A DNA stretch of 64,000 nucleotides from assembly GCF_029338515.1 (NCBI RefSeq), contig NZ_CP119988.1:4402001-4466000 (forward strand). Reading direction: 5' to 3'. Each line of letters starts with the position of its first letter. Positions within the stretch are counted from its first letter, which is position 1. Source of the stretch: Haloglomus litoreum. Lineage in GTDB: Archaea; Halobacteriota; Halobacteria; Halobacteriales; Haloarculaceae. Positions 1-64,000 of this stretch are shown here, piece after piece. The notes below the pieces were generated by a model. That model was not told the DNA's origin. It ran no database searches and saw only the letters and a program-made list of their open reading frames with translations. Made by a program: the position numbers and the translations under genes.

Positions 1-3
1 GCC

Positions 4-870
4 TCAGTCGTCCTGTCTGCGGAGCGTGAGGGTCGGACAGCTCGCGGTCCGGACGACACGTTCGGCGACGTTCGCCGTCAGGAAGCGGTCGAGCCGTCGC
101 TTCCCGTGCGCGCCCATCGTGAGCAGGTCGATATCCCGGTCGGCCGCGTAGGTGGTGATGCAGTCGCTCGGCGTCCCGCGCCAGACGCTGGTCTTCACGT
201 CGACGCCCACTCGCTCGCCGTGGTCGGTGACTGCATCCAGTGCCGCCTCGGAGCGCTGCTCGAGCGCTCCCAGCAGTCCCGGCGACGTGACGAGCCGGCT
301 ATCGATGACCGAGAGCGCGTGGACCGTCGCGTCGTAGCGGGCGGCGATGTCGAAGGTGTGTTCGGCGACCCGTTCGGCCTGACGGCCGCCGTCGGTCGGA
401 AGGAGGATGCGGTCGTAGTCGGCCTCGCGCTCTGCGACCGCCGACCGCGTCGTGAGCACCGGCTGGGTCGCCTTCTCGAGAACCGACGCGGCGACGCTCC
501 CGAGCATCCGGCGGGCGAGGCCGCCTCGCCCGCGGGTCCCCATCGCGATGAGGTCGGCGTCGTGCTCGTCGGCGTACCGCCGGATGCCCCGGGCGGGCGT
601 CCCCTGGACGACCGCGGTCTCGGTTTCGAGGCCGAGGTCGCGGGCCTGCTCGGCGACCACGGCCGTCGCCCGCTCCCCACGGTCGGTGAGCATACCGATG
701 ATGGCCTCGTAGTCGGTGAACCCGTCCTCGTCGAAGCTGACCGCACGGGTGTCGACGACGTAGAGAGCGTGGACGGTCGCCCCGTAACGGGCGGCGAGTG
801 CCAGCCCGTGGGTGACCGCCGGGCGGGTCCGGTCGCTGCCGTCGGTGGCGATGAGAACCGTGTCGTACAT
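4..870 (-). CDS. Universal stress protein, two tandem UspA domains
   Basis: This is a 288-residue cytoplasmic protein made of two UspA folds (about residues 1-140 and 147-285). UspA proteins bind ATP or AMP and are linked to stress survival. The first domain opens with YDTVLIATDGSD and keeps the nucleotide-binding signature (GTRGRGGLARRMLGS, a G-x2-G-x9-G-S pattern). The second keeps DRILLPTDGG, but its signature reads GAHGKRRLDRFLTAN and lacks the final G-S, so it may bind nucleotide poorly. I chose the internal ATG at 870 rather than the upstream start at 894 because the family begins with this strand and a GTTAAG box lies about 27 nt upstream (894-899). It stands alone, followed by an AtoE-type transporter on the same strand. 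Confidence 0.93.
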   Translation of the reverse strand: MYDTVLIATDGSDRTRPAVTHGLALAARYGATVHALYVVDTRAVSFDEDGFTDYEAIIGMLTDRGERATAVVAEQARDLGLETETAVVQGTPARGIRRYADEHDADLIAMGTRGRGGLARRMLGSVAASVLEKATQPVLTTRSAVAEREADYDRILLPTDGGRQAERVAEHTFDIAARYDATVHALSVIDSRLVTSPGLLGALEQRSEAALDAVTDHGERVGVDVKTSVWRGTPSDCITTYAADRDIDLLTMGAHGKRRLDRFLTANVAERVVRTASCPTLTLRRQDD

Positions 871-987
871 ACGCCACCTGTGACGGGGCGGCACTTAACC
901 GCTCGCCGGTGCCGGGGCGAATCGGGAGGACGCGACGGCGGCGGCGGGCGCTTCCGGATGCTCCCACCCCTGGCCCTGGCCCGGCCC

Positions 988-2403
988 TCAGAGCACGACC
1001 ATGAACAGGGTGAGCGAGGTGCAGACGATGAGGAGGCCGGCCACCATCGCGACGGCGGTGTAGCCGATGATGTCCCGGGCCCGGAGGTTCGCGATAGCCA
1101 GGAGCGGGATGGCCCAGAACGGCTGAATCATGTTCGTCAACTGGTCGCCCAGCATCTCGATGATGACCGCCTGTGCGGGGGTGTAGCCGAAGCCGGTCGT
1201 GACGTCGAGCATAATCGGTCCCATCGCGACCCACTGGCCACCGCCCGAGGGGATGAAGATGTTGACGACACCCGCGACGAGGACGCCGATGACCGGCCAC
1301 GTCGTCGGCGTCGCGAACCCGCCGAAGAACTCGACGATGACCGTCGCCAGCCCCGTCCCCGTCAGCAGGCCCGCGATGCCCGCGTAGAACGGGAACTGGA
1401 AGATGATACCGGAGATGTTCGTGACGCTGTCGCGCATCTGTTTCACGATGGCCGTCGGCCGGTTCCAGAGGAGGATGGCGAGCAGGAGGAACAGAGCGTT
1501 GATGCTGTTGAGCGTGAGGTTCGAGATGCCACCGCCGCGCAGGAACCACGCGTTCACGACGAAGAAGGCGGGGAACAGCCCGATAGCCAGCCCCAGCAGC
1601 CGGGAGTCGTTGAGCCGGTCGGCGACCGTCCGGTCGTCGGTGTCGCCGTCGCTGCCGCCGTCGGTCGCCACCGGCTCCTGGGCGTACGCCTCCGTGACCA
1701 CCCGGTCGACCTCCCGGTAGGTGCGGCGCGGGAGTTCCCGGACCCCCTCGGTCGGGTGGAGCAGTCCCATCACGACCGGGACCACCACCAGCAGTGCGCC
1801 GGTCGTGACGATGTTGGTGACGCTCCCGATGGTCTGTGCCAGCGGGATGCCGCCCCGGACGTAGTCGGGGAACGAGGCCGGGACGAGCGAGGGGTCGGCC
1901 ATCAGCAGGCCGACCGAGGAGGAGAAGCCGCCGTGGAACACCATAAGGCTGGTGTACCCGGCCGCAGCCAGCAGCGGGTAGTGGACCGAGATACCCTGCT
2001 CCTGGCACTCGTAGGCGACCCGTTTCGCCATGATGGCGCCGACGATGAGGCCGATGGCCCACGAGACGACGGCGGCGGCCATAGCGACGAACGAGGTGAA
2101 CCAGACCGCGGTGAACCGGGAGCTGGGCAGGCGCGCCAGCCGTTCGAGACCGCGGGTGAAGATGGGGGATTTCGCGATGGCATCGCCGGCCATCAGCAGG
2201 ACCGATATGGCCGCCATGAACGGGAGCAGGCTCCACACGCCGCCGGTCCAGGCGGTCAGTGTCTCTCGGGGACCCGACCCGGTCGCCACGGCGGCCGCGG
2301 CGGCGACGAAGGTGAGGACGATGGCGATGACGTACGGGTCCGGGATGTACCGCTCCGAGAGGTCGGAACACCGCTCGCCGAACGAGCGGATGAGACTGAG
2401 CAT
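988..2403 (-). CDS. AtoE-family short-chain fatty acid transporter
   Basis: A 471-residue polytopic membrane protein with about a dozen hydrophobic segments, matching the AtoE (short-chain fatty acid transporter) family by overall sequence. The family is thought to take up acetoacetate or butyrate-type acids with protons or ions. Recognisable parts are the N-terminus with SERYIPDPYVIAIVLT, a hydrophilic Asp-rich loop near residues 215-260, and a late GGGQWVAMGP-type loop near residue 385. A TTAA box at 2427-2432 is placed for a leaderless start at 2403. It is divergent from the SLC13-type permease. The exact substrate cannot be read from sequence, but the acyl-CoA genes elsewhere in the window make short-chain acids plausible. 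Confidence 0.85.
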   Translation of the reverse strand: MLSLIRSFGERCSDLSERYIPDPYVIAIVLTFVAAAAAVATGSGPRETLTAWTGGVWSLLPFMAAISVLLMAGDAIAKSPIFTRGLERLARLPSSRFTAVWFTSFVAMAAAVVSWAIGLIVGAIMAKRVAYECQEQGISVHYPLLAAAGYTSLMVFHGGFSSSVGLLMADPSLVPASFPDYVRGGIPLAQTIGSVTNIVTTGALLVVVPVVMGLLHPTEGVRELPRRTYREVDRVVTEAYAQEPVATDGGSDGDTDDRTVADRLNDSRLLGLAIGLFPAFFVVNAWFLRGGGISNLTLNSINALFLLLAILLWNRPTAIVKQMRDSVTNISGIIFQFPFYAGIAGLLTGTGLATVIVEFFGGFATPTTWPVIGVLVAGVVNIFIPSGGGQWVAMGPIMLDVTTGFGYTPAQAVIIEMLGDQLTNMIQPFWAIPLLAIANLRARDIIGYTAVAMVAGLLIVCTSLTLFMVVL

Positions 2404-2491
2404 ACAACAGCGACCGAACGTGACGTGTTAAGTCGCCCGTTCAACGCGGAGTGGACGAGGTTTAATGCAACGGGGGGAGAGACCGCCTTCG

Positions 2492-4348
2492 ATGGCACTT
2501 CCGCCGGTCACGACGGGGATGGCGCTCGTCTTCGGACTGATCCTCGTGGCGCTGGTCCTCTTCGTCACGGAGCTCATCTCCTCCGACATCACCGCGGTCG
2601 GCGTCCTGGTCGCACTGGCCGTTCTCGAACCGTACACGGGGGTCGCAGCCGGGGAAGCCATCTCCGGGTTCGCGAGTTCCGCGACGGTCACCATCGTCGC
2701 GATGTACATCCTCAGCGAGGGCATCCAGCGAACGGGCATCGTCGAGCGACTCGGCGTCTACCTCGCGCGCATCACGAAAGGTGACGAGTCACGGCTGCTC
2801 GCGGCGACCGTCGGGACGACGGGGATCTCGGCGGGGATCGTCAACAACACGCCCGTCGTCGCCGTATTCATCCCGATGATAACGGGGCTGGCCGAGCGGG
2901 CGGGCATCTCGCGGTCGAAACTGCTCCTGCCGCTGTCGTACGCGGCGATGCTCGGCGGCACGCTCACCCTCATCGGCACCTCGACCAACATCCTCGCGAG
3001 CGACTTCGCCCGCCAGCTCCCGGGTCGGGGCCCCATCGGCATGTTCGAGTTCACGCCGCTGGGCATCGTCGTCCTGCTCGTGGGGGCGGCGTACCTCCTC
3101 ACCGTGGGGCGGCGGCTCACCCCGGCACGGATTCCCCCGGATCAGGACCTCACCGAACAGTTCGACCTGGAGGACGAGCTGAGCCGGCTGACCGTCCGCG
3201 AGGACTCGGAGCTCGTCGGGAGCCGGGTCGAGGACGTCGCCGAGGAGCTGGAGGCGACCCCGGAGCTGGCGGTCGACCTGCTCCAGCTCGACCGCGAGGA
3301 GGAGAGCTTCCACGCCCTGACCTCCGACCGGACAGTCGAGCCCGGCGACACGCTCACCGTCCGGGGCAGTCTGCAGGCGGTCAACCAGCTGGCCGAGACG
3401 TTCGGCCTCCGCCAGCTCGCCCGCGAGGAGGTGACCGACGACGACCTCGTCACGGAGGCGAGTACGCTCGTGGAGGCGGTCGTCCTGCCGGACTCGCGGC
3501 TGGTCGGCGAGACCATCCCCGAGTCGGGACTGGAGGCCCAGTTCGACACGACGGTTCTGGAGGTGCGCCGTGACGGCTCGACTCTGGAGGACCTGACCGA
3601 CTTCACGTTCCACGCCGGCGACACGCTCCTCCTCCACACCACGCTGGACGACGCCACCTACCTCCAGGAGGCGGGCGACGTGGTGCTCTCGGAACTGCCC
3701 GACGAGGGGCTCGAACTGCTGGAGCCGGACGCCGACGAGTCGGTCGTCGCGCCGCTCAGCCCGAAGACGCCGGTCGCCGTCGCCATCATGGCGGCCGTCA
3801 TCGGCGTGGCGGCGCTCGGCCTCGTCCCCATCGTCATCGCGGCGCTCGGCGGCGTCTTCGCGATGGTCGTCACGGGCTGTCTCGACCCCTCGGACGCGTA
3901 CGACGCCGTCTCGTGGAACATCGTCTTCCTGCTGGCGGGCGTCCTGCCGCTCGGCCTGGCGATGCAACGCACAGGCGGTGCGGAGTTCATCGCCGCGCTC
4001 GTCGTGAGCAGCGCCGACGTCCTCCCCGTGCTCGCGGTACTGGGGCTGTTCTACCTGCTGACGGGCCTGCTGGCGAACATCATCACCCCCGTCGCGAGCG
4101 TCGTCCTGATGATCCCGGTCGCCGTCGACACGGCCGGGCGCATCGGTGGCGAGCCGTTCTCGTTCCTGCTGGCCGTCACCTTCGCCGCCTCCGCGGCGTT
4201 CATGACGCCCATCGGCTACCAGACGAACCTCATGGTGTACGGCCCCGGCGGCTACAAGTTCACCGACTACGTCCGGGTCGGCGCGCCGCTCCAGTTGCTG
4301 CTGGCCGTCGTGGTGACGCTGGGTATCGCGACGCTGTTCGGGGTCTGA
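2492..4348 (+). CDS. SLC13-type permease with two central TrkA-C (RCK_C) domains
   Basis: A 618-residue inner-membrane permease of the CitM/DASS ion-transporter kind. Hydrophobic segments form two halves (about residues 5-215 and 430-618), each with the family's Asn/Thr-rich re-entrant region (NNTPVVAVFIP and IGTSTNILAS in the first half; ITPVASVVLM and GYQTNLMVYGPGGY in the second). Between them (about residues 230-405) lie two RCK_C regulatory domains (SELVGSRVEDVAEEL, DSRLVGETIPESGL), which usually bind small ligands. Substrates of the family are dicarboxylates, sulfate or similar anions; the sequence does not decide. The start at 2492 is chosen because a TTTAAT box (2461-2466) lies 26-31 nt upstream; the earlier ATG at 2465 overlaps that box. 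Confidence 0.88.
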   Translation: MALPPVTTGMALVFGLILVALVLFVTELISSDITAVGVLVALAVLEPYTGVAAGEAISGFASSATVTIVAMYILSEGIQRTGIVERLGVYLARITKGDESRLLAATVGTTGISAGIVNNTPVVAVFIPMITGLAERAGISRSKLLLPLSYAAMLGGTLTLIGTSTNILASDFARQLPGRGPIGMFEFTPLGIVVLLVGAAYLLTVGRRLTPARIPPDQDLTEQFDLEDELSRLTVREDSELVGSRVEDVAEELEATPELAVDLLQLDREEESFHALTSDRTVEPGDTLTVRGSLQAVNQLAETFGLRQLAREEVTDDDLVTEASTLVEAVVLPDSRLVGETIPESGLEAQFDTTVLEVRRDGSTLEDLTDFTFHAGDTLLLHTTLDDATYLQEAGDVVLSELPDEGLELLEPDADESVVAPLSPKTPVAVAIMAAVIGVAALGLVPIVIAALGGVFAMVVTGCLDPSDAYDAVSWNIVFLLAGVLPLGLAMQRTGGAEFIAALVVSSADVLPVLAVLGLFYLLTGLLANIITPVASVVLMIPVAVDTAGRIGGEPFSFLLAVTFAASAAFMTPIGYQTNLMVYGPGGYKFTDYVRVGAPLQLLLAVVVTLGIATLFGV

Positions 4349-4729
4349 GTCCGGGCGGCCCTACTGCCGGGGCGCGGTGACGGCCGACGTACGAGTTATG
4401 CGACCGGCCACGGAGCGGTGGGCAATCGGATGCGTCGGTTCCTCGACCTCGCCGCCGTCGCCATCGTCGTCATCGTCATCGTGGGTCGTGTCGCCGGCAC
4501 TCGCCCGCGGTCGGTGAGAGCGAGTCCGCGTGTTCGTGCTCGGCGACGACTGGTCGGCGGCGCGGATGCTCGAGGAGCCGAAGGACGACCCCGGGGACCT
4601 CCGGACGAACCACTCCCCCAGGGGCGAGGACAACCACCGGGTGGCGTTCGGGGCCGAGCGACCCCCCGGACGGGCGGCGCCCGGCTGTGTCGTGTGGCTA
4701 TAAACCCCCGACCCCCGAACGACTCAGGA
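4349..4729. other. Gene-poor stretch with two frame-shifted coding-like pieces
   Basis: No intact gene is convincing here. On the plus strand a segment from the ATG at 4430 starts MRRFLDLAAVAIVVIVIV, like a membrane or signal segment. After a +1 frame change, a second segment (about 4530-4701) starts VFVLGDDWSAARMLEEPKDD and ends in TAA inside the TATA box of the next gene. Both pieces have the G/C-rich third positions typical of real genes in this window. They could be remnants of one small gene broken by a frameshift, or chance. The TATA-like box of the patatin gene lies at 4698-4705. Confidence 0.35.
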
Positions 4730-5722
4730 ATGACCGACGACCCGCTGAAGGTCGCCATCGCCTGCCAGGGCGGGGGGAGCCACACCGCCTTCACCGCCGG
4801 AGCGCTCCAGCGACTCCTCCCCGAGATCACCCGCGAACGGTACGACGTCGTCGGATTCTCGGGCACCTCCGGCGGCGCTATCTGCGCGCTGCTGGGGTGG
4901 TACGGCCACGTGAGCCCGGACCACGCGCCGGCGGCGCTGCTCGGGGAGTTCTGGAAGGATATGGAGGCCGATACCCCCGCGGAACGGTACCTCAACGACC
5001 TGACCGTCCAGACCGCCCGCTTCCGGGCGATGGGCTTCCCGTTCCCGTCGTTCAGCCCGGGCCAGACCCCGGCCGGCGCCCTGGCCGAGCGTGAGCTCCG
5101 GCGGCTACTCGAGCGCCACGTCGACTTCGCGAACGCGCGGCGGCTGAGCGCCCAGATACGCGAGCAGCGCCACGAGGAGACCATCACACCAGGGCTACTG
5201 GTCAGCGCCATCGACGTACTGAGCGGTGAGTTCCGGGTCTTCCGGGGCCGCGAGATGAGCGCCGACGCGGTGCTGGCGAGTGCCGCCGAACCCGGCCTGT
5301 TCGGCGCCGTCGACGTCGACGGCCGCCACTACTGGGACGGGCTGTTCTCGAAGAACCCGCCGGTCCGTGACTTCTCGACTGCCGACGACATCCCCGACCC
5401 GGACGAGGTGTGGCTCATCCAGATCAACCCCTCCGAGCGGTCGACGGTGCCGACCTCGCAGGAGGGTATCGCCGACCGTCGCAACGAGCTCAGCGGCAAC
5501 ACCTCGCTGGAGCAGGAGGTCCAGTTCATCGAGCAGGTCAACGAGTGGGTCGACGCGGGCTACCTCCCCGAGCGGCACACCCACACGGACATCCGGCGGG
5601 TCCGCTTCGAGGAGGAGCTGGCGTGGTCGACGAAGCTGGACCGGTCGCCGGCGTTCCTCGAGGCGCTGTTCCGCACCGGGCGCGAACGAGCCGACGCCTT
5701 CCTCGGCGACCGGCGGGCGTAG
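4730..5722 (+). CDS. Patatin-like phospholipase family hydrolase
   Basis: A 330-residue putative serine lipid acyl hydrolase. All three patatin signatures are visible: the glycine-rich oxyanion loop CQGGGSHTAF (residues 12-21), the nucleophile elbow GTSGG (serine at residue 47), and the aspartate of the Ser-Asp dyad in YWDGLF (D203). Such enzymes cleave acyl chains from phospholipids or related lipids. In haloarchaea the lipids are ether-linked, so the natural substrate is uncertain. No signal peptide is seen, so it is probably cytoplasmic. The start is fixed by a TATAAA box at 4698-4705, 27 nt upstream of the ATG. It converges with a small membrane protein gene only 2 bp away. Confidence 0.9.
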   Translation: MTDDPLKVAIACQGGGSHTAFTAGALQRLLPEITRERYDVVGFSGTSGGAICALLGWYGHVSPDHAPAALLGEFWKDMEADTPAERYLNDLTVQTARFRAMGFPFPSFSPGQTPAGALAERELRRLLERHVDFANARRLSAQIREQRHEETITPGLLVSAIDVLSGEFRVFRGREMSADAVLASAAEPGLFGAVDVDGRHYWDGLFSKNPPVRDFSTADDIPDPDEVWLIQINPSERSTVPTSQEGIADRRNELSGNTSLEQEVQFIEQVNEWVDAGYLPERHTHTDIRRVRFEEELAWSTKLDRSPAFLEALFRTGRERADAFLGDRRA

Positions 5723-5724
5723 GG

Positions 5725-5937
5725 CTACTTCGGGGCTGGCTTCTCGGGAACCGTATCACGGTCACGGCGCCGGAGCCGCCGCGCGGCGAACCACGCGGCC
5801 ACGCTCGCGGCGAGCGCCCCGAGGGCGACCCGGCGCGCCGTGACGGGGGCGTTCGACCGGTCGGGCGGCTCGTCACCGTCCGGCTCCTTCTCGTCGCCGG
5901 CGAGTCGGCGGAGGGTCGGGCCGAAGACGACTGGCAT
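5725..5937 (-). CDS. Small single-pass membrane protein, unknown
   Basis: A 70-residue protein: a charged N-terminus (MPVVFGPTLRRLAGDEKEPD), one hydrophobic segment (about residues 42-58, ALGALAASVAAWFAA) followed by RRLRRRDRD, and a short polar tail. The layout suggests a small anchored protein with its positive cluster on the cytoplasmic side. No family recognised. Composition and codon use fit the neighbours, and it fits neatly between the patatin gene (convergent) and the SDR gene (same strand, 56 bp upstream). Confidence 0.55.
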   Translation of the reverse strand: MPVVFGPTLRRLAGDEKEPDGDEPPDRSNAPVTARRVALGALAASVAAWFAARRLRRRDRDTVPEKPAPK

Positions 5938-5993
5938 ACCGCACCCTCGGGGGCGGTCGGCTTCAATCGCTCGGACCGGCACCAGGGGTGGCC

Positions 5994-6869
5994 TCAGTAC
6001 GTGAGGCTCATCCCGCCCTCGTGGGTCATGTCGCCACCGTTGAGATGCTTGCTGTGGTGCGAACAGCCCATCACGTAGAGGTTCGCCACCTCGTAGGGCT
6101 CCATCATCTCCTTGACGCGGGTGCGTTCGAGCATCACCTGTTCGACGACCTCGTCGACGGTCAGTCCGCGGCGGTCGGCGGTGTCGGGCAGTTGCTTCGC
6201 GACCAGCCCGGTCTTGACGTACGCCGTCGAGACCGTGAACGCCCGGACCGTCCCCTCGCCCTCGGCGGCGATGGACTGGGTGAGCCCGCGGAGCCCGAAC
6301 TTGGTCGTGTTGTACGCCACCTTGTCCCGGGTGACGATGTGGCCGTGGACCGAGCACATGTTGCCGACGACGCCGCGGCCGTCGTCGTTCGCGCGGAAGT
6401 GTGGCAGGCAGTGTTTCGTCAGCAGCAGCGGTGCGCGCTGCATCACGTCGTGCATCAGGTCGTACTTCTCGACCGGGAACGACTCGATGGGCGCGACCGT
6501 CTGGATGCCGGCGATGTTCGCGAGGTAGCGGAGGTTCCCGTGCCCGGCGGCCTCGTCGACGATGCGCTCGAGGTCCGTGTCGTCCGCGAGGTTGCCCGCG
6601 ACGGTCTCGACCGTGCCGGGGAGGTCGAGGTCGGCGGCCCGCTCCTGGACCTCCGCGAGTCCGGCCTCGTCGCGGTCGGTCGCGACGACCGTCAGTCCGT
6701 TGGCCGCGAACGCGAGCGCGGTCGCTCGCCCGATGCCGGCGCCGCCGCCGGTCACGAGCGCGACGTTCTCCGATGCGTAGTTCGGGTCGTCCAGTTCCAG
6801 CAGGTCACCACGAGTGATCTCGCTGGGTCCGTACTTCTCCATCGCCTCATCGACGGTCATATCGGCCAT
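5994..6869 (-). CDS. Short-chain dehydrogenase/reductase (SDR), NAD-type
   Basis: A 291-residue classical SDR. A non-conserved N-terminal extension (residues 1-34) precedes the Rossmann fold with TGGGAGIG (40-47). Asp65 after beta-2 predicts NAD(H) rather than NADP(H). The NIAG motif (118-121), Ser173 and the YxxxK pair Tyr186/Lys190 complete the active site. Overall it resembles 3-hydroxybutyrate dehydrogenase or 3-oxoacyl reductase branches, but the substrate cannot be assigned. The C-terminus has the usual GGDMTHEGG loop. A CTATTC box (6893-6899) is spaced for a leaderless ATG at 6869. Confidence 0.88.
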   Translation of the reverse strand: MADMTVDEAMEKYGPSEITRGDLLELDDPNYASENVALVTGGGAGIGRATALAFAANGLTVVATDRDEAGLAEVQERAADLDLPGTVETVAGNLADDTDLERIVDEAAGHGNLRYLANIAGIQTVAPIESFPVEKYDLMHDVMQRAPLLLTKHCLPHFRANDDGRGVVGNMCSVHGHIVTRDKVAYNTTKFGLRGLTQSIAAEGEGTVRAFTVSTAYVKTGLVAKQLPDTADRRGLTVDEVVEQVMLERTRVKEMMEPYEVANLYVMGCSHHSKHLNGGDMTHEGGMSLTY

Positions 6870-6922
6870 ACGTCCAGAACCGCCGTCGGCGAGGAATAGC
6901 TACCGGCGGCGGCGCGAGCCGA

Positions 6923-7264
6923 CTACTCGATGTCGGCGCTGGCGTCCGACTGGACGTTCTCCAGCGCCCGTCGGGCGCCACTTTTCGAGGAGTAGCCCTC
7001 GCCACTGTCCGCGATGATGCGACCGTTCTTCGAGAGCAGCCGCCAGCGGTACTCACCGGCCTTGTCCTCGAACACCTCGAAGTGCGGCGTCCCGATCTCC
7101 AGCACGCTCGCGGTCGGCGCGTCGCGCTGGATGCGCTCGACGGCCTCCTTCGCGCTACTCTTCGAGGAGTAGCCCTCGCTGCTGTCCGCGATGATGTCGT
7201 TCCCGGATGTCAGTCGCCACCGATACTCGCCGGCCTTGTCCTCGTAGACTTCGTAGGATGCCAT
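6923..7264 (-). CDS. Tandem DUF1508 (YegP/HVO_2922-like) protein
   Basis: A 113-residue protein made almost entirely of two DUF1508 modules (about residues 2-50 and 61-110). Each has the pattern F/YEVxEDKAGEYRWRL ... DSxEGYSSKSxA. DUF1508 proteins are small alpha/beta domains, often duplicated, of unknown biochemical role. The family ATG at 7264 was chosen over the upstream one at 7291 because a strong TATATAAT box (7290-7298) lies at the leaderless distance and overlaps the earlier start. Its neighbour upstream on the same strand carries five further copies of the same module, so the pair probably arose by local duplication. Confidence 0.9.
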   Translation of the reverse strand: MASYEVYEDKAGEYRWRLTSGNDIIADSSEGYSSKSSAKEAVERIQRDAPTASVLEIGTPHFEVFEDKAGEYRWRLLSKNGRIIADSGEGYSSKSGARRALENVQSDASADIE

Positions 7265-7422
7265 ACAAACCTTCATTCGACCCCACAACATATATAATTA
7301 CCCCATATAGAGTAATATCAGCGATTAATTCTTTTGTAGCGAATAGACGACAGTAATGGAGGGCAGAATCGAGTTCTGTATATCCCGGGCGACCCCGGGT
7401 GGGGGCCGTACCGGTCCGACGG

Positions 7423-9153
7423 TCAGGCCGCTTCGGAGTCGGCGTTGGGAGCGTTGCGCTTCATGCTCTCGATGGCCTCGTAGACGCCGCTGCGGTCGGA
7501 GTAGCCCTCGCCGCAGTCGGCGATGATGTTGCCGTTGCGATGGCGGAGCCGCCAGCGCCACTCGCCGCCCTTGTCCTCGAAGATCTCGAATGCAGCACGG
7601 CCAGCGTCCAGCACGTCCGCCGCGGGGGCGTGCTTCTGGACCCGCTCGACGGCCTCTTCGACGCCGCTCTTCGAGGCGTAGCCCTCGCCGCTGTCCGCGA
7701 CGATCTGGTCGTTGCCACCGAGCGCCCGCCAGCGGTGCTCGCCCGCCTTGTCCTCGAATATCTCGAACTCGAGGTCGTCGGTGCGCTCGCGCATCCGGTC
7801 GACCGCACGGCGCGCGTCGTGGCGGCGGGTGTAGCCCTCGCTGCCGTCGGCGAGGATGTTGCCGTTCTCGTGGACGAGTCGCCAGCGGTACTCGCCGGCG
7901 GCGTCGCGGTACACCTCGAAGCCGGCTGGGTCGAGGCGGAGGTAGTCGGCCTCCGGGACGTACTCCCGGACGCGGCCGACGGCGGTGTCACGGCCCCCCG
8001 TCGAGGAGTAGCCCTCGCCGCTGTCGGCGAGGATGTTGCCGTTCTCGTGGCGGAGCCGCCAGCGGTGCTCGCCGCCCTTGTCCTGGTAGGTCTCGAACGT
8101 CGCGCGGCTCTCGCGCTCGGCGGGCGGCTCGAACGCCTCCTCCTCGTCGGGGAGTTCCTCGGCATCCTCGATGAGCCGGAGCTCGGCGCCGAGCGCGTTC
8201 CGCCGGACGCTCTGGAGCCCCCGCTGGGCGTCGTGCCGGCGGGTGTAGCCCTCGCCGCTGTCGGCGATGGCGTTCCCGTTCCGGTGGCGGAGTCGCCAGC
8301 GCCACTCGTCGGCGCGGTCGCGGTACAGTTCGAACCGGGCCTGGCTGGTCCGGAGTGCTTGCAGTTGCGCGGCGAGGTCGGCCTCGTCGGCCTCGGCGTC
8401 GAGCAGGTCCGCCTCGGCATCCTCGACCTGCTCGGTGAGCCGGCGGACGAGCCGCTCGCGCTCGTGCCGGTCGGTGGTCGCCGCGTCCAGCGCCTCGCGC
8501 AGCTCGGCCAGTTCGTCGCCCCGTTCGTCGTGGTCGCGCTCGGCGGTCAGCCGCCCGGACTCCGACTCCTCGACCTGCGCGGTCAGCTCCCGGATGCGCC
8601 GGGAGAGGTCGTCCTCGTCGGCGGCGGTGTCCGCCAGCGTCTCCCGCAGCTCTGCCAGTTCGCTCTCCTGGGCACCCAGTCGACTCTCCTGTTCGGCGAG
8701 GCGAGCCTCCTGTTCGACGCCCGTGGTGAGGACGGGGACGAGGACGCCGCCAATCCCCATCACCAGCAGTCCGAGGGCGTACACCCCGATGACGAGCGGC
8801 TGGCCCGACGCCGGGTTCCAGCCGGCCGGGTAGATGACCAGGAAGTAGAGGATACCGACGGCACAGATCAACAGGCCCCCATAGACCAGTGTGGTCGCCA
8901 GTCGCTGGAGGGGGAGCCGGATGAGCGGCCCCGCGAAGATGAGCGCCAGCCCCCCCGCAGCCAGCACGATCGCGACCTGCCGGAGGGCACCGGCCGACGT
9001 ACTCGGCAGGAACAGGATGATGCCGAGTACGCCGAAGAGGACCCCCAGCGCGAAAATCCAGTACCCCGTCGCCTCGTCTCCGGTGGTCGGCTGTCCGATG
9101 CGTTCGCGATACAATCGCGTCAGTGAGCTCTCCTTCTCAGTTTGAGTCGACAT
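7423..9153 (-). CDS. Membrane-anchored coiled-coil protein with five DUF1508 modules
   Basis: A 576-residue mosaic protein. Residues 1-30 are cytoplasmic (SSLTRLYRERIG), followed by four transmembrane segments (about 31-50, 58-77, 86-108, 121-143), a long Glu/Arg/Ala coiled coil (about 145-270), then five DUF1508 modules (about 271-320, 351-403, 410-458, 461-510, 520-572). Each module has an RWR core and an ADxGEGY or ADGSEGY turn. A DEEEAFEPP linker separates modules 1 and 2. The N-terminal region resembles the haloarchaeal DUF7139 membrane domain (name from memory). Function is unknown; the architecture suggests a membrane-tethered cytoplasmic scaffold. A TTATTC-type box (9184-9190) fits a leaderless start at 9153. 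Confidence 0.88.
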   Translation of the reverse strand: MSTQTEKESSLTRLYRERIGQPTTGDEATGYWIFALGVLFGVLGIILFLPSTSAGALRQVAIVLAAGGLALIFAGPLIRLPLQRLATTLVYGGLLICAVGILYFLVIYPAGWNPASGQPLVIGVYALGLLVMGIGGVLVPVLTTGVEQEARLAEQESRLGAQESELAELRETLADTAADEDDLSRRIRELTAQVEESESGRLTAERDHDERGDELAELREALDAATTDRHERERLVRRLTEQVEDAEADLLDAEADEADLAAQLQALRTSQARFELYRDRADEWRWRLRHRNGNAIADSGEGYTRRHDAQRGLQSVRRNALGAELRLIEDAEELPDEEEAFEPPAERESRATFETYQDKGGEHRWRLRHENGNILADSGEGYSSTGGRDTAVGRVREYVPEADYLRLDPAGFEVYRDAAGEYRWRLVHENGNILADGSEGYTRRHDARRAVDRMRERTDDLEFEIFEDKAGEHRWRALGGNDQIVADSGEGYASKSGVEEAVERVQKHAPAADVLDAGRAAFEIFEDKGGEWRWRLRHRNGNIIADCGEGYSDRSGVYEAIESMKRNAPNADSEAA

Positions 9154-9390
9154 AACCTACCATACCTTGAGGAGCACAGAGTACTTATTCGTTGGGGGCG
9201 ATTCTGAGAAATTATTCAGTGTTCGGAGATTGTATACGACAAATATAATGAACTAGGCATTTATCAGAAATTACGGCACGTATCTCATCTCTGCACCCTT
9301 CCTTGTGTCGAACGACTCCGGTGGAGTACGATGCCCGGTGTGGTCGGCGCAGGACGTCTGCATCCAGGGGCGAACCCCACGATTCGAGGG
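9154..9390. other. AT-rich intergenic region with back-to-back promoters
   Basis: This 237-bp stretch is much richer in A and T than its surroundings. It holds the promoter of the DUF1508 array gene at its left end and an AAATATAATGAA stretch near 9241-9252. No gene was found in it. Confidence 0.5.
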
Positions 9391-9648
9391 ATGACCGAGA
9401 ATCGACCCAGCGACGGTGCGACCGGGGACCGCGACGCCGAAAGCGGTGGCGACCCGGGTGCCAGCCAGGTGCTGGCCCGGCGTGAGGTCCGTGAGGCCGA
9501 ACCCTGCTGGCGGCGGCCCACGAACGCGGTTTCATCGAGTCCGAGCGACACGACCTCCGCCAGCGACGCTGCCGAGGCACTCGTCGGGAGCGTCATCTTC
9601 GCCGCACCGCACCTGGTCGAGGGCGGCGTCTTCGACGTGGCCGACTGA
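9391..9648 (+). pseudogene. Small ORF with apparent compensating frameshifts
   Basis: The uninterrupted frame gives 85 residues: an acidic start (MTENRPSDGATGDRDAE), then GASQVLARREVREA, and an ending ASDAAEALVGSVIFAAPHLVEGGVFDVAD that looks genuine. Between about 9504 and 9557 the best-looking coding frame moves to another one, where the translation reads LLAAAHERGFIESERHDL, before returning. A composite reading (EVREA, LLAAAHERGFIESERHD, ASDAAEALV) would make one smooth helical protein. This suggests two opposite indels in an originally intact gene, or sequencing errors. No family recognised. Confidence 0.4.
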
Positions 9649-9750
9649 GACGACGAGCGGAACGCCCAGTCGGGCACTCCCTGACCGACCGCCGGTGCTG
9701 CGAGCGGGACACCCGGGCACTCTTTTACGGACGGACCGAGACATCCGACC

Positions 9751-10884
9751 GTGCGAAGTTTCACCATCGGCCGGATCTGGGACATCCCAATCCGGATCAA
9801 CATCTCGCTGCTGGTCTTCCTCCCCATCCTCGCGTGGCTCATCGGGAGCGGCGGCCAGGTCGCACTGTACGCAGGCTACATCGAGAGCCTCACCGGCGTC
9901 GCGCTCGACGTCGGCGTCCTGCGGGCCGGGAACACACCCTGGCTCATCGGCACGCTCGCGGCGGTCGGCCTGTTCGTCAGCGTCACGCTCCACGAACTCG
10001 GCCACTCCTACGTCGCGCGTCGCTACGGCATCCAGATCGAGTCCATCACGCTGTGGATCCTCGGCGGGATGGCCGCGCTCAGCGAGGTCCCCCGCGAGTG
10101 GGACCGCGAGTTCTGGATCGCCATCGCCGGCCCGGCGACGAGCGTGCTGGTCGGTGCGGTCTGCTACGGTATCCTCCTCGCCACGCCCGAATCGCTCCCC
10201 ATCGTCCGGTTCGTCGTCGGCTACCTCGCTATCATCAACATCATCCTCGTCGTGTTCAATCTGCTTCCCGCGTTCCCGATGGACGGCGGGCGCATCCTGC
10301 GGGCGCTGCTGGCCCGGAACCGCCCGTACGCCAGCGCGACCCGCATCGCCGGGCGCGTCGGCGTGCTGTTCGCCATCCTCTTCGCCGTCGTCGGCGTCAT
10401 CGGGTTCAACCCCATCCTCCTGTTGCTGGCGCTGTTCATCTACGGCGCGGCCACGACCGAGTCCCGGACCACCATCATCGACGACCTGCTGGAGGGCGTC
10501 ACGGTCGGCGACGTGATGACCACCGGGACCGCCCACGTCGACGCGGACGAGACTGTCGCGGGCCTCATCGACCGGATGATCCGCGAGCGCCGCACCGTCT
10601 ACCCCGTCCGGGGCGAGTCGGGCGAGACGGTCGGCCTGGTGGCGCTGGCCGACCTGAAGTCGGTCAAGCGGGCTGACCGCGAGGCCCTCCGGGTCGCCGA
10701 TGTGGCCCACGACGCCCCCCGCATCGACGCGACCGCCGACGCGTTCGACACCCTCGCCCACCTCGGCGGGGGCGGCCCGGCGCTCGTCGTCCGCGACGGC
10801 GCCGTCGTCGGAACGCTCTCACAGGAGGACTACTCGCACGCGCTGTCGTTCCAGAAGGAGTTCCGGACCGGCGTCCTCGGCTGA
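9751..10884 (+). CDS. Site-2 protease family (M50) metalloprotease with CBS pair
   Basis: A 377-residue membrane protease. The zinc motif HELGH (residues 81-85) sits in a hydrophobic helix; the third ligand region is NLLPAFPMDGG (170-180); several more hydrophobic segments fill residues 15-235. The C-terminal part (about 251-367) is a CBS-domain pair (VGDVMTTGTAHVDADETV, LADLKSVKR), which commonly senses adenine nucleotides. Family members cut transmembrane proteins inside the membrane to release regulators. The start is a GTG at 9751, supported by a CTTTTAC box (9722-9728) at the leaderless distance. Confidence 0.93.
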   Translation: MRSFTIGRIWDIPIRINISLLVFLPILAWLIGSGGQVALYAGYIESLTGVALDVGVLRAGNTPWLIGTLAAVGLFVSVTLHELGHSYVARRYGIQIESITLWILGGMAALSEVPREWDREFWIAIAGPATSVLVGAVCYGILLATPESLPIVRFVVGYLAIINIILVVFNLLPAFPMDGGRILRALLARNRPYASATRIAGRVGVLFAILFAVVGVIGFNPILLLLALFIYGAATTESRTTIIDDLLEGVTVGDVMTTGTAHVDADETVAGLIDRMIRERRTVYPVRGESGETVGLVALADLKSVKRADREALRVADVAHDAPRIDATADAFDTLAHLGGGGPALVVRDGAVVGTLSQEDYSHALSFQKEFRTGVLG

Positions 10885-11014
10885 ACCCACCGCCAGTCAT
10901 AACAGAGAACTAGACACATATTCTATTTATTTGACCACCATCTGAGAAACATAACGAGAATTCAGCCATATAGACAGATATTTCAGACGGTAGCGAGTAC
11001 GTAGCGGTCGAACC

Positions 11015-11260
11015 ATGGCACTACTCGACAATCTCGGTACGCTCGCCAGTAGCATCGTCGCGGCACTCGTGATGTTCGTCTTCGCCATCCTGACGTACTT
11101 CATCACCGTCTTCGTGGTGGCGACGGGCGCGGGCTTCGCGGGCTACTCGCCCAGCGGCGACTTCGTGACCCTCGCGGCCGCCGTGCTGGTTGCGGGGTCC
11201 ATCGTCGCCGGCGCCTCGCCGGTGAGCGCCATCGCGGGATCGGACAACGACGGACTCTGA
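11015..11260 (+). CDS. Small two-helix membrane protein, unknown
   Basis: An 81-residue protein with a first hydrophobic segment at about residues 12-42 and a second at about 50-72, ending in a polar GSDNDGL tail. It could be two membrane helices. No family recognised. The preceding 120 bp are AT-rich with several TATA-like words (for example around 10917-10931 and 10970-10982), consistent with a promoter. Its codon use fits real genes here. Confidence 0.6.
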   Translation: MALLDNLGTLASSIVAALVMFVFAILTYFITVFVVATGAGFAGYSPSGDFVTLAAAVLVAGSIVAGASPVSAIAGSDNDGL

Positions 11261-11359
11261 GCCGCCACCGACAGTAGCAAACCCCGTACACCGCCCGACC
11301 GCGCTCTCCTCGTCCGCCATCGCCACAACCGGTTAGTCCCCACCACGAGAGGCCGCGGT

Positions 11360-11929
11360 ATGGCCGAGGACACCGACGCCGCGGACGACCACGAGCGCCG
11401 TCTCGTCGAGGGGTGGCAGGGCCGCTTCTACGAGGACTTCCAGGTCGGCGATGTCTACAAGCACCCGTACGGGCGGACCGTGACCGAGACGGACAACGTC
11501 TGGTTCACCAACCTGACGATGAACGTCAACCCGATGCACTTCAACGAGGCGTACGCCGCCGAGACGGAGTTCGGCGAGCGCCTCGTGAACGGGACCTACG
11601 TCTTCTCGCTCGCGGTCGGGATGAGCGTCATCGACGTGAGCGCCAATGCGACCGCGAACCTCGGGTACGACAACGTTCGCCACCACGCGCCGGTCTACCA
11701 CGGCGACACCATCTTCGCCGAGAGCGAGGTGCTGTCGAAACGGGAACTCGACTCGCGCGAGCACTCCGGCATCGTCACCACCGAGTTGCGGGCGTTCAAC
11801 CAGGACGACGAACTGGTGCTGTCGCTCGAACGGACGCCGATGGTGCTCAAACGCGCGTTCGCGGAGCCGAGCGCGGCGGCACCGACGGGGTGGCCCGACG
11901 GTATCGGCTTCCAGCCCGGAGACGAGTAG
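11360..11929 (+). CDS. MaoC family dehydratase
   Basis: A 189-residue single hot-dog-fold MaoC protein. It has the early YEDFQVGDVYKHPYGRTVTETDN segment, and NPMHFNEAYA matches the hydratase-2 motif, with the catalytic Asp position replaced by Asn (N-x-x-x-H-x-N). Relatives hydrate or dehydrate acyl-CoA substrates; in haloarchaea similar proteins include mesaconyl-CoA/beta-methylmalyl-CoA hydratases, usually longer. The exact substrate is open. A GGTTAG box at 11331-11336 is placed for a leaderless ATG at 11360. It is followed by a gene-free stretch full of inverted repeats. Confidence 0.85.
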   Translation: MAEDTDAADDHERRLVEGWQGRFYEDFQVGDVYKHPYGRTVTETDNVWFTNLTMNVNPMHFNEAYAAETEFGERLVNGTYVFSLAVGMSVIDVSANATANLGYDNVRHHAPVYHGDTIFAESEVLSKRELDSREHSGIVTTELRAFNQDDELVLSLERTPMVLKRAFAEPSAAAPTGWPDGIGFQPGDE

Positions 11930-11976
11930 CACACACCCCGATTTCGACTGCGGAGTGCCCGCCCGACGAACCGACT

Positions 11977-12148
11977 CGGGTGGGACTGAAAGGGGCCGCC
12001 GTCTCGACGAACCCGGACGACGCAAGCACCGCAGCGAACGAAGTGAGCGAGGAGCGTGGTTCGAGAGAGCGACGCTCTCTCGTTATCCCGAAAATCTCCG
12101 ATTTTCGGAGATAGCGAGGCCCGGGAGTCGAGACGGCGGGGGCTTTCT
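11977..12148 (+). repeat. Hairpin repeat copy A
   Basis: Conserved left end CGGGTGGGACTGAAAGG, then arm GGGCCGCCGTCTCGAC (to 12008). The complementary arm is at 12127-12148, ending GGGGGCTTTCT. The arms pair over GAAAG/CTTTC and a 13-bp stem, separated by a G-rich internal loop present in other copies. The interior holds the family core GCAAGCACCGCAG (12022-12034) and two further perfect hairpins, at 12062-12082 (10-bp arms) and 12088-12108 (8-bp arms). Confidence 0.8.
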
Positions 12149-12187
12149 ACCCGTTCTGGTCGGTCGCTATCGGGGTCGGACAGTTGT

Positions 12188-12311
12188 CGAAAGCCCCCGG
12201 GCGCTCGGGGGTCCGCGGCTCGCTGCGGTCCTCGTCCTCACTACGTTCGGCCTGCGGTCCTTACTTCGCCGGGGACCCGCCGACCGCCCGGCCCCTTTCA
12301 GTCCCACCCGG
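12188..12311 (-). repeat. Hairpin repeat copy B, inverted relative to copy A
   Basis: Read on the minus strand it begins CCGGGTGGGACTGAAAGG, carries arm CGGGCGGTCGG, a core starting GTAAGGACCGCAG, the inner GACCGCAGCGAGCCGCGG block, and the closing arm ending GGGGGCTTTCG. The two arms pair with one mismatch. With copy A it makes a tail-to-tail pair, so both outer ends of the intergenic region read GACTGAAAGGGGCC outward-in. It shares long stretches with the copy at 45.6 kb. Confidence 0.8.
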
Positions 12312-12416
12312 ACAGAACGTGTCACCGAGTGCACCCACGAGTCGGCACGGTGTGGACGAACCACCAGCGGCGTCGAGTGGCGGGATTGATACGCACGCCG
12401 GCACTACGTCCCGGTA

Positions 12417-13520
12417 ATGGAGTACGTCCAGGAGCGGGTGACGACGCTCCACGACTTCACGGACCCCGTCCCCGACGCGCCCGTCGACGAGGCCGCGGTG
12501 GTCGTGCCGATGACGGAACGCGAACACGCGAGTCTGGCGGCCGAGCGCGTCATGACGGCGCTGGAGGACGTGGCGCCCGACCGGGTCGTCATCGCCCTTC
12601 GTGCGGAGGCGGAGCGTGTCCCGGCGGTGCGGGACTGGCTGGACTCGTTCGACCTCACCGTCGAGACGCTCTGGTGCGACGGCCCCCGACTGCAGGAGCT
12701 GCTGGCGAGCGAGGGGCTGAACGGGCGGCGCGGGAAGGGCCGTGACGTGTGGCTGGCGCTGGGCCGGGCCGCCGAGTCCGACCTCGTGGCGGTCCACGAC
12801 GCCGACGCCTCCACCTACAGCCGGGCGCACGTCCCGCGACTGCTGTTCCCGCTCGCCCACGGCTTCCGGTTCTCGAAGGGGTACTACGCCCGCGTGGAGA
12901 ACCGGCGGCTGTACGGCCGGCTGTTCCGGCTGTTCTACGCGCCGCTCGTCCGGGCGCTTGAGGACGCCCACGACGCCGCCATCCTCGACTACCTCGGCGC
13001 GTTCCGGTACGCGCTGGCGGGCGAGTTCGCCGCAACGAGCGACGTGATTCGCTCGCTCCACGTCCAGCGCGGCTGGGGCCTCGAAGTGGGAACGCTCGGC
13101 GACGCGTTCCACGCCGCCGGCCTCGACGGGAGCGCGCAGGTCGACCTCGGCCTGCACGAGCACGACCACCGCGCGGTGTCAGGGCCGGCAGGGCTGTCGA
13201 CGATGGCCGACGAGGTGGGTGCGGCACTGCTGCGGGCAGTCGAGGGCGGCGGCGTGGCGCCAGACTACGGGACGCTGCCCGCGCGCTACCGCGACGCCGC
13301 GGACGCGCTCGTGGACGCCTACGCCACCGACGCCGCGTTCAACGGGCTGGAGTTCGACCGCGCGGGCGAGCGCGAGCAGGTCGAGTCGTACGCCGACAGC
13401 ATCACCCCGCCCGGCGAGGACACCCGGCTGCCACCCTGGAACGAGGCACCGGTGACGGCCGACGAGGTGCGCGAGGCCGTCCGGGCCGACATCGACGCCG
13501 CCGCGGAGGAGCACGCATGA
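12417..13520 (+). CDS. GT81-type glycosyltransferase, glucosyl-3-phosphoglycerate synthase-like
   Basis: A 367-residue cytoplasmic family-2-like (GT-A) glycosyltransferase that best matches glucosyl- or mannosyl-3-phosphoglycerate synthases. Visible parts are VVVPMTEREHASL at the start of the nucleotide-sugar domain, GKGRDVWLALGRAAESDLVAVHDADAS with the DxD-type metal site (about residue 124), and a GYYARV acceptor loop. The known pathway makes glucosylglycerate or mannosylglycerate, compatible solutes, or primes polysaccharides. The role here is an inference. It overlaps the next gene by four bases (ATGA), so the two are probably co-translated. Confidence 0.82.
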   Translation: MEYVQERVTTLHDFTDPVPDAPVDEAAVVVPMTEREHASLAAERVMTALEDVAPDRVVIALRAEAERVPAVRDWLDSFDLTVETLWCDGPRLQELLASEGLNGRRGKGRDVWLALGRAAESDLVAVHDADASTYSRAHVPRLLFPLAHGFRFSKGYYARVENRRLYGRLFRLFYAPLVRALEDAHDAAILDYLGAFRYALAGEFAATSDVIRSLHVQRGWGLEVGTLGDAFHAAGLDGSAQVDLGLHEHDHRAVSGPAGLSTMADEVGAALLRAVEGGGVAPDYGTLPARYRDAADALVDAYATDAAFNGLEFDRAGEREQVESYADSITPPGEDTRLPPWNEAPVTADEVREAVRADIDAAAEEHA

Positions 13521-14050
13521 CCGACCACAGCGACGACGGCAGCGACGACCCGGACGACCCCGAGCGCCTCGACCTCTCGCTGGACGAGGTCGCGGGCATC
13601 GTCGACCTGTTCGGGGGGCTCACGCGGGCGGAGCTGACCGAGGCCCTGGAGGAGCTCGCCTTCCGGCGCGGGGTCGAGCCGCCGCCCGACGACCGGGTCG
13701 ACCAGGTCGTCCGCGCGTACTCGCTGGTGGAATACCCGCGAGAAGACGACGACGGCGTCGACGGGGACGCGGCCGACCCGCTCCTCGTCCCCGGACCCTC
13801 GGCGTTCCCGACGCTCCCGGACGGCGCCGCCGACCTGCCTCACATCCTCGACATCGAGTCGCGAGCGGTCGACCGCGAGCGGCTGGGTCGGGCCGTCGAG
13901 GAGCGGTTCCGCGGCGACGTGGCCCGCGCGGTCGCGGACGAGGACGAGGTGCTGGTCGGGCGGCTGCTGGACGTGAGCTACGACCTCGAGACGTGGGGGC
14001 CGGTCGAACTGGGCGACCTGCGCGAGCGGCTGGACGCCGCCAGGGAGTAA
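13517..14050 (+). CDS. Haloarchaeal DUF7109-like protein
   Basis: A 177-residue, very acidic soluble protein with no membrane segments. The conserved-looking segments are LSLDEVAGIVDLFGGLTRAELTEALEELAFR, a LVPGPSAFPTLPDGAADLPHILD turn in the middle, and a helical C-terminus (VARLLDVSYDLETWGPVELGDLRERLD-like). From memory this matches the DUF7109 family, restricted to halophilic archaea and of unknown function. The ATGA overlap with the glycosyltransferase gene suggests linked expression. Confidence 0.75.
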   Translation: MTDHSDDGSDDPDDPERLDLSLDEVAGIVDLFGGLTRAELTEALEELAFRRGVEPPPDDRVDQVVRAYSLVEYPREDDDGVDGDAADPLLVPGPSAFPTLPDGAADLPHILDIESRAVDRERLGRAVEERFRGDVARAVADEDEVLVGRLLDVSYDLETWGPVELGDLRERLDAARE

Positions 14051-14062
14051 CGACCTCGCCGT

Positions 14063-14542
14063 TCAGGGCGTGTACTCGTATTTCATGACGACGGTGCTGT
14101 CACCAGTCGTCGAGGACTCCCAGATGATGCGGATGGTCTCGCCCGGTACCAGCTCCGAGCTGGGGATTGTGATTGATTCGCTGGCGGTCCACTCTTCACC
14201 GACGTTCTCGTTCGTCCAGAACGAACTGTCCCCTTTCGAGACGATAGTTCCATCCGATCCGATTATGGAGAGCTCACTGGTCTCAGCACTGTTCCCGCTC
14301 TGATGCTCGATGATCAGGTCGCCGCTGCCACTCTCCACCGTCGTGTCGAAGCTGATCTGCGGACCGACGTTCTGCTCGCCGGCCTGGATGATATCGAGGC
14401 CGAACACGTACTGACCGACCACTGCGGCCAGGACGACCACGATGGCGACCGTCAGGATGACGCCGATGACCTCGGACTGTCCGCGCCCGTCCACCCTCCC
14501 GGCCGACGCGCCGCCACCGACCGCCGTATCACTAGATGCCAT
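14063..14542 (-). CDS. Type IV pilin (archaeal pilin N-terminal domain)
   Basis: A 159-residue secreted pilin. The prepilin signal is GRGQSEVIGVILTVAIVV (residues 19-36): a positively charged leader, a predicted PibD cleavage after Gly21, then a hydrophobic helix that anchors the subunit and packs the pilus core. The rest is a small Ser/Thr/Glu-rich beta domain (GPQISFDTTVESGSGDLIIE...). Haloarchaeal pilins of this type support adhesion or biofilm formation. The promoter is clear: AT-rich with TATTAAG at about 14569-14575. No prepilin peptidase or assembly ATPase lies nearby. Confidence 0.9.
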   Translation of the reverse strand: MASSDTAVGGGASAGRVDGRGQSEVIGVILTVAIVVVLAAVVGQYVFGLDIIQAGEQNVGPQISFDTTVESGSGDLIIEHQSGNSAETSELSIIGSDGTIVSKGDSSFWTNENVGEEWTASESITIPSSELVPGETIRIIWESSTTGDSTVVMKYEYTP

Positions 14543-14685
14543 TATACATCTATTACGCCCAGAGTAAGCTTAATACTTCGTATAATCTGAACTTATATTC
14601 GAGACAATCGAATCATATCGACGTTCCGCCGATAGCCTCGGGATCACGGGCAGTCGGCGGGAGCGCCGGGACGCGCAGTGCGGCG

Positions 14686-16227
14686 TCACCGGACCAGTTC
14701 GCGGAGCCGCCGCCGGTCGACCTTGCCGGTGGCGGTGGTCGGGAGTTCGTCGACGAACTCGACGCGGTCGGGGACCTCGTGGTCGGCGAGTTCGCGCTCG
14801 CAGGCCCGGACGACGGTCGTGCCGTCGAGGTCGGCTCCGGCACGTGTTCGGACGACCGCGGTGACGGTCGTCCCGCGGACGTCGTCACGGCTGTCGACGA
14901 CGGCCACCGACTCGACGGCGTCGAGCCCGTAGATGACCGACTCGATCTCGCGCGGGTGGACGTCGCCGCAGCCGGTCGTGAACATATCCGCGAGCCGGTC
15001 GACGACGTGGAGGAAGCCGTCCTCGTCGACCCAGCCGATGTCCCCGGACCGGAGCCAGCGACGGTGGGTCCCGGTCCCGCCGTCGCCGACCGTGGTCGCG
15101 TCGGGGGCCGCGTCGTCCGTCGTGGTCGGGTCCGCGGGTCGGCGGACGAACCGGTCGGCGGTGAGCTGGTCGCGGGTGTAGCGCGGCGTCACCGTGTCGC
15201 CGGCCCACAGGAGCTCGCCGCGCTCGCCCTGCGCGACTGGGTCGCCGGTGTCCGGGTCCTCGACCCGGAGGTCGACCACCTCGCTGGCGGGCCGGCCGAC
15301 GCTCCCCGGTTTCTCCCCGGCCTCGCAGGGCCGGGTGAACGCGGCCAGCGGCGTCGTCTCCGTCAGCCCGTACCCCTGCAACAGCGCACAGCCCAGCGCC
15401 GCCTCGACCTCGTCGACCCGCTCTGCGGGCATCGGCGAGCCGCCGACGCCCACGGTGTCGAGGCTCGAGAGGTCGTACGCGTCGGTGTCGGCCTCCAGCA
15501 GGTCCAGCACCATCGTCGGGATGAGGAAGGTGTAGGTGACATCGTACTGCTCGATGGCGGTGAGTGCGGCCTCGGGGTCCCACTCCGGGAGGAGGTGGTT
15601 GGTCGCCTCCAGTTCGACGAACGGCGTCGTGGTGACGTTGAGCCCGGTGACGTGGAAGCAGGGACAGACGGTCAGCGCGACATCGTCGCGGCTCCACTCC
15701 TTGTAGTGGATCAGCGCTCGGGCGTTGGCCGCGACGTTCCCGTGCGTGTGGAAGACGCCCTTCGGCGCGCCCGTGGTGCCGCTGGTGTAGAGCAACTCGG
15801 CCTCGTCGGCGGCCTTCCGCGGTACCGTCTCGTGTCTCGGGTCCCCCCGCTCCAGGAGGTCGTCGTAGCTGTGGACGGGCCAGGTCCCTGCCCCGACGGT
15901 CGCGTCGCCGCCGGCCGTGAGGACGAGTTCGGCGTCCGCGTCCGAGAGGACGTACTCGGCCTGCCGCTCGTCGAAGCGCTGGTTGAGCGGGACCGACAGC
16001 GCCCCGCGCTTGAGGATGCCGAGGTGGCACGCGACGAAGGCGACCCCGTTCGGCGCGGCGATGGCCACCCGGTCGCCGGCTTCGACCCCGAGCGAGTCGA
16101 GCGCGCTCGCGACGCGGTCGCTCGCACGCGACAGGTCGCGGAACGTCAGCGACGACCCGGGGTCCGCCACCGCCCGCCGGTCGGGGACGTCCCGGGCCGC
16201 GCGGTCGACGCGGTTGGCGAAGTTCAT
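14686..16227 (-). CDS. Class I adenylate-forming acyl-CoA ligase
   Basis: A 513-residue AMP-dependent synthetase/ligase. It has the P-loop-like LLYTSGTTGAPKG, the second motif GYGLTETTP, the hinge region RSGDIGWVDEDGF and the C-terminal domain with TATGKVDRRRLRE (catalytic Lys). It activates a carboxylic acid to acyl-AMP and then acyl-CoA; the substrate is unknown. The ATG at 16227 was chosen because a CTTTAT box (16251-16256, minus strand) sits 24-29 nt upstream; the open frame continues to 16341 without homology. It lies downstream of the iclR gene on the same strand, with a shared dyad in the gap. Confidence 0.9.
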   Translation of the reverse strand: MNFANRVDRAARDVPDRRAVADPGSSLTFRDLSRASDRVASALDSLGVEAGDRVAIAAPNGVAFVACHLGILKRGALSVPLNQRFDERQAEYVLSDADAELVLTAGGDATVGAGTWPVHSYDDLLERGDPRHETVPRKAADEAELLYTSGTTGAPKGVFHTHGNVAANARALIHYKEWSRDDVALTVCPCFHVTGLNVTTTPFVELEATNHLLPEWDPEAALTAIEQYDVTYTFLIPTMVLDLLEADTDAYDLSSLDTVGVGGSPMPAERVDEVEAALGCALLQGYGLTETTPLAAFTRPCEAGEKPGSVGRPASEVVDLRVEDPDTGDPVAQGERGELLWAGDTVTPRYTRDQLTADRFVRRPADPTTTDDAAPDATTVGDGGTGTHRRWLRSGDIGWVDEDGFLHVVDRLADMFTTGCGDVHPREIESVIYGLDAVESVAVVDSRDDVRGTTVTAVVRTRAGADLDGTTVVRACERELADHEVPDRVEFVDELPTTATGKVDRRRLRELVR

Positions 16228-16329
16228 CGAGTGCGGCTTCCGCCGCCGAGATAAAGACGGTTGCCCCGATGTTGCACGGGGGGACACGACCGCCATCCAC
16301 CCGCCATCCGGCCCCCGGATGCACCGGTC

Positions 16330-16346
16330 GTCCGGCATCACCGGAC
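16330..16346. promoter_or_regulatory. Candidate IclR operator upstream of the acyl-CoA ligase
   Basis: GTCCGGCATCACCGGAC: perfect 6-bp arms GTCCGG/CCGGAC around a CATCA spacer. It differs at only two of 17 positions from the site upstream of iclR. It lies 103 bp upstream of the ligase start, between iclR and the ligase gene. Confidence 0.55.
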
Positions 16347-16375
16347 AGACCGGGGGCGGCCTCGTGAGCGCGCCG

Positions 16376-17152
16376 TCAGTCCCCGCCGAAGATGATGTTG
16401 GCCTCGATGGTCCGTGCAGCGCCCTTCACCGGCTCCGCGAGGTCGGCCACCGGGTCGGCCGGCATCCGGTCGACGGAGCCGTACACCGCCACGGCCCCCC
16501 GGACGCCCCGGTCGGTGACGATGGGCGCCGCGATACCACGCATCCCCCGGATCAGCTCCTCGTCGTCGGTCGCGTAGCCCTGCGAGCGGACCGCCCCCAG
16601 TTCCGACCGGAGGTCCCGTTCGTCGGTGACGGTCCGGTCGGTGCTGGCGGGAAGCCCCTCGGCGAGCACCTCGTCGGCCCGTTCCTCCGGGAGTTCGGCC
16701 AGGATCGCCTTCCCCGGCGCGTTGGAGTGGAGCCGGACCTGCATCGGGTAGGCCCGCACCGGCTGTGCCGAGCGGCGCTCGCGCCGCCAGCGGGTGGCGA
16801 ACAGGATGGCCCCCCGGCCGTGTTCGGCGACGACCAGCTGGACGTGGCGGCCCTCGGCGGTGTTCCGGTCGAGCGAGAGGACCTCGTTCCGGCCGTGGAC
16901 GTACAGTTCGTGGTCGTCGCGGGCCCGGCGGCCCGCGTGGAACAGCCGGGTACTGACCCGGTAGACGCCGTCCTCGTTGACGGCGTAGCCGACGCCCGCC
17001 AGGGTCCGGAGGTGGTCGTACGCGGTGCTCTTCGGGATGTCCAGCGCCTCGGCGACCGCGGTGACCCCGGTCGGTCCCCGCTCGACGAGCAGCTCGATGA
17101 CGTCGTGAGTCACCTTCACCGCCCCGACCGGGTGGTCGTCGGCCTCGTCCAT
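16376..17152 (-). CDS. IclR family transcriptional regulator
   Basis: A 258-residue regulator. An N-terminal winged helix-turn-helix (about residues 12-65; VTAVAEALDIPKSTAYDHLRTL) is followed by the IclR effector domain (about 75-250; RSAQPVRAYPMQVRLHSNAPGKAILAEL, RGIAAPI, GAVAVYGS). IclR proteins bind small organic acids and control catabolic genes. I chose ATG 17152; an in-frame GTG at 17176 is possible. A 17-bp dyad at 17185-17201 lies just upstream, and a near-identical one precedes the adjacent acyl-CoA ligase, which suggests self-control and control of that ligase. Confidence 0.88.
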   Translation of the reverse strand: MDEADDHPVGAVKVTHDVIELLVERGPTGVTAVAEALDIPKSTAYDHLRTLAGVGYAVNEDGVYRVSTRLFHAGRRARDDHELYVHGRNEVLSLDRNTAEGRHVQLVVAEHGRGAILFATRWRRERRSAQPVRAYPMQVRLHSNAPGKAILAELPEERADEVLAEGLPASTDRTVTDERDLRSELGAVRSQGYATDDEELIRGMRGIAAPIVTDRGVRGAVAVYGSVDRMPADPVADLAEPVKGAARTIEANIIFGGD

Positions 17153-17184
17153 GTCCTTCCTCAGAAGGCTGTTCACTTCAATCT

Positions 17185-17201
17185 ATCCGGTATCACCGGA
17201 C
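17185..17201. promoter_or_regulatory. Candidate IclR operator upstream of iclR
   Basis: ATCCGGTATCACCGGAC, matching the 16330 site in 15 of 17 positions. It is centred about 40 nt upstream of the iclR ATG, where it could block promoter access. A related inverted half, CCGGAGATACC, is at 17261-17271. Confidence 0.5.
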
Positions 17202-17365
17202 GCCTTTGCAGCGAGGCTGATTCAAGAAACACCCCTGTAACGGCGTTTCGACACCGAATACCGGAGATACCGTTCGTTCAGACCTCTACTTAAATGAACG
17301 CGTATGTCCTGCACCAGCCCTATTGATGGGGTTCCCCAGCAACGACCACGGAGTCAGCCAGCCAC

Positions 17366-18844
17366 ATGGACGACAAAAACACACCGTCAACGACGCGCCG
17401 CGGAATGATGAAGGGCATGGGAGGGTTCGCGGCCCTCTCGATGTCCAACACCAAGCTCGAGGACGTGGGGGAGATCCTCCAGCAGGAGGTACCCACGGAC
17501 CCGCACACGCTCGATACCTACCGCGCCATCGTGGACGCGATCGTCCCACGGACGCCGGAACTGGCCGACAAGGAGGGCTTCGGCCACGAGGACATCGCGG
17601 GGGGACTGGACGTGGAGCTGGAGAAGTTCATCGTCTACGACTTCAACCACTTCCAGGAGATCCGCCTGGAGACACTGGAGACGCCCGCCGAGAGCGGGGC
17701 CCCCGAGGCGCCGAGCGGCGTTCCCGACGCACCGGGCGTCCCCGGAACGTCCGCCAGCCTGCCGGACCGGCTCGGCGAGATGCTGGGCGGAGGCGGCGAT
17801 AGCGTCACCGACACGGTCTCGGACGCCACCGACGTGGGCCTCGACCCCGAAGCCCGGATGCCGCTCGACCTGTTCGAGACGACCCTCGATACGACCGGCT
17901 CCGGCACCGACCTCGACGCGGTGCTGGACCTCGTCGACGAGGGAGTCCTGTCGGACCTGACCGACACGCTCGACCTGGACGGGCTCGCCGAGTTCACGGA
18001 CTTCGGCGCCCTGGACACCCTCGACATCAGCATCCCGAACGCCCCGGCGGCCCCGGACGCCAGCGGCCCGGCCGACGTCGAACTGCTCGTCGAGGCCGGC
18101 AACCAGACCGTCCACCGCGTCCAGCAGAACTACACGTACGCCGAGGTCTTCCCGGTCGTCTTCGACATCGCGGCGGCAGAGTTCCTCCTCCGCCAGAAGA
18201 ACGAGGACACGCCCGCCCCGAACGAGCAGTTCCCGGCCGGCGGGACGTTCACGAAGCTCTCCCGCGAGGACCGCCTGCGCGTCCTCTGGGAGATCGTCGA
18301 CGGGGGCTTCATCGACCGGGCCGACGAACTGCTCTCGCCGATGCTGCCCGCGGTCGGCATCCTGAAGTACGTCATCATGGCCGTCAACGGGCTCCACGGC
18401 TTCGGCTACTACACGGAGTGGTCCGCCTACGGCGACACGAAGACGGACCTGCCCCAGGAGCGCGAACTCGCGCGCCCGGCCAGCGAGGCCCAGAGCCGCA
18501 CCCAGACCGACTACCCCGGCCCGGCGGACGGCTACGCGGCCAACTGGTTCCACGCCGTCGACGGTGGCTTCGCGGACCCGCCCGCGGAGGAGCTCGACTA
18601 CGAGGGGGCCGACCTGACCGGCGACGACATCCTCTCCGAGGAGAAGCTCACGGGCGGCGACGACGGCAGCGACGGCGGTGACGGGGGCGATGACGACAGC
18701 CCGCTCCCGGTGGACAGCCCGGTCGATGAGGCACCCGATGGCGACACAGTGGGCGACGCCCTGCCGGGCGACGACGTGACCGACGGGGTGCCGGACGGCG
18801 TGACGGATGGCGTCACCGACGGCCTCGGAGGTGATGTCCTGTGA
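17366..18844 (+). CDS. Small subunit of GMC oxidoreductase complex (gluconate 2-dehydrogenase subunit 3-like)
   Basis: A 492-residue acidic protein. The N-terminus has a twin-arginine (TTRRGMMKGMGG) and a weak hydrophobic stretch, which looks like a Tat leader. The segment TLDTYRAIVDAIVPRTPELADKEG resembles the gluconate 2-dehydrogenase subunit 3 start. A long Ala/Pro/Asp/Gly-rich insert (about residues 105-235) interrupts it before the second conserved half (VFPVVFDIAAAEFLLRQKNED, LLSPMLPAVGILKYVIMAVNGLHGFGYYTEW). The tail (about 425-492) is disordered, GGDDGSDGGD-type. Its GTG/TGA overlap with the next gene supports co-translation. Such subunits escort and anchor the FAD subunit. Confidence 0.78.
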   Translation: MDDKNTPSTTRRGMMKGMGGFAALSMSNTKLEDVGEILQQEVPTDPHTLDTYRAIVDAIVPRTPELADKEGFGHEDIAGGLDVELEKFIVYDFNHFQEIRLETLETPAESGAPEAPSGVPDAPGVPGTSASLPDRLGEMLGGGGDSVTDTVSDATDVGLDPEARMPLDLFETTLDTTGSGTDLDAVLDLVDEGVLSDLTDTLDLDGLAEFTDFGALDTLDISIPNAPAAPDASGPADVELLVEAGNQTVHRVQQNYTYAEVFPVVFDIAAAEFLLRQKNEDTPAPNEQFPAGGTFTKLSREDRLRVLWEIVDGGFIDRADELLSPMLPAVGILKYVIMAVNGLHGFGYYTEWSAYGDTKTDLPQERELARPASEAQSRTQTDYPGPADGYAANWFHAVDGGFADPPAEELDYEGADLTGDDILSEEKLTGGDDGSDGGDGGDDDSPLPVDSPVDEAPDGDTVGDALPGDDVTDGVPDGVTDGVTDGLGGDVL

Positions 18845-20664
18845 GCAACCCGCACAAGGACCCCGACGTCATCATCATCGGGGCGGGCGCCGACGGCCCC
18901 GCGGCGGCGTGGGCGCTCGCCGACAAGCACGGGCTGGACGTGCTGATGATCGAGGCCGGGCCGTTCCACGGGAACACGGAGTGGCCCGCGCCCCACGCCG
19001 ACGAGGGCGGCACCGTCAGCACGGACCCGGACGACCTGGACGGGAAGCTGCTCGACTCGCAGTACTCCCACCTGGAGAACGGCGCGAACGACCCGACCGC
19101 GGGCTACCTGCGCGTCGGCCCGCCGGACCACACCCGCGCACCGTGGTTCCGCAACCTCCACCAGAACGCGTTCATCTGGCAGGTCTCGGCCGTCGGCGGC
19201 ACCTCGACGCACTACTTCGGCAACCACCCACGGGGCTACCCGACCGCGTTCAACGACCAGCCCCACTGGGGTGACATCGACTACGAGGACCTGGTGCCGT
19301 ACTACCAGGAGAACGAGGAGAACACCTCCACCCAGCAGGCCCCGATGACCGGCAAGGAGGAGGTGTTCATCCAGGGAGCCAGCGACTTCGACGCCCGGGA
19401 CGGCGAGTACCCGCTCATCGAGACGAAGAACGTCACGGAGACGGGCTGGCGGCCCCAGGCGAACTCCGTCGAGGTGCCTGGGCGCGAGACCTCGACCGGC
19501 GAGCCCCTCGACGCGGAGTACGAGGGTACCTTCGACTACGACGACGGCTTCCGCGGCGACACGCTCGCGGCCGACCACTTCCAGGGCTCCTCGACGCCGG
19601 TCAACGCGCCGGTGCGCGACAAGGCCCGCAAGTCCAGCAACGTCGGCTACGTCCCGCGGGCGCTGGACACGAACGAGGACCCCGAGAAGGGCAACGTCGC
19701 CATCCGGCCCAACACGTTCGTCACGAACATCAACGCCGACAGCAGCCCCACCGGCGACCTGGAGGCGACCGGCGTCGACATCCGCGACACCTGGTCGGGC
19801 ACCAGCGAGACCATCGAGGCCGACACGGTTGTCCTCGCGGCGGGCTGTATCGAGTCGCCCCGGCTCTGGCTCAACTCCGGCCTCCCCAACACGGACGGCT
19901 GGGTCGGCAAGGGGCTCACCACCCACTGGTTCGACTGGGTCGTCGGCGTCTACGACGACGATACGGTCGACGAGGCCACACAGGTGACCGAGGCCGGACA
20001 CATGGACCCCTTCATCGGGCAGAACTCCGCGGTCCGGTTCGACAAGCCCGGCGTCGGCGGCCTGGAGGACATCGGCATGTCCCCCGGGCTGGTCTCGTAC
20101 GCCGACTACCTGTTCACGGAGGCCGGCTACTCCTTCGACACGCCGGTCGCCGAGGGCGAGCCCTGGGACACGCGGGGCTACGTGGTCGGCCAGGAGCTCA
20201 AGGAGCGGATGTCGAACTACCGGAACACCAAGGCGCTGCTCGTCCTGACGGACGACCGCCCGCGCAAGGAGAACGGCGTCTCGCTGGACGACACCTTCTC
20301 CGACGAGCACGGGCCCGTCCCGAAGGTCCGGTACCAGCCCGGCCCCGGCGACGACGAGCGGCGTGACGAGCTGGCCCGCATCGCGGCCAACATCCACCGG
20401 AACGCCGGCGCCGAGCACGTCCACCGCTCGGAGTGGCCGCCCCTGCTGCTCCACATGCAGTCCTCGATGCGCATCGGGAAGGTGCTCGACCACGGCGCCG
20501 AGGCCAAGGACGTCCAGCGCCTGTTCGTCGCGGACCACTCCGCGCTCGCGAACGGCGTCGGCGGCCCGAACCCGACCAACTCGGGCCAGGCGCTCGCGCT
20601 CCGTACGGCCGACGTGATCGCCCAGCGCTACTTCGACTACAACGAGGACCGCGGGTTCCTCTAG
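18841..20664 (+). CDS. GMC family FAD-dependent oxidoreductase
   Basis: A 607-residue flavoenzyme. The ADP-binding motif is IIIGAGADGPAAAW (G14, G16, G19) with Glu38 after beta-2. It has the GMC loop VGGTSTHYFGNHPRG near residue 125, a central substrate domain, and the C-terminal GMC_oxred_C segment HMQSSMRIG...GVGGPNPTNSGQALAL. Family members oxidise alcohols, sugars or sugar acids. It has no export signal of its own, so export by riding with the Tat-type small subunit is likely, as in gluconate 2-dehydrogenase. The start is the GTG at 18841, overlapping the TGA of the small subunit. No cytochrome subunit is nearby. Confidence 0.88.
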   Translation: MSNPHKDPDVIIIGAGADGPAAAWALADKHGLDVLMIEAGPFHGNTEWPAPHADEGGTVSTDPDDLDGKLLDSQYSHLENGANDPTAGYLRVGPPDHTRAPWFRNLHQNAFIWQVSAVGGTSTHYFGNHPRGYPTAFNDQPHWGDIDYEDLVPYYQENEENTSTQQAPMTGKEEVFIQGASDFDARDGEYPLIETKNVTETGWRPQANSVEVPGRETSTGEPLDAEYEGTFDYDDGFRGDTLAADHFQGSSTPVNAPVRDKARKSSNVGYVPRALDTNEDPEKGNVAIRPNTFVTNINADSSPTGDLEATGVDIRDTWSGTSETIEADTVVLAAGCIESPRLWLNSGLPNTDGWVGKGLTTHWFDWVVGVYDDDTVDEATQVTEAGHMDPFIGQNSAVRFDKPGVGGLEDIGMSPGLVSYADYLFTEAGYSFDTPVAEGEPWDTRGYVVGQELKERMSNYRNTKALLVLTDDRPRKENGVSLDDTFSDEHGPVPKVRYQPGPGDDERRDELARIAANIHRNAGAEHVHRSEWPPLLLHMQSSMRIGKVLDHGAEAKDVQRLFVADHSALANGVGGPNPTNSGQALALRTADVIAQRYFDYNEDRGFL

Positions 20665-20846
20665 CGACCCACCCGCGGACGACCACCTGTCCCATCCCCG
20701 GTCCACTCGGCCCGTCCCGGCCGGATGACCGTTCCCGGTCCTTCCTCTCGCCGCGCCCACTTCTCGATAATTCCCATACTAATAAAGATATTAGATCTAT
20801 TGTATAAATTCACCCTCACTACACCAAGAATTCCGACCAGAAGCCC
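20665..20846. other. AT-rich convergent intergenic region
   Basis: The gap between the convergent GMC and secreted-protein genes becomes AT-rich at 20765-20815 (TACTAATAAAGATATTAG and flanks). Such a stretch is a plausible place for transcript ends on both strands. No gene was seen. Confidence 0.4.
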
Positions 20847-23108
20847 TCAGCGAACCCGGAACCACCAGTACGCGGCGCCCGCGACGACGGCGATGCCCAG
20901 CAGCACGGCGGCGATGGCCGAGGGCGTGTCCACGGGCCCGGCGGACTCGGGCGCGACGGTGACGGGGAGCTGGTAGCTGTCGACCGCCGCACGGCCGCCG
21001 TCGGCGGGTTCGCTGGAGACGTTCAGCGCCACGGCGTGGCTGCTCGGGACGGCGTCCTCGTCGACGGAGAGTTCGAACGCCACCTCGGCGGTCTCGCCGG
21101 GGGCGAGCCGCTCGACGTACGCCGACGGCGCGACGCTCGTGAACGGCGGCCCGGGCGTGATCTGCAGGCGGACCTCCTCGCGAGCGGTGTCGCCGGTGTT
21201 GGTCACGCGGACGACCAGCGCGCCGGAGCTGTCGGGCGCGAACGTCGCGTTCACCGGCTCGACGGCCAGCGGCTCGCGGTCCGGCGCGACCGACCGGCGG
21301 AAGGTGAGTGGGTCGCTCGTCAGGCGCGTGCCGTCGTCGGTCCCGTACTCGACGGTGAGCGCGAACGGGCGGCTGCCGGCGGTCGCCGTCGGCGCCACGT
21401 CCGTCTCGAGGTCGAACGTGGCCGACTCGCCCGGCCCGAGGTCGCCGAGGCTCACGGCGCCGCCGGGGACCGAGACGCCCGGCGACCGGGGCTCGACCAG
21501 GACCACGGCGTCGCGGGCGGTCCGGTCACCCTCGTTGACGACCGTCCCGCGGACGGTGCCGCGCTCGCCGACGTAGAGGTCGCCGCCGAGGTCCGCGAGG
21601 CCGAACGCGAGCGGCTCGGTCAGCGATACCCCCACGGGGACCGGTCGCGTTGTGACGCTGGCCCCATCGAGCGTGTACGTGGCGCCCGTCGTGAGGGTGT
21701 AGGTGCCGCCGGTCGTCGCCGCGCCGGCGGCGAGGTCGTAGGTGAGCGTGCGGGTCTCGCCCGGCGCCCACCGGCCAACGAACCGCTCGGCGGTCGGCCC
21801 GCCGTCGACCGCGAGGCCGGACGCGGTGGTGGCGAGCGAGACGGACGCGTCCGAGACCGTCCGTCCAGCGTCGTTCCGGAGCGTCAGCGTGACCGTGCCG
21901 GACCCGGGAGCCGTCGCGTCGGTGCCGACCGAGACGACCGCAAAGTCCGACCGCGCGGGCACCGTGACCGCGATGGTCGTCGGCCGACTGGTCAGGGTCG
22001 CCCCCTCGCCGTCGGTGTAGGTCACCGCGGCGGCGAGCGGGTAGCTCCCACCCGCCCCCTCGCCGGCGGCGAGGTCGTACGTGAACGTCCGCGTCTCGCC
22101 CGGTGCCCACCGACCCACGAACCGCTCGGCGGCCGGTCCGCCGTCGACCGCGAGGCCACCCGACGACGAGAGCCGGACGCTGGCGTCACGGAGCGTCTGG
22201 TCGCCGTCGTTCCGGAGCGCCACCGTGACGGCGCCGGCACCGCCCGCGACGACGCTGCTCCGGACATCGGCGACCGAGAGCAGGCCGCCCGTCGACGGCG
22301 TGATGCCGACGAGGAGGGACCGCTGGGTGACGGTCGCACCCGTCGCGTCGCGGTAGCTGGGTGCCAGTTCGAGGGTGTACGGCTGTGCGCGGGCGTCCGC
22401 GGCGGCGACGACGGTGTAGTTCAGCCATCGGGTCTCGCCGGGCGCCCAGCGGGCGTCGTACCGGGTGGCCGCGCCGGTCGCACCCATCGAGAGCGCCGGG
22501 TCCGGCGAGGAGAGGGAGAACTGCGCGTCGCGTGCGGTCGCACTGCCGACGTTCTCCAGCAGGACGCTGACCCGTCCGGCCGCTCCGGGGTGGACCGCCG
22601 ACTCGACGCCGAGGACCTGGAACCGCGCCGACTCCTCGACGCGGACCCGGAGCGTCCGGGTCACCGTCTCCGTCCGCCGGTCGGCGGCCCCGCTGTCGGA
22701 GATGGACGCGGTGTACGCGTAACGGAGTTCGACGGGTACCTCGTAGACGCCCGGACGCGCGTCGTCACGGACCGACACCGCGAACGGGAGGGTGGCGCTC
22801 GCGCCGTCGGGGAGGCTCCCGAGCAGCCGGGTGCCGGTCTCGACGCGGACGGGGCCGCCGTCCTCGAGGGTCACCTCGACGGCTCGGGCCGTCGTCACCT
22901 CGGCGTTCAGCGCCGGGTTCGACTGCGAGGCGAACTTCAGGTCGGCGCCGTTCGCGACGGTCACCGGGAGGGTCGTCTCCTCGCCCGCGTGGACGGTGTC
23001 GTCGTCGAGGCCGACACGGAGCCGGGGCTCACCCTGTACGAACGCCAGCGCCGGGCCGGGCAGCACGAGGAGGACGACGAGTACGACCGCGAGCCAGCGG
23101 CGGGTCAT
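20847..23108 (-). CDS. Large secreted COG1361-like protein with CARDB/NEW3-type repeats
   Basis: A 753-residue exported protein: signal peptide (MTRRWLAVVLVVLLVLPGPALA), a series of about 100-130-residue beta-sandwich domains, and a C-terminal membrane anchor (about 728-748, ending YWWFRVR). The repeats share phrases such as RFVGRWAPGETRTFTYDLAAG and VTLTLRNDAGRTVSDASV, typical of CARDB/NEW3 domains seen in archaeal COG1361 proteins. It follows an ABC permease gene by 100 bp on the same strand, so it may be the extracellular partner or cargo-handling part of that exporter. The ATG at 23108 is chosen because it begins the signal peptide. Confidence 0.82.
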   Translation of the reverse strand: MTRRWLAVVLVVLLVLPGPALAFVQGEPRLRVGLDDDTVHAGEETTLPVTVANGADLKFASQSNPALNAEVTTARAVEVTLEDGGPVRVETGTRLLGSLPDGASATLPFAVSVRDDARPGVYEVPVELRYAYTASISDSGAADRRTETVTRTLRVRVEESARFQVLGVESAVHPGAAGRVSVLLENVGSATARDAQFSLSSPDPALSMGATGAATRYDARWAPGETRWLNYTVVAAADARAQPYTLELAPSYRDATGATVTQRSLLVGITPSTGGLLSVADVRSSVVAGGAGAVTVALRNDGDQTLRDASVRLSSSGGLAVDGGPAAERFVGRWAPGETRTFTYDLAAGEGAGGSYPLAAAVTYTDGEGATLTSRPTTIAVTVPARSDFAVVSVGTDATAPGSGTVTLTLRNDAGRTVSDASVSLATTASGLAVDGGPTAERFVGRWAPGETRTLTYDLAAGAATTGGTYTLTTGATYTLDGASVTTRPVPVGVSLTEPLAFGLADLGGDLYVGERGTVRGTVVNEGDRTARDAVVLVEPRSPGVSVPGGAVSLGDLGPGESATFDLETDVAPTATAGSRPFALTVEYGTDDGTRLTSDPLTFRRSVAPDREPLAVEPVNATFAPDSSGALVVRVTNTGDTAREEVRLQITPGPPFTSVAPSAYVERLAPGETAEVAFELSVDEDAVPSSHAVALNVSSEPADGGRAAVDSYQLPVTVAPESAGPVDTPSAIAAVLLGIAVVAGAAYWWFRVR

Positions 23109-23208
23109 CGGCGCCCCCGTGGAGGATACCGTTCGTGCGAGCGGGTCGCGGGGGGCGCCCGCACGGGCGCGGGTCGTGGACGATACGGTGTCGGGTGTGG
23201 GGTGTACA

Positions 23209-23994
23209 TCAGATATCTCGCTCCTGGAACCGCAGCAGTGCGAGCACGACCAGCAGGGCCGCCGCCTCACAGAGGACGAACGCGCCGAGGAGGTCGTAGC
23301 TCGAGTCGACCAGTACCGCGGTCGGGTCGTAGTAGCGCGAGGGGCTGAGCGCCCCGAGCGCGCCGAAGTCCGTGTCCGTGACGACCGTCTCCAGCATGAA
23401 GAGGCCGAACACGACCGCGATGGCTCCCCGCTGGGCCGTCGAGGACCGGCTGAAGGCGACCGAGAACAGCAGGCCGACGGCCGCGGTTACCAGCAGGTAC
23501 GGCAGCGACAGCAGGTGGACCAGCAGGATGTCCACCAGCGGGATGGGCTCGCCCACGAGGAGCGCGCCCACGTAGACGACCGTGCCGACGATGGCGTTGA
23601 CGATCAGCATCGACGGGACGAGTCCGGCGAACTTCTCCAGCAGGAGCCGGGGGCGCGAGATGGGCGTCGACAGCAGCATGTCGAGCCGGTCGGTCTCGAT
23701 GTCGCCGGCGACGACGCCACCGCCGAGGTAGGCGAAGTACAGCCCCAGCAGGATGACGAAGCCGAACTGGTACAGCTCGGCCGCGAGGAAGCCCGCCAGC
23801 GAGCCGAGGCCGTCCAGCCCGAAGGCGTTCTGGAGCGACTCGGGGTACGCGTCGACGAACTCCGTGAAGTCGACCTCCTCGAGGATGGAGGGCCCGATGG
23901 CGAGGAACAGCCCGGCGAAGGCCGAGAGGCCGACGGCGATGGCGAGCGTCCCGAGCAGCCGTCGCTCGGTCTCGTAGCGCGCCACCGGGAGCAT
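23209..23994 (-). CDS. ABC-2 type transporter permease
   Basis: A 261-residue membrane protein with six hydrophobic segments (about 15-35, 70-92, 115-135, 145-165, 170-195, 230-255). The VVAGDIETDRLDMLLSTPISRPRLLLEKF segment is the cytoplasmic coupling region typical of ABC-2 permeases. It starts inside the stop codon of the ATPase gene (ATGA), a strong sign of one operon. It should form a dimer driven by that ATPase to export a substrate or lipid; the cargo is unknown. Confidence 0.9.
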   Translation of the reverse strand: MLPVARYETERRLLGTLAIAVGLSAFAGLFLAIGPSILEEVDFTEFVDAYPESLQNAFGLDGLGSLAGFLAAELYQFGFVILLGLYFAYLGGGVVAGDIETDRLDMLLSTPISRPRLLLEKFAGLVPSMLIVNAIVGTVVYVGALLVGEPIPLVDILLVHLLSLPYLLVTAAVGLLFSVAFSRSSTAQRGAIAVVFGLFMLETVVTDTDFGALGALSPSRYYDPTAVLVDSSYDLLGAFVLCEAAALLVVLALLRFQERDI

Positions 23995-24980
23995 CAGGCG
24001 CCCTCCTCGGGGGCGGCCCCGTTCTCGGCGGCCGCCGGCCCCGACTCGGTGCCGTCGCCGTCCGGGGCATCGCCGTAGAACCGCAGGAACACGTCCTCCA
24101 GCGGGGCCTCCTCGATGTCGATGCCCAGCACCTCGAACCCGGTCAGGTGCGCGACGAGGGCGTCGTAGTCGCCCGTGAAGGTGAACGACACCGTGGTCGA
24201 GTCGCCCCCGTGTCCGACGAGGCGCTCGTCCTCGCCCGCGCCGATGGTCAGGTCGTGAACGCCGTCGATGGCGAACGCCTCGGGACCGGCCTCCCCGCGG
24301 ACGCGGACCCGGACGACCTTCCCACCCCGGGAGAGCAGTTCCTCGACCGTCTCGAGCTCGACGAGCCGCCCCTCGCGGATGATCCCCACCCGGTCACAGA
24401 CCTTCTGGACCTCGCTGAGGATGTGCGAGGAGAGGAAGAGGGTCTTGCCCGCGGCGGCCTCGCTCCGGACGAACTCGTGGAACCGCTCCTGCTTGAGCGG
24501 GTCGAGCCCGGAGGTCGGCTCGTCCATCACGACCAGGTCGGGGTCGTGCATGAACGCGATGACGATGGCGAGCATCTGCTTGTTGCCCCGCGAGTACTCC
24601 CCGACCTTCCGGTCGAGTGGCGGGGTGAACGTCTCCAGCAACTCGGCGCTGCGGCTGTCGCCGCGCAGCGACCCGTAGTAGTCCAGCAGCCGCCGGCCGG
24701 TGACGCCCTCGTCCAGTCCGGGGTCGCTGGGGAGATACCCCACGTCGGCCTTCGCCGCGACGAGGGCCTGCTGGTCGGCGATGTCGCGGCCGAGCAGTTC
24801 GGCGGACCCGGCGGTGGGCGACTGGAACCCCAGTAGCGTCCGGATGAACGTCGTCTTCCCGGCCCCGTTCGGGCCGAGGAAGCCGAATATCTCGCCCTCC
24901 CGGACGTCGAACGTGAGGTCCTCGATGCCGCGGACGTCGCCGTAGTACTTGCTCAAGCCCTCGCTTCGGATCGCGGCCAT
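23994..24980 (-). CDS. ABC transporter ATP-binding protein
   Basis: A 328-residue ATPase with Walker A GPNGAGKTT, Q-loop (FQSPTAG), a signature region YSRGNKQMLAI (divergent from LSGGQ, as in many DrrA/CcmA-type proteins), Walker B LVVMDEPTSGLDP, and the switch His in SSHIL. A C-terminal extension (about 215-300) ends in an Ala/Glu/Gly-rich tail. It powers the ABC-2 permease encoded next. The ATG at 24980 is preferred over 24992, as it starts the conserved AAIRSEGLSKYYG strand. Confidence 0.93.
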   Translation of the reverse strand: MAAIRSEGLSKYYGDVRGIEDLTFDVREGEIFGFLGPNGAGKTTFIRTLLGFQSPTAGSAELLGRDIADQQALVAAKADVGYLPSDPGLDEGVTGRRLLDYYGSLRGDSRSAELLETFTPPLDRKVGEYSRGNKQMLAIVIAFMHDPDLVVMDEPTSGLDPLKQERFHEFVRSEAAAGKTLFLSSHILSEVQKVCDRVGIIREGRLVELETVEELLSRGGKVVRVRVRGEAGPEAFAIDGVHDLTIGAGEDERLVGHGGDSTTVSFTFTGDYDALVAHLTGFEVLGIDIEEAPLEDVFLRFYGDAPDGDGTESGPAAAENGAAPEEGA

Positions 24981-25179
24981 ACCGGTCTGCACCGGTACTG
25001 TTCCGCGTCATGAGGGGGTGAACGTATCGTTCCTTCCAGTCCCGTGGGAACGAGCAATCCGGAGTGGCGTCCGCTCTGTCGTGAACGGCATATGCGTGAG
25101 GGCGGGGCGAGAGTGGTGTGAAGGTGGCGCGAGAGCGGCGGGAGCGCAGGAGAACGGCCCGTGCAGCAATTCCGGCGCG

Positions 25180-26640
25180 CTACAGGGAGCCCGAGAGGAT
25201 GCCGGAGGTGCGGACGAAGAAGTAGAGGACGAACGCTCCCGCGAGCGCCCACTGGCCGGCCGAGACGTCGCTCGCCTCGCCCTGTGCGGCCTTGACGACC
25301 GGATAGGAGATGATGCCGGCGGCGATGCCGTAGGCGATGGAGAAGGTGAAGGGCATCACGAAGATGGTGAGGGCCGCCGGAACGGCGAAGGAGAGGTCGT
25401 CCCACGCGATCTCGGCGACGTTCGAGAGCATGATGATGCCGACGACGACCAGCACGAGGTGGGAGGCGTACGTCGGGACCGCCGCGGCGAGCGGCACGAC
25501 CGCGAGCGACAGCAGGAAGAAGACGCCGATGACCAGCGCCGTCATCCCGGTGCGGCCGCCCTCCTCGACGCCGGTGGCGGACTCGATGTAGGTCGTGACG
25601 GTGGAGGTGCCGAGCATCCCGCCGACGGTGGTGCCGACGGCGTCGGCCATCAGCGGCCGGTCCATGTCGGGGAGGTTGCCGTCGTCGTCGAGGAAGCCCG
25701 CGGCCTGCCCGACGCCCGTGAGGGTGCCCGCGGTGTCGAAGAAGTCGACGAAGAAGAAGGTGAACACGACCAGCGCGAACGAGAACGGTTCGACCTGGCT
25801 GAACCCGTCGACGAACGCGCCGGCGAGCGGCGTGATGTCGTAGCTTGAGGCGTCGTAGACGATGGGAACGTTGGGGGCGAGCGGGATGCCCGACTTCAGC
25901 GCGACGCCGGCCGCCTCGGCCGCCGCGACGGCGCCCTCGGCGGAGTAGCCCGCTGCAGAGGCCGCGTAGCCAGCGATGGTCGTGACGATGACGCCGATGA
26001 TGATGGAGCCCCGGATGCCCCGGGCGTACAGCGCCAGCGTCACGAACAGGCCCAGCACCGACAGGAGGGCGATGGGGTCGGAGGCGAAGACGGGGCTGAA
26101 CGTGACGAACGTCACGGGGTCGTTCGCGACGACGTGCATCTCGATGAGACCGATGATGGCGAGGAACAGCCCGATACCGGCCCCGACAGCGAGTTTCACC
26201 GGCTGGGGGAACAGCTTGATGATGGCTTCACGGGCGCCGACGGCGGTCAGGAGGACGAAGACGATGCCCTCGACGACGACGGCCGCGAGCGCCGTGTTCC
26301 ACGGCACACCCAGCCCGAGGACGACCGTGAACGCGAAGAAGGCGTTCAGTCCCAGCCCGGGCGCCTGCCCGAACGGTCTGTTGGCGTAGAACGCCATCAC
26401 CAGCGTCGCCACCGCGGCCGAGATGAGCGTGACGACGGCGATGAGCTGCTGTGCCTCGGGGATGGACAGGCCCAGATCCGGCCCCGGACCGTTCACGATC
26501 GCGGGTGCGAGGATCGCCGGGTTCACGACGACGATGTAGCTCATCGTCAGGAACGTCGTGATGCCGGCGACCAGCTCGGTCTCCAGGTCGGTGTCGTACT
26601 CGTCGAAGCCGAAGAAGTCGGCCAGCGTCTCGCGTACCAT
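25180..26640 (-). CDS. AzgA-type NCS2 family nucleobase permease
   Basis: A 486-residue permease with about 12-14 hydrophobic segments. The family marks are ELVAGITTFLTMSYIVVVNPAIL at the N-terminus, GQAPGLGLNAFFAFTVV, FVDFFDTAGTLTGVGQAAGF, and the GTSTVTTYIESATGVEEGGRTG loop. AzgA-type members take up adenine, guanine or hypoxanthine with protons. It lies next to pyrE on the same strand, so base uptake and nucleotide synthesis genes are neighbours. A TTAAG box (26668-26672) is at the leaderless distance from 26640. Confidence 0.93.
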   Translation of the reverse strand: MVRETLADFFGFDEYDTDLETELVAGITTFLTMSYIVVVNPAILAPAIVNGPGPDLGLSIPEAQQLIAVVTLISAAVATLVMAFYANRPFGQAPGLGLNAFFAFTVVLGLGVPWNTALAAVVVEGIVFVLLTAVGAREAIIKLFPQPVKLAVGAGIGLFLAIIGLIEMHVVANDPVTFVTFSPVFASDPIALLSVLGLFVTLALYARGIRGSIIIGVIVTTIAGYAASAAGYSAEGAVAAAEAAGVALKSGIPLAPNVPIVYDASSYDITPLAGAFVDGFSQVEPFSFALVVFTFFFVDFFDTAGTLTGVGQAAGFLDDDGNLPDMDRPLMADAVGTTVGGMLGTSTVTTYIESATGVEEGGRTGMTALVIGVFFLLSLAVVPLAAAVPTYASHLVLVVVGIIMLSNVAEIAWDDLSFAVPAALTIFVMPFTFSIAYGIAAGIISYPVVKAAQGEASDVSAGQWALAGAFVLYFFVRTSGILSGSL

Positions 26641-26776
26641 TACGCGTGCCGACGCGAGTAGGGGGCACTTAACGGTTTTTCAATCGAACCACCCAACCGT
26701 CCGGTTCCGTTCGCGTTCGCCGGTCGAACGGCTGCAAGCGTCGTGATTCGGTGCCGATATCGGCACTCGCGCCGAG

Positions 26777-27331
26777 TCAGTCCTCGGGCTCGACGTCGGC
26801 GTCCGCGTCGGCCAGCAGGTCCGATGCGGTCAGCAGCGACTCCAGTTCGATGTCGTGCTCGGCGAGGTTCTCGCGGGCACCCTCCTCGCGGTCCACGACC
26901 ACGAGGACGCGGTCCACGACCGCACCGGCCTCCCGCAGCGCCTCCACCGCGTCGATGGCCGACTGGCCCGTCGTGGCGATGTCCTCCAGCACGACGACCT
27001 CCTCGCCGTCCTCGAAGCGGCCCTCGATGCGGTTGCCGGTGCCGTACTCCTTGGCGGCCTTCCGGACGATGACGTACGGGTTGCCGGTGGCGACGCTCGT
27101 GGCCGCGACGAGCGGGACCGCGCCGAGCGCGACGCCCGCCAGCTTGGTGTCGCCCACGCGCCGAGCGAAGGCGTCAGCGATGAGTTCGAGGCAGTCGGGG
27201 CTGGTCTCGAACAGGTACTTGTCGACGTAGTACTCCGACGTGCCGCCGTGCGAGAGCTCGAACTCGCCGAACTTCACCGCGTCCGCGGCGCGAAGGGCCG
27301 CGACGAGGTCGTCGCGCTCCGTGTCGGTCAT
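26777..27331 (-). CDS. pyrE: Orotate phosphoribosyltransferase
   Basis: A 184-residue type I phosphoribosyltransferase. It has the orotate-side segment [27 protein letters not shown], a [18 protein letters not shown] flexible catalytic loop, and the PRPP-binding motif [14 protein letters not shown]. It converts orotate and PRPP to OMP in pyrimidine synthesis. Length and order match archaeal PyrE. A short TTAA (27357-27360) is spaced for a leaderless ATG at 27331. Confidence 0.96.
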
Positions 27332-27391
27332 GTGTGGGGGTGTGGGTGGTGGTGGGTTAAGCGGCCCGGAAGCGGGTCACCGCCTCCGGTG

Positions 27392-28786
27392 TCACTCCCG
27401 GAGCGCGTAGAACGCGCCGACCGCCACCAGCACCACCGCCGCGCCCCCGAACGCGAGCGCGCGCAGTCCCGAGCGGGCGCCCGCGCCTGGCGTGACTCCC
27501 TCACCGTCGGAGGCGTTCACCCCGAAGGCGCCGAGCAGGCGCTCCTCCTGCGTCGGCGCGAACTCGAGGATGGCCGCCGCGCAGTCGCCCACCTGCCCCT
27601 GGTCGAAGGCGGCGCTGTCGGTCAGCGTCACGCTCCGGTTGGCAGCGAACGAGGCGGCCGCCGGACCGCCGGGTTCGTCGCCCAGCGCGACCCGCTCGGC
27701 GTCGTAGGGCTGCCACGGGGCGTACACCTCCCAGACCACTCGACCGGCGGGCGTGACCTCCAGCACGCGGTGGCCCCGGCGGTCCACGACCAGCGTGTTC
27801 CCGTTCGGGAGCCGGTCGGCGTCGCGGGGCTCGTTCAGCCCGCCGCCGACGAGTTCCCAGGTCAGCGTCCAGTTCTCGCCGCCCGGACTCGACGGCTCGG
27901 AGGCGCCGGGCGTGTGGGTGTACTCGACGACGCGGTCGTTGCGGCCGTCGGCGACGAGGATCGCCGGGCGGCCGTCGGCCGTCCGGAGCAACTGCGGGTT
28001 CGAGGGGTAGTGCAGCGTCCGGACGGCGTCGTCGCGCCCGAGTCGGAGGTCGACGGCACCGGTCGAGCGGTTCACCACGAGCACCTGGTCGAAGTTACGC
28101 GCCGAGGCGAGATACCGCCCCCGCCCGACCCGGTCGACGTCGTTGACGTGAACCCAGTCGCGGGGATAGGGCCCGCCCCCGGCGCGGGGGAACTCGCCGT
28201 CGCGCTCGAACGACCAGTTCCAGTCGACTGCACCGGAGCGGGGGTCGTAGACGAGCAGCCCCTCGCTCCCGGGCGTGGCGTCGGCGACGAGCAGCTTCCC
28301 GTTCGGGAGCCGGTCGATGTCGGTGGCGCTGGTCACGTTCGGCTCGCGGGCGAACCGCTCGACACGGACCCGCTCGCCGGTGGCCGGGTCGAGCGTCTCG
28401 GCGATGGCGACGCCCGGCTCCGTCGAGGTCAGCAACAGCTCGCCCGAGGGGAGCGGGTCGACGTCGTACGCCCAGAACCGCCCCCGGGCGGTCGCGTTGT
28501 ACGCGTACTCGAAGCCGCCCCGTGGGCCGAACCCGACGGCGAGCGCGGGCCGCTTGACGTACCGGCCGCCGTCGAAGGCGATGCCCTGGATGGAGACGAC
28601 GGTGGTCCCGTTCGGCACCCGCTCCAGCCGCCCGACGCATGGGTTCGCGACCGTCGTGTTCTCCTGGATCGCCGCCGGTGTCGCGGCACCTGGACCCGAA
28701 ACGGTCCCCCCGGCGGCCGGGCCGACCAGGGTCCCCGCGAGGACGGCCAGCACGAGCAGCGACACGACAGCACCACGGGGCTGCAC
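27392..28786 (-). CDS. Exported arylsulfotransferase (ASST)-like beta-propeller protein
   Basis: A 464-residue protein with signal peptide (MQPRGAVVSLLVLAVLAGTLVGPAAG), a repeated propeller-like body with the recurrent phrase DxDRLPNGxxLVxD (three times: TDIDRLPNGKLLVAD, DADRLPNGNTLVVD, YDVDPLPSGELLL), and a C-terminal membrane anchor (about 445-462) with a basic end. It resembles the arylsulfotransferase family (ASST/Arylsulfotran_2). Whether it transfers sulfate is not shown; the anchor and the repeated DRLPNG blades suggest a cell-surface propeller facing outside. Confidence 0.8.
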   Translation of the reverse strand: MQPRGAVVSLLVLAVLAGTLVGPAAGGTVSGPGAATPAAIQENTTVANPCVGRLERVPNGTTVVSIQGIAFDGGRYVKRPALAVGFGPRGGFEYAYNATARGRFWAYDVDPLPSGELLLTSTEPGVAIAETLDPATGERVRVERFAREPNVTSATDIDRLPNGKLLVADATPGSEGLLVYDPRSGAVDWNWSFERDGEFPRAGGGPYPRDWVHVNDVDRVGRGRYLASARNFDQVLVVNRSTGAVDLRLGRDDAVRTLHYPSNPQLLRTADGRPAILVADGRNDRVVEYTHTPGASEPSSPGGENWTLTWELVGGGLNEPRDADRLPNGNTLVVDRRGHRVLEVTPAGRVVWEVYAPWQPYDAERVALGDEPGGPAAASFAANRSVTLTDSAAFDQGQVGDCAAAILEFAPTQEERLLGAFGVNASDGEGVTPGAGARSGLRALAFGGAAVVLVAVGAFYALRE

Positions 28787-28833
28787 GGCCGCCCCTGGTC
28801 GGCGCTCCGGCTTGAGCCTTCGGCTCCCGGGGG

Positions 28834-29856
28834 CTACTCGCCGCCGGGGCGAGTCCCCGTTGCCGTCCCGCTGTGCTCGCCACCGCCATGGGTCGCGCCG
28901 CCGTCGTCGCCGGTCGTGCCATCGGCGGTATCAGCATCCCCGGCATCGGTCGTGCCACCGTCGCCCGACCGGGAGGTGGTCTCGGTCCCGCGGACTGGAG
29001 GGACCGCGAGTTCGACCCGCTGGCTCTCACCGTCGGCACGGAACGCGGCCGTGACGACCTCGGCACCCTCGTACGCGAGAATCGGCGGCACGTCCGCGTA
29101 GGTCGCGGTGCCGCCCGCCGGCACGTCGAGCGCGACCGCGCTGCTGGCGTCGTGGATCGCCTCGAAGGAGACCCACATCTGGAAGCGTGCGTCCCGGGCA
29201 CCCTCGTTGGCGACCGTCAGGTCGAGCGCGACGTCGTCCTCGGCCGTCCGCCGGGTCGACAGCTCCTCGACCCGGAATGCGGGTTCGGCCGCCAGCGTCG
29301 ACAGCAGCGACTCCCCCAGCGGCCACCGAACGGTGGTGTCGCCCACGCGCCACCACACGGACGCACGCTCGTGGGACACAGCGGGGAACGGGATGGCGAG
29401 GCGTCGCTGCTCCCACTCCGGCGGTGCCCGCGGGCCGCCGGGGTCGTCCCCTTCGACGACCAGTATCGGGTCGCCGTCGACCGGCTCGCCGTCGACGGCC
29501 CCGCCGAGGTGGAGGTCCCGGGCGTGCTCGGGCACCGGGCCGCGAGCCGTCACGTCCACGACGAGGAACTGGCCGTCGCGGACGCGCAGGCTCTGCCAGG
29601 CGCCCGCGTCGTGCATCACGGTCGGGCGGACCCGTGGGTTCGCCACCGTGAGCGACTGCTTGTCGACCACGGCGCTCTCGCCCATCGCGACCCGACGGTC
29701 GTCGGAGGCTGGGGAGTCGGTCGGCGACCCGCCGGGTGACGCGTCGGGCGACTCGTTCGGCTGGCCGTCACCGTCGCCGGTCGGGAGCCGATCCGTACAG
29801 CCGGCCAGCGCAGCACCGCCGGCACCGAGCAGCGAGAGGAGGGCTCGTCGGTCCAT
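28834..29856 (-). CDS. Tat-exported lipoprotein, unknown
   Basis: A 340-residue predicted lipoprotein. The leader MDRRALLSLLGAGGAALAGC combines a twin arginine (residues 3-4) with a lipobox LAGC (Cys20), typical of haloarchaeal Tat lipoproteins. A Ser/Pro/Asp-rich spacer (about 25-55) is followed by a beta-rich body with two similar Ig-like halves (AVVDKQSLTVANPRV..., DVALDLTVANEGARD...). The tail is an Asp/Thr/Gly-rich low-complexity stretch. Function unknown. The ATG at 29856 is set by the leader; the open frame upstream is not coding. Confidence 0.8.
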   Translation of the reverse strand: MDRRALLSLLGAGGAALAGCTDRLPTGDGDGQPNESPDASPGGSPTDSPASDDRRVAMGESAVVDKQSLTVANPRVRPTVMHDAGAWQSLRVRDGQFLVVDVTARGPVPEHARDLHLGGAVDGEPVDGDPILVVEGDDPGGPRAPPEWEQRRLAIPFPAVSHERASVWWRVGDTTVRWPLGESLLSTLAAEPAFRVEELSTRRTAEDDVALDLTVANEGARDARFQMWVSFEAIHDASSAVALDVPAGGTATYADVPPILAYEGAEVVTAAFRADGESQRVELAVPPVRGTETTSRSGDGGTTDAGDADTADGTTGDDGGATHGGGEHSGTATGTRPGGE

Positions 29857-30021
29857 ATCCGAACAGGGCACGGGACGGATAACTGTCTCCGGGAGACTCA
29901 AACAGGCGCTTGAGCGACAGCTGGAAGCGGAGATATCTCCGAGATAACATCTCAAAGCGCATGATCAACACACAATATTTGGGTTAAAATAGGAAATCAA
30001 CGAGGAGATGGGAAACGTCGA

Positions 30022-30999
30022 TCACTCCGAGTCGGCGAACCGGCCGAGCCCGGTCTGCCGCCGCCGCTCGCCCGCATCGGGGTCCCAGGCCGTCGCGTCG
30101 GCGCGGGCCGACGCGGCGTCGACGGGGGGCGCTGCACCCGAAACGAACCCCCCGCACGCCGGGCCACACTCGCCCGCCGGGTCGACGACCCGACCCTTCC
30201 ACGGACAGTCCGGAAGCGGCCCCGTCCCGCCGCGCTCGCCGACCTCGATGCGGGCGCAGTCGGGCCACGCCTCGGCGGCGGGGCGCCAGCCCTTTCCGAA
30301 GGCGCGCTCGGCGAGGCGCCGGCGCGCCCGGCGCTTCTCGGCGGGCGACACGACCGCGATGTCGGTGCGGCCGGGGTGCTCGTCGAGGGGCTCGACGCCC
30401 CACTCGACGTCGAGCGGCGTCGGCTCCCGCACCACCTCGCGCTCGCCCGTGTCGGGGGCGAACCGCCAGACGCCGACGGCGTCGGGGATGCGGTTCAGGT
30501 GCGCGCCGGTGACGTGCGAGGCCGTCGCCAGTACGGCCTCGTCCAGCAGTCCGAGCGAGACGTCCGTCCGCAACTGTCGTTCGAGGTCGCCCGGCCGGCC
30601 GAGGTCGGGCTTGTTCTCGATGCCGCGCAGGCGGCCGCACCAGCGCTCGGGGTAGCGCCCCGTCGCCCGCACCAGGTCGCGGCCGTTCCGGCGCTCGCGT
30701 TCGAGGTAGCCCGCGTCGACCGCCGCGTCGACGATGCCCTCCACGCGGTCCGGATGCACGTCGAGCGCCCGCCGCGGGTCCCGCGCGGTGCCGGGGCCGA
30801 TGTCGCTCTCGAGGACCGGCGCCGGAATCGTCCCCGAACAGAGCGAGACGCGCTCGTCGAACCGCGGGCCCGGCAGGAGTTCGACCACGTCCATCACGCG
30901 CGAGCCGTGGCAGGAGGCGCCGAGCTGCCGAGCGAGGAGACCCTCTGTCTCGGACTCGTAGTGGGCACAGAGGGCCAGTTCGAAGGCGTACTCGCGCAC
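30022..30999 (-). CDS. Haloarchaeal DUF5787 family protein
   Basis: A 325-residue soluble protein matching the haloarchaeal DUF5787 family by memory (MREYAFELALCAHYESETEGLLARQLGAS). It has Cys/His residues at the start (CAHYE, SCHGSRVMDVVELLPGP), a winged-helix-like middle (VEGIVDAAVDAGYLERERRNGRDLVRATGRYPER), a nuclease-like acidic/basic patch ENKPDLGRPGDLE, and a C-terminal Cys cluster (PDCPW, ECGPACGG) that may bind metal. The order VVELLPG...E-N-K hints at a PD-(D/E)xK-like fold; that is an inference. TATA-like GCTTAAGC at 31022-31029. Confidence 0.75.
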   Translation of the reverse strand: MREYAFELALCAHYESETEGLLARQLGASCHGSRVMDVVELLPGPRFDERVSLCSGTIPAPVLESDIGPGTARDPRRALDVHPDRVEGIVDAAVDAGYLERERRNGRDLVRATGRYPERWCGRLRGIENKPDLGRPGDLERQLRTDVSLGLLDEAVLATASHVTGAHLNRIPDAVGVWRFAPDTGEREVVREPTPLDVEWGVEPLDEHPGRTDIAVVSPAEKRRARRRLAERAFGKGWRPAAEAWPDCARIEVGERGGTGPLPDCPWKGRVVDPAGECGPACGGFVSGAAPPVDAASARADATAWDPDAGERRRQTGLGRFADSE

Positions 31000-31204
31000 A
31001 GAGGGACGTGGGGCGGCGCGGGCTTAAGCGGCGCGTCGGGCAGGTGGTCGGGGAACGACGATCGCAGCGGGCGGACGAGCTCGGGTGGCAGTCGGAAGCC
31101 GACGAGCAGGCGCTCGACACCTGCCCCGAACCCCGGACGTGGGTCAGCAGTGATCCGTGCCAGGGACGCACAGGTATTTGGATTCGCACGCCAACGTCCC
31201 GGGT

Positions 31205-33304
31205 GTGTGGGGGAATCCAAGCCGACGACGGGTACTGTCAGTGGCGGGTACGACACTCGGGGTGGCCGCCGTCCCCGGAGCCGTCACGGGTCGACGGGCC
31301 TCCGACGGGCTCGTCTACGCCGCCTCCGAGACCGGTGAGCTGGCCGCGTTCTCCGTGGCCACCGGGGAGAAACAGTGGAGCTACGAGTTCCCGAACAACC
31401 CCGACCTGATCGCACAGAAAGGGGGGCCGCCACTGGTCTGGAACGGGACGGTGTATCTCGGCGCCCAGGAACTGCACGCCGTCGATGCCGCGACCGGTGA
31501 ACGGGAGTGGGTGTTCGAGGGGAGACAGCGGCTCAAGACCAGCGCCGTGTGGCCACCGACCGTCCACGACGGAACGGTCTACGTCGTGCAGAACACGGGG
31601 GGACAGACCGCGTTGCGGGAGGAGGGCGACCTCGAAGACCAAGGTTCGGTGCCCCTGTACGCGCTCGATGCCGAGACGGGCGAGCGCGAGTGGCGGACGG
31701 AGAGCCCGATGCTCACGGGGCACTGCCAGGCGCCGCTGGTGTACGACGGGACCGTGTTCGTACTCGGGTATCATGCACTGGGTGGGGCGCTATCGGCCTA
31801 CGACGCGGCGACCGGCGCACAGTCGTGGGGCAAGGTGTCCCCGTACGGCGACCTCCCGATCGACCTCCCTCAGTACGGACCCGTCGAGGTGGACGGAATC
31901 ATCTACATCATGGGTGGCCGGGGCGGACTCCCCGGATTCGACCCGGAGACCGGCGAAACCGTCAGTCGGGGTGGGGCGAACGGCAGACTCGCGGCGACGC
32001 CGTACGCACCCACGCGGGGGAAACTGTCAGCGTTCGGGAGCACACTGCTCTCGGCGTCGGGGAGCACGCTGGATCGGTTCATGCCGGCCCGGGACGGCGA
32101 GCGCGTCCCGGGCACGACGAGAGGGGGGAACTACCCGTTCGACAACGTCGGGGAACTGGGGGGTGTGGACGACTCGTTCAGGCGGTCGGCGTTCGTGGTC
32201 GGGCGGCCGACGGCCACACGCCACCCGTATCTGGTGGTCGGGGCCCAGCGATGGAAGTTCGGCGTCGGCGCGGAACCGGAAGGCGACGCCCGCTTCCAGG
32301 CGACCTCGATGAATCCGACGATCCCGGACCCGGACCCGGAGTGGGTGTACAGCCAGCGGTTCCTCGTGAACCCGACGGTCGCGGGGCGAACCGTCTTCAT
32401 CGGCGGGGAGGAGCTGACCGCGCTGGACCTCCAGGACGGGACGGTCCGGTGGTCCTCGGACGCCATCGACGGCCGCATCGTCACGGCACCGACCGTCGCA
32501 GCGAGCCCGGAAGGCGGCCACAGCATCGACGAGCGGATCCGGCACCAGACGCTGAACCACCACGACGAACTCGGCCCCCGCCCGGCGAACGTCCGGGTGG
32601 GCATCGGTCGGCTCTCCGCAGCCGGGGTCGCCCCCGCCGACGAGTACTGGTTCCCCGACGGAGGTATCGACCCGCCGAGCGCGCGCCTCAACAACGAGGT
32701 CCGGTACGTCGGGCGCGTCGATACCGACGGCCGGGTCGTCGTCCCACGGAGTGCCGTTGAGGCGTTCCAGGCCGAACACGACACGGTTCCTGGAGTCCTG
32801 ATCCAGCTCCACAACACCGGAGCGGTGACGGCCGAGAAGTCCGTCGATGTCCGGGTCGGAGGGCGGACGCGCACGACGACGGTTCCGCTCCAGGGCTACG
32901 GGGCCGGGTTCCTGTGTCTGTTCGAGGAGCGGGCGGCGGTGCCCGGGTACGCCCAGCCGGGAATCGAGGCCGATTCGGCGCGGTCGTATCTCAGCAGTGC
33001 GGCACTCGTCGACATTCCGGGGGAGCAGCTGGTAACCGGCGGTCCGACCGAGCTGACGGTGTCGACGCCGGACCACGAGCGGACGATCCGGTTCGGGGAC
33101 GGCGCCTCGAGTGCCACTCCCGAACCGACCGAATCCCGGACAGCCACCGGGTCCCCGACCGAACGAACGGGGCCGGAGGACGACCCGGAGCGGACGGCGT
33201 CCGACGCGGCCGGGCCCGGATTCGGGGTGGTGAGCGGACTCACCGCACTGGCGGCCGGCGGGTACGCCCGCTACGTCTCGAGAGCCCGGGACGACGGGGA
33301 GTGA
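31205..33304 (+). CDS. Tat-exported PQQ-like beta-propeller protein with PGF-CTERM-like anchor
   Basis: A 699-residue cell-surface protein. The N-terminus is a Tat leader (WGNPSRRRVLSVAGTTLGVAAVPG). The body (about 45-470) has PQQ-type propeller blades with the recurring pattern VYAASETGELAAFSVATGEKQW / YALDAETGEREW / LTALDLQDGTVRWSS. A second beta-sandwich region follows (about 500-640). The C-terminus has a Thr/Ser/Pro/Glu linker, GPGFG, a hydrophobic stretch and YARYVSRARDD, the layout of a PGF-CTERM signal processed by archaeosortase A. Start: GTG 31205, with a TATTTG box at 31175-31180; the longer frame starts at GTG 31157 upstream of that box. Confidence 0.8.
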   Translation: MWGNPSRRRVLSVAGTTLGVAAVPGAVTGRRASDGLVYAASETGELAAFSVATGEKQWSYEFPNNPDLIAQKGGPPLVWNGTVYLGAQELHAVDAATGEREWVFEGRQRLKTSAVWPPTVHDGTVYVVQNTGGQTALREEGDLEDQGSVPLYALDAETGEREWRTESPMLTGHCQAPLVYDGTVFVLGYHALGGALSAYDAATGAQSWGKVSPYGDLPIDLPQYGPVEVDGIIYIMGGRGGLPGFDPETGETVSRGGANGRLAATPYAPTRGKLSAFGSTLLSASGSTLDRFMPARDGERVPGTTRGGNYPFDNVGELGGVDDSFRRSAFVVGRPTATRHPYLVVGAQRWKFGVGAEPEGDARFQATSMNPTIPDPDPEWVYSQRFLVNPTVAGRTVFIGGEELTALDLQDGTVRWSSDAIDGRIVTAPTVAASPEGGHSIDERIRHQTLNHHDELGPRPANVRVGIGRLSAAGVAPADEYWFPDGGIDPPSARLNNEVRYVGRVDTDGRVVVPRSAVEAFQAEHDTVPGVLIQLHNTGAVTAEKSVDVRVGGRTRTTTVPLQGYGAGFLCLFEERAAVPGYAQPGIEADSARSYLSSAALVDIPGEQLVTGGPTELTVSTPDHERTIRFGDGASSATPEPTESRTATGSPTERTGPEDDPERTASDAAGPGFGVVSGLTALAAGGYARYVSRARDDGE

Positions 33305-33454
33305 GCGTCGCCCGGCACAGCAACCACGGCGTCCACAGCATCGGATACCGGATCTCTCCGGGCGGAGCCGCCGCTGACTGCGCCCGGGACACCGAGCGGG
33401 CCCCACCGCCCCCGCAACCACAACCCTTTGCCTGGACCCGCCGAACGCCCGCGC

Positions 33455-34393
33455 ATGGAGAGTCTCAACGTGATGGCCGTCGAGCTGGTCGACGAGGCCA
33501 TCGACTTCCGGGACGAACTCGCCATCGACACCCACGAGCTGGACAACGGGGCGACCGTCCTCGATTTCGGCGTGGAGGCGTACGGCGGCATCGAGGCCGG
33601 GCTCCTCCTCGCGGAGATCGCCACGGGCGGCCTCGCGACGGTGCAGGCCGACGCCTCCGGCACGGTCGAGGGCGCGACGGTTCCACACGTCGAGCTCACG
33701 TGCGACCACCCGGCGCTGGCGCTGCTCTGCTCGCAGAAGGCCGGCTGGGACGAGTTCCCCGACGGCTACGACGGGCTCGGGAGCGGCCCCGCCCGCGCAC
33801 TCGTCGCCGAGGAGGAGGAGTTCCGCCAGACCGGCTTCCAGGACGCCGCTGACTTCGCCACCCTTCTGGTGGAGTCCGACACGCTCCCCGACGAGGCCGT
33901 GGCCGAGTCCGTCGCGGACCTCGCGGGCGTCGAGCCCGGCAGCGTCTTCCTCCCCACCTACCGGACGGGCTCCATCGCCGGGAGCGTCGCCACCGCCGCC
34001 CGCGCCGGGGAACTCGCCGTCTACCGTCTCTCGGAACTCGACTACGACCCGCTGGACGTGCTGACGGTGACCGCGCGGGCGCCGGTCGCACCGGTGGCGG
34101 GCGACGAGGCCACCGCGATGGCCCGGACGAACGACGCGCTGGCGTACGGCGCGAGCGTCCACCTGACGGTCGATCGGGACTTCGACCGCTTCGACGAGGT
34201 CCCCTCGACCGCGGCCGAGGAGTACGGCACCCCGTTCGAGCAGTTCTTCGACGACGTGGACTGGAACCTCGGCTCGATCCCGCGCGAGGTGTTCGCCCCG
34301 GCGCAGGTGACCATCGACGTGCTGGGCGGTCCCACGCACGCCGCCGGCGCGACCGACGAGTCGCTGCTGGCCGAGAGCTTCGGCCTCGACTGA
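33455..34393 (+). CDS. mch: Methenyltetrahydromethanopterin cyclohydrolase
   Basis: A 312-residue enzyme matching archaeal Mch along its length (MESLNVMAVELVDEAIDF, NGATVLDFGVEAYGGIEAG, PLDVLTVTARAPVAP, FEQFFDDVDWNLGSIPREVFAPAQVTIDV). It interconverts methenyl- and formyl-pterin in C1 metabolism. Haloarchaea lack methanogenesis, so the natural cofactor may be a folate or pterin; that is known to be uncertain. The ATG at 33455 is preferred; a CCTTTG box lies near 33424-33429. Its stop overlaps the start of the next gene. Confidence 0.93.
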   Translation: MESLNVMAVELVDEAIDFRDELAIDTHELDNGATVLDFGVEAYGGIEAGLLLAEIATGGLATVQADASGTVEGATVPHVELTCDHPALALLCSQKAGWDEFPDGYDGLGSGPARALVAEEEEFRQTGFQDAADFATLLVESDTLPDEAVAESVADLAGVEPGSVFLPTYRTGSIAGSVATAARAGELAVYRLSELDYDPLDVLTVTARAPVAPVAGDEATAMARTNDALAYGASVHLTVDRDFDRFDEVPSTAAEEYGTPFEQFFDDVDWNLGSIPREVFAPAQVTIDVLGGPTHAAGATDESLLAESFGLD

Positions 34394-34920
34394 TGCGGTT
34401 CAAGGTCGTCCCCCGACTGCCCGACGCGGTGCGTGAGGAGCCCGGGGTGGCGCTGGACCTGCTCGCCCGGGCGCGCGATGCCGTCCCGCTGGTCCCGAAA
34501 TCCGAGGACGACTGCTGTATGCGCGTCGTGAACGCCGGCGTCGTGGGCGCACGCGACGACGCCAGCGAGTGGCTCACCTTCGCGCGGGCGCTCGACCTCG
34601 TCGCCGAGACCGACCGGGGCTACCACCGCGTCCGGGACGCGCCGGACCCGACCGACGCGGACGGGCGGGCGGCGCTGGCCGACCGCTTCCGCGAGCGGGT
34701 CTTCGGCACCGAGGAGCTGCTGGCAGCGCTCGCTGCAGCCGACGACGGGCTCACCGCCGACGCCGCCTTCGAGCGGTTCCGCGACCGCATCCCGAACTGG
34801 GAGCGCCGGCGCCACACCGACCCCGAGGAGGTGTGGCGCGACCGCGTCGAGCGCCTGCTGGACTGGGCGGTCGTCCTCGGACAGGTGCGGTGGGACGGCG
34901 AGCGATACCGGGCGGCCTGA
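34393..34920 (+). CDS. Conserved-looking haloarchaeal protein co-translated with mch
   Basis: A 175-residue soluble protein (MRFKVVPRLPDAVREEPGVALDLLARARDAVPLVPKSEDDCC...). The second half (about 80-175) looks like a winged-helix fold: RFRERVFGTEELLAALAAADDGLTADAAFERFRDRIPNWERRRH, then ERLLDWAVVLGQVRWDGERYRA, a typical winged-helix ending. No family name is certain. It overlaps the mch stop codon by one base (TGATG), so it is likely expressed with mch. A DNA-binding or regulatory role is possible but unproven. Confidence 0.7.
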   Translation: MRFKVVPRLPDAVREEPGVALDLLARARDAVPLVPKSEDDCCMRVVNAGVVGARDDASEWLTFARALDLVAETDRGYHRVRDAPDPTDADGRAALADRFRERVFGTEELLAALAAADDGLTADAAFERFRDRIPNWERRRHTDPEEVWRDRVERLLDWAVVLGQVRWDGERYRAA

Positions 34921-34958
34921 GTGCGGGGCAGGTGCGGGCGGCCGCGCGGACCCTCGTG

Positions 34959-35417
34959 CTACGGCGCGTACGTGCCCGTCAGCTTCGTCTCGGCGACGAC
35001 GTGGCCCGACATGGCCACCTTCAGGTCCTCCTTGTCGGCCGACGCCGGGAGGTCGAGCGTCGTATCGAGCGCGAACAGCCGGAAGCGGTAGGTGTGCTCG
35101 CGGTCCGGCGGCGCCGGGCCGCCGTAGCCCGTCTCGTCGAAGTCGTTGCTCCCCTCGGTGGCACCGTCGGCCCCCGGGTCCCACCCCTCGGGTAGCTCCG
35201 CGTCCGGGGGGACGTTCCAGACGAGCCAGTGGTCCCACACCTTGCCGGCCGGCTCGACCGCGTCGGGGTCATCCATCACGAGCGCCAGCGAGACGGCCCC
35301 GTCGGGGACGCCGGCGACGGTCAGTGGCGGCGAGATGTCCGCGGCGTCGCGGCCGTACTGCTCGGGGATCCGTTCGCCGTCGTCGAACGCCGGGCTGGAG
35401 AGGGTGAACTCGGACAT
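34959..35417 (-). CDS. YbhB/YbcL family (PEBP, Raf-kinase-inhibitor-like) protein
   Basis: A 152-residue single-domain PEBP protein. The ligand-pocket motifs are clear: LALVMDDPDA (DPDxP-like) followed by VWDHWLVWNVPP, and GYGGPAPPDREHTYRFRLFALD. Bacterial and archaeal members are small soluble proteins of unsettled function. ATG 35417 starts the family's MSEFTLSSPAFDDGERIP; a TCTTTTTGA box (35465-35473, minus strand) would leave a short leader. Confidence 0.92.
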   Translation of the reverse strand: MSEFTLSSPAFDDGERIPEQYGRDAADISPPLTVAGVPDGAVSLALVMDDPDAVEPAGKVWDHWLVWNVPPDAELPEGWDPGADGATEGSNDFDETGYGGPAPPDREHTYRFRLFALDTTLDLPASADKEDLKVAMSGHVVAETKLTGTYAP

Positions 35418-35540
35418 GGGTATCGACCGGAACACCGGTCGCCCGGCTAGTTCGGCGAGCGCGGTCAAAAAGATTCGCCGCGGGCCGTCATCGAGGGCTC
35501 GTGCATCGGTCCCCGCGCCGGCTCCCGACCGGTCGCCGGA

Positions 35541-36455
35541 CTACTCCTCGGACGCTGTCGCACCCGGCCGCGCGTCCGGGGCCGGCAGGTCGACCTCGGG
35601 TTCGAGAAACCGGGCCGCTGCACCCCGGAACAGCGCGTCGAACGCCTCCGCCGAGAGGTCGCGTGCGAGCAGTCCCTCGTACTCCCGGGCGTACGCGTGG
35701 GGCATGTTCGGGAAGTCCGAGCCGTACATGACCTGCCCGGCGAGGTCCTCGAAGACGGCATCCGGTATCGTCGCTGGGTCGAAGTCGACGTAGTCGTCGA
35801 CGACCGTCGCCATCGCGAAGCAGGTGTCGAGGAAGACCCGGTCGTGGTCGCGCGCGAGGTCGACGAACGCCTCGTGCTCGAACGTGCCCATGTGCGCCGC
35901 ACAGGAACGGACATCCGGGTACGACGCGACGAACGGCTCGTACCGGTCGATGCCGACGTGCGGCGAGTCCTCGAACATGGGCGCCGTACCGGCGTGGAAC
36001 AGGACCGGACGGTCGTACTCGGCACAGAGTTCGTATGCGGGCGCGAGCCGCTCGTCGTCGGGGGCCACCTCCTGCACCGGGCACTGGAACTTCAGCCCGC
36101 GGATGCCCGCCTCGAACGCGTCCCGGACGACCGCGCGCACGTCGTCCTCGGGGTGGACGGTCCCGAACGGGATACACATCGACGAGTCGGCGGCGGCCGC
36201 GACGAGCCAGTCGTTCAGGTCTCCGGCGATACCCGCGCGGTGGGCGTACGGAAGGGCGACGTAGCGTGCGACACCGTGGCGCCGGAGCTCCGCCTCGATG
36301 GTGTCCGTGTCGGCCCCGTGGGGGAACTCCCAGCCGGCCTCCTCGTTGAGAGCCCCGCGGATGGCGCCCATCAGCCGCTCGGGCATCAGATGGACGTGTG
36401 CGTCGACGGCGGGCGCGAACGGTGCGCCCGGCCCGGGCCCTGAACGCTCGGTCAT
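35541..36455 (-). CDS. Amidohydrolase family protein (COG2159/ACMSD-like)
   Basis: A 304-residue TIM-barrel metal hydrolase or decarboxylase. The metal motif HxH is in VDAHVHLMPE near residue 20; later ligands include PVLFHAGTAP, CAAHMGTFEHEAF and the final Asp in MYGSDFPNMPHAY. The family includes decarboxylases of aromatic acids (ACMSD type) and hydrolases; the reaction is not assigned. ATG 36455 precedes MTERSGPGPGAPF; a GGTTTG stretch at 36481-36486 (minus strand) lies at the leaderless distance. Confidence 0.88.
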   Translation of the reverse strand: MTERSGPGPGAPFAPAVDAHVHLMPERLMGAIRGALNEEAGWEFPHGADTDTIEAELRRHGVARYVALPYAHRAGIAGDLNDWLVAAAADSSMCIPFGTVHPEDDVRAVVRDAFEAGIRGLKFQCPVQEVAPDDERLAPAYELCAEYDRPVLFHAGTAPMFEDSPHVGIDRYEPFVASYPDVRSCAAHMGTFEHEAFVDLARDHDRVFLDTCFAMATVVDDYVDFDPATIPDAVFEDLAGQVMYGSDFPNMPHAYAREYEGLLARDLSAEAFDALFRGAAARFLEPEVDLPAPDARPGATASEE

Positions 36456-36526
36456 GTCGCGGGGCTTCGAAGGGAGCGGACAAACCCCTTCCGGCGACCA
36501 CCCGTGCCGTGAGGTCGCATCGGCTC

Positions 36527-37375
36527 TCAACGCCGTTCCGGCGCGGTCACGTGGGCCAGCAGTTCGTGCTCGGTAGCGGCACGAGGGTCGTCGAGCAGCG
36601 CCGACGGGTCCTCGAACAGCCATCCCAGCACGCGCTCGGACCAGCGGGCGACGGGGTTGTCACTCGCCTCGTACGCGTCGATGACCCGGTCCATGTCCGC
36701 GGCCTCCATGTACCACAGCAGCCCGTATCCCTCGGCGGCCCGGTCGAGGAACAGCGTCTCCGTCCACATGGCCTCCTCGTCCAGCACCTCGCCGGAGGCG
36801 GCGACGAGCCGTCGCTCGACGGCCGTCCCACGGAACAGCCCGATGGCCCCCGCAAGCAGGCGCGCGAGCCACGTGCCGAGACCGGGCGCGATACCGACCC
36901 GGACCAGCACCACGTCCGGGCTCTCCGGCCGAGGTGGGCGCGCGGGGTTCAGCGCGTGGACGACCCGCTCGTCGCGACCGTAGTGGCTGGCCGGGGCAGC
37001 CAGGAGCCGCCCCGGCGGGTCGAACAGGGGGCTCCGCCGAGCGAGTGCCGCGGGGTCCGTCCACGAGGCCTCGTCCTCGACCTCGACGTACCAGACGAGT
37101 TCACCGCCGGTCCCGTCGCCGGCCGGGCCCCCCTCGCGGCAGAACAGGCTCGCCGTGACGACACCCGGGCCCGGGAGGAGCCACCCCGGGTCGGCGTCGT
37201 CACCCACCATCCCGTCGAGTCGCTCCCGGACGGTCGCCAGCACGCCGGGCGCCAGTGGCTGTCGGAGGAGGAACGCCGACGTCCGGGTGAGCGCCGCCGG
37301 GTCGTGGGTGTCGGAAGCTCCCCGGGCCCCCCCGTCGTCCGCCGCCCGGTTCGCCGCCGTTCCGGTGTCGTCCAT
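36527..37375 (-). CDS. Haloarchaeal protein with DUF6176-like C-terminal region
   Basis: A 282-residue soluble protein. It seems to hold two related halves: ALTRTSAFLLRQPLAPGVLATVRERLDG ... ELVWYVEVEDEASW (about 30-110) and VLVRVGIAPGLGTWLARLL ... WTETLFLDRAAEGYGLLWYMEAADMDRVIDAYEASDNPVA (about 160-260). The second half looks like the small DUF6176 family (name from memory). Function unknown. The ATG at 37375 is favoured; 37402 is possible. It is divergent from the HIT gene. Confidence 0.65.
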   Translation of the reverse strand: MDDTGTAANRAADDGGARGASDTHDPAALTRTSAFLLRQPLAPGVLATVRERLDGMVGDDADPGWLLPGPGVVTASLFCREGGPAGDGTGGELVWYVEVEDEASWTDPAALARRSPLFDPPGRLLAAPASHYGRDERVVHALNPARPPRPESPDVVLVRVGIAPGLGTWLARLLAGAIGLFRGTAVERRLVAASGEVLDEEAMWTETLFLDRAAEGYGLLWYMEAADMDRVIDAYEASDNPVARWSERVLGWLFEDPSALLDDPRAATEHELLAHVTAPERR

Positions 37376-37463
37376 GCACGACGTTCGTGGTCCGAGGGAC
37401 ATGTCGGTTCGGGGGCGGCGGGGCGCCCGAACCTACTTGGGCGACCCGGTCGCAGCGACGACC

Positions 37464-37889
37464 ATGACCGACGACTGCATCTTCTGTGCCATCGTGGCCG
37501 GCGACATCCCCTCGCGGACCGTCTACGAGAGCGAGAACGTCCTGGCGTTCCTCGACGCGAACCCGCTCGCGCCGGGGCACACACTCGTCATCCCGAAGGC
37601 CCACCACGAGCGGCTGAACGACCTCGACGACGGGCTCGCCGGCGAGGTCCTCGGGACGCTGAACGCGCTCGTCCCGGTGGTCGAGGACGCCGTCGACGCC
37701 CCCGCCTCGACGGTCGCGTTCAACAACGGGGCCGAGGCCGGCCAGGAGGTGCCCCACGTCCACGGCCACATCGTCCCGCGCTTCGAGGACGACGGCGGTG
37801 GCCCCATCCACGCCGTCGCCGGGTCGCGCCCGGACCTCTCCGACGAGGAACTCGACGACATCGCCGAGCGCATCCGGGAGCGGGAGTAG
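37464..37889 (+). CDS. HIT family hydrolase
   Basis: A 141-residue histidine-triad protein. The active-site triad HVHGH is at residues 98-102 (H98, H100, H102, followed by IVPR), preceded by the zinc-type CIFC (C5, C8). Such proteins hydrolyse nucleoside phosphoramidates or dinucleotides; AMP-lysine is a common substrate. The family start MTDDCIFCAIVAGDIPSR fixes ATG 37464. It ends 78 bp before an aldolase gene on the same strand. Confidence 0.95.
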   Translation: MTDDCIFCAIVAGDIPSRTVYESENVLAFLDANPLAPGHTLVIPKAHHERLNDLDDGLAGEVLGTLNALVPVVEDAVDAPASTVAFNNGAEAGQEVPHVHGHIVPRFEDDGGGPIHAVAGSRPDLSDEELDDIAERIRERE

Positions 37890-37967
37890 CAGCCGCGGAA
37901 GATATTTACTCGGAAGCGGATTCCCAGTAGCGCAACCGTTATGTGCTGACGAGGGGAACCCGCAGGC

Positions 37968-38882
37968 ATGACCGGCGACGCACCGTCCCCGGGAGGCGCG
38001 GACCCGCTCTCGCTGGGCGGGGTCGTCCCACCCGTCGTGACGGCCTTCGAGGCGGACGAGTCGCTGGACCCGGAGGGAACGGCGGCCCACGCCGAGTTCG
38101 TCGTCGACGGGGGCGCGAGCGCCGTCTTCCCGCTCGGAACGAACGGCGAGGCGCCCTTGCTGACCGCCGAGGAGCGCGACGAGGTGGTGGCGACGGTGGT
38201 CGACGCCGTCGGCGACCGCGTCCCCGTCATCGCGGGTGTGGGCGCGCCGAGCACGGGCGAGACGGTCGCGCGGGCCGAGGCCGCCGCGGCCGCCGGCGCC
38301 GACGGAGTGGTCGTCGTCACCCCCTACTACTACCCGCTGGACGGGCCGGCCGCGGTGGAGCACTACCGCGCGGTGATCGAGGCGGTCGACCGGCCGGTGT
38401 ACGTCTACCACATCCCGGGCCGGACCGGGAACGCCCTGTCGCTGGAGACGCTCGACGCGCTCGCCGAGGCCGGCATCGCGGGCGTGAAGGACTCAAGCAA
38501 GGACGTACCGTGGCTGGGGCAGGCTGTCGACGACCACCCCGAACTCACGTTCCTCGTGGGGTCGGACTCGCTGCTGGTTCCGGGGCTCGATGCCGGCTGC
38601 GCCGGCCTGGTGAGCGCCGTCGCGAACGTCTTCCCCGAACTGGTCGTGGACCTGTACGAGGCGTACGACGCGGGCAACCGCGAGCGGGCCCGCCAGCTGC
38701 AGTCGACGGTGTACGACGTGCGCACGGCGCTGAAGCGGGGCCCGTACATGGCGGGCGTGAAGACGGCGCTCTCGCTGCGCGACGGGCCGGACGTCGGACC
38801 GCTGCGGCGGCCCCTGCGGCGGATGGACGCCGACGAACAGGCAGCCCTGGAGACGACGCTGGAGGAGCTGGGACTCCCGTGA
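37968..38882 (+). CDS. DapA/KdgA-type class I aldolase
   Basis: A 304-residue (alpha/beta)8 lyase of the dihydrodipicolinate synthase family. It has GTNGE (57-61, GTTGE in DHDPS), the catalytic Tyr in VYVYHIPGRTGN (Y147), and the Schiff-base Lys in GVKDSS (K174). The next gene encodes a sugar-acid dehydratase, so this is more likely a 2-keto-3-deoxy(phospho)gluconate aldolase than a lysine-synthesis enzyme. The residues alone do not settle the substrate. A CGTTATG box (37938-37944) supports a leaderless ATG. Confidence 0.87.
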   Translation: MTGDAPSPGGADPLSLGGVVPPVVTAFEADESLDPEGTAAHAEFVVDGGASAVFPLGTNGEAPLLTAEERDEVVATVVDAVGDRVPVIAGVGAPSTGETVARAEAAAAAGADGVVVVTPYYYPLDGPAAVEHYRAVIEAVDRPVYVYHIPGRTGNALSLETLDALAEAGIAGVKDSSKDVPWLGQAVDDHPELTFLVGSDSLLVPGLDAGCAGLVSAVANVFPELVVDLYEAYDAGNRERARQLQSTVYDVRTALKRGPYMAGVKTALSLRDGPDVGPLRRPLRRMDADEQAALETTLEELGLP

Positions 38883-38979
38883 GACGACACCGACCGGCCC
38901 GGCCGCCCGCGGCGACCGAATCCGGGCGGCTCGGCCGCCGTCGCAAAGACTTACCGCGGTTCGAGGTGCATCCGCGACC

Positions 38980-40218
38980 ATGACCCGGGACTACGGTGGG
39001 CTCCGCGACCCGAACGCGGAGTACACGATGCGGAAGCTGTCGGCGGAGGCGATGGGCGTCACCGCGAAGCGCGGCGGGGGTCGTGACGTCGAGATCACGG
39101 ACATCCAGACGACGATGGTCGACGGCAACTTCCCGTGGACCCTCGTGCGCGTCTACACCGACGCCGGTATCGTCGGCACGGGGGAGGCCTACTGGGGCGC
39201 AGGAGTCCCGGAGCTGATCGACCGGATGACGCCGTTCCTCGTCGGAGAGAACCCCCTCGACATCGACCGGCTGTACGAGCATCTCGTCCAGAAGACCTCC
39301 GGCGAGGGCTCCGTCGAGGGCGTGACGGTCACCGCCATCGCGGGCATCGAGGTGGCGCTGCACGACCTCGCCGGTCGCATCCTCGAGCTGCCGGCCTACC
39401 AGCTGCTCGGGGGGAAGTACCGCGACGAGGTCCGGGTCTACTGCGACTGCCACACGGCCGCCGAGGCCGACCCCGAGGCCTGCGCCGACGAGGCCGAGCG
39501 CGTGGTCGAGGAGCTGGGCTACGACGCGCTGAAGTTCGACCTGGACGTGCCGAGCGGCCACGAGATCGACCGGGCGAACCGCCACCTCCGGCCGGGCGAG
39601 GTCCGACACAAGGCCGACATCGTCGAGCGGGTCACCGAGCGGGTCCGGAATCGTGCGGACGTGGCGTTCGACTGCCACTGGTCGTTCGGCGCCAACAGCG
39701 CCGAGCGGCTGGCCGGCGCCATCGAGGAGCACGACGTCTGGTGGCTGGAGGACCCCGTGCCGCCGGAGAACATCGACGTGCAGGAGCGGGTCACGCGCTC
39801 GACACTGACCCCCATCGCGGCCGGCGAGAACCGCTATCGTGTGACCGAACTCCGGCGCCTCGTCGAGGACGGGGCCGTCGACATCGTGGCGCCGGATATG
39901 CCGAAGATGGGCGGGATGCGCGAGACGGTGAAGGTGGCGAACGTCGCCGACCAGCACTACGTCCCGGTCGCGATGCACAACGTCGCCTCGCCGGTCGGAA
40001 CGGTGGCGGGCGCCCACGTGGCCGCCGCCATCCCGAACGCGCTGGCCCTGGAGTACCACTCCTACGAGCTGGACTGGTGGGCCGACCTCGTCTCGGAACC
40101 GGTCATCGAAGACGGTCGGATCACCGTCCCCGAGGACCCGGGCCTCGGCGTCACGCTGGACCTGGACACCGTCGCCGAGCACATGGTCGAGGGGGAGACG
40201 CTGTTCGATCCCGAGTAG
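38980..40218 (+). CDS. gnaD: Enolase-superfamily sugar-acid dehydratase, probably D-gluconate dehydratase
   Basis: A 412-residue mandelate racemase/muconate lactonizing enzyme family member, close to haloarchaeal gluconate/xylonate dehydratases. Metal ligands can be read as Asp231 (FDCHW), Glu257 (WWLEDP) and Glu283 (GENRY). Lys185 (LKFDLD) and His333 (MHNVASP) are candidate acid-base residues. Gluconate dehydratase makes 2-keto-3-deoxygluconate, which the upstream aldolase family can cleave. The gluconate assignment is by resemblance; xylonate or galactonate are alternatives. A CTTACC box (38950-38955) supports ATG 38980. Confidence 0.85.
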   Translation: MTRDYGGLRDPNAEYTMRKLSAEAMGVTAKRGGGRDVEITDIQTTMVDGNFPWTLVRVYTDAGIVGTGEAYWGAGVPELIDRMTPFLVGENPLDIDRLYEHLVQKTSGEGSVEGVTVTAIAGIEVALHDLAGRILELPAYQLLGGKYRDEVRVYCDCHTAAEADPEACADEAERVVEELGYDALKFDLDVPSGHEIDRANRHLRPGEVRHKADIVERVTERVRNRADVAFDCHWSFGANSAERLAGAIEEHDVWWLEDPVPPENIDVQERVTRSTLTPIAAGENRYRVTELRRLVEDGAVDIVAPDMPKMGGMRETVKVANVADQHYVPVAMHNVASPVGTVAGAHVAAAIPNALALEYHSYELDWWADLVSEPVIEDGRITVPEDPGLGVTLDLDTVAEHMVEGETLFDPE

Positions 40219-40337
40219 ATTACTCGATAATCCCCCACACTCACCACTGATACACCCTTCTACAGCAATAGTAGGAGATCAGGCAACTAGATTCGCGAAG
40301 GGCGTGGAAATCGCTATCCAGCCCCGGGCGGTGTCCG

Positions 40338-40583
40338 TCACGTGTGCCGGACCAGCCGGAGCCGGTCGCCCGGGGCGACCGTGGACCGCGCCGAGAGCGA
40401 TTCCGAACCGACCGCCGACTCGCGGATGGCCTCCGTGTCCGCCGAGAGCCGTTCCGGCCCGAACTCCACGGCCAGCGACTCGACGACCTCCGCGACGGTC
40501 GCCTCGCCATCGATGGAGACGTAGGCACCGTTCGTACCGACCCGCTCCGTGAGCCCCTCCGAGAACGTGACCTCGACTGTCAT
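40338..40583 (-). CDS. Small beta-grasp (MoaD/ThiS-like) protein lacking the terminal GG
   Basis: An 81-residue protein with the MoaD/ThiS beta-grasp outline: VEVTFSEGLTERVG at the start, ATVAEVVESLAVEF in the helix region, and a closing strand AGDRLRLV-type (PGDRLRLVRHT). MoaD, ThiS and SAMPs end in Gly-Gly, which is used for adenylation; this protein ends RHT, so it is unlikely to be a standard sulfur carrier or protein modifier. ATG 40583 is chosen over GTG 40592 by the TTTTAG box (40608-40613, minus strand). Confidence 0.6.
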   Translation of the reverse strand: MTVEVTFSEGLTERVGTNGAYVSIDGEATVAEVVESLAVEFGPERLSADTEAIRESAVGSESLSARSTVAPGDRLRLVRHT

Positions 40584-40619
40584 GGCCGACACGATGGTCC
40601 GGAGTGACTAAAAGTTTAC

Positions 40620-40636
40620 TCGAAATCGAGTTTCGA
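40620..40636. promoter_or_regulatory. 17-bp palindrome between divergent promoters
   Basis: TCGAAA-TCGAG-TTTCGA, perfect 6-bp arms. It lies just upstream of the minus-strand TATA box of the beta-grasp gene, in the 186-bp gap shared with the MinD-like gene, and could be an operator. Confidence 0.4.
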
Positions 40637-40769
40637 ACGCTGCGCCATCGGTACGGTTGGAGCAGCGACGAGCGGGGCATTCCCCCGACGACCGGTTCGC
40701 ACCCGCCAGCCGGAGGAATCACGGCGACGACCGCTAGATTTTATCCGATATCGGGCAGCAACGAGCGGT

Positions 40770-41552
40770 ATGTCCGACCGCGAGGGGACGGAGCGAGGGC
40801 TGGACGGGGACGCGACCGCGCTGGCGCTGGTCGGCGCCGTCGGCGGGGCCGGGGCGACCCGGCTGACCGTCGAGGCCGGGGCCGCACTGGCACACGAGGG
40901 ACGGGACGTGGCGCTGCTCGACGCGGCGTACGCCACACAGGGGCTGGCCGACCACTGCCCGGGCCGCATCGACCCGGACGTGACGGCCTGCGTGACCGAG
41001 GAGCGGCCGCTGGACGAGGGCCTGGTGACGCTCCCGTTCGACACGGACGGGCGCGTGGCGTGCCTGCCGGCGTACGCGCCGTTCGAGCGGCTGGCACGGG
41101 CGAAGGCGCCCGAGGCCGCCGGGCGGCTGGAGGGGCTCGTCGAACGGGCCACCGACCGGTTCGACGCCGTCCTGGTGGACACCCCACCGGTGGCGGCGAA
41201 CCAGGCCGTCGCGGCCGTCACGACGGGCGACCGGGTGGTGCTGGTGACGCCGGACTCCCGGCGGGGGGCCGACGCGCTCCCGCGGGCGGCCGACCGGCTG
41301 CGCGACATCGGCGTCGTCCCGGACTGCGAGGTGGCCAACGCCGGGCCGGGCGGCACGGAGGGGACCGTCCAGCGGGCCGACGTGACCGTCCCCCCGAGCG
41401 AGGCGACGAGCCCCGACGCGGCGCCGGCGTACGGCGACGACGCCGCGTTCACGTCGGCCGTCGCGTCGGTACTGGAGAGGACCCTCGACATCGTGCCCGA
41501 CCCCGACGACGGCGGCGGCCTGGGCGAGTACGTGCCCGGGCTCTCCGGGTAG
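40770..41552 (+). CDS. MinD/ParA-like P-loop protein with altered Walker A
   Basis: A 260-residue SIMIBI-class protein: a strand-loop start ALALVGAVGGAGATRLTVEAGAAL, VALLDAAYATQGLADH (Walker A' region), FDAVLVDTPPVAANQAV (Walker B region), and DRVVLVTPDSRRGADALPRAADRL. The Walker A reads GAVGGAGAT (residues 22-30), with no lysine at either the KGG or the GK position, so ordinary ATP hydrolysis is doubtful. Haloarchaea have several MinD-like paralogs; this one may be a non-hydrolysing partner. TTTTAT at 40739-40744 supports the ATG at 40770. Confidence 0.75.
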   Translation: MSDREGTERGLDGDATALALVGAVGGAGATRLTVEAGAALAHEGRDVALLDAAYATQGLADHCPGRIDPDVTACVTEERPLDEGLVTLPFDTDGRVACLPAYAPFERLARAKAPEAAGRLEGLVERATDRFDAVLVDTPPVAANQAVAAVTTGDRVVLVTPDSRRGADALPRAADRLRDIGVVPDCEVANAGPGGTEGTVQRADVTVPPSEATSPDAAPAYGDDAAFTSAVASVLERTLDIVPDPDDGGGLGEYVPGLSG

Positions 41553-41576
41553 CCGCCCGTCGGGACGCGGCGCGGC

Positions 41577-42767
41577 TCAGATGAGTTCGCGTGCGATGGT
41601 CCGGCGCTGGATCTCGTCGGTCCCCTCGAAGATACGCAGGACCCGCGCGGTGCGGTACTCGCGCTCGATGGGGGCGTCCTTCATGAAGCCGGCCCCGCCG
41701 TACACCTGCATCGCCACGTCGGCGGCGTGGTTGGCGAGTTCGGCGCCCCGGAGCTTGGCCATCGACTCCTCCATCCGGGCGCGCTCGCCGCTCTCGATCT
41801 TCCAGGCGGCGTACCGGTAGAGCTGGCGGACCTGCTGGACGTCCGTCGCGAGGTCGGCGAGCTGGAAGGAGACGCCCTGCCGGTGGCCGATGGGCTTGCC
41901 GAACGTCTCCCGGTCGCGGGCGTAGTCGACGGCGGTATCGAGGAGGAACTGTGCCGTGCCGACGGCGTTGGCGGCGATCTTGATTCGGCCGCCGCCGATC
42001 CAGCTCATCGCGGTGCCGAAGCCGTTGTCGACCTCCCCGAGGACGGCGTCCTCGCCGACGCGGGCGCCGTCGAACCGGAGCTGGGCCTGGCCGCCCGGCG
42101 TCAGGCCCATCGTCCGGTGGACCTTCTCGACCTCGTACTGGTCGGAATCGACGAGGAAGCAGGTGATGCCGCCGTAGTCGCCCTTCTCGCCCGACGTGCG
42201 CGCGAACACCATCGCGAAGTCGGCGTACGGCGCGTTCGTGATCCAGTACTTCTCGCCGTCGATGACCCACTCGTCGCCCTCCTTCTCGGCGGTCGTGTCC
42301 ATGTAGTGCGGGTCCGACCCGTGGTCCGGCTCCGTGAGCGCGAAGCAGGTCGTTATCTCCCCCTGCATGAGGGGGTCGAGGTACTCCTCGCGTTGCTCCT
42401 CCGTACAGGCCAGCAGCACCTTCGTCGGGCCGCCCGCGCCGCCCGTGATGGCCGAGTGGAACCCCGGCGGCCGGTTCGCGAGGTGCTCGGCGACGATGGC
42501 CGACGTGACGAGGTCGACGCCGCCACCGCCGACCTCCTCGGGCATGTCCATCCCGTAGAACCCCGCCTCGACGGACTTCTTCCGGATCTCCTCGACGATC
42601 TCGCGGTACTCGGGCACCTGGTAGTGGTCCTCGTCGACGATGTGGCGCTGGTAGTCCTCGCCGAGGAACTCGGGGTGCTCGTTCTCCAGCGGCGCCACCT
42701 CCTGCTCGATGAAGTCGTCCAGCGCCTTCTTGATCTGTGTCGCCTCGGCCGGTTCGCTGAAGTCCAT
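41577..42767 (-). CDS. Acyl-CoA dehydrogenase
   Basis: A 396-residue flavoenzyme with the usual three-domain fold: an N-terminal helical domain with QGEITTCFALTEPDHGSD (FAD-contact motif), a middle beta domain (EWVIDGEKYWITNAPYADF), and a C-terminal helical domain with ETFGKPIGHRQGVSFQLAD, MQVYGGAGFMKDAPIEREYRTARVLRIFEGTDEIQ (catalytic Glu region). It would desaturate an acyl-CoA; chain length not assignable. ATG 42767 starts the family; a TTTTG box (42791-42795, minus strand) fits a leaderless transcript. Confidence 0.93.
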   Translation of the reverse strand: MDFSEPAEATQIKKALDDFIEQEVAPLENEHPEFLGEDYQRHIVDEDHYQVPEYREIVEEIRKKSVEAGFYGMDMPEEVGGGGVDLVTSAIVAEHLANRPPGFHSAITGGAGGPTKVLLACTEEQREEYLDPLMQGEITTCFALTEPDHGSDPHYMDTTAEKEGDEWVIDGEKYWITNAPYADFAMVFARTSGEKGDYGGITCFLVDSDQYEVEKVHRTMGLTPGGQAQLRFDGARVGEDAVLGEVDNGFGTAMSWIGGGRIKIAANAVGTAQFLLDTAVDYARDRETFGKPIGHRQGVSFQLADLATDVQQVRQLYRYAAWKIESGERARMEESMAKLRGAELANHAADVAMQVYGGAGFMKDAPIEREYRTARVLRIFEGTDEIQRRTIARELI

Positions 42768-42822
42768 GCGGAGCGGTGACGTGGCACGCACAAAACCGTT
42801 CGCCCGTGTCAGCGAGGGCCGA

Positions 42823-43317
42823 CTACAGGAACTCGTCGGTGTCGCTGCGCGTCTCGGCCAGCGGGTCGCCGCTCTCGACGGCCAGCGCCCCGTCCACGGC
42901 CTCGCGGGCCCCCGGAATCGGGTCGTGGGTCTCGACGTAGGCCGCGAGCGCGAAGTCGACCTCGTCCCCACCGGCGAGTTCGACCGCCTCGGTGCGGGGG
43001 AGCCGGGCGTCCAGCCAGTCACGGACGATCTCGCGGCCGGTCGGGCCGAGGGGCTGGACGGGCTCGCCGAGCCGGTGGAGCGCCTTCGCACCCGTGACGG
43101 GAGCAACGCCGGCCTCGCGGGCCGCGGCGCCGACGCTCGCGCCCGCGGCGTACTCGGTTGCGAGCGTGGCCGCCGCCTCGGGCGTGCAGGGGAGCCGGTC
43201 GGCGAACTCGGCGAGCCGCTCGGCCAGCGGCGCGTCCGTGTCGTCGACGGCCGCGACGCCGCGCTCCTCCTGCTCGGCGGTCACCTCCAGCCCCGCGGCG
43301 ATGTCCGAGAGCGTCAC
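42823..43317 (-). CDS. Haloarchaeal helical protein, possible HTH
   Basis: A 164-residue acidic protein, no membrane segments. A segment near residues 55-80 (EYAAGASVGAAAREAGVAPVTGAKALHRLG) has a helix-turn-helix flavour. I chose GTG 43317 (MTLSDIAAGLEVTAEQEERG) because the minus-strand AAATTTAA box (43344-43351) lies at the leaderless distance; a longer frame starts at 43341, too close to that box. It is divergent from the TFB gene, with a 31-bp palindrome between them, and could take part in its control. Confidence 0.65.
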   Translation of the reverse strand: MTLSDIAAGLEVTAEQEERGVAAVDDTDAPLAERLAEFADRLPCTPEAAATLATEYAAGASVGAAAREAGVAPVTGAKALHRLGEPVQPLGPTGREIVRDWLDARLPRTEAVELAGGDEVDFALAAYVETHDPIPGAREAVDGALAVESGDPLAETRSDTDEFL

Positions 43318-43386
43318 GGGCGAGGCTTGCCGACCGACCACCGTTAAATTTTGTTCCCGAGGCCGAGGAATCGACCGCCGCCCAGG

Positions 43387-43417
43387 GAACTACCTACCGG
43401 TCACCGGTTGGTAGTTC
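43387..43417. promoter_or_regulatory. 31-bp near-perfect palindrome in the tfb promoter region
   Basis: Arms GAACTACCTACCGGT (43387-43401) and ACCGGTTGGTAGTTC (43403-43417) around a single central C, with one mismatched pair. It lies between the divergent TATA boxes of the helical-protein gene (43344-43351) and the tfb gene (about 43452-43458), a typical operator position. Confidence 0.7.
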
Positions 43418-43486
43418 ACGTCCGCTCGCCGGCGAACGCGGCGCTCGCGCTCCTTTTTGAAGGGGAATCGCGCCGAAGCTTCGCAC

Positions 43487-44413
43487 ATGAGCACGACGGC
43501 GAACACGTGCCCGGAGTGCGACGGCCGACTGCACAGCGAGGGAACCGAGACGGTCTGCGGGGAGTGTGGCCTCATCGTGGACGAGGACGCCATCGACCGC
43601 GGCCCCGAGTGGCGCAGCTTCGCGGACGACGACACCGACCCCCGACGGACCGGGGCGCCGCTGACCCGGAGCCGGCACGACCGCGGCCTCTCGACCGAGA
43701 TCGGCCGCTCGACGCGGCTGAAGGGCCGCAAGCGACGGCGCGTCGCCCGGATGCGCAAGCATCACAAGCGCGCCTCGGTCGGGGACAAGGCCGACCGGAA
43801 CCAGGTGTACGGGTTCACGGAGATCCGGCGCCTCGTCGGGCAGCTCGAACTCCCCGAGAGCGTGCGCGACCGCGCCTGCGTCCTGTTCGAGTCCGCACAG
43901 GACGCCGGCCTGCTGCAGGGCCGCTCCATCGAGGGGTTCGCGGCCGCCGTCACCTACGCCACCTGCCGGACGGCGTCGGTCTCGCGGACCCGCACCGAGA
44001 TCGTCGACGCCGCCCGCGCGGACGCGGGCGAACTCGCGGCCGCCTACGACGCGCTCAACCGCGAGCTCGGGCTACCGACGGGTCCCATCGACCCGACGGA
44101 GTACCTCGCCCGCTTCGCCTCGAAACTGGACCTCCCGAACGCCGTCGAGCGGCGGGCCCGCGCGCTGGCGGAGGCGGGAGCCGACGCGGGGCTCGTCAAC
44201 GGGCGCAACCCGAGCGGGTTCGCCGGCGGCTGCCTCTACGCGGCCGCCCGCGAGCACGACCACGACCTCACCCAGCGCGAGGCCGCCGAGGTCGCCGACG
44301 TGACGCCGGTGACGCTCCGGACGGCCTACCGGGACGTGCGCGAACTGGACGTCGATGTCCGGAACGAGGAGGCAGCCGGAGCCGCGGTCGATGCCGCGCC
44401 GGCCGACGACTGA
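43487..44413 (+). CDS. tfb: Transcription initiation factor IIB family protein (TFB)
   Basis: A 308-residue TFB. The N-terminal zinc ribbon CPEC...CGEC (C8, C11, C24, C27) is followed by a B-reader/linker (GPEWRSFADDDTDPRRTGAPLTRSRHDRGLSTEIGRS) and two cyclin repeats (about 110-200 and 205-295), including RSIEGFAAAVTYATCR and RNPSGFAGGCLYAAAREH with the final HTH (TQREAAEVADVTPVTLRTAYRD). It recruits RNA polymerase to promoters with TBP. Haloarchaea carry many TFBs with separate target sets. TATA-like CCTTTTTGA at 43452-43460; a large palindrome lies upstream. Confidence 0.96.
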   Translation: MSTTANTCPECDGRLHSEGTETVCGECGLIVDEDAIDRGPEWRSFADDDTDPRRTGAPLTRSRHDRGLSTEIGRSTRLKGRKRRRVARMRKHHKRASVGDKADRNQVYGFTEIRRLVGQLELPESVRDRACVLFESAQDAGLLQGRSIEGFAAAVTYATCRTASVSRTRTEIVDAARADAGELAAAYDALNRELGLPTGPIDPTEYLARFASKLDLPNAVERRARALAEAGADAGLVNGRNPSGFAGGCLYAAAREHDHDLTQREAAEVADVTPVTLRTAYRDVRELDVDVRNEEAAGAAVDAAPADD

Positions 44414-44443
44414 CACCGCCCGACAGCCGCCATCGGCCGGCGG

Positions 44444-44743
44444 TCAGCCGAGGACCACGACCGCCCCCGCCTCCCGCTCGATCCGACGCGCGAGAACCGC
44501 ACGCTCGACACGGGTGAGCGGTCCGCCCCACCCGACGACGGGAACCCCCTCCCGGGACCGGAACGCCTCCACCACGGTCGCTCGACCCGCGAGCACGTCG
44601 CTGCCGTCGGGTCCCCGCCCCGCCGCGGTGACTGCCACCAGCCCGGTCGCATCGAGGACGACACCGTCGAGCGCCGCGGCGAGGGCGAGCGGTCGGGGGG
44701 CGTGGGCGTCGGCGCCGCTCCCGGTCCCGACCTCGATTCTCAC
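44444..44743 (-). CDS. Haloarchaeal small protein, unknown (pair partner 1)
   Basis: A 99-residue protein with an alpha/beta look (LDGVVLDATGLVAVTAAGRG, VPVVGWGGPLTRVERAVLARRIEREAGAVVVLG). No catalytic motif seen. Its GTG start overlaps the stop codon of the upstream gene (GTGA), so the two are co-translated. The lack of homologs in memory leaves the function open. Confidence 0.6.
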   Translation of the reverse strand: MRIEVGTGSGADAHAPRPLALAAALDGVVLDATGLVAVTAAGRGPDGSDVLAGRATVVEAFRSREGVPVVGWGGPLTRVERAVLARRIEREAGAVVVLG

Positions 44744-45390
44744 GACCCGCCGGACGGCCGCCCACCAGCCGCGGCGAGCCGCCCCTCCAGTTCGGCCGCG
44801 CGTCGCTCCAGCGCCGACAGCGTCTCCCGGTCCACCACGACCGTCGCGTGCCCCGGCGACAGGTCACGCCGCCCGTCCTCGAGTGCCTCGACGCGCCGCT
44901 CCAGCGCCGAGAGCCACGCCGCGACCGCCGGCGGCAACGCGATGCCGGCGCCGTCCGGGCGGACCGCCTCCCCGTCATCCGCCTCATCGCGGTGCTCGTC
45001 CGGCAGCTGCGGTGCGGGAACGGTCGGTGCCTCGGCCGCGCCCCCCTCGTCCGTGGCCCCGATTCGCCGCCCGGCTCTCCCCTCCGTGTCACCCCCGTCC
45101 ACCTCGCCGTCCCCCCGCTCGACCACCTCGTGTGCGAGTTCGACCGGGCGTTCCCGCGGGGCCGCGTGACTGGCGTACCCCAGCGCGGCGCGCTCGCCGG
45201 GCGAGAGCGTACAGGTCGCCGTCCCGTCGGTCCACGCTGGGCCCAGCGTGTCGGCCGGTGGCGCCCGGACGGGCCCAGCAAGCCGGTTCGTCACGCGGAC
45301 GCGGCGGCGGTCGGTGGTGTCGTTGTGGACGATGCACTCGACGAGCGTGAGCCCGCCGCGCCGGTCGACCTCGCACTCAAGCGTCGGCAT
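44740..45390 (-). CDS. Haloarchaeal protein, DUF7857-like, with C-terminal coiled coil
   Basis: A 216-residue soluble protein: an N-terminal beta domain (TLECEVDRRGGLTLVECIVHNDTTDRRRVRVTNRLAGPVR), a Glu/Asp/Ala-rich disordered middle (about 85-150), and a C-terminal helical part (LSALERRVEALEDGRRD ... LSALERRAAELEGRLAAAGG) that can form a coiled coil. It matches the haloarchaeal DUF7857 family by memory; function unknown. Overlaps the next gene (GTGA). Confidence 0.65.
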   Translation of the reverse strand: MPTLECEVDRRGGLTLVECIVHNDTTDRRRVRVTNRLAGPVRAPPADTLGPAWTDGTATCTLSPGERAALGYASHAAPRERPVELAHEVVERGDGEVDGGDTEGRAGRRIGATDEGGAAEAPTVPAPQLPDEHRDEADDGEAVRPDGAGIALPPAVAAWLSALERRVEALEDGRRDLSPGHATVVVDRETLSALERRAAELEGRLAAAGGRPSGGS

Positions 45391-45519
45391 GGGGCCGCTG
45401 GTCCCGGCATGGTACGTGAAGTTACGTTCCGAGGGGGTTGGCGTGTTCGACTAGGCTTCTCCGTTCGATAGAGTGAGCGTACGAGTCTGGCAGGTGTTTC
45501 GCTGGGAACTCCTCCGCTG

Positions 45520-45798
45520 GCGACGGGAACAGGTTGGAAGCCCCTGGCCGCCCGATATTGCCTGTTCCACAGAGCGCACACACCGAGCCAGCACGATACG
45601 GACGCGACCTCGGGAAGCCGAACCGGGCGGGACTGAAAGGGGCCGGGCGCTCGGCGGGCCCCCGGCGAAGTAAGCACCACAGCGTATGCCCGGAACGGCG
45701 GGTGAGCGCCAGCGAACCCGCCGCAGGCCCGGACCGCGAGGAGCGCAGCGAGCCGCGGGCCCCCGAGCGCCCGGGGGCTTTCAACAGGTTCCCGTCGC
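45520..45798. repeat. Outer inverted pair enclosing hairpin repeat at 45.6 kb
   Basis: The 28-mers at 45520-45547 and 45771-45798 are inverted copies (24 of 28 match). Farther out, 45479-45493 and 45828-45842 are also inverted (13 of 15). The whole 364-bp block looks like a nested inverted structure, with the 45.6-kb hairpin repeat forming the right part of its interior. Confidence 0.6.
45623..45783 (+). repeat. Hairpin repeat copy at 45.6 kb
   Basis: Starts CCGGGCGGGACTGAAAGG, arm GGGCCGGGCGCTCGG (to 45654), core GTAAGCACCACAG (45671-45683), inner GAGGAGCGCAGCGAGCCGCG block, and closing arm CCGAGCGCCCGGGGGCTTTCA (45763-45783). The arms pair over GAAAG and a 12-bp stem. The arm sequence equals that of copy B but differs from copy A. 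Confidence 0.8.
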
Positions 45799-45867
45799 TG
45801 TTTCTGGGATCATCAGTCCAGTACGAGATGCCAGACTCGCACGCGATTTCTCACGAACCGACAGGCT

Positions 45868-46656
45868 TCAGCGCCCCTCGAACTCGGGCCGCTCGTCGCT
45901 CCCGAGCGCAGCCACCGCCCGCGCATGGTCAGCAGTATCGAGCGCGACCGCCTGCCGGAACGCCTCGTCCCGGAGCGCCGCGTCGAGGTCGGCCTCGGCC
46001 CCGTGCAGGAGCGCCTCCTTGATGCTCCGGAGCGCGACGGGCGGCCCCGCTGCGATGTCGGCGACCAGCTCGTCCGCGCGCTCGTCGAACGCGTCGTCGG
46101 GGACGGTCCGGGTCACGAGCCCCAGCTCGGCGGCGGTTGCGCCGTCGACGATACGCCCGGTCGTCGCGAGGTCCACGGCGGTCCCCCAGCCGACGCGCCG
46201 GGGGAGCGTGTACGAGAGCCCGCAGTCCAGCCCCAGGCCGAGGCGGACGTGCGAGAGGCCGATGCGGGCGCGCTCGCTGGCGAGCCGGATGTCGCAGGCG
46301 AGCGCGAATCCGGCCGCGTCGCCGATGGCCGGGCCATCGACCAGCGCGACGGTCGGGAGCGGGTGGGTGAGTATCTCGCGGGCGAGGGCCTGCTCGTTGG
46401 CCCGGATGGCCGCCACGCGCTCGGGGAGCGGGGCCTCGAGGTGGCCCGGGTCCAGCCCCTCGATGTCGAAGCCGGAAGAGAACGCGTCGCCCGCCCCGCG
46501 CAGGACGACACAGCGGGCGTCACCCTCGCGGGCGGCCCGGAACGCGTCGTGCATGGCGCGGTACTCCTCGCGCCGGAGCGGGTTGTCCCGCTCCGGGTCG
46601 TCCATCGTGACCGTGACGACGCCGTCGGCCGCCATGCTGGTGATGCGGTCGCTCAT
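45868..46656 (-). CDS. Crotonase (enoyl-CoA hydratase/isomerase) family protein lacking both hydratase glutamates
   Basis: A 262-residue crotonase-fold protein with the oxyanion segments (VVLRGAGDAFSSGFDIEG, PTVALVDGPAIGDAAGFALACDIRLASERARIG). In true hydratases the two catalytic Glu lie in GGGxELAL and PEVxLG; here these read DAAGFALA and LSHVRLGLG, so both are absent. The later LDCGLSYTLPRRVG keeps an Asp comparable with PaaG-type isomerases. An enoyl-CoA isomerase or another crotonase reaction is more likely than hydration. It shares a central promoter with the divergent acyl-CoA dehydrogenase. Confidence 0.85.
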   Translation of the reverse strand: MSDRITSMAADGVVTVTMDDPERDNPLRREEYRAMHDAFRAAREGDARCVVLRGAGDAFSSGFDIEGLDPGHLEAPLPERVAAIRANEQALAREILTHPLPTVALVDGPAIGDAAGFALACDIRLASERARIGLSHVRLGLGLDCGLSYTLPRRVGWGTAVDLATTGRIVDGATAAELGLVTRTVPDDAFDERADELVADIAAGPPVALRSIKEALLHGAEADLDAALRDEAFRQAVALDTADHARAVAALGSDERPEFEGR

Positions 46657-46678
46657 GCAGGACGGCCACGGCGGGCGA

Positions 46679-46688
46679 ACCTATAACC
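46679..46688. promoter_or_regulatory. Shared TATA box for two divergent acyl-CoA genes
   Basis: The start codons of the crotonase (46656, minus) and the acyl-CoA dehydrogenase (46712, plus) are only 55 bp apart. The single AT-rich word AACCTATAAC sits at the correct distance (about 27 nt) for both. This implies one element drives two leaderless transcripts. Confidence 0.6.
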
Positions 46689-46711
46689 CGCGGCCACTGC
46701 TGTCGTGTGGC

Positions 46712-47968
46712 ATGGATTTCGCCACACCGGACGCGGTCCGGGACCTGCTCGACGACCTGGACGAGTTCATCGAGGCCGAGATCGAGCCGCTGGAGCGCGA
46801 GCACCCGGAGTTCTTCGACGAGCGCCGCGAGCACGCCCGGACGGACTGGGAGGCGGGCGGCGTCCCCGCGGCGGAGTGGGAGGCGCTGCTGGACGAGATG
46901 CGCGAGCGGGCCGACGACGCCGGCTTCTACCGCTACGCGCTGCCCGAGGAACTCGGCGGGCAGGACGGCTCGAACCTCGCGATGGCGATGGTCCGGGAGC
47001 ACCTCGCCGAGCGGGGGCCCGGGCTCCACAACGTGCTCCAGCAGGAGGCCTCGGTCGTGGGCAACTTCCCCATCGCGAAGATGCTCCACCGGTTCGGCGA
47101 CGAGGCCCAGCGCGACCTGTTGGAGGCCGTCATCACCCGCGAGACGCCGGTCGCGTTCGGCCTGACCGAGCCCGAGCACGGCAGCGACGCGACGTGGATG
47201 GAGACCACCGCCCGGAAGGAGGGCGACGAGTGGATCATCGACGGCGCGAAGCGGTGGAACAGCGGGATGCATCGCGCCGACTACGACCTCGTCTTCGCCC
47301 GGACCGACGGCGAGGACGGCGACGCCGCCGGCATCACCGCCTTCCTCGTCCCGACCGACGCCGACGGGCTGGAGATCGACTTCTTCTGGTGGACGTTCAA
47401 CATGCCGACCGACCACGCCGAGGTGACGCTGGACGGCGTCCGGGTGCCCGACTCGGCCGTCGTCGGCGAGCGCGGGCGGGGGCTCGCGCTGGCGCAGTCG
47501 TTCCTCCACGAGAACCGCATCCGGCAGGCCGCCGCGTCGCTGGGCGCGGCGCAGTTCTGCATCGACGCCGCCGTCGACTACGCCCGCGAGCGGGAGACCT
47601 GGGGCGAACCGCTGTCGAGCCGCCAGGCCGTCCAGTTCCCGCTGGCCGAACTCCACACCGAGGCCGACATGCTCCGGAGCCACGTCCACCGGACGGCGTG
47701 GCTGCTGGACCGGGAGGGGGAGATGGTCACGGAGTCGCGCTCCTCGATCTCGGAGAAGGTGGCGATGGCCAACTGGACCGCCAACGACCTCGTCTGCCGG
47801 GCCGCCGACCGGGCGATGCAGGTCCACGGCGGCCTCGGCTACTCCCGCCACCAGCCGTTCGAGCACGTCTACCGCCACCACCGGCGCTACCGCATCACCG
47901 AGGGGACCGAGGAGATACAGAAGCGACGGGTCGCCGGGCACCTGTTCGGCTTCATCGGTGGCGATTGA
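46712..47968 (+). CDS. Acyl-CoA dehydrogenase
   Basis: A 418-residue flavoenzyme: an N-terminal helical region (LLDDLDEFIEAEIEPLEREHPEFFDE), TPVAFGLTEPEHGSDATWMET (FAD motif), EWIIDGAKRWNSGMHRADY (beta domain), ETWGEPLSSRQAVQFPLAEL, and MQVHGGLGYSRHQPFEHVYRHHRRYRITEGTEEIQ. It would oxidise an acyl-CoA; substrate not set. The start at 46712 is fixed by the TATA at about 46682. The long open frame from 45686 is not coding. Confidence 0.93.
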   Translation: MDFATPDAVRDLLDDLDEFIEAEIEPLEREHPEFFDERREHARTDWEAGGVPAAEWEALLDEMRERADDAGFYRYALPEELGGQDGSNLAMAMVREHLAERGPGLHNVLQQEASVVGNFPIAKMLHRFGDEAQRDLLEAVITRETPVAFGLTEPEHGSDATWMETTARKEGDEWIIDGAKRWNSGMHRADYDLVFARTDGEDGDAAGITAFLVPTDADGLEIDFFWWTFNMPTDHAEVTLDGVRVPDSAVVGERGRGLALAQSFLHENRIRQAAASLGAAQFCIDAAVDYARERETWGEPLSSRQAVQFPLAELHTEADMLRSHVHRTAWLLDREGEMVTESRSSISEKVAMANWTANDLVCRAADRAMQVHGGLGYSRHQPFEHVYRHHRRYRITEGTEEIQKRRVAGHLFGFIGGD

Positions 47969-48143
47969 ATCCTCGAACGAACCCTACGTCACGAAATATC
48001 GATATAAACCACCAATCCCCGTATCTATCGAGTTATCTGCCCCGTCCCGCCCGAGCGGCGCGAGCAGTTGGACAGCGGCCGCGCGCCGCCGGCCGGGGGA
48101 GGAGCGTGCGAAGAGTTAACAGCCGACGACGGGAGGGGCCGCC

Positions 48144-49724
48144 ATGGACGGCATCACCGTGGGCTGGCTGGCCGAGCGCAACGCACACAAGTTCCCCGAG
48201 AAGGAGGCCGTCGTGCAGCAGGGCCCGGACGGCCGCGAGGCGGCGGTGACCCACGCCGAGTTCGACGCCCGGACGAACCGGGTCGCGCGGGGCCTGCAGG
48301 CGCGGGGCCTGTCGCAGGGCGACACCGTGGCGGTCTACATGCAGAACAACGTCGAGACCCTGGAGACGTACCTGGGGGCGATGAAGGCCGGCGTCCTCCC
48401 GGTCCCCATCAACCACCGGTTCACCGCCGACGAGGTGGCGTACGTCCTGGCGGATTCGGACGCGGCCCTCCTCGTCTTCGACGACGACGCGCGCGAGGTG
48501 GTCGACGACCTCCAGGGGCGCGAGGGGACGCCCGACGACGCCCTCCACGTCGGCGCGACGACGCCGGCGTACGCCGAGGACTACGCGACCTGGCGCGAGG
48601 CCAACGACGGCGACCACTTCGACATCGTCCCCGGGCAACTGGACGACGCGACGCTGATGTACACCTCCGGGACGACCGGGCGACCCAAGGGCTGCATCCT
48701 CACCCACGACAACCTGGTGATGCAGGCGACCAACGCCGCCATCGAGCGCGGCATCGACGACCAGGCGGTGGCCGTCGACGGGCGGTCGCTGGTGGTGACG
48801 CCGCTGTTCCACATCGCCGCGTTCGGCCTGTTCCTCAACGCGTTCTACGTCTCCGCGACGACGGTGCTGCTGGCCGACTTCGTCCCGGAGCGGGTGCTGT
48901 CGGTGCTCGAGGCGGAGTCGGTCACGGAGGTGTTCTTCGTCCCGATGATGGCGCGGGCGCTGCTGAACGTCCCCGACTTCGGCGCGTACGACCTCTCGGC
49001 GCTCGACGACGTCGCCATCGGCGCCGCCCCCTCCGGCCGGGAGCTGAAGGCCACCATCCGCGAGCGGTTCGATGCCGACCTCTCGGAGGCGTTCGGGCAG
49101 ACGGAGATGTCGCCGACGACGACGATGCTCCACCCCAGCGAGGTGATGGCGAAACCCGACGCCGTCGGCCGGCCGCTGCTGAACGTCATGACGAAGGTGG
49201 TCGACCCGGAGACGGGCGAGCCGGTCGGCCCCGGGGAGATCGGCCGCATCTGCTACAAGGGCCCCACCCGGATGCGGGGCTACTACGGGATGCCCGAACG
49301 GACCGACGAGGTCATCGACGAGCGGGGCTGGTTCCATTCGGGCGACCTCGTCCGGCAGGACGAGGACGGGTTCCTGGAGTTCGTCGGCCGGACGGACGAC
49401 ATGATCATCACGGGCGGGGAGAACGTCTATCCGGCCGAGATCGAGGAGGTGCTCCACGAGCACGAGGCCGTCGACGAGGTGGCGGTCGTCGGCGCCCCGG
49501 ACGAGACCTACGGCGAGCGCATCAAGGCCGCCATCGTCCTCCACGAGGGCGCCGACCTGACCGCCGAGGACGTGCAGTCGTACGTCGGCGGGCGGCTGGC
49601 GGGCTTCAAGAAGCCGCGCGAGGTCGTCTTCCTCGACTCGCTCCCGCGCAACCCGACGGGGAAGGTGCTCAAGGGCGAGGTGGAGACGGTCGACGGGACC
49701 GTCCTCCCGCCCGAGCGCGAGTGA
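48144..49724 (+). CDS. Class I adenylate-forming acyl-CoA ligase
   Basis: A 526-residue AMP-dependent synthetase. Motifs: LMYTSGTTGRPKGCILTHDN, EAFGQTEMSPTTTM, FHSGDLVRQDEDGFLEFVGRTDDMIITGGENVYPAEIEEVL, and NPTGKVLKGEV (catalytic Lys). It should make an acyl-CoA; medium- or long-chain acids are likely given its neighbours. The intergenic region upstream carries GAGTTAACAG (48112-48121) at the leaderless distance. Followed by a second ligase 132 bp away on the same strand. Confidence 0.93.
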   Translation: MDGITVGWLAERNAHKFPEKEAVVQQGPDGREAAVTHAEFDARTNRVARGLQARGLSQGDTVAVYMQNNVETLETYLGAMKAGVLPVPINHRFTADEVAYVLADSDAALLVFDDDAREVVDDLQGREGTPDDALHVGATTPAYAEDYATWREANDGDHFDIVPGQLDDATLMYTSGTTGRPKGCILTHDNLVMQATNAAIERGIDDQAVAVDGRSLVVTPLFHIAAFGLFLNAFYVSATTVLLADFVPERVLSVLEAESVTEVFFVPMMARALLNVPDFGAYDLSALDDVAIGAAPSGRELKATIRERFDADLSEAFGQTEMSPTTTMLHPSEVMAKPDAVGRPLLNVMTKVVDPETGEPVGPGEIGRICYKGPTRMRGYYGMPERTDEVIDERGWFHSGDLVRQDEDGFLEFVGRTDDMIITGGENVYPAEIEEVLHEHEAVDEVAVVGAPDETYGERIKAAIVLHEGADLTAEDVQSYVGGRLAGFKKPREVVFLDSLPRNPTGKVLKGEVETVDGTVLPPERE

Positions 49725-49856
49725 CGACCCCACCCGGGACCGCCGCACGACCCTACCCCGCCGGGTGACGACGCGTCGCCCCTCGGCCGCGGAGCGGGCG
49801 GGCTTCCGGCCGCCCCCGGGCGAACGCTTATTCAACACCCACCACACGCCCGTAGT

Positions 49857-51539
49857 ATGTCGACCGACGATGGACTGGACGACCGTCCAGTCGACGAGGT
49901 GACCATCGACAGCATGCTGCGGGCCAGGGGGGAGAAGATACCTGACGAGACCGCGCTGGTCTACGGCCCGACCGACACCCGCGTCACGTACGGGGAGCTG
50001 GACGAGGCGGCCAACCGCATCGCCAACGGCCTCCGCGACCTGGGCGTCTCTCCCGGGGCGAACGTCTCGTTCATGTCGGCGCAGCCGCTGGAGACGGTGC
50101 TCGCGATGGCCGGCATCAACCGGGCCGGCGCGGTGTACGCGCCAATCAACTTCGAGTACGAGGGCGACACGCTCTCCTACCAGCTGAACGACACGGACCC
50201 GGCGGTGCTGGTCATCGCGGACCGCCTCCTCGGCCGGCTCGACGCCGTCGCCGACGACCTGACCACCGACCCCGCGGTCGTCTCGCTCTCGACCGACGCC
50301 GGGGACGCCGCGCCGGCCGACATCGACCCGGACGCGACGTTCGCCGACCTCCGGGCGGCCTCGCCCGAGGACCCCGGCATCGACGTCACCTGGGACGACC
50401 CGGCCAGCATCGTCTACACCTCCGGGACGACCGGGATGCCGAAGGGCGTGGTCATCCCGCACCGGTGGATCTTCGCCAACTACACCGAGCCCAAGCGGGC
50501 GCTGCTGGACGGCGAGGACGTGGTCCACACCTCGCTCCCGCTGTACCACATCGGCGGCATCTACGCCGACGTGGTGGCGGGGCTCACGGCGGGCGGGATG
50601 GTGGCGCTGTGGGACCGCTTCTCGCCGGAGGCGTTCTGGGACCGCATCGCCGAGTACGAGGCCACCTCCGCGACGTTCATCTCGGTGATGATGCCGTGGC
50701 TCCGGCGCTCGCCCGAGTCCCCGACCGACGACGAGAACACCCTCAGCAAGGTCCACATGCAGCCGCTGCCCGAGGACTACGAGTCGATGGCCGAGCGGTT
50801 CGGCTTCGACGTCGTGACCGTCGCGTTCGCCCAGACCGAGAGCGGCGCCCCCATCGTCGGCGTCATCCGGACGGACGGCCTCGGGGGCACGCCCGAGGGC
50901 TACCGGCGCGGCCTCCGCCCGGACGCCGTCGAGGAGCGGGCCCGCGAGCGTGGCCTCCCGGTGGTCGAGAGCGTGGACGGGGAGCGCTACATGGGCCGGG
51001 TCCGCGAGGACATCCTCGAGGTGGCGGTGCTCGACGAACGCGACGAACGGGTCGAGCCCGGGACCGTCGGCGAGCTCTGCGTGCGCCCGAAGCGCCCGGG
51101 GCTGCTGATGCAGGAGTACCATGCCAAGCCCGAGCGGACGGTCGAGGCGACGCGGAACTGCTGGTTCCACACCGGCGACGCCGCCTACGAGTCGGACGGC
51201 GACTACTACTTCGTCGACCGGCTGGGTGACGTCATCCGCCGCCGGGGCGAGAACATCTCCTCGATGCAGATCCAGGACGCCGTCGCGGCCCACGAGGCGG
51301 TCGATGCCGCGGCCGTGTTCCCGATCCCCGCCCCAGAGGGCGGCGAGGACCGCATCGGCCTCGCGGTCACGCCGGTCGAGGGCGACGACCTCACCGAGGC
51401 GGACATCGACGCGCATCTCGACGGGCGGCTCCCGGAGTTCATGCACCCGGACGAGACGTTCGTCGTCGACGAGATCCCCACGACCGAGACCCAGAAGATG
51501 GAGAAGTACAAGCTCCGGGAGCGACTCCTCGATGACTGA
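49857..51539 (+). CDS. Second class I acyl-CoA ligase (crotonobetaine/carnitine-CoA ligase-like)
   Basis: A 560-residue AMP-dependent synthetase with SIVYTSGTTGMPKGVVIPHRW, VVTVAFAQTESGAP, CWFHTGDAAYESDGDYYFVDRLGDVIRRRGENISSMQIQDAV, and a C-terminal end TTETQKMEKYKLRERL in place of the usual GKV Lys loop (KMEKYKL may supply the Lys). The VDRLGDVIRRRGENIS motif resembles CaiC-type ligases. It overlaps the carboxyltransferase gene by eight bases, suggesting one operon. TTATTCAAC near 49828-49836 supports ATG 49857. Confidence 0.92.
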   Translation: MSTDDGLDDRPVDEVTIDSMLRARGEKIPDETALVYGPTDTRVTYGELDEAANRIANGLRDLGVSPGANVSFMSAQPLETVLAMAGINRAGAVYAPINFEYEGDTLSYQLNDTDPAVLVIADRLLGRLDAVADDLTTDPAVVSLSTDAGDAAPADIDPDATFADLRAASPEDPGIDVTWDDPASIVYTSGTTGMPKGVVIPHRWIFANYTEPKRALLDGEDVVHTSLPLYHIGGIYADVVAGLTAGGMVALWDRFSPEAFWDRIAEYEATSATFISVMMPWLRRSPESPTDDENTLSKVHMQPLPEDYESMAERFGFDVVTVAFAQTESGAPIVGVIRTDGLGGTPEGYRRGLRPDAVEERARERGLPVVESVDGERYMGRVREDILEVAVLDERDERVEPGTVGELCVRPKRPGLLMQEYHAKPERTVEATRNCWFHTGDAAYESDGDYYFVDRLGDVIRRRGENISSMQIQDAVAAHEAVDAAAVFPIPAPEGGEDRIGLAVTPVEGDDLTEADIDAHLDGRLPEFMHPDETFVVDEIPTTETQKMEKYKLRERLLDD

Positions 51540-53133
51540 CGACGACCCCACCCCCGACCCCGACGCGGCGGACGACCCGTTCGAGAAGGTCCGCCGGGCA
51601 CACGACGCACTGAGCGACGAGGCCCGCGAGGCCGCGGTGGCCTACCAGCACGACCTCGGGAAGCTGACCGCGCGCGAGCGGCTGGACTACCTGCTCGACG
51701 ACGGCAGTTTCGAGGAGGTCGGTCGGCTCGCGGCCCCGATGCCGACCACGCCGGAGACGGTGGACTGGGAGCGCGAGGACGCCCCCGCCGACGGTGTCGT
51801 CACCGGCTTCGGCGAGGTGGACGGCCGGCCGGTCGCGCTCATCGCGGCCGACTTCACGGTCAAGGGCGGCTCCATCGGCCACGCCGGCGGGCGGAAGATG
51901 GAGCGGGTCTCCGAGCGCGCGCTGGAGCGCGGGCTCCCGCTCGTGATGCTCCACGACGGCGGCGGCCACCGCATCCAGGAGGGGCTCGACGCCGCGCCGT
52001 TCGCCCGGGGGGACGCCGGCTTCTCGCAGCTCCAGACCGCGCTCTCGGGCTGGGTCCCGGTCGTCTCCGCGATGATGGGCCCGGCGTTCGCCGCGTCGAC
52101 CAACTTCGCGGCGCTCTCGGACTTCGTCCCCATCGTCGACGGGACCGGGCAGATGGGCATCGCCGGCCCCGCGCTCGTGGAGGCGGCCATGGGCATCGAG
52201 GGGAGCAAGGAGGAACTCGGCGGCGCGGAGTTCCAGACCGTCGAGACCGGCGCCGCGGACCTCGCGTGCGAGAACGACGAGGCCTGCCTGGACGCCATCA
52301 AGCGCTACCTCTCCTACCTCCCGCGCAACGCCCGGCGCGAGCCGCCGAGCACGGACCCGACGCCCCCGTCGGACGAACAGATCGACCGCCTCAGCGGCCT
52401 GATTCCCCGGAATCCCCGCAAGGGGTTCGACATCCACGCCATCATCGACGGCATCGTCGACCGCGACTCCGTCTTCGAGCTCAAGCCGCGCTACGCCCGG
52501 AACGTCGTGACCGCGTTCGCCCGGCTCGACGGGGACCCCATCGGCGTCATCGCGAACAACCCCCGTATCAAGGCCGGCACCATCGACACGCGCGCCTCGG
52601 AGAAGGCCTCGCACTTCGCCTCGCTCTGTGACGCGTTCGGCCTGCCTCTCCTCACGCTGGTCGACGTCCCCGGCGTCCTCCCGGGGCCGGACTCCGAGCG
52701 CGAGGGGGTCGCCCGCCACTCCGCCAAACTCCCGTTCGAACTCGCCCGGGCGACCGTCCCCGTCGCCAACATCGTCCTCCGGCGTGGCTACGGCTTCGGC
52801 TACGTCGCGATGGGCGGGGGGCGCTCGCTGAACTCCGAACTGACGGTGCTGTGGCCGACCGCCGAGCTCGCCGCGATGGGCATCGAGGGGGCCGTCGACA
52901 TCGTCTACGGCGACCGCATCGAGGCGGCCGACGACCCGGCGGCCGAGCGCGAGCGCCTCATCCAGAAGTTCACCGACCGGACGGACGCCGTCCGGGCATC
53001 GGCCCGCGTCGGCACCGACGGCGTCATCCAGCCCGAGGAGACCCGCGAGCGGGTCATCCGGGCGTTCGCCCGCGGCGACGAGCCACACGACGACGACTGG
53101 CCGCCGAAGAAACACCCCATCAACCCCATCTGA
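51532..53133 (+). CDS. Acyl-CoA carboxylase carboxyltransferase subunit (PccB/MmdA type)
   Basis: A 533-residue double-crotonase-fold carboxyltransferase: LTARERLDYLLDDGSFEEVGRLAAP at the start, GGRKMERVSERALERGLPLVMLHDGGGHRIQEG (acyl-CoA side), and, in the second half, NNPRIKAGTIDTRASEKASHFASLCDAFGLPLLTLVDVPGVLPGP and GYVAMGGG. It transfers carboxyl from biotin to acetyl- or propionyl-CoA. No biotin carrier or carboxylase gene is in the window. Start ATG 51532 overlaps the ligase stop by eight bases. Confidence 0.92.
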   Translation: MTDDDPTPDPDAADDPFEKVRRAHDALSDEAREAAVAYQHDLGKLTARERLDYLLDDGSFEEVGRLAAPMPTTPETVDWEREDAPADGVVTGFGEVDGRPVALIAADFTVKGGSIGHAGGRKMERVSERALERGLPLVMLHDGGGHRIQEGLDAAPFARGDAGFSQLQTALSGWVPVVSAMMGPAFAASTNFAALSDFVPIVDGTGQMGIAGPALVEAAMGIEGSKEELGGAEFQTVETGAADLACENDEACLDAIKRYLSYLPRNARREPPSTDPTPPSDEQIDRLSGLIPRNPRKGFDIHAIIDGIVDRDSVFELKPRYARNVVTAFARLDGDPIGVIANNPRIKAGTIDTRASEKASHFASLCDAFGLPLLTLVDVPGVLPGPDSEREGVARHSAKLPFELARATVPVANIVLRRGYGFGYVAMGGGRSLNSELTVLWPTAELAAMGIEGAVDIVYGDRIEAADDPAAERERLIQKFTDRTDAVRASARVGTDGVIQPEETRERVIRAFARGDEPHDDDWPPKKHPINPI

Positions 53134-53214
53134 GGCGGGCCGGCGGCCGCCGCCGGTTCCGGCCGGCGTCCGCCGTCGCCGGGGTTTACCTCGCCGCCCG
53201 CCCCAGAGCGGGGC

Positions 53215-53625
53215 ATGACCGACGCGAACCACGAGTTCATCGCCGAGCACGACCACCTCCGTGGGCTGGGCATCACCATCGAGGCCCAGGAGGAGGGGTG
53301 GGTCCGTGCCTCGCTGCCCCACCGCGACGAGCTCACGAACCCCGGGAGCGACAACATCCAGGGCGGCGTGGTGTCGACGCTCATCGACCACCTCGGCGGG
53401 GCCGTCCTGCGCACGACGCTGGCGGACCCGCTGGCGACGCCGCACGCCTCGACCGACCTCAACGTCTCCTTCCTCCGACCGGCAGACGGCGACCTGACCG
53501 CCGAGGGGACCGCGCTGCGGGTCGGGGGCTCGATGGCCGTCGTCCGGGTCGAGGTGACCACCGGCACGGGCGAGGACGAGCGACTGGTCGCGGAGGGGCG
53601 GGTCACGCTGCACGTCAGGCGGTAG
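53215..53625 (+). CDS. PaaI-type hotdog thioesterase
   Basis: A 136-residue single hotdog domain: HLRGLGITIEAQEEGWVRASLPHRDELTNPGSDNIQGGVVSTLIDHLGGAV, with the conserved N-x-x-G-x-x-GG-type turn and Asp of the helix (STLIDH), and DLNVSFLRPADGDLTAEGTAL. It would hydrolyse acyl-CoA thioesters, fitting next to CoA ligases and a carboxylase. GGTTTACC at 53182-53189 supports ATG 53215. Confidence 0.92.
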   Translation: MTDANHEFIAEHDHLRGLGITIEAQEEGWVRASLPHRDELTNPGSDNIQGGVVSTLIDHLGGAVLRTTLADPLATPHASTDLNVSFLRPADGDLTAEGTALRVGGSMAVVRVEVTTGTGEDERLVAEGRVTLHVRR

Positions 53626-53685
53626 GCGGTCCCGGGCACCTCCGGCCACGCCGGGGTTTATCCGGAATCGGCCCGGAGCCGCGGC

Positions 53686-54162
53686 ATGGAGCGAGTCGAC
53701 ATCGACGACGTGGCCCAGGCGGCACTCAGCGGCCCGGTCGACCGGCGCGACGTGGGGCGGGCGCTGGGCGCGACCGACGTGGCGGTGATGTACTACGAGC
53801 TCGAGCCGGGGGAGAACTTCTCCGGCGGCTACCACACGCACCTCGACCAGGAAGAGCTGTTCATCGTCCTCGACGGCGAGGCGGAGTTCAGGACCGAGGA
53901 CGGCAAGGTGGCCGTCGCGGCGGGCGAGGCCATCCGGTTCGCGCCCGGCGAGTTCCAGACGGGCTACAACCACTACGACAGCGACGAGCCGGTCCGGGGG
54001 CTCGCGCTCGGCGCGCCCGCCGGGATGGACGAGACCGTCTCGATGTTCCAGTGCCCGGACTGCGGCGAGGAGGGGGAACACGACGTGGACCTCGACGAGA
54101 CCGGCGGGACCGTCACGACGACCTGCCGGGCGTGTGGCTTCGTGATGGAGACCGAGCCCTGA
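53686..54162 (+). CDS. Cupin fused to a C-terminal zinc ribbon
   Basis: A 158-residue protein. The cupin domain has GGYHTHLDQEELFIVLDGEAEF (H50, H52, E56/E57, metal ligands) and a second motif FAPGEFQTGYNHYD. After it, residues 120-152 carry a zinc ribbon CPDC/CRAC (C123, C126, C147, C150), which is uncommon for small cupins. It could bind nucleic acid or be structural. GGTTTATC at 53654-53661 supports ATG 53686. Confidence 0.85.
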   Translation: MERVDIDDVAQAALSGPVDRRDVGRALGATDVAVMYYELEPGENFSGGYHTHLDQEELFIVLDGEAEFRTEDGKVAVAAGEAIRFAPGEFQTGYNHYDSDEPVRGLALGAPAGMDETVSMFQCPDCGEEGEHDVDLDETGGTVTTTCRACGFVMETEP

Positions 54163-54188
54163 GTCGGAGCCTCGGCGCTGATGACGCC

Positions 54189-55061
54189 TCAGACACGGAT
54201 GACGGGCGCGTCGAGCCAGTCGCTCGCGGCGGCCGCGTCCGGGAAGCGACGGGCGGGCCGGGCGGCCAGCACCACCGGCGCGGCCAGCGGCGCCACCCGC
54301 GCCAGCGCCAGGCGAGCAGTGACGGGGTCGGCCCTGGCCAGGTCCGTCGCCCGGCTACCGGGGGTCGCGACGACGGCCGCCGTCACCCGCTCGCGAACGC
54401 GGTCGGGGAGGTCGGCCCGTGCCTCGCGCCGGGCGTTGGCCAGGGCGTCCTCCAGTTCCAGCCGTCGCTCCCGGGCGTCCCGCGCGGCCCGGGCCTGCTC
54501 GCGGGCGCGGGCGAGCGCCTGCTCGGCGGCCGCGTGCTCGGTCTCGGCCTCGGCGAGGGCCCGCTGGGCCGTCTCCAGGGCGGCCTCGGCGTCGGCGGTA
54601 TCGGCCCCGGCCTCCCGGAGGGCCTGCACCCGGCCACGGCACGTCGCGACCCGCTCGCGCCGGCGCTCGACGTCGGCACCGGCGTCGGCCACGCGCTCGC
54701 GGGCCGCGCGGAGGTCGACGGCCGGCGGGTCGTGGTCCGCGAGTCGGGCTGCCAGCTCCTCGATGCGGGCCCGGTTCGACGCGCGGTGGCCGAGCGCCCG
54801 GGCGACGGCCGCCAGCGCACGCCGGCGGGCGAGCGCGCGGCCGTCGACCAGCCCGACGTGCTCGTGCGCCGCATCGGGCGCCGGGCAGCGGACGCGGTCG
54901 TCGTCGGGGTCACGGACGGCCGCCGCGAGTGCGTCGGGCGCGATAGCGGGCGCGTCGGGCCGGGCCGCGAGGTCGAGAGCCCGACCCCACCACTCCCCGT
55001 CGCCGAGACGGACCCGGACGCGAGCGCGAGCGTCGGCGGCCCCGGGCGCCGTCGCAGTCAT
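54189..55061 (-). CDS. Haloarchaeal DUF7856-like protein with long coiled coil
   Basis: A 290-residue acidic protein: a beta start (VRVRLGDGEWWGRALDLAARPDAPAIAPDAL), then AHEHVGLVDG, a very Ala/Arg-rich helical middle (about 90-235) that reads as a coiled coil (RRERVATCRGRVQALREAGADTAD...), and a C-terminus ending DWLDAPVIRV. It matches the haloarchaeal DUF7856 family by memory; function unknown. ATG 55061 overlaps the stop of the upstream gene (ATGA). Confidence 0.7.
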   Translation of the reverse strand: MTATAPGAADARARVRVRLGDGEWWGRALDLAARPDAPAIAPDALAAAVRDPDDDRVRCPAPDAAHEHVGLVDGRALARRRALAAVARALGHRASNRARIEELAARLADHDPPAVDLRAARERVADAGADVERRRERVATCRGRVQALREAGADTADAEAALETAQRALAEAETEHAAAEQALARAREQARAARDARERRLELEDALANARREARADLPDRVRERVTAAVVATPGSRATDLARADPVTARLALARVAPLAAPVVLAARPARRFPDAAAASDWLDAPVIRV

Positions 55062-55408
55062 CGCCCGTCGGGGAGGTCGCGTCGCTTCAGGGCCGCCGGG
55101 TCCGGGTGGTCGGTGCCGGCGGCGAACCGGCGATAGGGCGTGCTCGGCTCGTCGCGCGCCTCGTACGCGGCGGCGGCCTCGCGGACCTCGGGGTCGGCAT
55201 CGGCGAACTCGTTGAACGGGCGGGTCCGCTCGACCTGCACGTCGTCGGAGTGTTTCTCGCGCAACCGGCAAGCGAGGAAGGCGCCGTGTCCGGTCGCCTC
55301 GAACAGCGCGGCACGGCCGAACCGCCGGACGACCGTCTCCTCGTGGGCGCGACAGACGTTCCGCAGGTCGCGCCGGGCCGCCCGCGAGTAGGTCACCACC
55401 AGCAGCAC
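55058..55408 (-). CDS. Haloarchaeal small protein, DUF7855-like, co-translated
   Basis: A 116-residue basic-acidic protein: LLVVTYSRAARRDLRNVCRAHEETVVRRFGRAALFEATGHGAFLACRLREKHSDDVQVERTRPFNEFADADPEV. It looks like a conserved DUF7855-type haloarchaeal protein (name from memory). The Cys/His residues are scattered. GTG start at 55408 is fixed by AAATTTAC (55434-55441, minus strand). Its stop overlaps the next gene start. Confidence 0.68.
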   Translation of the reverse strand: MLLVVTYSRAARRDLRNVCRAHEETVVRRFGRAALFEATGHGAFLACRLREKHSDDVQVERTRPFNEFADADPEVREAAAAYEARDEPSTPYRRFAAGTDHPDPAALKRRDLPDGR

Positions 55409-55565
55409 GGCCGGCCCTGTTCCCCGATGTGACGTAAATTTACTGCATGGAACGACCGCCGGAACGAAGGCGGTCGCGAGGCCGGGCGGCGCCGGCAGAC
55501 GCCGGCAGCGGGGCGTCGCGGCGGGAGTCGTGCGATTCAAGTAGTCGCTCGGCCTCGTTCCCCGT

Positions 55566-55937
55566 ATGAAATTCCAGGGCCGCTCCACGACGAAGCGAAC
55601 CGGTGGCCGGCGACGCCGGACCCACAAGAAGCGCAAGCACCAGATGGGCCACTCCCCGACGGAGACCCGCGTCGGCGAACCCCGCCTGAAGACGGTCGAC
55701 GCCCGCGGCGGCACGACCAAGGTCCGTGCCATCACGACGAACCGCGCGACCGTCGCCACGGACGACGGCACCGTCAGCGCCGAGGTCGAGAACGTCGCCG
55801 AGAACGACGCCAACCCGAACTACGTCCGCCGTAACATCGTCACGAAGGGCGCCATCGTCGAGACCTCCGAAGGTCGGGCCCGCGTCACCTCCCGACCCGG
55901 CCAGGACGGCCAGATCAACGCCGTCCTCGTCGAGTAG
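55566..55937 (+). CDS. rps8e: 30S ribosomal protein S8e
   Basis: A 123-residue ribosomal protein, recognised by MKFQGRSTTKRTGGRRRRTHKKRKHQMGHSPTETRVGEPRL, the archaeal S8e signature, and an acidic beta-rich remainder (VSAEVENVAENDANPNYVRRNIVTKGAIVE). It is a small-subunit component in Archaea and Eukarya, with no bacterial counterpart. Strong house-keeping codon use. Divergent from the DUF7855-like gene. Confidence 0.98.
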   Translation: MKFQGRSTTKRTGGRRRRTHKKRKHQMGHSPTETRVGEPRLKTVDARGGTTKVRAITTNRATVATDDGTVSAEVENVAENDANPNYVRRNIVTKGAIVETSEGRARVTSRPGQDGQINAVLVE

Positions 55938-56016
55938 TCGCCCCCCGGAGCGCCCGGACCGTTCTCCTCCCGCTCCCGCGGAGCGTTTATCACCCCGGCA
56001 GCCGTCGCCGTCGCCG

Positions 56017-56802
56017 ATGGACCCGGTCCGCCAGGTGATGGACGCCGTCGCCGACACCGACGCCGGGACCGACCTCTACGGCGCGCTCGCCCCGCTGTAC
56101 GACCGCTTCTTCGCCGAGCGCTGCGACTACGATGCGCTCGCAGCGTTCGTCTCGGACCAGGCGCCAGCGGGAGCCACGTCGGCCGCCGCCGGTGCCTGTG
56201 GTACCGGGCGACTGCTCGCCCGCCTGGCCGACCGGTACGACCGGGCGGTCGGTCTCGACACCAGCGCGACGATGCTCCGGCTGGCCGCCGGCCGGACCGA
56301 CGCGGCGCTGGTCCGTGCTGACCTCCGGACGGTCGTCGCGCCCGACGCGTTCGACCTCCTCACCGTGACCGGGAACTCGCTGGCGCACCTCCCCCCGGGC
56401 GACCCCGACGGCGTTCGGACGGCGTTCGAGCGTGCCGCCGAGAGCCTGCGCCCCGGCGGAACGCTGGTCTGTGACTTCATGCTGACCGACAGCCTGGTGC
56501 ACGGCTACACGACCGAGGACGCGGTCGAGTCGGACCGGTACCGGGTGGACCGACGGGTCGTCGTGAACGTCGAGGACCGGGGCCCGGACAGGCTCGGCCG
56601 GGCGGGACGCTACGACTACGAGTTCACGCTCCGCGACCGGGACGCCGACGAGACCGTCGAGGCCGAGGCGGCGCTCCCCATCAGGGTGTTCGAGCCGGCG
56701 GCGCTGCTCGGGGTGGCGCAGGCGGCCGGGTTCACCGAGGCGGCCCTCGTCGACCCGCCGACACCGTACGGCGGCGGGCTGGTGGCGCGGCTGCCGGAGT
56801 GA
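56017..56802 (+). CDS. Class I SAM-dependent methyltransferase
   Basis: A 261-residue Rossmann methyltransferase. AAGACGTGRLLARLADRYDRAVGLDTSATMLRLA is the SAM-binding motif I region, DLLTVTGNSLAHLPPGDPDGVRTAFERAAESLRPGGTLVCDFM motif II-IV. C-terminal beta extension (VFEPAALLGVAQAAGFTEAALVD). Target unknown. ATG 56017 has a GTTTATC box at 55985-55991. Confidence 0.88.
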   Translation: MDPVRQVMDAVADTDAGTDLYGALAPLYDRFFAERCDYDALAAFVSDQAPAGATSAAAGACGTGRLLARLADRYDRAVGLDTSATMLRLAAGRTDAALVRADLRTVVAPDAFDLLTVTGNSLAHLPPGDPDGVRTAFERAAESLRPGGTLVCDFMLTDSLVHGYTTEDAVESDRYRVDRRVVVNVEDRGPDRLGRAGRYDYEFTLRDRDADETVEAEAALPIRVFEPAALLGVAQAAGFTEAALVDPPTPYGGGLVARLPE

Positions 56803-56898
56803 CCGCCGGAACGCCGGTCGCCCGGGCGTCCTGGGGCGGTTCCGGTGCGCCACGGCGGCCGGACAAGGTCCATATCCATCGAGCGCCTGGACCCGAAC

Positions 56899-57192
56899 AT
56901 GACCCGAACGCTGGACGGCGAGGTGCTCCACGTCGTCGGGCCGGAGGAACTGGACGACTACGACATCGAGGACGAGCTCCGGGCGCTCGCGGAGTCGCGC
57001 TACGTCCTCGTCTGCCGGGCCGGCGGGAAGCCCTCCTGGTTCGAGCGGGTGCGCTCCTTTTTCACGCGCCGCCCCATCGAGGCGACGACGCTGGTCTCGG
57101 AGACGGGCGCCGCCGAGGGCGACGAGGTGACGGCGACGGTCCGGGAGACGGACCTCCCGGGCGTGTACGAGGCGACGGAGCTGCGGACCTGA
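56899..57192 (+). CDS. Haloarchaeal small protein, DUF7526-like
   Basis: A 97-residue acidic protein (MTRTLDGEVLHVVGPEELDDYDIEDELRALAESRYVLVCRAGGKPSW ... DLPGVYEATELRT). No catalytic motif. DUF7526 is a guess from memory. The ATG at 56899 is set by a CCATATCC stretch (56870-56877) at the leaderless distance. It converges with a site-2 protease gene (12 bp gap). Confidence 0.65.
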   Translation: MTRTLDGEVLHVVGPEELDDYDIEDELRALAESRYVLVCRAGGKPSWFERVRSFFTRRPIEATTLVSETGAAEGDEVTATVRETDLPGVYEATELRT

Positions 57193-57204
57193 AACGGGGG
57201 GCGG

Positions 57205-58380
57205 TCAGAAGCCGCTGACGTACTGGAACGGGACCGGCGTGAAGCAGAGCAGCCCCAGCGCGAAGGTGAGCAGCCCCACGGCCATCCGCTTGCGGTCGAG
57301 CGGCTCCTCGTAGATGGGCGTCGCGTGGCCCGCGTACGCCAGCCCGATGGTGATGAACCCCCAGAACGTCCAGATGGCGACCGAGTCGCGGATGTCCAGC
57401 CCCTGCACGAAGAACAGGTAGCCCGCGAGCGCGAACAGGGCCAGCGGGACGAACGCGGCGACGCGCTCGGCCTGCTCGCCGGCCATCGCACGGACGAGGT
57501 GGCCACCATCGAGCTGGCCGACGGGGATGAGGTTGAGGAAGGTGACGAACAGGCCGATCCAGCCGCCGAAGACGACCGGATTGACCGCGGTCGAGGGGTC
57601 GCTGTAGGTGAGCGGCTGACCCGTCAGCATCGACAGCCCGTGGAGCAGCGGCGGGTAGCCGAACTCGATGACGATGGCGTCCGGGCTGTTCTGGACGCTG
57701 GCCGGGACGCTGATGGGGTCCATCAGCAGCCCCACGGTGGAGACGACGACCGCGGCGACGAGGCCGGCGAGCGGCCCCGCGACGCCGATGTCGAACAGCG
57801 CGTCCCGGTCCGGGATGCGCCCCTTCATCCGGATGACCGCCCCCAGCGTCCCGATGAACGTCGGGACCGGGATGAAGTACGGCAACGAGGCGTCCACGTC
57901 GTGGTAGCGCGAGAGGACGTAGTGGCCGAGCTCGTGGATGCCCAGCACCGAGAGGACGGCGACCGAGAACTTCCAGGAGTCGCCGGTCACGAGGTCAAGC
58001 GGCGACGTGAGGGGTTCGTAGTACCAGATGGTGCCCGCGAACAGCGTCGTCAGAACCGTCAGCAGCAGCATCACGACGTTCGTCCACGGGATACCGTCGA
58101 TGCCCATGCTCCGCGGGTCGGCGACGAGGGCGTGCCGGCTCTGGTGGAGTTCGACCCCGGAGATGGGGTCGGTCTCGCTGTCCTTGACCGTCGTCAGCCG
58201 GACCTCGTAGCCGTGCTCGCGGAACAGCGGCCACACCTCCCGCTCCAGCGCCTGCTGGCCCACGCGGGGCTCGCCGACGTACACCAGCCGGTCGCCGTCC
58301 TGGCGGACCTCCTCGACGTGGAACGCCGACGAGAACGCCGCCACCGGCGGGCCCTCCGCCGGCGCGTCGAAATCCTCCAT
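57205..58380 (-). CDS. Site-2 protease family (M50) metalloprotease with N-terminal domain
   Basis: A 391-residue membrane protease. An N-terminal soluble domain (about 1-95; LVYVGEPRVGQQALEREVWPLFREHGYEVRLT) precedes the membrane core. HELGH (residues 149-153) is the zinc motif and NLIPVGQLDGGH (282-293) the third-ligand loop. This resembles the haloarchaeal/plant EGY-type S2P rather than the CBS-type at 9.8 kb. Function: intramembrane cleavage. ATG 58380 has a GATTTATTC box at 58405-58413 (minus strand). Confidence 0.93.
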   Translation of the reverse strand: MEDFDAPAEGPPVAAFSSAFHVEEVRQDGDRLVYVGEPRVGQQALEREVWPLFREHGYEVRLTTVKDSETDPISGVELHQSRHALVADPRSMGIDGIPWTNVVMLLLTVLTTLFAGTIWYYEPLTSPLDLVTGDSWKFSVAVLSVLGIHELGHYVLSRYHDVDASLPYFIPVPTFIGTLGAVIRMKGRIPDRDALFDIGVAGPLAGLVAAVVVSTVGLLMDPISVPASVQNSPDAIVIEFGYPPLLHGLSMLTGQPLTYSDPSTAVNPVVFGGWIGLFVTFLNLIPVGQLDGGHLVRAMAGEQAERVAAFVPLALFALAGYLFFVQGLDIRDSVAIWTFWGFITIGLAYAGHATPIYEEPLDRKRMAVGLLTFALGLLCFTPVPFQYVSGF

Positions 58381-58575
58381 CGTCGTCTAGTCGGGGACGA
58401 CGGCGAATAAATCCACGGTCCTCGGCCGTACTCCGGGGCGGAACGGCGCCGTCACGCCGTCGCTGGAGCGGCCACGGACCGACCAGGCGCTCGCGCCGCG
58501 CCCGGTCGCGGCCCGGCGATCCACGCCACCCCGCACCCGCCCGTTCAAGCGCCCCCGGCGCGTAGCCCGCCGACG

Positions 58576-59187
58576 ATGGACGACCGGACCTACTGGGACG
58601 AACGCTACCGGGACGCGACGTTCCGGCTCCCCGAGGAGCCGTCGCGACCGCTGCGCGAGTTCGCCGACGCGCTCCCCGAGGGGCGGGCGTTCGACGTCGC
58701 CACCGGCACCGGCCGGAACGCGCTGTTCCTGGCGGCGGCGGGGTACGAGGTCGACGCCGTCGACGTCTCGGGCGTCGGCCTGGACGAGGCACGGGAGCGG
58801 GCCGCAGAGCGGGACCTCGACGGGCACGTCGACTGGATCCAGGCCGACCTCGACACCTACTGTGTCCCGGAATCGGCCTACGACGTGGTGTCGGTGAGCT
58901 TCTACCGGGCGCTGGAGCTGCTCCCCGACCTGAAGGAGGCGCTGGCGCCCGGCGGCGTCCTCTGCTACGAGCACCACCTGCGGTCGCCCGAGGCCGACCG
59001 CGGCCCGAGCGACGACCGCCACCGCTTCCGGTCGAACGACCTCCTCCGGGCGGTACTGGACCTGACGGTACTGCACTACGAGGAGACGACGCGCGTCGAG
59101 GACGGCCGCACGTCGGCGGTGGCGACGATCGTCGCGCGCAACACGGGCGGCGGGAGCCAGACCTACCCCCGGCGCCCGGCGGAGTGA
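58576..59187 (+). CDS. Class I SAM-dependent methyltransferase, TehB-like
   Basis: A 203-residue methyltransferase. YWDERYRDATFRLPEEPSRPLREFADALPEGRAFDVATGTGRNALFLAAAGYEVDAVDVSGVGLDEAR is the typical TehB-type SAM fold; D(V/A)TGTG is motif I. YDVVSVSFYRALELLPDLKEALAPGGVLCYEHH follows. Small soluble enzyme of unknown target. Its gene lies 195 bp from the divergent protease gene. Confidence 0.88.
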   Translation: MDDRTYWDERYRDATFRLPEEPSRPLREFADALPEGRAFDVATGTGRNALFLAAAGYEVDAVDVSGVGLDEARERAAERDLDGHVDWIQADLDTYCVPESAYDVVSVSFYRALELLPDLKEALAPGGVLCYEHHLRSPEADRGPSDDRHRFRSNDLLRAVLDLTVLHYEETTRVEDGRTSAVATIVARNTGGGSQTYPRRPAE

Positions 59188-59244
59188 CGGCGGCTCCGGG
59201 TCGCCGACAGGCCTATGCCCCGAGCGCCGCCAGCATCGGGCAGC

Positions 59245-59703
59245 ATGGCACGGACGCTGGACCGGACGGTGGCGGGCCGGCTGGCGGCGCTGGTCGCCGC
59301 CGGGACGGTGGTGCTGACCGCGAGCTTCGTGGGGCTCGTCGCGCTCGTCAACGGGGGGTCGCCCGGCTTCGACGCCCGGCTCCCGGTGTACGTGCTGGCG
59401 ATGGCCGTCGCGTTCGTCGGCGGCCTGCTGCTGGTCGAGACGCGCTACGGGGGCCGCGCCGACGGGAGCGCCACGCTCGTCACCACCGCGGCCATCGCCG
59501 TCGCCGTCTTCGCCGTCGTCTCGCTGTCCGGCGAGGGGCTGGTGTACGCCGCCGCCAACCCCCAGGAGGTGCTCGTCTCGCGGACGCTGCTGTACTTCCT
59601 CGCTGCCGGCCTCGTCGGGACCGGCATCGCCTACTGGGCGCTCCAGCACTGGCGCGAGTTCACCGGCGACGCCGGCGTCTCGTCGGGATCGGGCCGGCTA
59701 TAG
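59245..59703 (+). CDS. Four-helix membrane protein, unknown
   Basis: A 152-residue protein with four hydrophobic segments (about 12-36, 47-67, 78-101, 111-132), a short N-terminus with Arg residues and a polar Gly/Ser tail. No motif, but its codon use is typical. A CCTATGC stretch at 59213-59219 supports ATG 59245 over an earlier one. Confidence 0.65.
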   Translation: MARTLDRTVAGRLAALVAAGTVVLTASFVGLVALVNGGSPGFDARLPVYVLAMAVAFVGGLLLVETRYGGRADGSATLVTTAAIAVAVFAVVSLSGEGLVYAAANPQEVLVSRTLLYFLAAGLVGTGIAYWALQHWREFTGDAGVSSGSGRL

Positions 59704-59784
59704 CACAGCGGGCGGCCCCCGCAGCGGACCCCCGTGCCTCCCGGCCCCCGTCATTATACGGCCGAACGATGTAGTCATCAGTCG

Positions 59785-61011
59785 ATGACGCATCCCCGCG
59801 ACGAGTCGGCGGCTCCGAGCCGGCGGTCGGTCCTCCGCGCAGCCGGCGGTGCGGCGAGCGGCCTCGGGCTGGCGGGACTCGCGACCCCGGCGGCCGCGAC
59901 CGCGACACAATCCGACGACGCCCCCGACGGCTGGTCGGTCCCGGTCCCCCGGAACGTCCGGGTGGTGACCCGGAACCTCGGGCTCGGTGCGCGCCTCTAC
60001 GGCTTCGTCGACACCGACTCCCTGCAGGTCGAGCCGGCGCAGGTGTACGAGCGCTACCAGCAGGTCCGCGCGAGCGCGCCGGGCGAGCGGATGCGAGCCA
60101 TCGCCGCCGGGCTCGCCGCGGAACTGCCCGCCGTCGTCGGGCTGCAGGAGGTCGCCCGCATCCGCCGCGGCCCGAACGACTACACCGGCGGGTCCGAGCC
60201 GAACGCCGAGCGGGAGGTGTACGACTTCCTCGAGCTGCTGACCGACGGGCTGGAGGCCGAACTCGAGCGCTACGACTTCGACGTGGGGTACGAGGTCGCG
60301 GTCGTGAGCGGGAACCTCGACGAGGAGTTCCCGGCCGAGGGGCCCGACGGGGAACGGTTCGACGTCCGACTCACCGACCGGGACGTGGTCCTCGTGCGCG
60401 ACGACCTCACCGTCCGGTCGACGGACGACGGCGACTACGGACTCAACGTCAGTGCCGTGCTGGAGGACGGGACCCGGGTGTCCGTCACCCGGGGGTACGC
60501 GCTCGCGACGGTCGAACTCGAGGGGGCGCGGTTCAGCTTCGTGACGACGCACCTCGCGGTGGCGAGCCGGATCGTCCGGGAGGCACAGGCCGTCCAGCTG
60601 GCCGGGCTGATCGAGCGCCGTGACGGACCCGTCGTGCTCGCGGGCGACCTGAACACCACCCCCGAGGGCGACCGGTCGAGCGCATACGAGCGGCTCGTCG
60701 AGAGCGGCCTCCGGGACACCTGGGCGGCGCTCAGGGACGAACCGGGGCCGACCTGCTGCCAGGGCGAACTCCTGCGGAACAACCGCTCCCGGCTGCGCAG
60801 CCGCGTGGACCACGTCATGACGGCGGGGCCGGTGGTGCCGCTGGCCGCGCGGCGGACGGACACCGACCCCGGCGACCGCATCGAGGTCGACACGCCGGAC
60901 GGACCCGTGCGGCTGTGGTCCTCCGACCACGCGGGCGTCGTCGCCGACGTCCGGGTCGAGCCGCGGACGCGCGAGTTCGTGCCGCTCCTGCAGGGCCTGC
61001 TGTTCGGGTGA
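59785..61011 (+). CDS. Tat-exported EEP-family phosphodiesterase/nuclease
   Basis: A 408-residue exported enzyme. The Tat leader is SRRSVLRAAGGAASGLGLAGLATPAAA. The endonuclease/exonuclease/phosphatase motifs follow: VVTRNLGLG, VGLQEV (catalytic Glu), the substrate His in THLA, LAGDLNTTP (Asp-x-Asn), and SSDHAGV (final Asp-His). The family includes DNase I-like and phospholipase-type (sphingomyelinase) members; extracellular location makes nutrient release plausible. ATTATAC at 59753-59759 supports ATG 59785. Confidence 0.9.
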   Translation: MTHPRDESAAPSRRSVLRAAGGAASGLGLAGLATPAAATATQSDDAPDGWSVPVPRNVRVVTRNLGLGARLYGFVDTDSLQVEPAQVYERYQQVRASAPGERMRAIAAGLAAELPAVVGLQEVARIRRGPNDYTGGSEPNAEREVYDFLELLTDGLEAELERYDFDVGYEVAVVSGNLDEEFPAEGPDGERFDVRLTDRDVVLVRDDLTVRSTDDGDYGLNVSAVLEDGTRVSVTRGYALATVELEGARFSFVTTHLAVASRIVREAQAVQLAGLIERRDGPVVLAGDLNTTPEGDRSSAYERLVESGLRDTWAALRDEPGPTCCQGELLRNNRSRLRSRVDHVMTAGPVVPLAARRTDTDPGDRIEVDTPDGPVRLWSSDHAGVVADVRVEPRTREFVPLLQGLLFG

Positions 61012-61021
61012 GCGGACCGGG

Positions 61022-61756
61022 TCACCGTGACCCGCCGGCCTCGCCGTCCTCGGAGACGGCCGCGGCGGGGACGGGGGCTCCCCCCATGATGCGGGTCCGG
61101 AAGAGGTACCCGACCAGCGACAGCGCGACCACCGCGCCGCCGAGGCCGACGACCAGCGCGATGTCGCCGTCGGCGATGCCGGCGCCGACCAGACTCAGGG
61201 CGATGACCGTCGGCGTGCGCCCGAGGACCGCGATGGCCACCAGCCGTCGGAGGGGGATGGTCGTGAGGCCACCGACGAAACAGAGGGCGTCGTCGGGGAA
61301 GCCGGGAACGAGGAACGCGAGGAACAGCCCCACCGCCCCGCGCCGGGCGGTCAGCGCGTCGAAGCGGGCGATGGCGCCCGCGGGGACGAACCGCTCGACG
61401 GCGACGCGGCCGAACCGGCGGGCCAGCCAGAACGCCAGCGCCGACCCCGCCGCGACACCCGCGATCGAGAGCAGTGACCCGACGAAGGGGCCGAACAGGA
61501 ACCCACCCATCAGCGCCACCGCCGGCGCGGGGATGGGGGCGACGATGACCTGGACGACCTGCAGCAGGAAGAAGACGAGCGGCGCCGCCGGGCCGGCGTC
61601 CCGGACGAGCGCGGTCAGGACCCCCGGGTCGGTCAGCGGGGCGAGCCGGTCCCAGAACACCGCCACCGCGACGGCCGCCACGACGAGCGTGACGGCACCG
61701 GCGACCACCGCGAGTGCTGGTGCTCGGGACTGCTCGGTGGGGGTGCCGGAACTCAC
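61022..61756 (-). CDS. TVP38/TMEM64 (VTT/DedA-like) membrane protein
   Basis: A 244-residue polytopic membrane protein with several hydrophobic segments (about 10-35, 50-80, 85-110, 140-165, 190-215). The VTT signature is visible: IVAPIPAPAVALMGGFLFGPFVGSLLSIAGVAAGSALAFWLARRFGR, then AFLVPGFPDDALCFVGGLTTIPLRRL. Members influence lipid and membrane homeostasis. GTG 61756 is chosen by the GATTATGC box (61778-61785, minus strand). Confidence 0.9.
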   Translation of the reverse strand: MSSGTPTEQSRAPALAVVAGAVTLVVAAVAVAVFWDRLAPLTDPGVLTALVRDAGPAAPLVFFLLQVVQVIVAPIPAPAVALMGGFLFGPFVGSLLSIAGVAAGSALAFWLARRFGRVAVERFVPAGAIARFDALTARRGAVGLFLAFLVPGFPDDALCFVGGLTTIPLRRLVAIAVLGRTPTVIALSLVGAGIADGDIALVVGLGGAVVALSLVGYLFRTRIMGGAPVPAAAVSEDGEAGGSR

Positions 61757-61835
61757 GGTTTGGATTCGCGCGCCCAGGGCATAATCCTTCGCCGTGATTG
61801 CCGGTGACAATGCGGAGCCGGTCGGCGCGCGCGGC

Positions 61836-63218
61836 TCAGTCGTCGAGTTCGTCCACCAGCTCGTCACCCAGCCCCGTGTAGCCGGCGGGCGTGAGCGCCC
61901 GCAGCTCCTCGCGCACCGAGTCGTCGACGTCCAGCTCGTCGAACAGGTCGCGGAAGTCCGCGATCGAGGCGCGCTGGCCCCGCGTGAGTTCCTTCACCTG
62001 CTCGTAGGCGTCGGCCCGTCCCTCGCGCCGGAGGATGGTCTGGACGGCCTCGCCGATGACCTCGGGGTTCCGTTCGAGGTCCTCTCGCATCACGTCCTCG
62101 CGCGGGACGACCTTCTCGAGCCCGCGGGCGGTCTTCTGGTAGCCGATGAGACAGTGCGCCAGCGCGGCGCCCATATTGCGCTTGACCGTCGAGTCCGAGA
62201 GGTCGCGCTGGAGCCGCGAGTCGGTCACGTAGTCCCCGAGGAAGACCAGATCGGAGTTGGCCTTCGAGCAGTTGCCCTCGCCGTTCTCGAAGTCGATGGG
62301 GTTGACCTTGTGCGGCATCGTGCTCGAACCGGTCTCGCCCGCGACGGCCTCCTGCCCGAGGTAGCGCTGGCTGACGTAGAGCCAGCAGTCCAGGTTCAGG
62401 TCCAGCACCACGTTGTTGGCCCCGCGGAGCGCGTCGAACAGCGTCGCCAGGTCGTCACAGGGGTTGACCTGTGTCGCCAGCGGCGTGTGCTCCAGCCCGA
62501 GCGACTCCACGAACGCCGCGGAGAACGACCGCCAGTCCACGTCCGGGTAGGCGGCGTGGTGGGCGGCGTACGTGCCCGACGCGCCCGCGAGCTTGCCCGA
62601 GAGGCCGTCCGCGGCCTCCTTGATGCGCCCGAGCGCCCGGCCCAGCCGCGCGGCGTAGACGGCCATCTCCTTGCCGAACGTCGTCGGCGTCGCGGGCTGG
62701 CCGTGGGTGCGTGCGAGCATCGGGAGGTCGCGGTGCTCCCGCGCGAGGTCGGCCAGCGCGTCGCGCACCTCCCGCAGTGCGGGGACGAGCACCTCCTCCA
62801 CCGCGGGCTGGAGCAGGAGGCGGTGCGCGAGGTTGTTCACGTCCTCGCTGGTGAGGCCGAAGTGGATCCAGGGGTGGATGCGGTCGGCCGTGTGCTCGCG
62901 GAGGAAGTACTCGACCGCCTTCACGTCGTGGTTGGTGGCCTCGTAGCCGGCCCACCCCTCCGTCTCGAGCTGCTTGATGGCCTTCGCGTCGGTCTCCGAG
63001 AACTGCCGGTAGCGGTCCCGGAGCAGCTCGCGGTTGTCCTCGTCGAGCGTGAGCGGGACCGCGTCGAGGTCGGCCAGCGCACAGAGGTACTCCACCTCGA
63101 CCTCGACCCGGGCACGCATCAGCGCGGCCTCGCTGGCGTACGGGACGAGGGGTTCGGTGTAGCGCGCATAGCGCCCGTCGAGGGGCGAGACGGCGTGCAG
63201 CGCGGAACGGTGGCTCAT
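61836..63218 (-). CDS. purB: Adenylosuccinate lyase
   Basis: A 460-residue lyase of the aspartase/fumarase superfamily. The signature GSSTMPHKVNPIDFEN is clear; THGQPATPTTFGKEM and LTSEDVNN provide other active-site regions. It acts twice in purine synthesis, splitting SAICAR and adenylosuccinate. Start at 63218 (MSHRSALHAVSPLDGRYARY). No clear TATA box; GAATAACG at 63222-63229 lies too close for a leaderless start and could be within a short leader. Confidence 0.97.
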   Translation of the reverse strand: MSHRSALHAVSPLDGRYARYTEPLVPYASEAALMRARVEVEVEYLCALADLDAVPLTLDEDNRELLRDRYRQFSETDAKAIKQLETEGWAGYEATNHDVKAVEYFLREHTADRIHPWIHFGLTSEDVNNLAHRLLLQPAVEEVLVPALREVRDALADLAREHRDLPMLARTHGQPATPTTFGKEMAVYAARLGRALGRIKEAADGLSGKLAGASGTYAAHHAAYPDVDWRSFSAAFVESLGLEHTPLATQVNPCDDLATLFDALRGANNVVLDLNLDCWLYVSQRYLGQEAVAGETGSSTMPHKVNPIDFENGEGNCSKANSDLVFLGDYVTDSRLQRDLSDSTVKRNMGAALAHCLIGYQKTARGLEKVVPREDVMREDLERNPEVIGEAVQTILRREGRADAYEQVKELTRGQRASIADFRDLFDELDVDDSVREELRALTPAGYTGLGDELVDELDD

Positions 63219-63302
63219 ACGTTATTCCTGTGTGAGGGCCGGGAAAGCGGTGTCGAATGGGCGTGATGGATCGGGACGGTTCGGCGGCTGAGGAGGTGAC
63301 AG

Positions 63303-63427
63303 CGACGACGGAAGCACCTACGAAGCCCTCGCGCTCTCGTACCGCCGCGACTCGCTGCGCTCCTCGCTCCCTCCGGTCGCTGCGGTGCTTACGTCGTCGG
63401 GGCGGTGACGAGAGCGCTCGCCCTTCG
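63303..63427 (-). repeat. Hairpin repeat copy C
   Basis: On the minus strand it opens with arm CGAAGGGCGAGCGCTCTCG (63409-63427), carries the core GTAAGCACCGCAG and the GAGGAGCGCAGCGA block, and closes with an arm that is the complement of 63321-63339. The arms pair over CGAAG and a 9-bp GCGCTCTCG stem. The flank to 63303 is also matched in copy D. Confidence 0.75.
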
Positions 63428-63596
63428 AGTCCGCCAGGAACATAGAACGGTCCACGGGCGTGTAGCCCTGCCCTTCCCCGGGTTGCGCGGCCTCGCTAGC
63501 GCTCGGCACGCGCGGCCCGGCCGGAGAGCGGTTGGTCGGCCGGTCGGTTCCGAGTCAGGAAGCGCGCCAGCGCCACCACGTCGAACCGCGAGCAGG

Positions 63597-63635
63597 GCGG
63601 GACTCCGTCCCGCTTGCAGTCGGGCGTAGCCCGAC
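63597..63635. other. Two adjacent perfect hairpins in the core between copies C and D
   Basis: GCGGGAC-TCC-GTCCCGC at 63597-63613 and GTCGGGC-GTA-GCCCGAC at 63619-63635: each has 7-bp perfect arms and a 3-base loop, separated by five bases. Together with the flanking inverted copies this suggests a structured RNA or DNA element. Transcription direction cannot be told. Confidence 0.5.
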
Positions 63636-63804
63636 GACGAAGCGAGCGTGTTCGGCGGTCACCGGCGCTGGCGCGGGGAGGTGTAGGGGAACCAGCCCTC
63701 CGCTGGAACCACCACACGCGTCGCTCGACGCGAAACGCAACCCCCTGGCGGAATCGAAGGTGAGCCGAACGGAGTGAGGCGAACGCCGCCAGAGCTTGCT
63801 CTGC

Positions 63805-63929
63805 CGGAAGGCGAGCGCTCTCGACCCAGCCCGGAGGAAGCAAGCACCGCAGGGAGCAACGCGACCGAGGAGCGCAGCGACTCCCGGATGGTCGAGAGTG
63901 CGAGGGCTTCGGAGGTGGTTCCGTCGTCA
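63805..63929 (+). repeat. Hairpin repeat copy D, inverted relative to copy C
   Basis: Left arm CGGAAGGCGAGCGCTCTCG (63805-63823), core GCAAGCACCGCAG (63840-63852), the GAGGAGCGCAGCGA block, right arm CGAGAGTGCGAGGGCTTCGG (63893-63912), and an outer flank shared with copy C. Copies C and D could pair with each other over more than 100 bp as well as within themselves. Confidence 0.75.
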
Positions 63930-64000
63930 GAGTCCCGAGCAGAGACACAGACCACCCCATTAACCAATAATCCTCGGCACAATTTAGATAAGCAGCTACT

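Follow-up and report, generated by a model that had tools for sequence, protein, structure and literature searches.

What is assembled when five DUF1508 (YegP-type) domains are strung behind a single membrane anchor, and does a small two-module protein encoded next to them belong to the same system? Both questions are raised by two adjacent genes in a 64,000-nucleotide stretch of the Haloglomus litoreum genome, hereafter referred to as the window. YegP-type domains are common, and we know of no established function for them. The original prediction placed seven such modules in the two genes, five of them on a membrane anchor, and this description is borne out by Pfam and AlphaFold2, the two open frames running from 9153 to 7423 and from 7291 to 6923 on the minus strand. 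The features discussed below are the following.

7423..9153, minus strand: array gene, 576 aa, encoding five DUF1508 modules behind a DUF7139 membrane anchor and a coiled coil (Pfam, AlphaFold2)
8728..9126, minus strand: DUF7139 anchor, residues 10-142, four predicted transmembrane (TM) helices (Pfam PF23600, E 4.7e-25; loop charges in 84 arrays; AlphaFold2 helices)
8350..8727, minus strand: coiled coil, residues about 143-268, variable among orthologues (orthologue alignment, charge, AlphaFold2)
8170..8346, minus strand: DUF1508 module M1, residues 270-328, basic, with an acidic linker after it (module search, charge)
7930..8109, minus strand: DUF1508 module M2, residues 349-408 (module search)
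7780..7929, minus strand: DUF1508 module M3, residues 409-458 (module search)
7603..7776, minus strand: DUF1508 module M4, residues 460-517, the most acidic (module search, charge)
7432..7599, minus strand: DUF1508 module M5, residues 519-574 (module search)
6923..7264, minus strand: stand-alone two-module protein, 113 aa, M4-M5 type (Pfam, array identity, array profile)
7290..7297, minus strand: TATA-like box TTATATAT, upstream of the ATG at 7264 by 26-33 bases (read from sequence)
9751..10884, plus strand: M50 (site-2 type) membrane metalloprotease with a CBS domain, divergent from the array and a possible partner only (Pfam, neighbourhood in other genera)

Domain make-up of the two proteins

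The Pfam search assigns five DUF1508 copies to the long protein (268 bits, cut-off 22) and DUF7139 to its anchor (88.4 bits against 30), and two DUF1508 copies to the short protein (111.8 bits). A whole-genome scan found exactly seven DUF1508 places, all of them within these two genes; since all seven exceed the cut-off, with 50 to 70 bits against 22 and E values from 1.1e-12 to 6.9e-19, chance is excluded as their source. Regarding the two motifs that the modules had been said to keep, RWR is indeed present in 7/7 window modules, whereas GEGY is found in five of the seven, SEGY standing in its place in M3 and in the short protein's first module.

Both proteins also match NF041908, the equivalog model of the HVO_2922 family (349 bits for the long protein and 143.6 for the short one, cut-off 90). 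Members of that family consist of a single module of about 54-60 aa, whereas five and two modules are found here in 576 and 113 aa; therefore, the modules are relatives of HVO_2922 but the proteins are not HVO_2922. The Haloferax volcanii protein (PDB 6q2z) is the best solved relative. In the array, every module is likewise a full DUF1508 domain, although HVO_2922 itself is a single module of 60 aa with neither anchor nor array, as opposed to five modules on an anchor.

Across residues 143-269 of the window array, which comprise the coiled coil, the net charge is about -23. The HAMP model (PF00672) scored below threshold on this segment in Pfam (18.7 bits, cut-off 25). The coiled coil is missing in 2/9 aligned arrays and is thus a non-constant, non-essential part of the array family.

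The array is a real, conserved architecture made from known domains and, as far as our literature searches reach, undescribed. In the open-access literature searched, no paper was found on DUF7139/PF23600, on haloarchaea together with DUF1508, or on a tandem YegP domain of unknown function. In published work, yegP homologues are placed behind capK-capS immune-operon regulators in 57 cases (PMC13373217), the HVO_2922 gene is listed as perchlorate-induced and filed under repair (PMC12175516), and the protein served as a spike-in (PMC12850539); two further papers name HVO_2922 in the reference list only (PMC8406309, PMC8305020).

Spread of the arrays, module order and joints

The survey of fused architectures in haloarchaea that had been suggested was carried out with a profile built from nine arrays. 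At E <= 1e-60 it matches 91/293 genomes of the order, some of these matches being partial or degenerate, and 30 of its 88 genera. Such arrays had been regarded as exceptional, a view that does not survive this spread, nor the finding of a second family in which DUF7139 is followed by about 13 divergent DUF1508 modules. This second family (L107-L112) shares anchor and domain with the array and is longer, but it is not the ordered M1-M5 set. It occurs in 72 of the 293 genomes and 34 of the 88 genera, and 13 genomes hold both families. The six proteins read (L107 at 4675-7632, and L108-L112) measure 745-1062 aa, with 13 modules in four of them and 9 and 11 in the others, and a pitch of 57-60 between module starts is common. 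DUF7139 itself is present in 277/293 genomes of the order. The haloarchaeal membrane proteins of this family (PF23600), of about 300 aa, have the same anchor as the array, although one of them (L069) has no DUF1508 in Pfam, unlike the array. The genome of the window contains two further DUF7139 copies, and its three genus mates (G001-G003) show single DUF1508 matches and no array.

A phylogeny of the individual modules, which had also been proposed, was computed from 210 modules of 43 chosen loci. Each module is nearest to modules of its own position: among the nearest five modules from other five-module arrays, 767/840 occupy the same position (M1 158/170, M2 168/170, M3 136/170, M4 165/165 and M5 140/165). 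Because the nearest modules share their position, we conclude that the array was assembled a single time, its modules then being kept distinct and ordered. The positions differ in mean charge as well, with values of +3.9 for M1, -2.2 for M2, -1.4 for M3, -7.4 for M4 and -1.4 for M5 (33-34 arrays).

The spacing of the modules was examined in the 96 loci read, which comprise the window, 14 of 20 regions from one set, L117 and 80 others, and which include 81 five-module ORFs. The distance between RWR motifs was measured in 79 of these, two having no readable motif. It is 59 residues between M2 and M3 in 70/79 ORFs (SD 1.5) and between M4 and M5 in 66/79 (SD 0.7); M1-M2 distances range from 63 to 137 and M3-M4 distances from 48 to 87. 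The joint is stiff within M2-M3 and M4-M5, and elastic at M1-M2 and M3-M4. Natural splits of the array into two genes are confined to the elastic joints, with none seen within M2-M3 or M4-M5 among the 96 loci: five fall after M3 (L104, L191, L214, L215 and L226, in three genera) and one after M1 (L220), where stop and start overlap. L223 was not counted as a split, owing to an apparent frameshift close to the contig end. In the module tree, the free modules from the five 3+2 splits cluster with M4 and M5.

Other layouts were also found. L212 encodes M1-M3 followed by a lone M5-type protein, L106 retains M3-M5 and L101 has four modules, while L117 (5671-6603) and L228 (730-1605) encode DUF7139 and a coiled coil with M1 alone. 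An anchored protein of four modules, apparently without M1, is encoded in the same genome as L228 (L225, 4501-5682), so that blocks can sit on separate anchors. Another genome (G255) combines a five-module array (L208) with a distinct 3+2 locus (L191).

Several single cases deserve mention beside these counts. At L220 (11034-12455 and 1957-3755), one contig of G067 holds a five-module array and a 1+4 split array about 7 kb apart. In G009, five modules lie in a frame that has no DUF7139 anchor (L097, 6775-7809), either a possible frameshift or a free tail. A five-module array, its modules counted by eye in the translation, is carried by a Haloarcula marina plasmid (NZ_CP100409.1; L296, 6983-8521), where it is annotated merely as 'DUF1508 domain-containing protein'; from this case, the array gene is able to reside on plasmids. 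Finally, three small proteins contain two DUF1508 modules each (L116, 5845-6495; L118, 5487-6137; L115, 6208-6861); the first additionally carries an Amphi-Trp domain, and the other two have starts of similar appearance.

Topology, fold and the question of nucleic-acid binding

Loop charges, computed on 84/93 arrays, provide the orientation of the anchor. The TM2-TM3 loop contains on average 2.36 K+R and 0.17 D+E, against 0.35 and 0.33 K+R in the two outer loops. Since this loop is basic, the positive-inside rule predicts that the DUF7139 termini and the DUF1508 modules face the cytoplasm. The AlphaFold2 model of the long protein, which derives from a two-sequence alignment and is usable for topology only (mean pLDDT 63, pTM 0.33), shows four anchor helices, the fourth continuing into a long helix (119-203 and 208-268), and five strand-strand-strand-helix modules.

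The modules prove to be related in fold, as had been presumed: all are DUF1508-like, with three strands and then a helix as in the solved members (Foldseek to 6q2z, 2k49 and 2k8e, E <= 6.4e-4). The clear matches of this structure search were known DUF1508 structures only, with no further clear family among those listed from the fold libraries searched. The YegP-like fold is described as a repeat of beta-beta-beta-alpha-beta cores (PMC2954219). E. coli YegP (2k8e) and SO_3888 (2k49) comprise two tandem modules, and the array model matches both over about two modules; they are, however, small free-standing proteins, and the matched array pair, M3-M4, has the shorter joint. In the low-confidence array model, YegP superposes on residues 408-511, the M3-M4 pair (Z 11.6, rmsd 2.5, 102 aligned), and in the model of the short protein the modules are arranged unlike YegP (rmsd 13).

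The 59-residue spacing had led us to consider M2-M3 and M4-M5 as YegP-like pairs. This assignment was not retained, given that the weak array model puts YegP on M3-M4 and not on M2-M3 or M4-M5, and for the same reason our claim is limited to stiff and elastic joints.

Proteins of halophiles are typically acidic. The positive mean charge of M1 over 34 arrays is unusual in this regard, and would fit an array whose modules bind DNA or RNA and tether nucleic acid to the membrane, with M1 as the main contact. We consider this reading unlikely. The strongly acidic M4 (-7.4) argues against it, and the resemblance to double-stranded RNA-binding domains (dsRBDs) on which it also draws, namely a weak Foldseek likeness to chains of TARBP2 (7zpk, prob 0.60) and R2D2 dsRBD1 (prob 0.44), the order of strands and helix, and a GEGY-SSK loop that we take to be reminiscent of the dsRBD loop motif, fades in closer comparisons. 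A profile comparison with 30 RNase III dsRBDs (hhalign) was not significant, with a probability of 0.65% and a score matched by 6/60 column shuffles, the Pfam dsrm model matched none of 19 members, and VIA Z scores for dsRBDs were at most 4.0, within the chance range. On the profile comparison and the absent dsrm matches, we reject kinship with the dsRBD (PF00035).

The short gene and a possible docking platform

The open frame of the short gene (7291-6923) would encode 122 aa if read from the upstream ATG. The TATA-like box TTATATAT at 7297-7290 overlies that ATG and is located 26-33 bases before the next one, at the distance from a leaderless start that is usual for an archaeal TATA box; consequently, the start is most likely at 7264 rather than 7291, and a separate promoter is probable for the short gene. 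The encoded protein matches positions 395-504 of the array profile, that is, its M4-M5 part, and shares 59% identity with M4-M5 of its own array; by this similarity, the free two-module protein is classed as an M4-M5 block. In the module tree, its first module groups among M4 modules, and its second module is nearest to the first, then to M4 modules, and not to M5, a placement that may reflect gene conversion or a short-sequence artefact. In a separate M4-M5 tree of 40 rows, its branch is without support, and a single clade of all stand-alone two-module proteins is not rejected (p 0.139).

It had been anticipated that the two proteins would co-occur in other genomes. For a five-module array next to a two-module protein this is not the case, the window being alone among the 81 five-module ORFs, but the 3+2 form recurs in five loci of three genera. 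The idea that array and short protein would bind each other by way of the module interface is supported indirectly, by the M4-M5 identity of the short protein and by the M4-M5 proteins that adjoin arrays devoid of M4-M5 in those genera.

The uniqueness of the 5+2 arrangement also bears on a different explanation, namely that the short gene is a mere by-product, arisen in this lineage when an array underwent fission or was partly duplicated, with no functional link to the intact array, which works alone. The window array is complete in all five modules, the genus mates have no array, and the window copy is unplaced in the M4-M5 tree, all of which would be expected of such a by-product. The short gene is, however, intact: RWR and EGY are present in each of its two modules, and it carries its own TATA-like box. 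M4-M5 proteins also persist next to arrays in three other genera. We regard the by-product explanation as somewhat doubtful.

We tentatively propose instead, as a reading that is plausible though far from assured, that the long protein forms a dimeric platform at the membrane, to which partners dock by pairing of DUF1508 modules. DUF7139 would anchor the platform in the membrane with the array facing the cytoplasm, and the coiled coil, where present, may dimerise it. The tail carries five distinct modules in the order M1 / M2-M3 / M4-M5, stiff within the last two blocks and flexible between blocks. Single-module DUF1508 members dimerise, and the modules of the array would likewise associate in twos, as in the two-module YegP; those lacking an internal partner might pair either with another platform molecule or with soluble proteins of the DUF1508 type, while the neighbouring free M4-M5 block could join or compete at the pairing site. 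The overall role that we infer, docking and biological output included, is most likely that of a multivalent docking scaffold. A comparison at the level of how it works, with no claim of homology (Foldseek to PURA, prob 0.10), can be drawn with Pur-alpha, in which repeats I and II pair in-chain and a third repeat dimerises (PMC4764581); nucleic-acid binding is unsupported for the array.

A partner of the platform may be sought in its neighbourhood. The window M50 gene begins 598 bases beyond the array start, with HELGH and DGG intact. Conceivably, the adjoining M50/CBS protease cuts the anchor and frees the array by regulated intramembrane proteolysis; a permanently soluble counterpart would then be provided by the free M4-M5 protein. 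In the genera g1 (that of the window), g10 and g54, whose arrays belong to different clades, an M50 gene and an array gene are no more than 1.2 kb apart; in g44 and g23 the distance is 4.5-10.2 kb. The pairs occur in three orientations, and catalytic HExxH and DGG are conserved in 3/3 M50 proteins read. Where the distance is 1.2 kb or less, the locus additionally holds a free M4-M5 or M5 gene, the exception being a degenerate locus outside the read set (G012). The search covered 78 of the 91 array genomes and found an M50 gene within 15 kb of the array in 15/78 genomes and 5/30 genera, but no match within that distance on the array's contig in the other 63. Under a uniform model that excludes the window genus, the distance test gives p 0.0026-0.014 (<=1.5 kb) and 0.0004-0.008 (<=12 kb), values uncorrected for having picked the M50 neighbour. 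Haloarchaeal S2P homologues are listed as of unknown target (PMC9263693). The adjacency is a lead for an array partner that is suggestive only, and release of the array by this protease seems to us very unlikely.

Besides shadow ORFs of the array, clustering of ORFs in flanks of about 5 kb at 95 loci returned neighbour families in at most four genera, some of which are common genes (thiolase, AMP ligase). Defence-system models gave only weak matches on the array loci, mostly on the coiled coil, and the virus search matched one distant locus.

The docking platform could be extended to a more specific, highly speculative picture that we hold to be the most improbable of those given here, in which DUF7139-DUF1508 arrays are membrane-bound address plates of haloarchaea: each non-interchangeable module would recruit its own soluble DUF1508 partner, free M4-M5 blocks would be loaded, and the M50/CBS site-2 protease would release the array. 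As regards the family as a whole, the modules are non-redundant and a free block can be assigned to its position in the array. A DUF1508 domain located at the membrane, in an order kept over 30 sampled genera and with natural split versions, thus offers a testable handle on this domain.

Follow-up and report, generated by a model that had tools for sequence, protein, structure and literature searches.

The intergenic region 11930-12416 (487 bases) of the Haloglomus litoreum window (i.e., the whole stretch of 64,000 nucleotides that was analysed), flanked by two ORFs oriented in the same direction (11360-11929 and 12417-13520), contains two hairpin repeats, A and B, facing each other with their tails. 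Which kind of element do they represent, and why do their arms remain complementary in spite of a different sequence? A and B belong to a haloarchaeal interspersed hairpin repeat with about 100 copies in this genome; the reading preferred here, although tentatively, is that this repeat might well be a DNA-level single-strand element resembling the REP/BIME of bacteria.

The general layout of each copy is GACT-GAAAG-GGG-[arm]-core-tip-core'-[arm']-GGG-CTTTC, where the two GGG runs lie opposite each other and form an unpaired internal loop, the stem is GC-rich and variable, the core is conserved and the tip is variable. The features of the window are reported below; R1 is a covariance model built from 63 aligned copies.

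11977-11998: left arm of the outer inverted repeat closing the A/B pair, CGGGTGGGACTGAAAGGGGCCG (22 nt)
11984-12147, plus strand: hairpin copy A, 164 nt (R1 match, 83.2 bits)
11996-12008, plus strand: 5' arm of copy A
12057-12112 (approximate limits, about 56 nt), plus strand: nested insert of copy A, a double mini-hairpin missing from B
12127-12139, plus strand: 3' arm of copy A, after which come GGG (12140-12142) and the foot CTTTC (12143-12147)
12148-12188: spacer separating the CTTTC foot of A from that of B, in which their tails are joined
12189-12303, minus strand: hairpin copy B, 115 nt (R1 match, 88.7 bits)
12289-12310: right arm of the outer inverted repeat (22 nt), 100% complementary to 11977-11998
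45631-45782, plus strand: third copy (R1 match)
63321-63431, minus strand: fourth copy, forming the left half of a pair arranged head-to-head
63803-63910, plus strand: fifth copy, right half of the same pair (gap of 372)

Copy A exhibits the foot GAAAG/CTTTC, the GGG/GGG loop, a perfectly paired 13-bp arm (CCGCCGTCTCGAC/GTCGAGACGGCGG) and a core interrupted by the nested insert; its inverted arms were retrieved at 11988-12008 and 12127-12147. The plan of copy B is the same, and its arms (CCGGGCGGTCGG/CCGAGCGCCCGG), unlike those of A, pair with one G.G mismatch. Both the inverted-repeat arms and the R1 matches confirm what an earlier note on this DNA had proposed, i.e., that A and B are copies of one hairpin plan whose arms differ, the partner being changed to match; R1 also finds in the window exactly the five copies counted there. 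The statement that the two copies fill nearly all of the intergenic region was instead too generous, as they occupy, ends included, about 335 of the 487 bases. Folded as single-stranded DNA and compared with shuffled sequences, A and B gave z values of -5.72 and -2.12, respectively; the fold of B alone is modest evidence, and the case therefore rests on the comparison among copies.

The insert of copy A consists of the mini-hairpins TTCGAGAGAGC..GCTCTCTCG and CGAAAATC..GATTTTCG. A related nested double mini-hairpin of about 55 nt, with arms that vary and still pair, is located inside other hairpins (loci L002, L006, L020, L037, and L188), and one of the same type can be seen at the end of a Halovenus IS200/IS605 tnpB (L166:4003-4058).

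The motif GACTGAAAGGGG occurs three times in the window with no more than one mismatch (0.12 expected), and has 49 exact matches in the 4.695-Mb genome (0 for the reversed control). At a threshold of E <= 0.01 (the E-values of R1 being rough by design), 102 hairpins embedded in 69 loci were disclosed in the genome of H. litoreum. Most of the basic copies are 99-121 nt long, within an overall hairpin length of about 93-240 nt; the foot is either GACTGAAAG or GAATGGAAG, and the mean column identity across genomes is 70%. In three loci (L004, L013, and L041), the copies are collapsed, with only the feet being left. No match to Rfam was obtained for the window at gathering scores, nor for the region together with eight related loci when hits up to E 5 and E 1 were admitted, and no account of the hairpin family was found in open-licence papers, which is weak evidence of its novelty.

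The comparison among copies (alignment A1, 63 copies) revealed that the 30 proposed base pairs are paired in 95.5% of cases vs. 75.3 ± 0.6% after shuffling, even though these pairs were chosen on the same alignment that scored them, which favours the structure somewhat. Changes on both sides were detected at 23 of the 30 pairs, many of them being swaps from G-C to C-G, and the double-change cells were 327 vs. 94 expected. The covariation score was 0.491 (0.137 for shuffled alignments), and it dropped to 0.046-0.073 when the partners were slid by one to three columns. Covariation extends to the foot (A-T to G-C) and to the core (C-G to G-C and C-G to T-A); thus, it is more than an arm effect. 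The GGG/GGG loop is kept in 144 of 151 hairpins. The existing sequences strongly support the idea that evolution keeps the hairpin fold, leaving its letters free to change. The earlier note had described the kept loop and, on the basis of compensatory change, proposed a conserved fold; the outcome that it named as refuting this, i.e., arms with non-compensatory mutations and a number of copies expected by chance, did not occur, as the genome has 102 copies with paired arms.

A second question concerns which molecule folds. A set of 209 hairpins, extracted by a rule making no distinction between G.T and A.C, contained 35 distinct mismatch contexts with G.T and 14 with A.C (p = 0.004, a value overstating independence, since the copies are related by descent). 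The 120 distinct tips, from hairpins sampled unevenly across species, comprise 60 of the C(GNA)G type and just three of its complement, C(TNC)G; any base can occupy the middle of GNA (A 25, G 15, C 14, and T 6). A cruciform in double-stranded DNA folds both strands and would give no such strand bias; hence, the bias argues against the cruciform that had been suggested as one of the possible folds, and means, as far as sequences can indicate, that the fold of a single strand is the conserved one. Loops of the C(GNA)G type are known to be very stable when made of DNA, as in the d(GCGAAGC) mini-hairpins. Such stability, the scarcity of RNA-type tips (one GNRA and no UNCG), and a proportion of G.T of about 2% of the arm pairs favour single-stranded DNA over RNA, without amounting to proof. 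The excess of G.T could partly reflect transcription-linked mutation, because 30 of 44 hairpins are located sense-wise downstream of a gene.

Concerning the organization of the copies, 33 of the 69 loci are pairs, 30 of which are head-to-head, two tail-to-tail (A/B being one of them), and one tandem; the tail-to-tail order described in the earlier note is therefore correct for A and B and not typical of the genome. Many spacers of the H. litoreum pairs cluster near 83, 276-282, and 309-335 nt, and in other genera the head-to-head spacer is mostly 27-39 nt long, starting with CCACCC and ending with GGGTGG. The outer tails of the pairs are complementary more frequently than after random re-pairing (0.53 vs. 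0.39, with none of 2000 shuffles as high); as an example, GAACAGCAA...TTGCTGTTC. From these sequences, the full unit can be drawn as four arms, namely a tail stem, a hairpin, a central stem, and a second hairpin. In the A/B pair the central sequence lies outside and the tails inside, an order resembling a circular permutation of the head-to-head unit.

Other modules accompany the hairpins. Many composites of this genome (L001-L043) have, upstream of GACTGAAAGGGG, a longer centre with an extra hairpin, GGAAGCGCGC[arm]..[arm']GCGCGGGGAGGTGTGGGG, in which, by eye, the arms again change in concert; among the loci retrieved from other genomes, L133 and L138 are the only ones where it is clear. L003, L023, L025, and L029 harbor another second centre module (..CCTCCCCAGCCGCCTGC..GCGCGCTTAGAGGTGGC..) that has GC-rich inverted repeats of its own. 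In L007, L008, L016, and L035, the last arm and the tail (about 30-70 nt) are tandemly repeated after the CTTTC foot, and in L016 the other end is tandemly duplicated too. An autonomous version with a gene between the hairpins was sought in the widely spaced pair L065, which contains short ORFs that by eye are not transposase-like.

According to a crude gene caller based on acidic ORFs, 44 of 46 hairpins are intergenic, and only three of 44 lie between divergent genes, the downstream, same-strand position being the prevalent one (p = 0.02, on the same crude gene calls). Their density along the chromosome is uneven (chi-square p about 1e-6), being high at 0.5-1.0 Mb and almost null at about 1.5-2.5 Mb, with no hairpin at all between 2.0 and 2.5 Mb.

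The chief rival explanation is a structured RNA, according to which the hairpin is transcribed mostly by read-through and works as a small RNA or as a 3'-UTR hairpin for stability, processing, or termination. The strong covariation and the one-strand bias fit a structured RNA as well, and so does the position of 30 of the 44 copies downstream of a same-strand gene; moreover, Haloferax possesses hairpins upstream of 503 termination sites, and one hairpin that was tested terminated transcription (PMC7237163). However, with 30 of 33 pairs being head-to-head, any transcript spanning a pair has one copy antisense, and the CTTTC foot is not followed by a T-stretch. Together with the low G.T(U) content, the near absence of GNRA or UNCG tips, and the lack of an Rfam match, this makes a structured RNA an unlikely explanation, albeit the main one competing with a single-stranded DNA hairpin.

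A different kind of evidence comes from sister species. The A/B pair is located at the same site and in the same order in both of the better-assembled congeners, where its arms have been largely rewritten and are still complementary; in one of them, the GGG loop of copy A has turned into a perfect CCC/GGG pairing. Larger composites behave differently between congeners: L019 is 757 nt long in H. litoreum and 43 nt in both congeners, L016 and L023 correspond to a single or half hairpin in place of the composite, and that of L003 is absent. The comparison shows, at the sequence level, that sites persist between species, with the hairpins located there being rewritten, lost, or replaced by larger composites. 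The earlier note proposed to look for empty sites in relatives; sites lacking the composite exist (L019 and L003), the A/B site being occupied in both congeners. Since the intergenic flanks have diverged, neither an exact insertion boundary nor a target-site duplication was readable between congeners.

The wholesale rewriting of arms at the same site would also be expected if mutation alone, through template switching between arms and gene conversion, kept the palindromes without any selected function, and the CCC/GGG replacement (as expected from arm-to-arm correction) and the many G-C to C-G swaps point in the same direction. Nevertheless, this process predicts the closure of the loop, yet GGG/GGG is almost always maintained, and it predicts no strand bias, yet the C(GNA)G tips outnumber their complement 60:3; besides, the core has unpaired positions that are conserved throughout the class. 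An origin by mutation alone is, on these grounds, quite improbable.

Less probable still is that the hairpins act as a double-stranded site, or as a cruciform, for a protein of the chromosome, such as gyrase or a protein that binds the nucleoid or junctions. Such a site would account for the dyad symmetry of the head-to-head units and their recurring spacers, and several host proteins do bind bacterial BIMEs (PMC2817692), but mismatches and tips are strand-biased, and a free arm sequence would be intolerable to a protein reading the duplex.

The hairpins are widespread in the class. R1 matches were retrieved in 165 of 194 sampled Halobacteria genomes, belonging to 58 of 66 genera, with 19 candidates scored per genome, so that copy counts per genome are "at least" values. 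Together with the 102 copies of H. litoreum, this is the outcome of a covariance-model search of the kind that the earlier note had suggested. Of 148 genomes sampled across the phylum, 20 were matched, all of them within the order of H. litoreum, and the exact motif was found in none of the viral contigs. A Y1 transposase was considered as a possible helper and rejected: of the same 194 genomes, 132 carry Y1 genes, neither the occurrence of hairpins nor their number depends on these genes (Fisher p 0.67; Mann-Whitney p 0.74), and Y1 is missing altogether from 21 genomes that contain ten or more hairpins. The idea of a non-autonomous element, also put forward in the earlier note, is supported in part, by the different presence of large composites between congeners, and receives no link to a Y1 transposase. 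The only Y1_Tnp of H. litoreum is an ordinary IS200/IS605 tnpA located beside tnpB, and a survey of Y1 proteins lists the IS200 subclass as the only one in Archaea (PMC6006769). This single element exhibits, beside its end palindromes, GAAAGCCC and GGAAGCCC, which resemble the two foot types of the hairpins.

A derivation from IS200/IS605 ends (either a PATE or a PATE that received an SMR-A, mobilised in trans by TnpA) is the least probable explanation of all and can be set aside, since, although size, subterminal palindromes, and tails are like those of the Haloquadratum PATEs and of the ~110-bp SMR-A (PMC3119063) and the local element is suggestive, the foot motif GRAAGCCC occurs in none of the 20 other haloarchaeal IS200/IS605 left ends and the hairpins are independent of Y1.

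Haloarchaeal plasmids contain a noncoding block of about 450 nt, often 80-90% identical, that adjoins the start of an OB-fold "DNA-binding protein" gene (L170:3537-4145, L165, L168, L169, L171 of pNRC100, L172, L173, and L174). It matches 167 plasmid records, many with a hairpin at the block end, and has no match in Rfam; an origin, a transfer site, and a large RNA are among the things that it may represent. Homology between this block and the centre of the chromosomal composites was discarded, as a profile search gave no match to the plasmid loci.

Among known repeat systems, the closest likeness is with REP/BIME/REPIN, i.e., high-copy intergenic palindromes with free arms, organized in opposite-orientation pairs with spacers, one strand of which is thought to be the active fold; the 102 largely intergenic and mainly head-to-head copies share this organization. 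However, REPs are 20-65 nt long, shorter than the Haloglomus hairpins, which also differ in having a conserved internal loop and core, a foot without the GTAG/GGAG-type (GT[AG]G) tetranucleotide, and no TnpA-REP (RAYT) gene in the H. litoreum genome. Because two of the REP hallmarks are missing, the family was not filed as REP. Integron attC sites are also single-strand hairpins with a free arm sequence, a conserved shape, and one active strand; the resemblance does not extend to the feet and the core, which look unlike the attC boxes. A structured RNA family agrees with the covariation supporting the fold on one strand, whereas no curated covariance model of Rfam matches.

Like the Haloglomus hairpins, SMR-A of Haloquadratum walsbyi is a haloarchaeal repeat of about 110 bp with inverted ends, no transposase, tens of copies, and an unexplained mobilisation (PMC3119063). 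SMRs of one type are commonly more than 95% identical and insert in PATE/IS605 palindromes without a duplication (PMC3119063); the hairpin copies are instead not homogeneous, as shown by their mean column identity and by arms differing even between A and B. Identity with SMR-A was rejected, since a candidate SMR-A from sampled Haloquadratum DNA has other ends, with feet not common to both; the Haloquadratum genome gave a single weak R1 match. The larger composites recall PATEs in their near-terminal palindromes, tails of 20-50 nt, and lack of transposase, but PATEs have IS605-like palindromes and no terminal inverted repeats, whereas the hairpin ends are inverted; the IS605 link fails as well, GRAAGCCC being present in the H. 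litoreum element and missing from the other left ends. As for MITEs, complementary tails and sites lacking the composite were observed, and the search for a transposon sharing these ends gave none.

If A and B belong to a single-stranded DNA element, the GACTGAAAGGGG strand would fold when the site becomes single-stranded, e.g., on the lagging-strand template, and, with one hairpin per strand in each unit, one of them would form whichever way the fork passes. A putative structure-specific protein might then act on the hairpin (foot, GGG/GGG loop, and core), and its action would allow copies to be made, converted by one another, and turned over. A circular form of the four-armed unit is suggested by the permuted A/B pair; speculatively, such an intermediate would leave the tails joined on the inner side and the central repeat on the outer one. 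A more specific proposal, possible and yet rather doubtful on present sequences, is that in Halobacteria the four-armed unit is copied and homogenised as single-stranded DNA by a non-Y1 enzyme via a circular form or, if transcribed, represents a new class-wide RNA family.

The R1 model makes the copies easy to annotate, and the sister species supply sites where a hairpin is present or absent, or rewritten at the same locus, so that the single-stranded DNA and the RNA explanations can be tested directly. A hairpin whose shape is conserved in most Halobacteria, on one strand and with its letters rewritten in coordination, would be an archaeal counterpart of REP/BIME.
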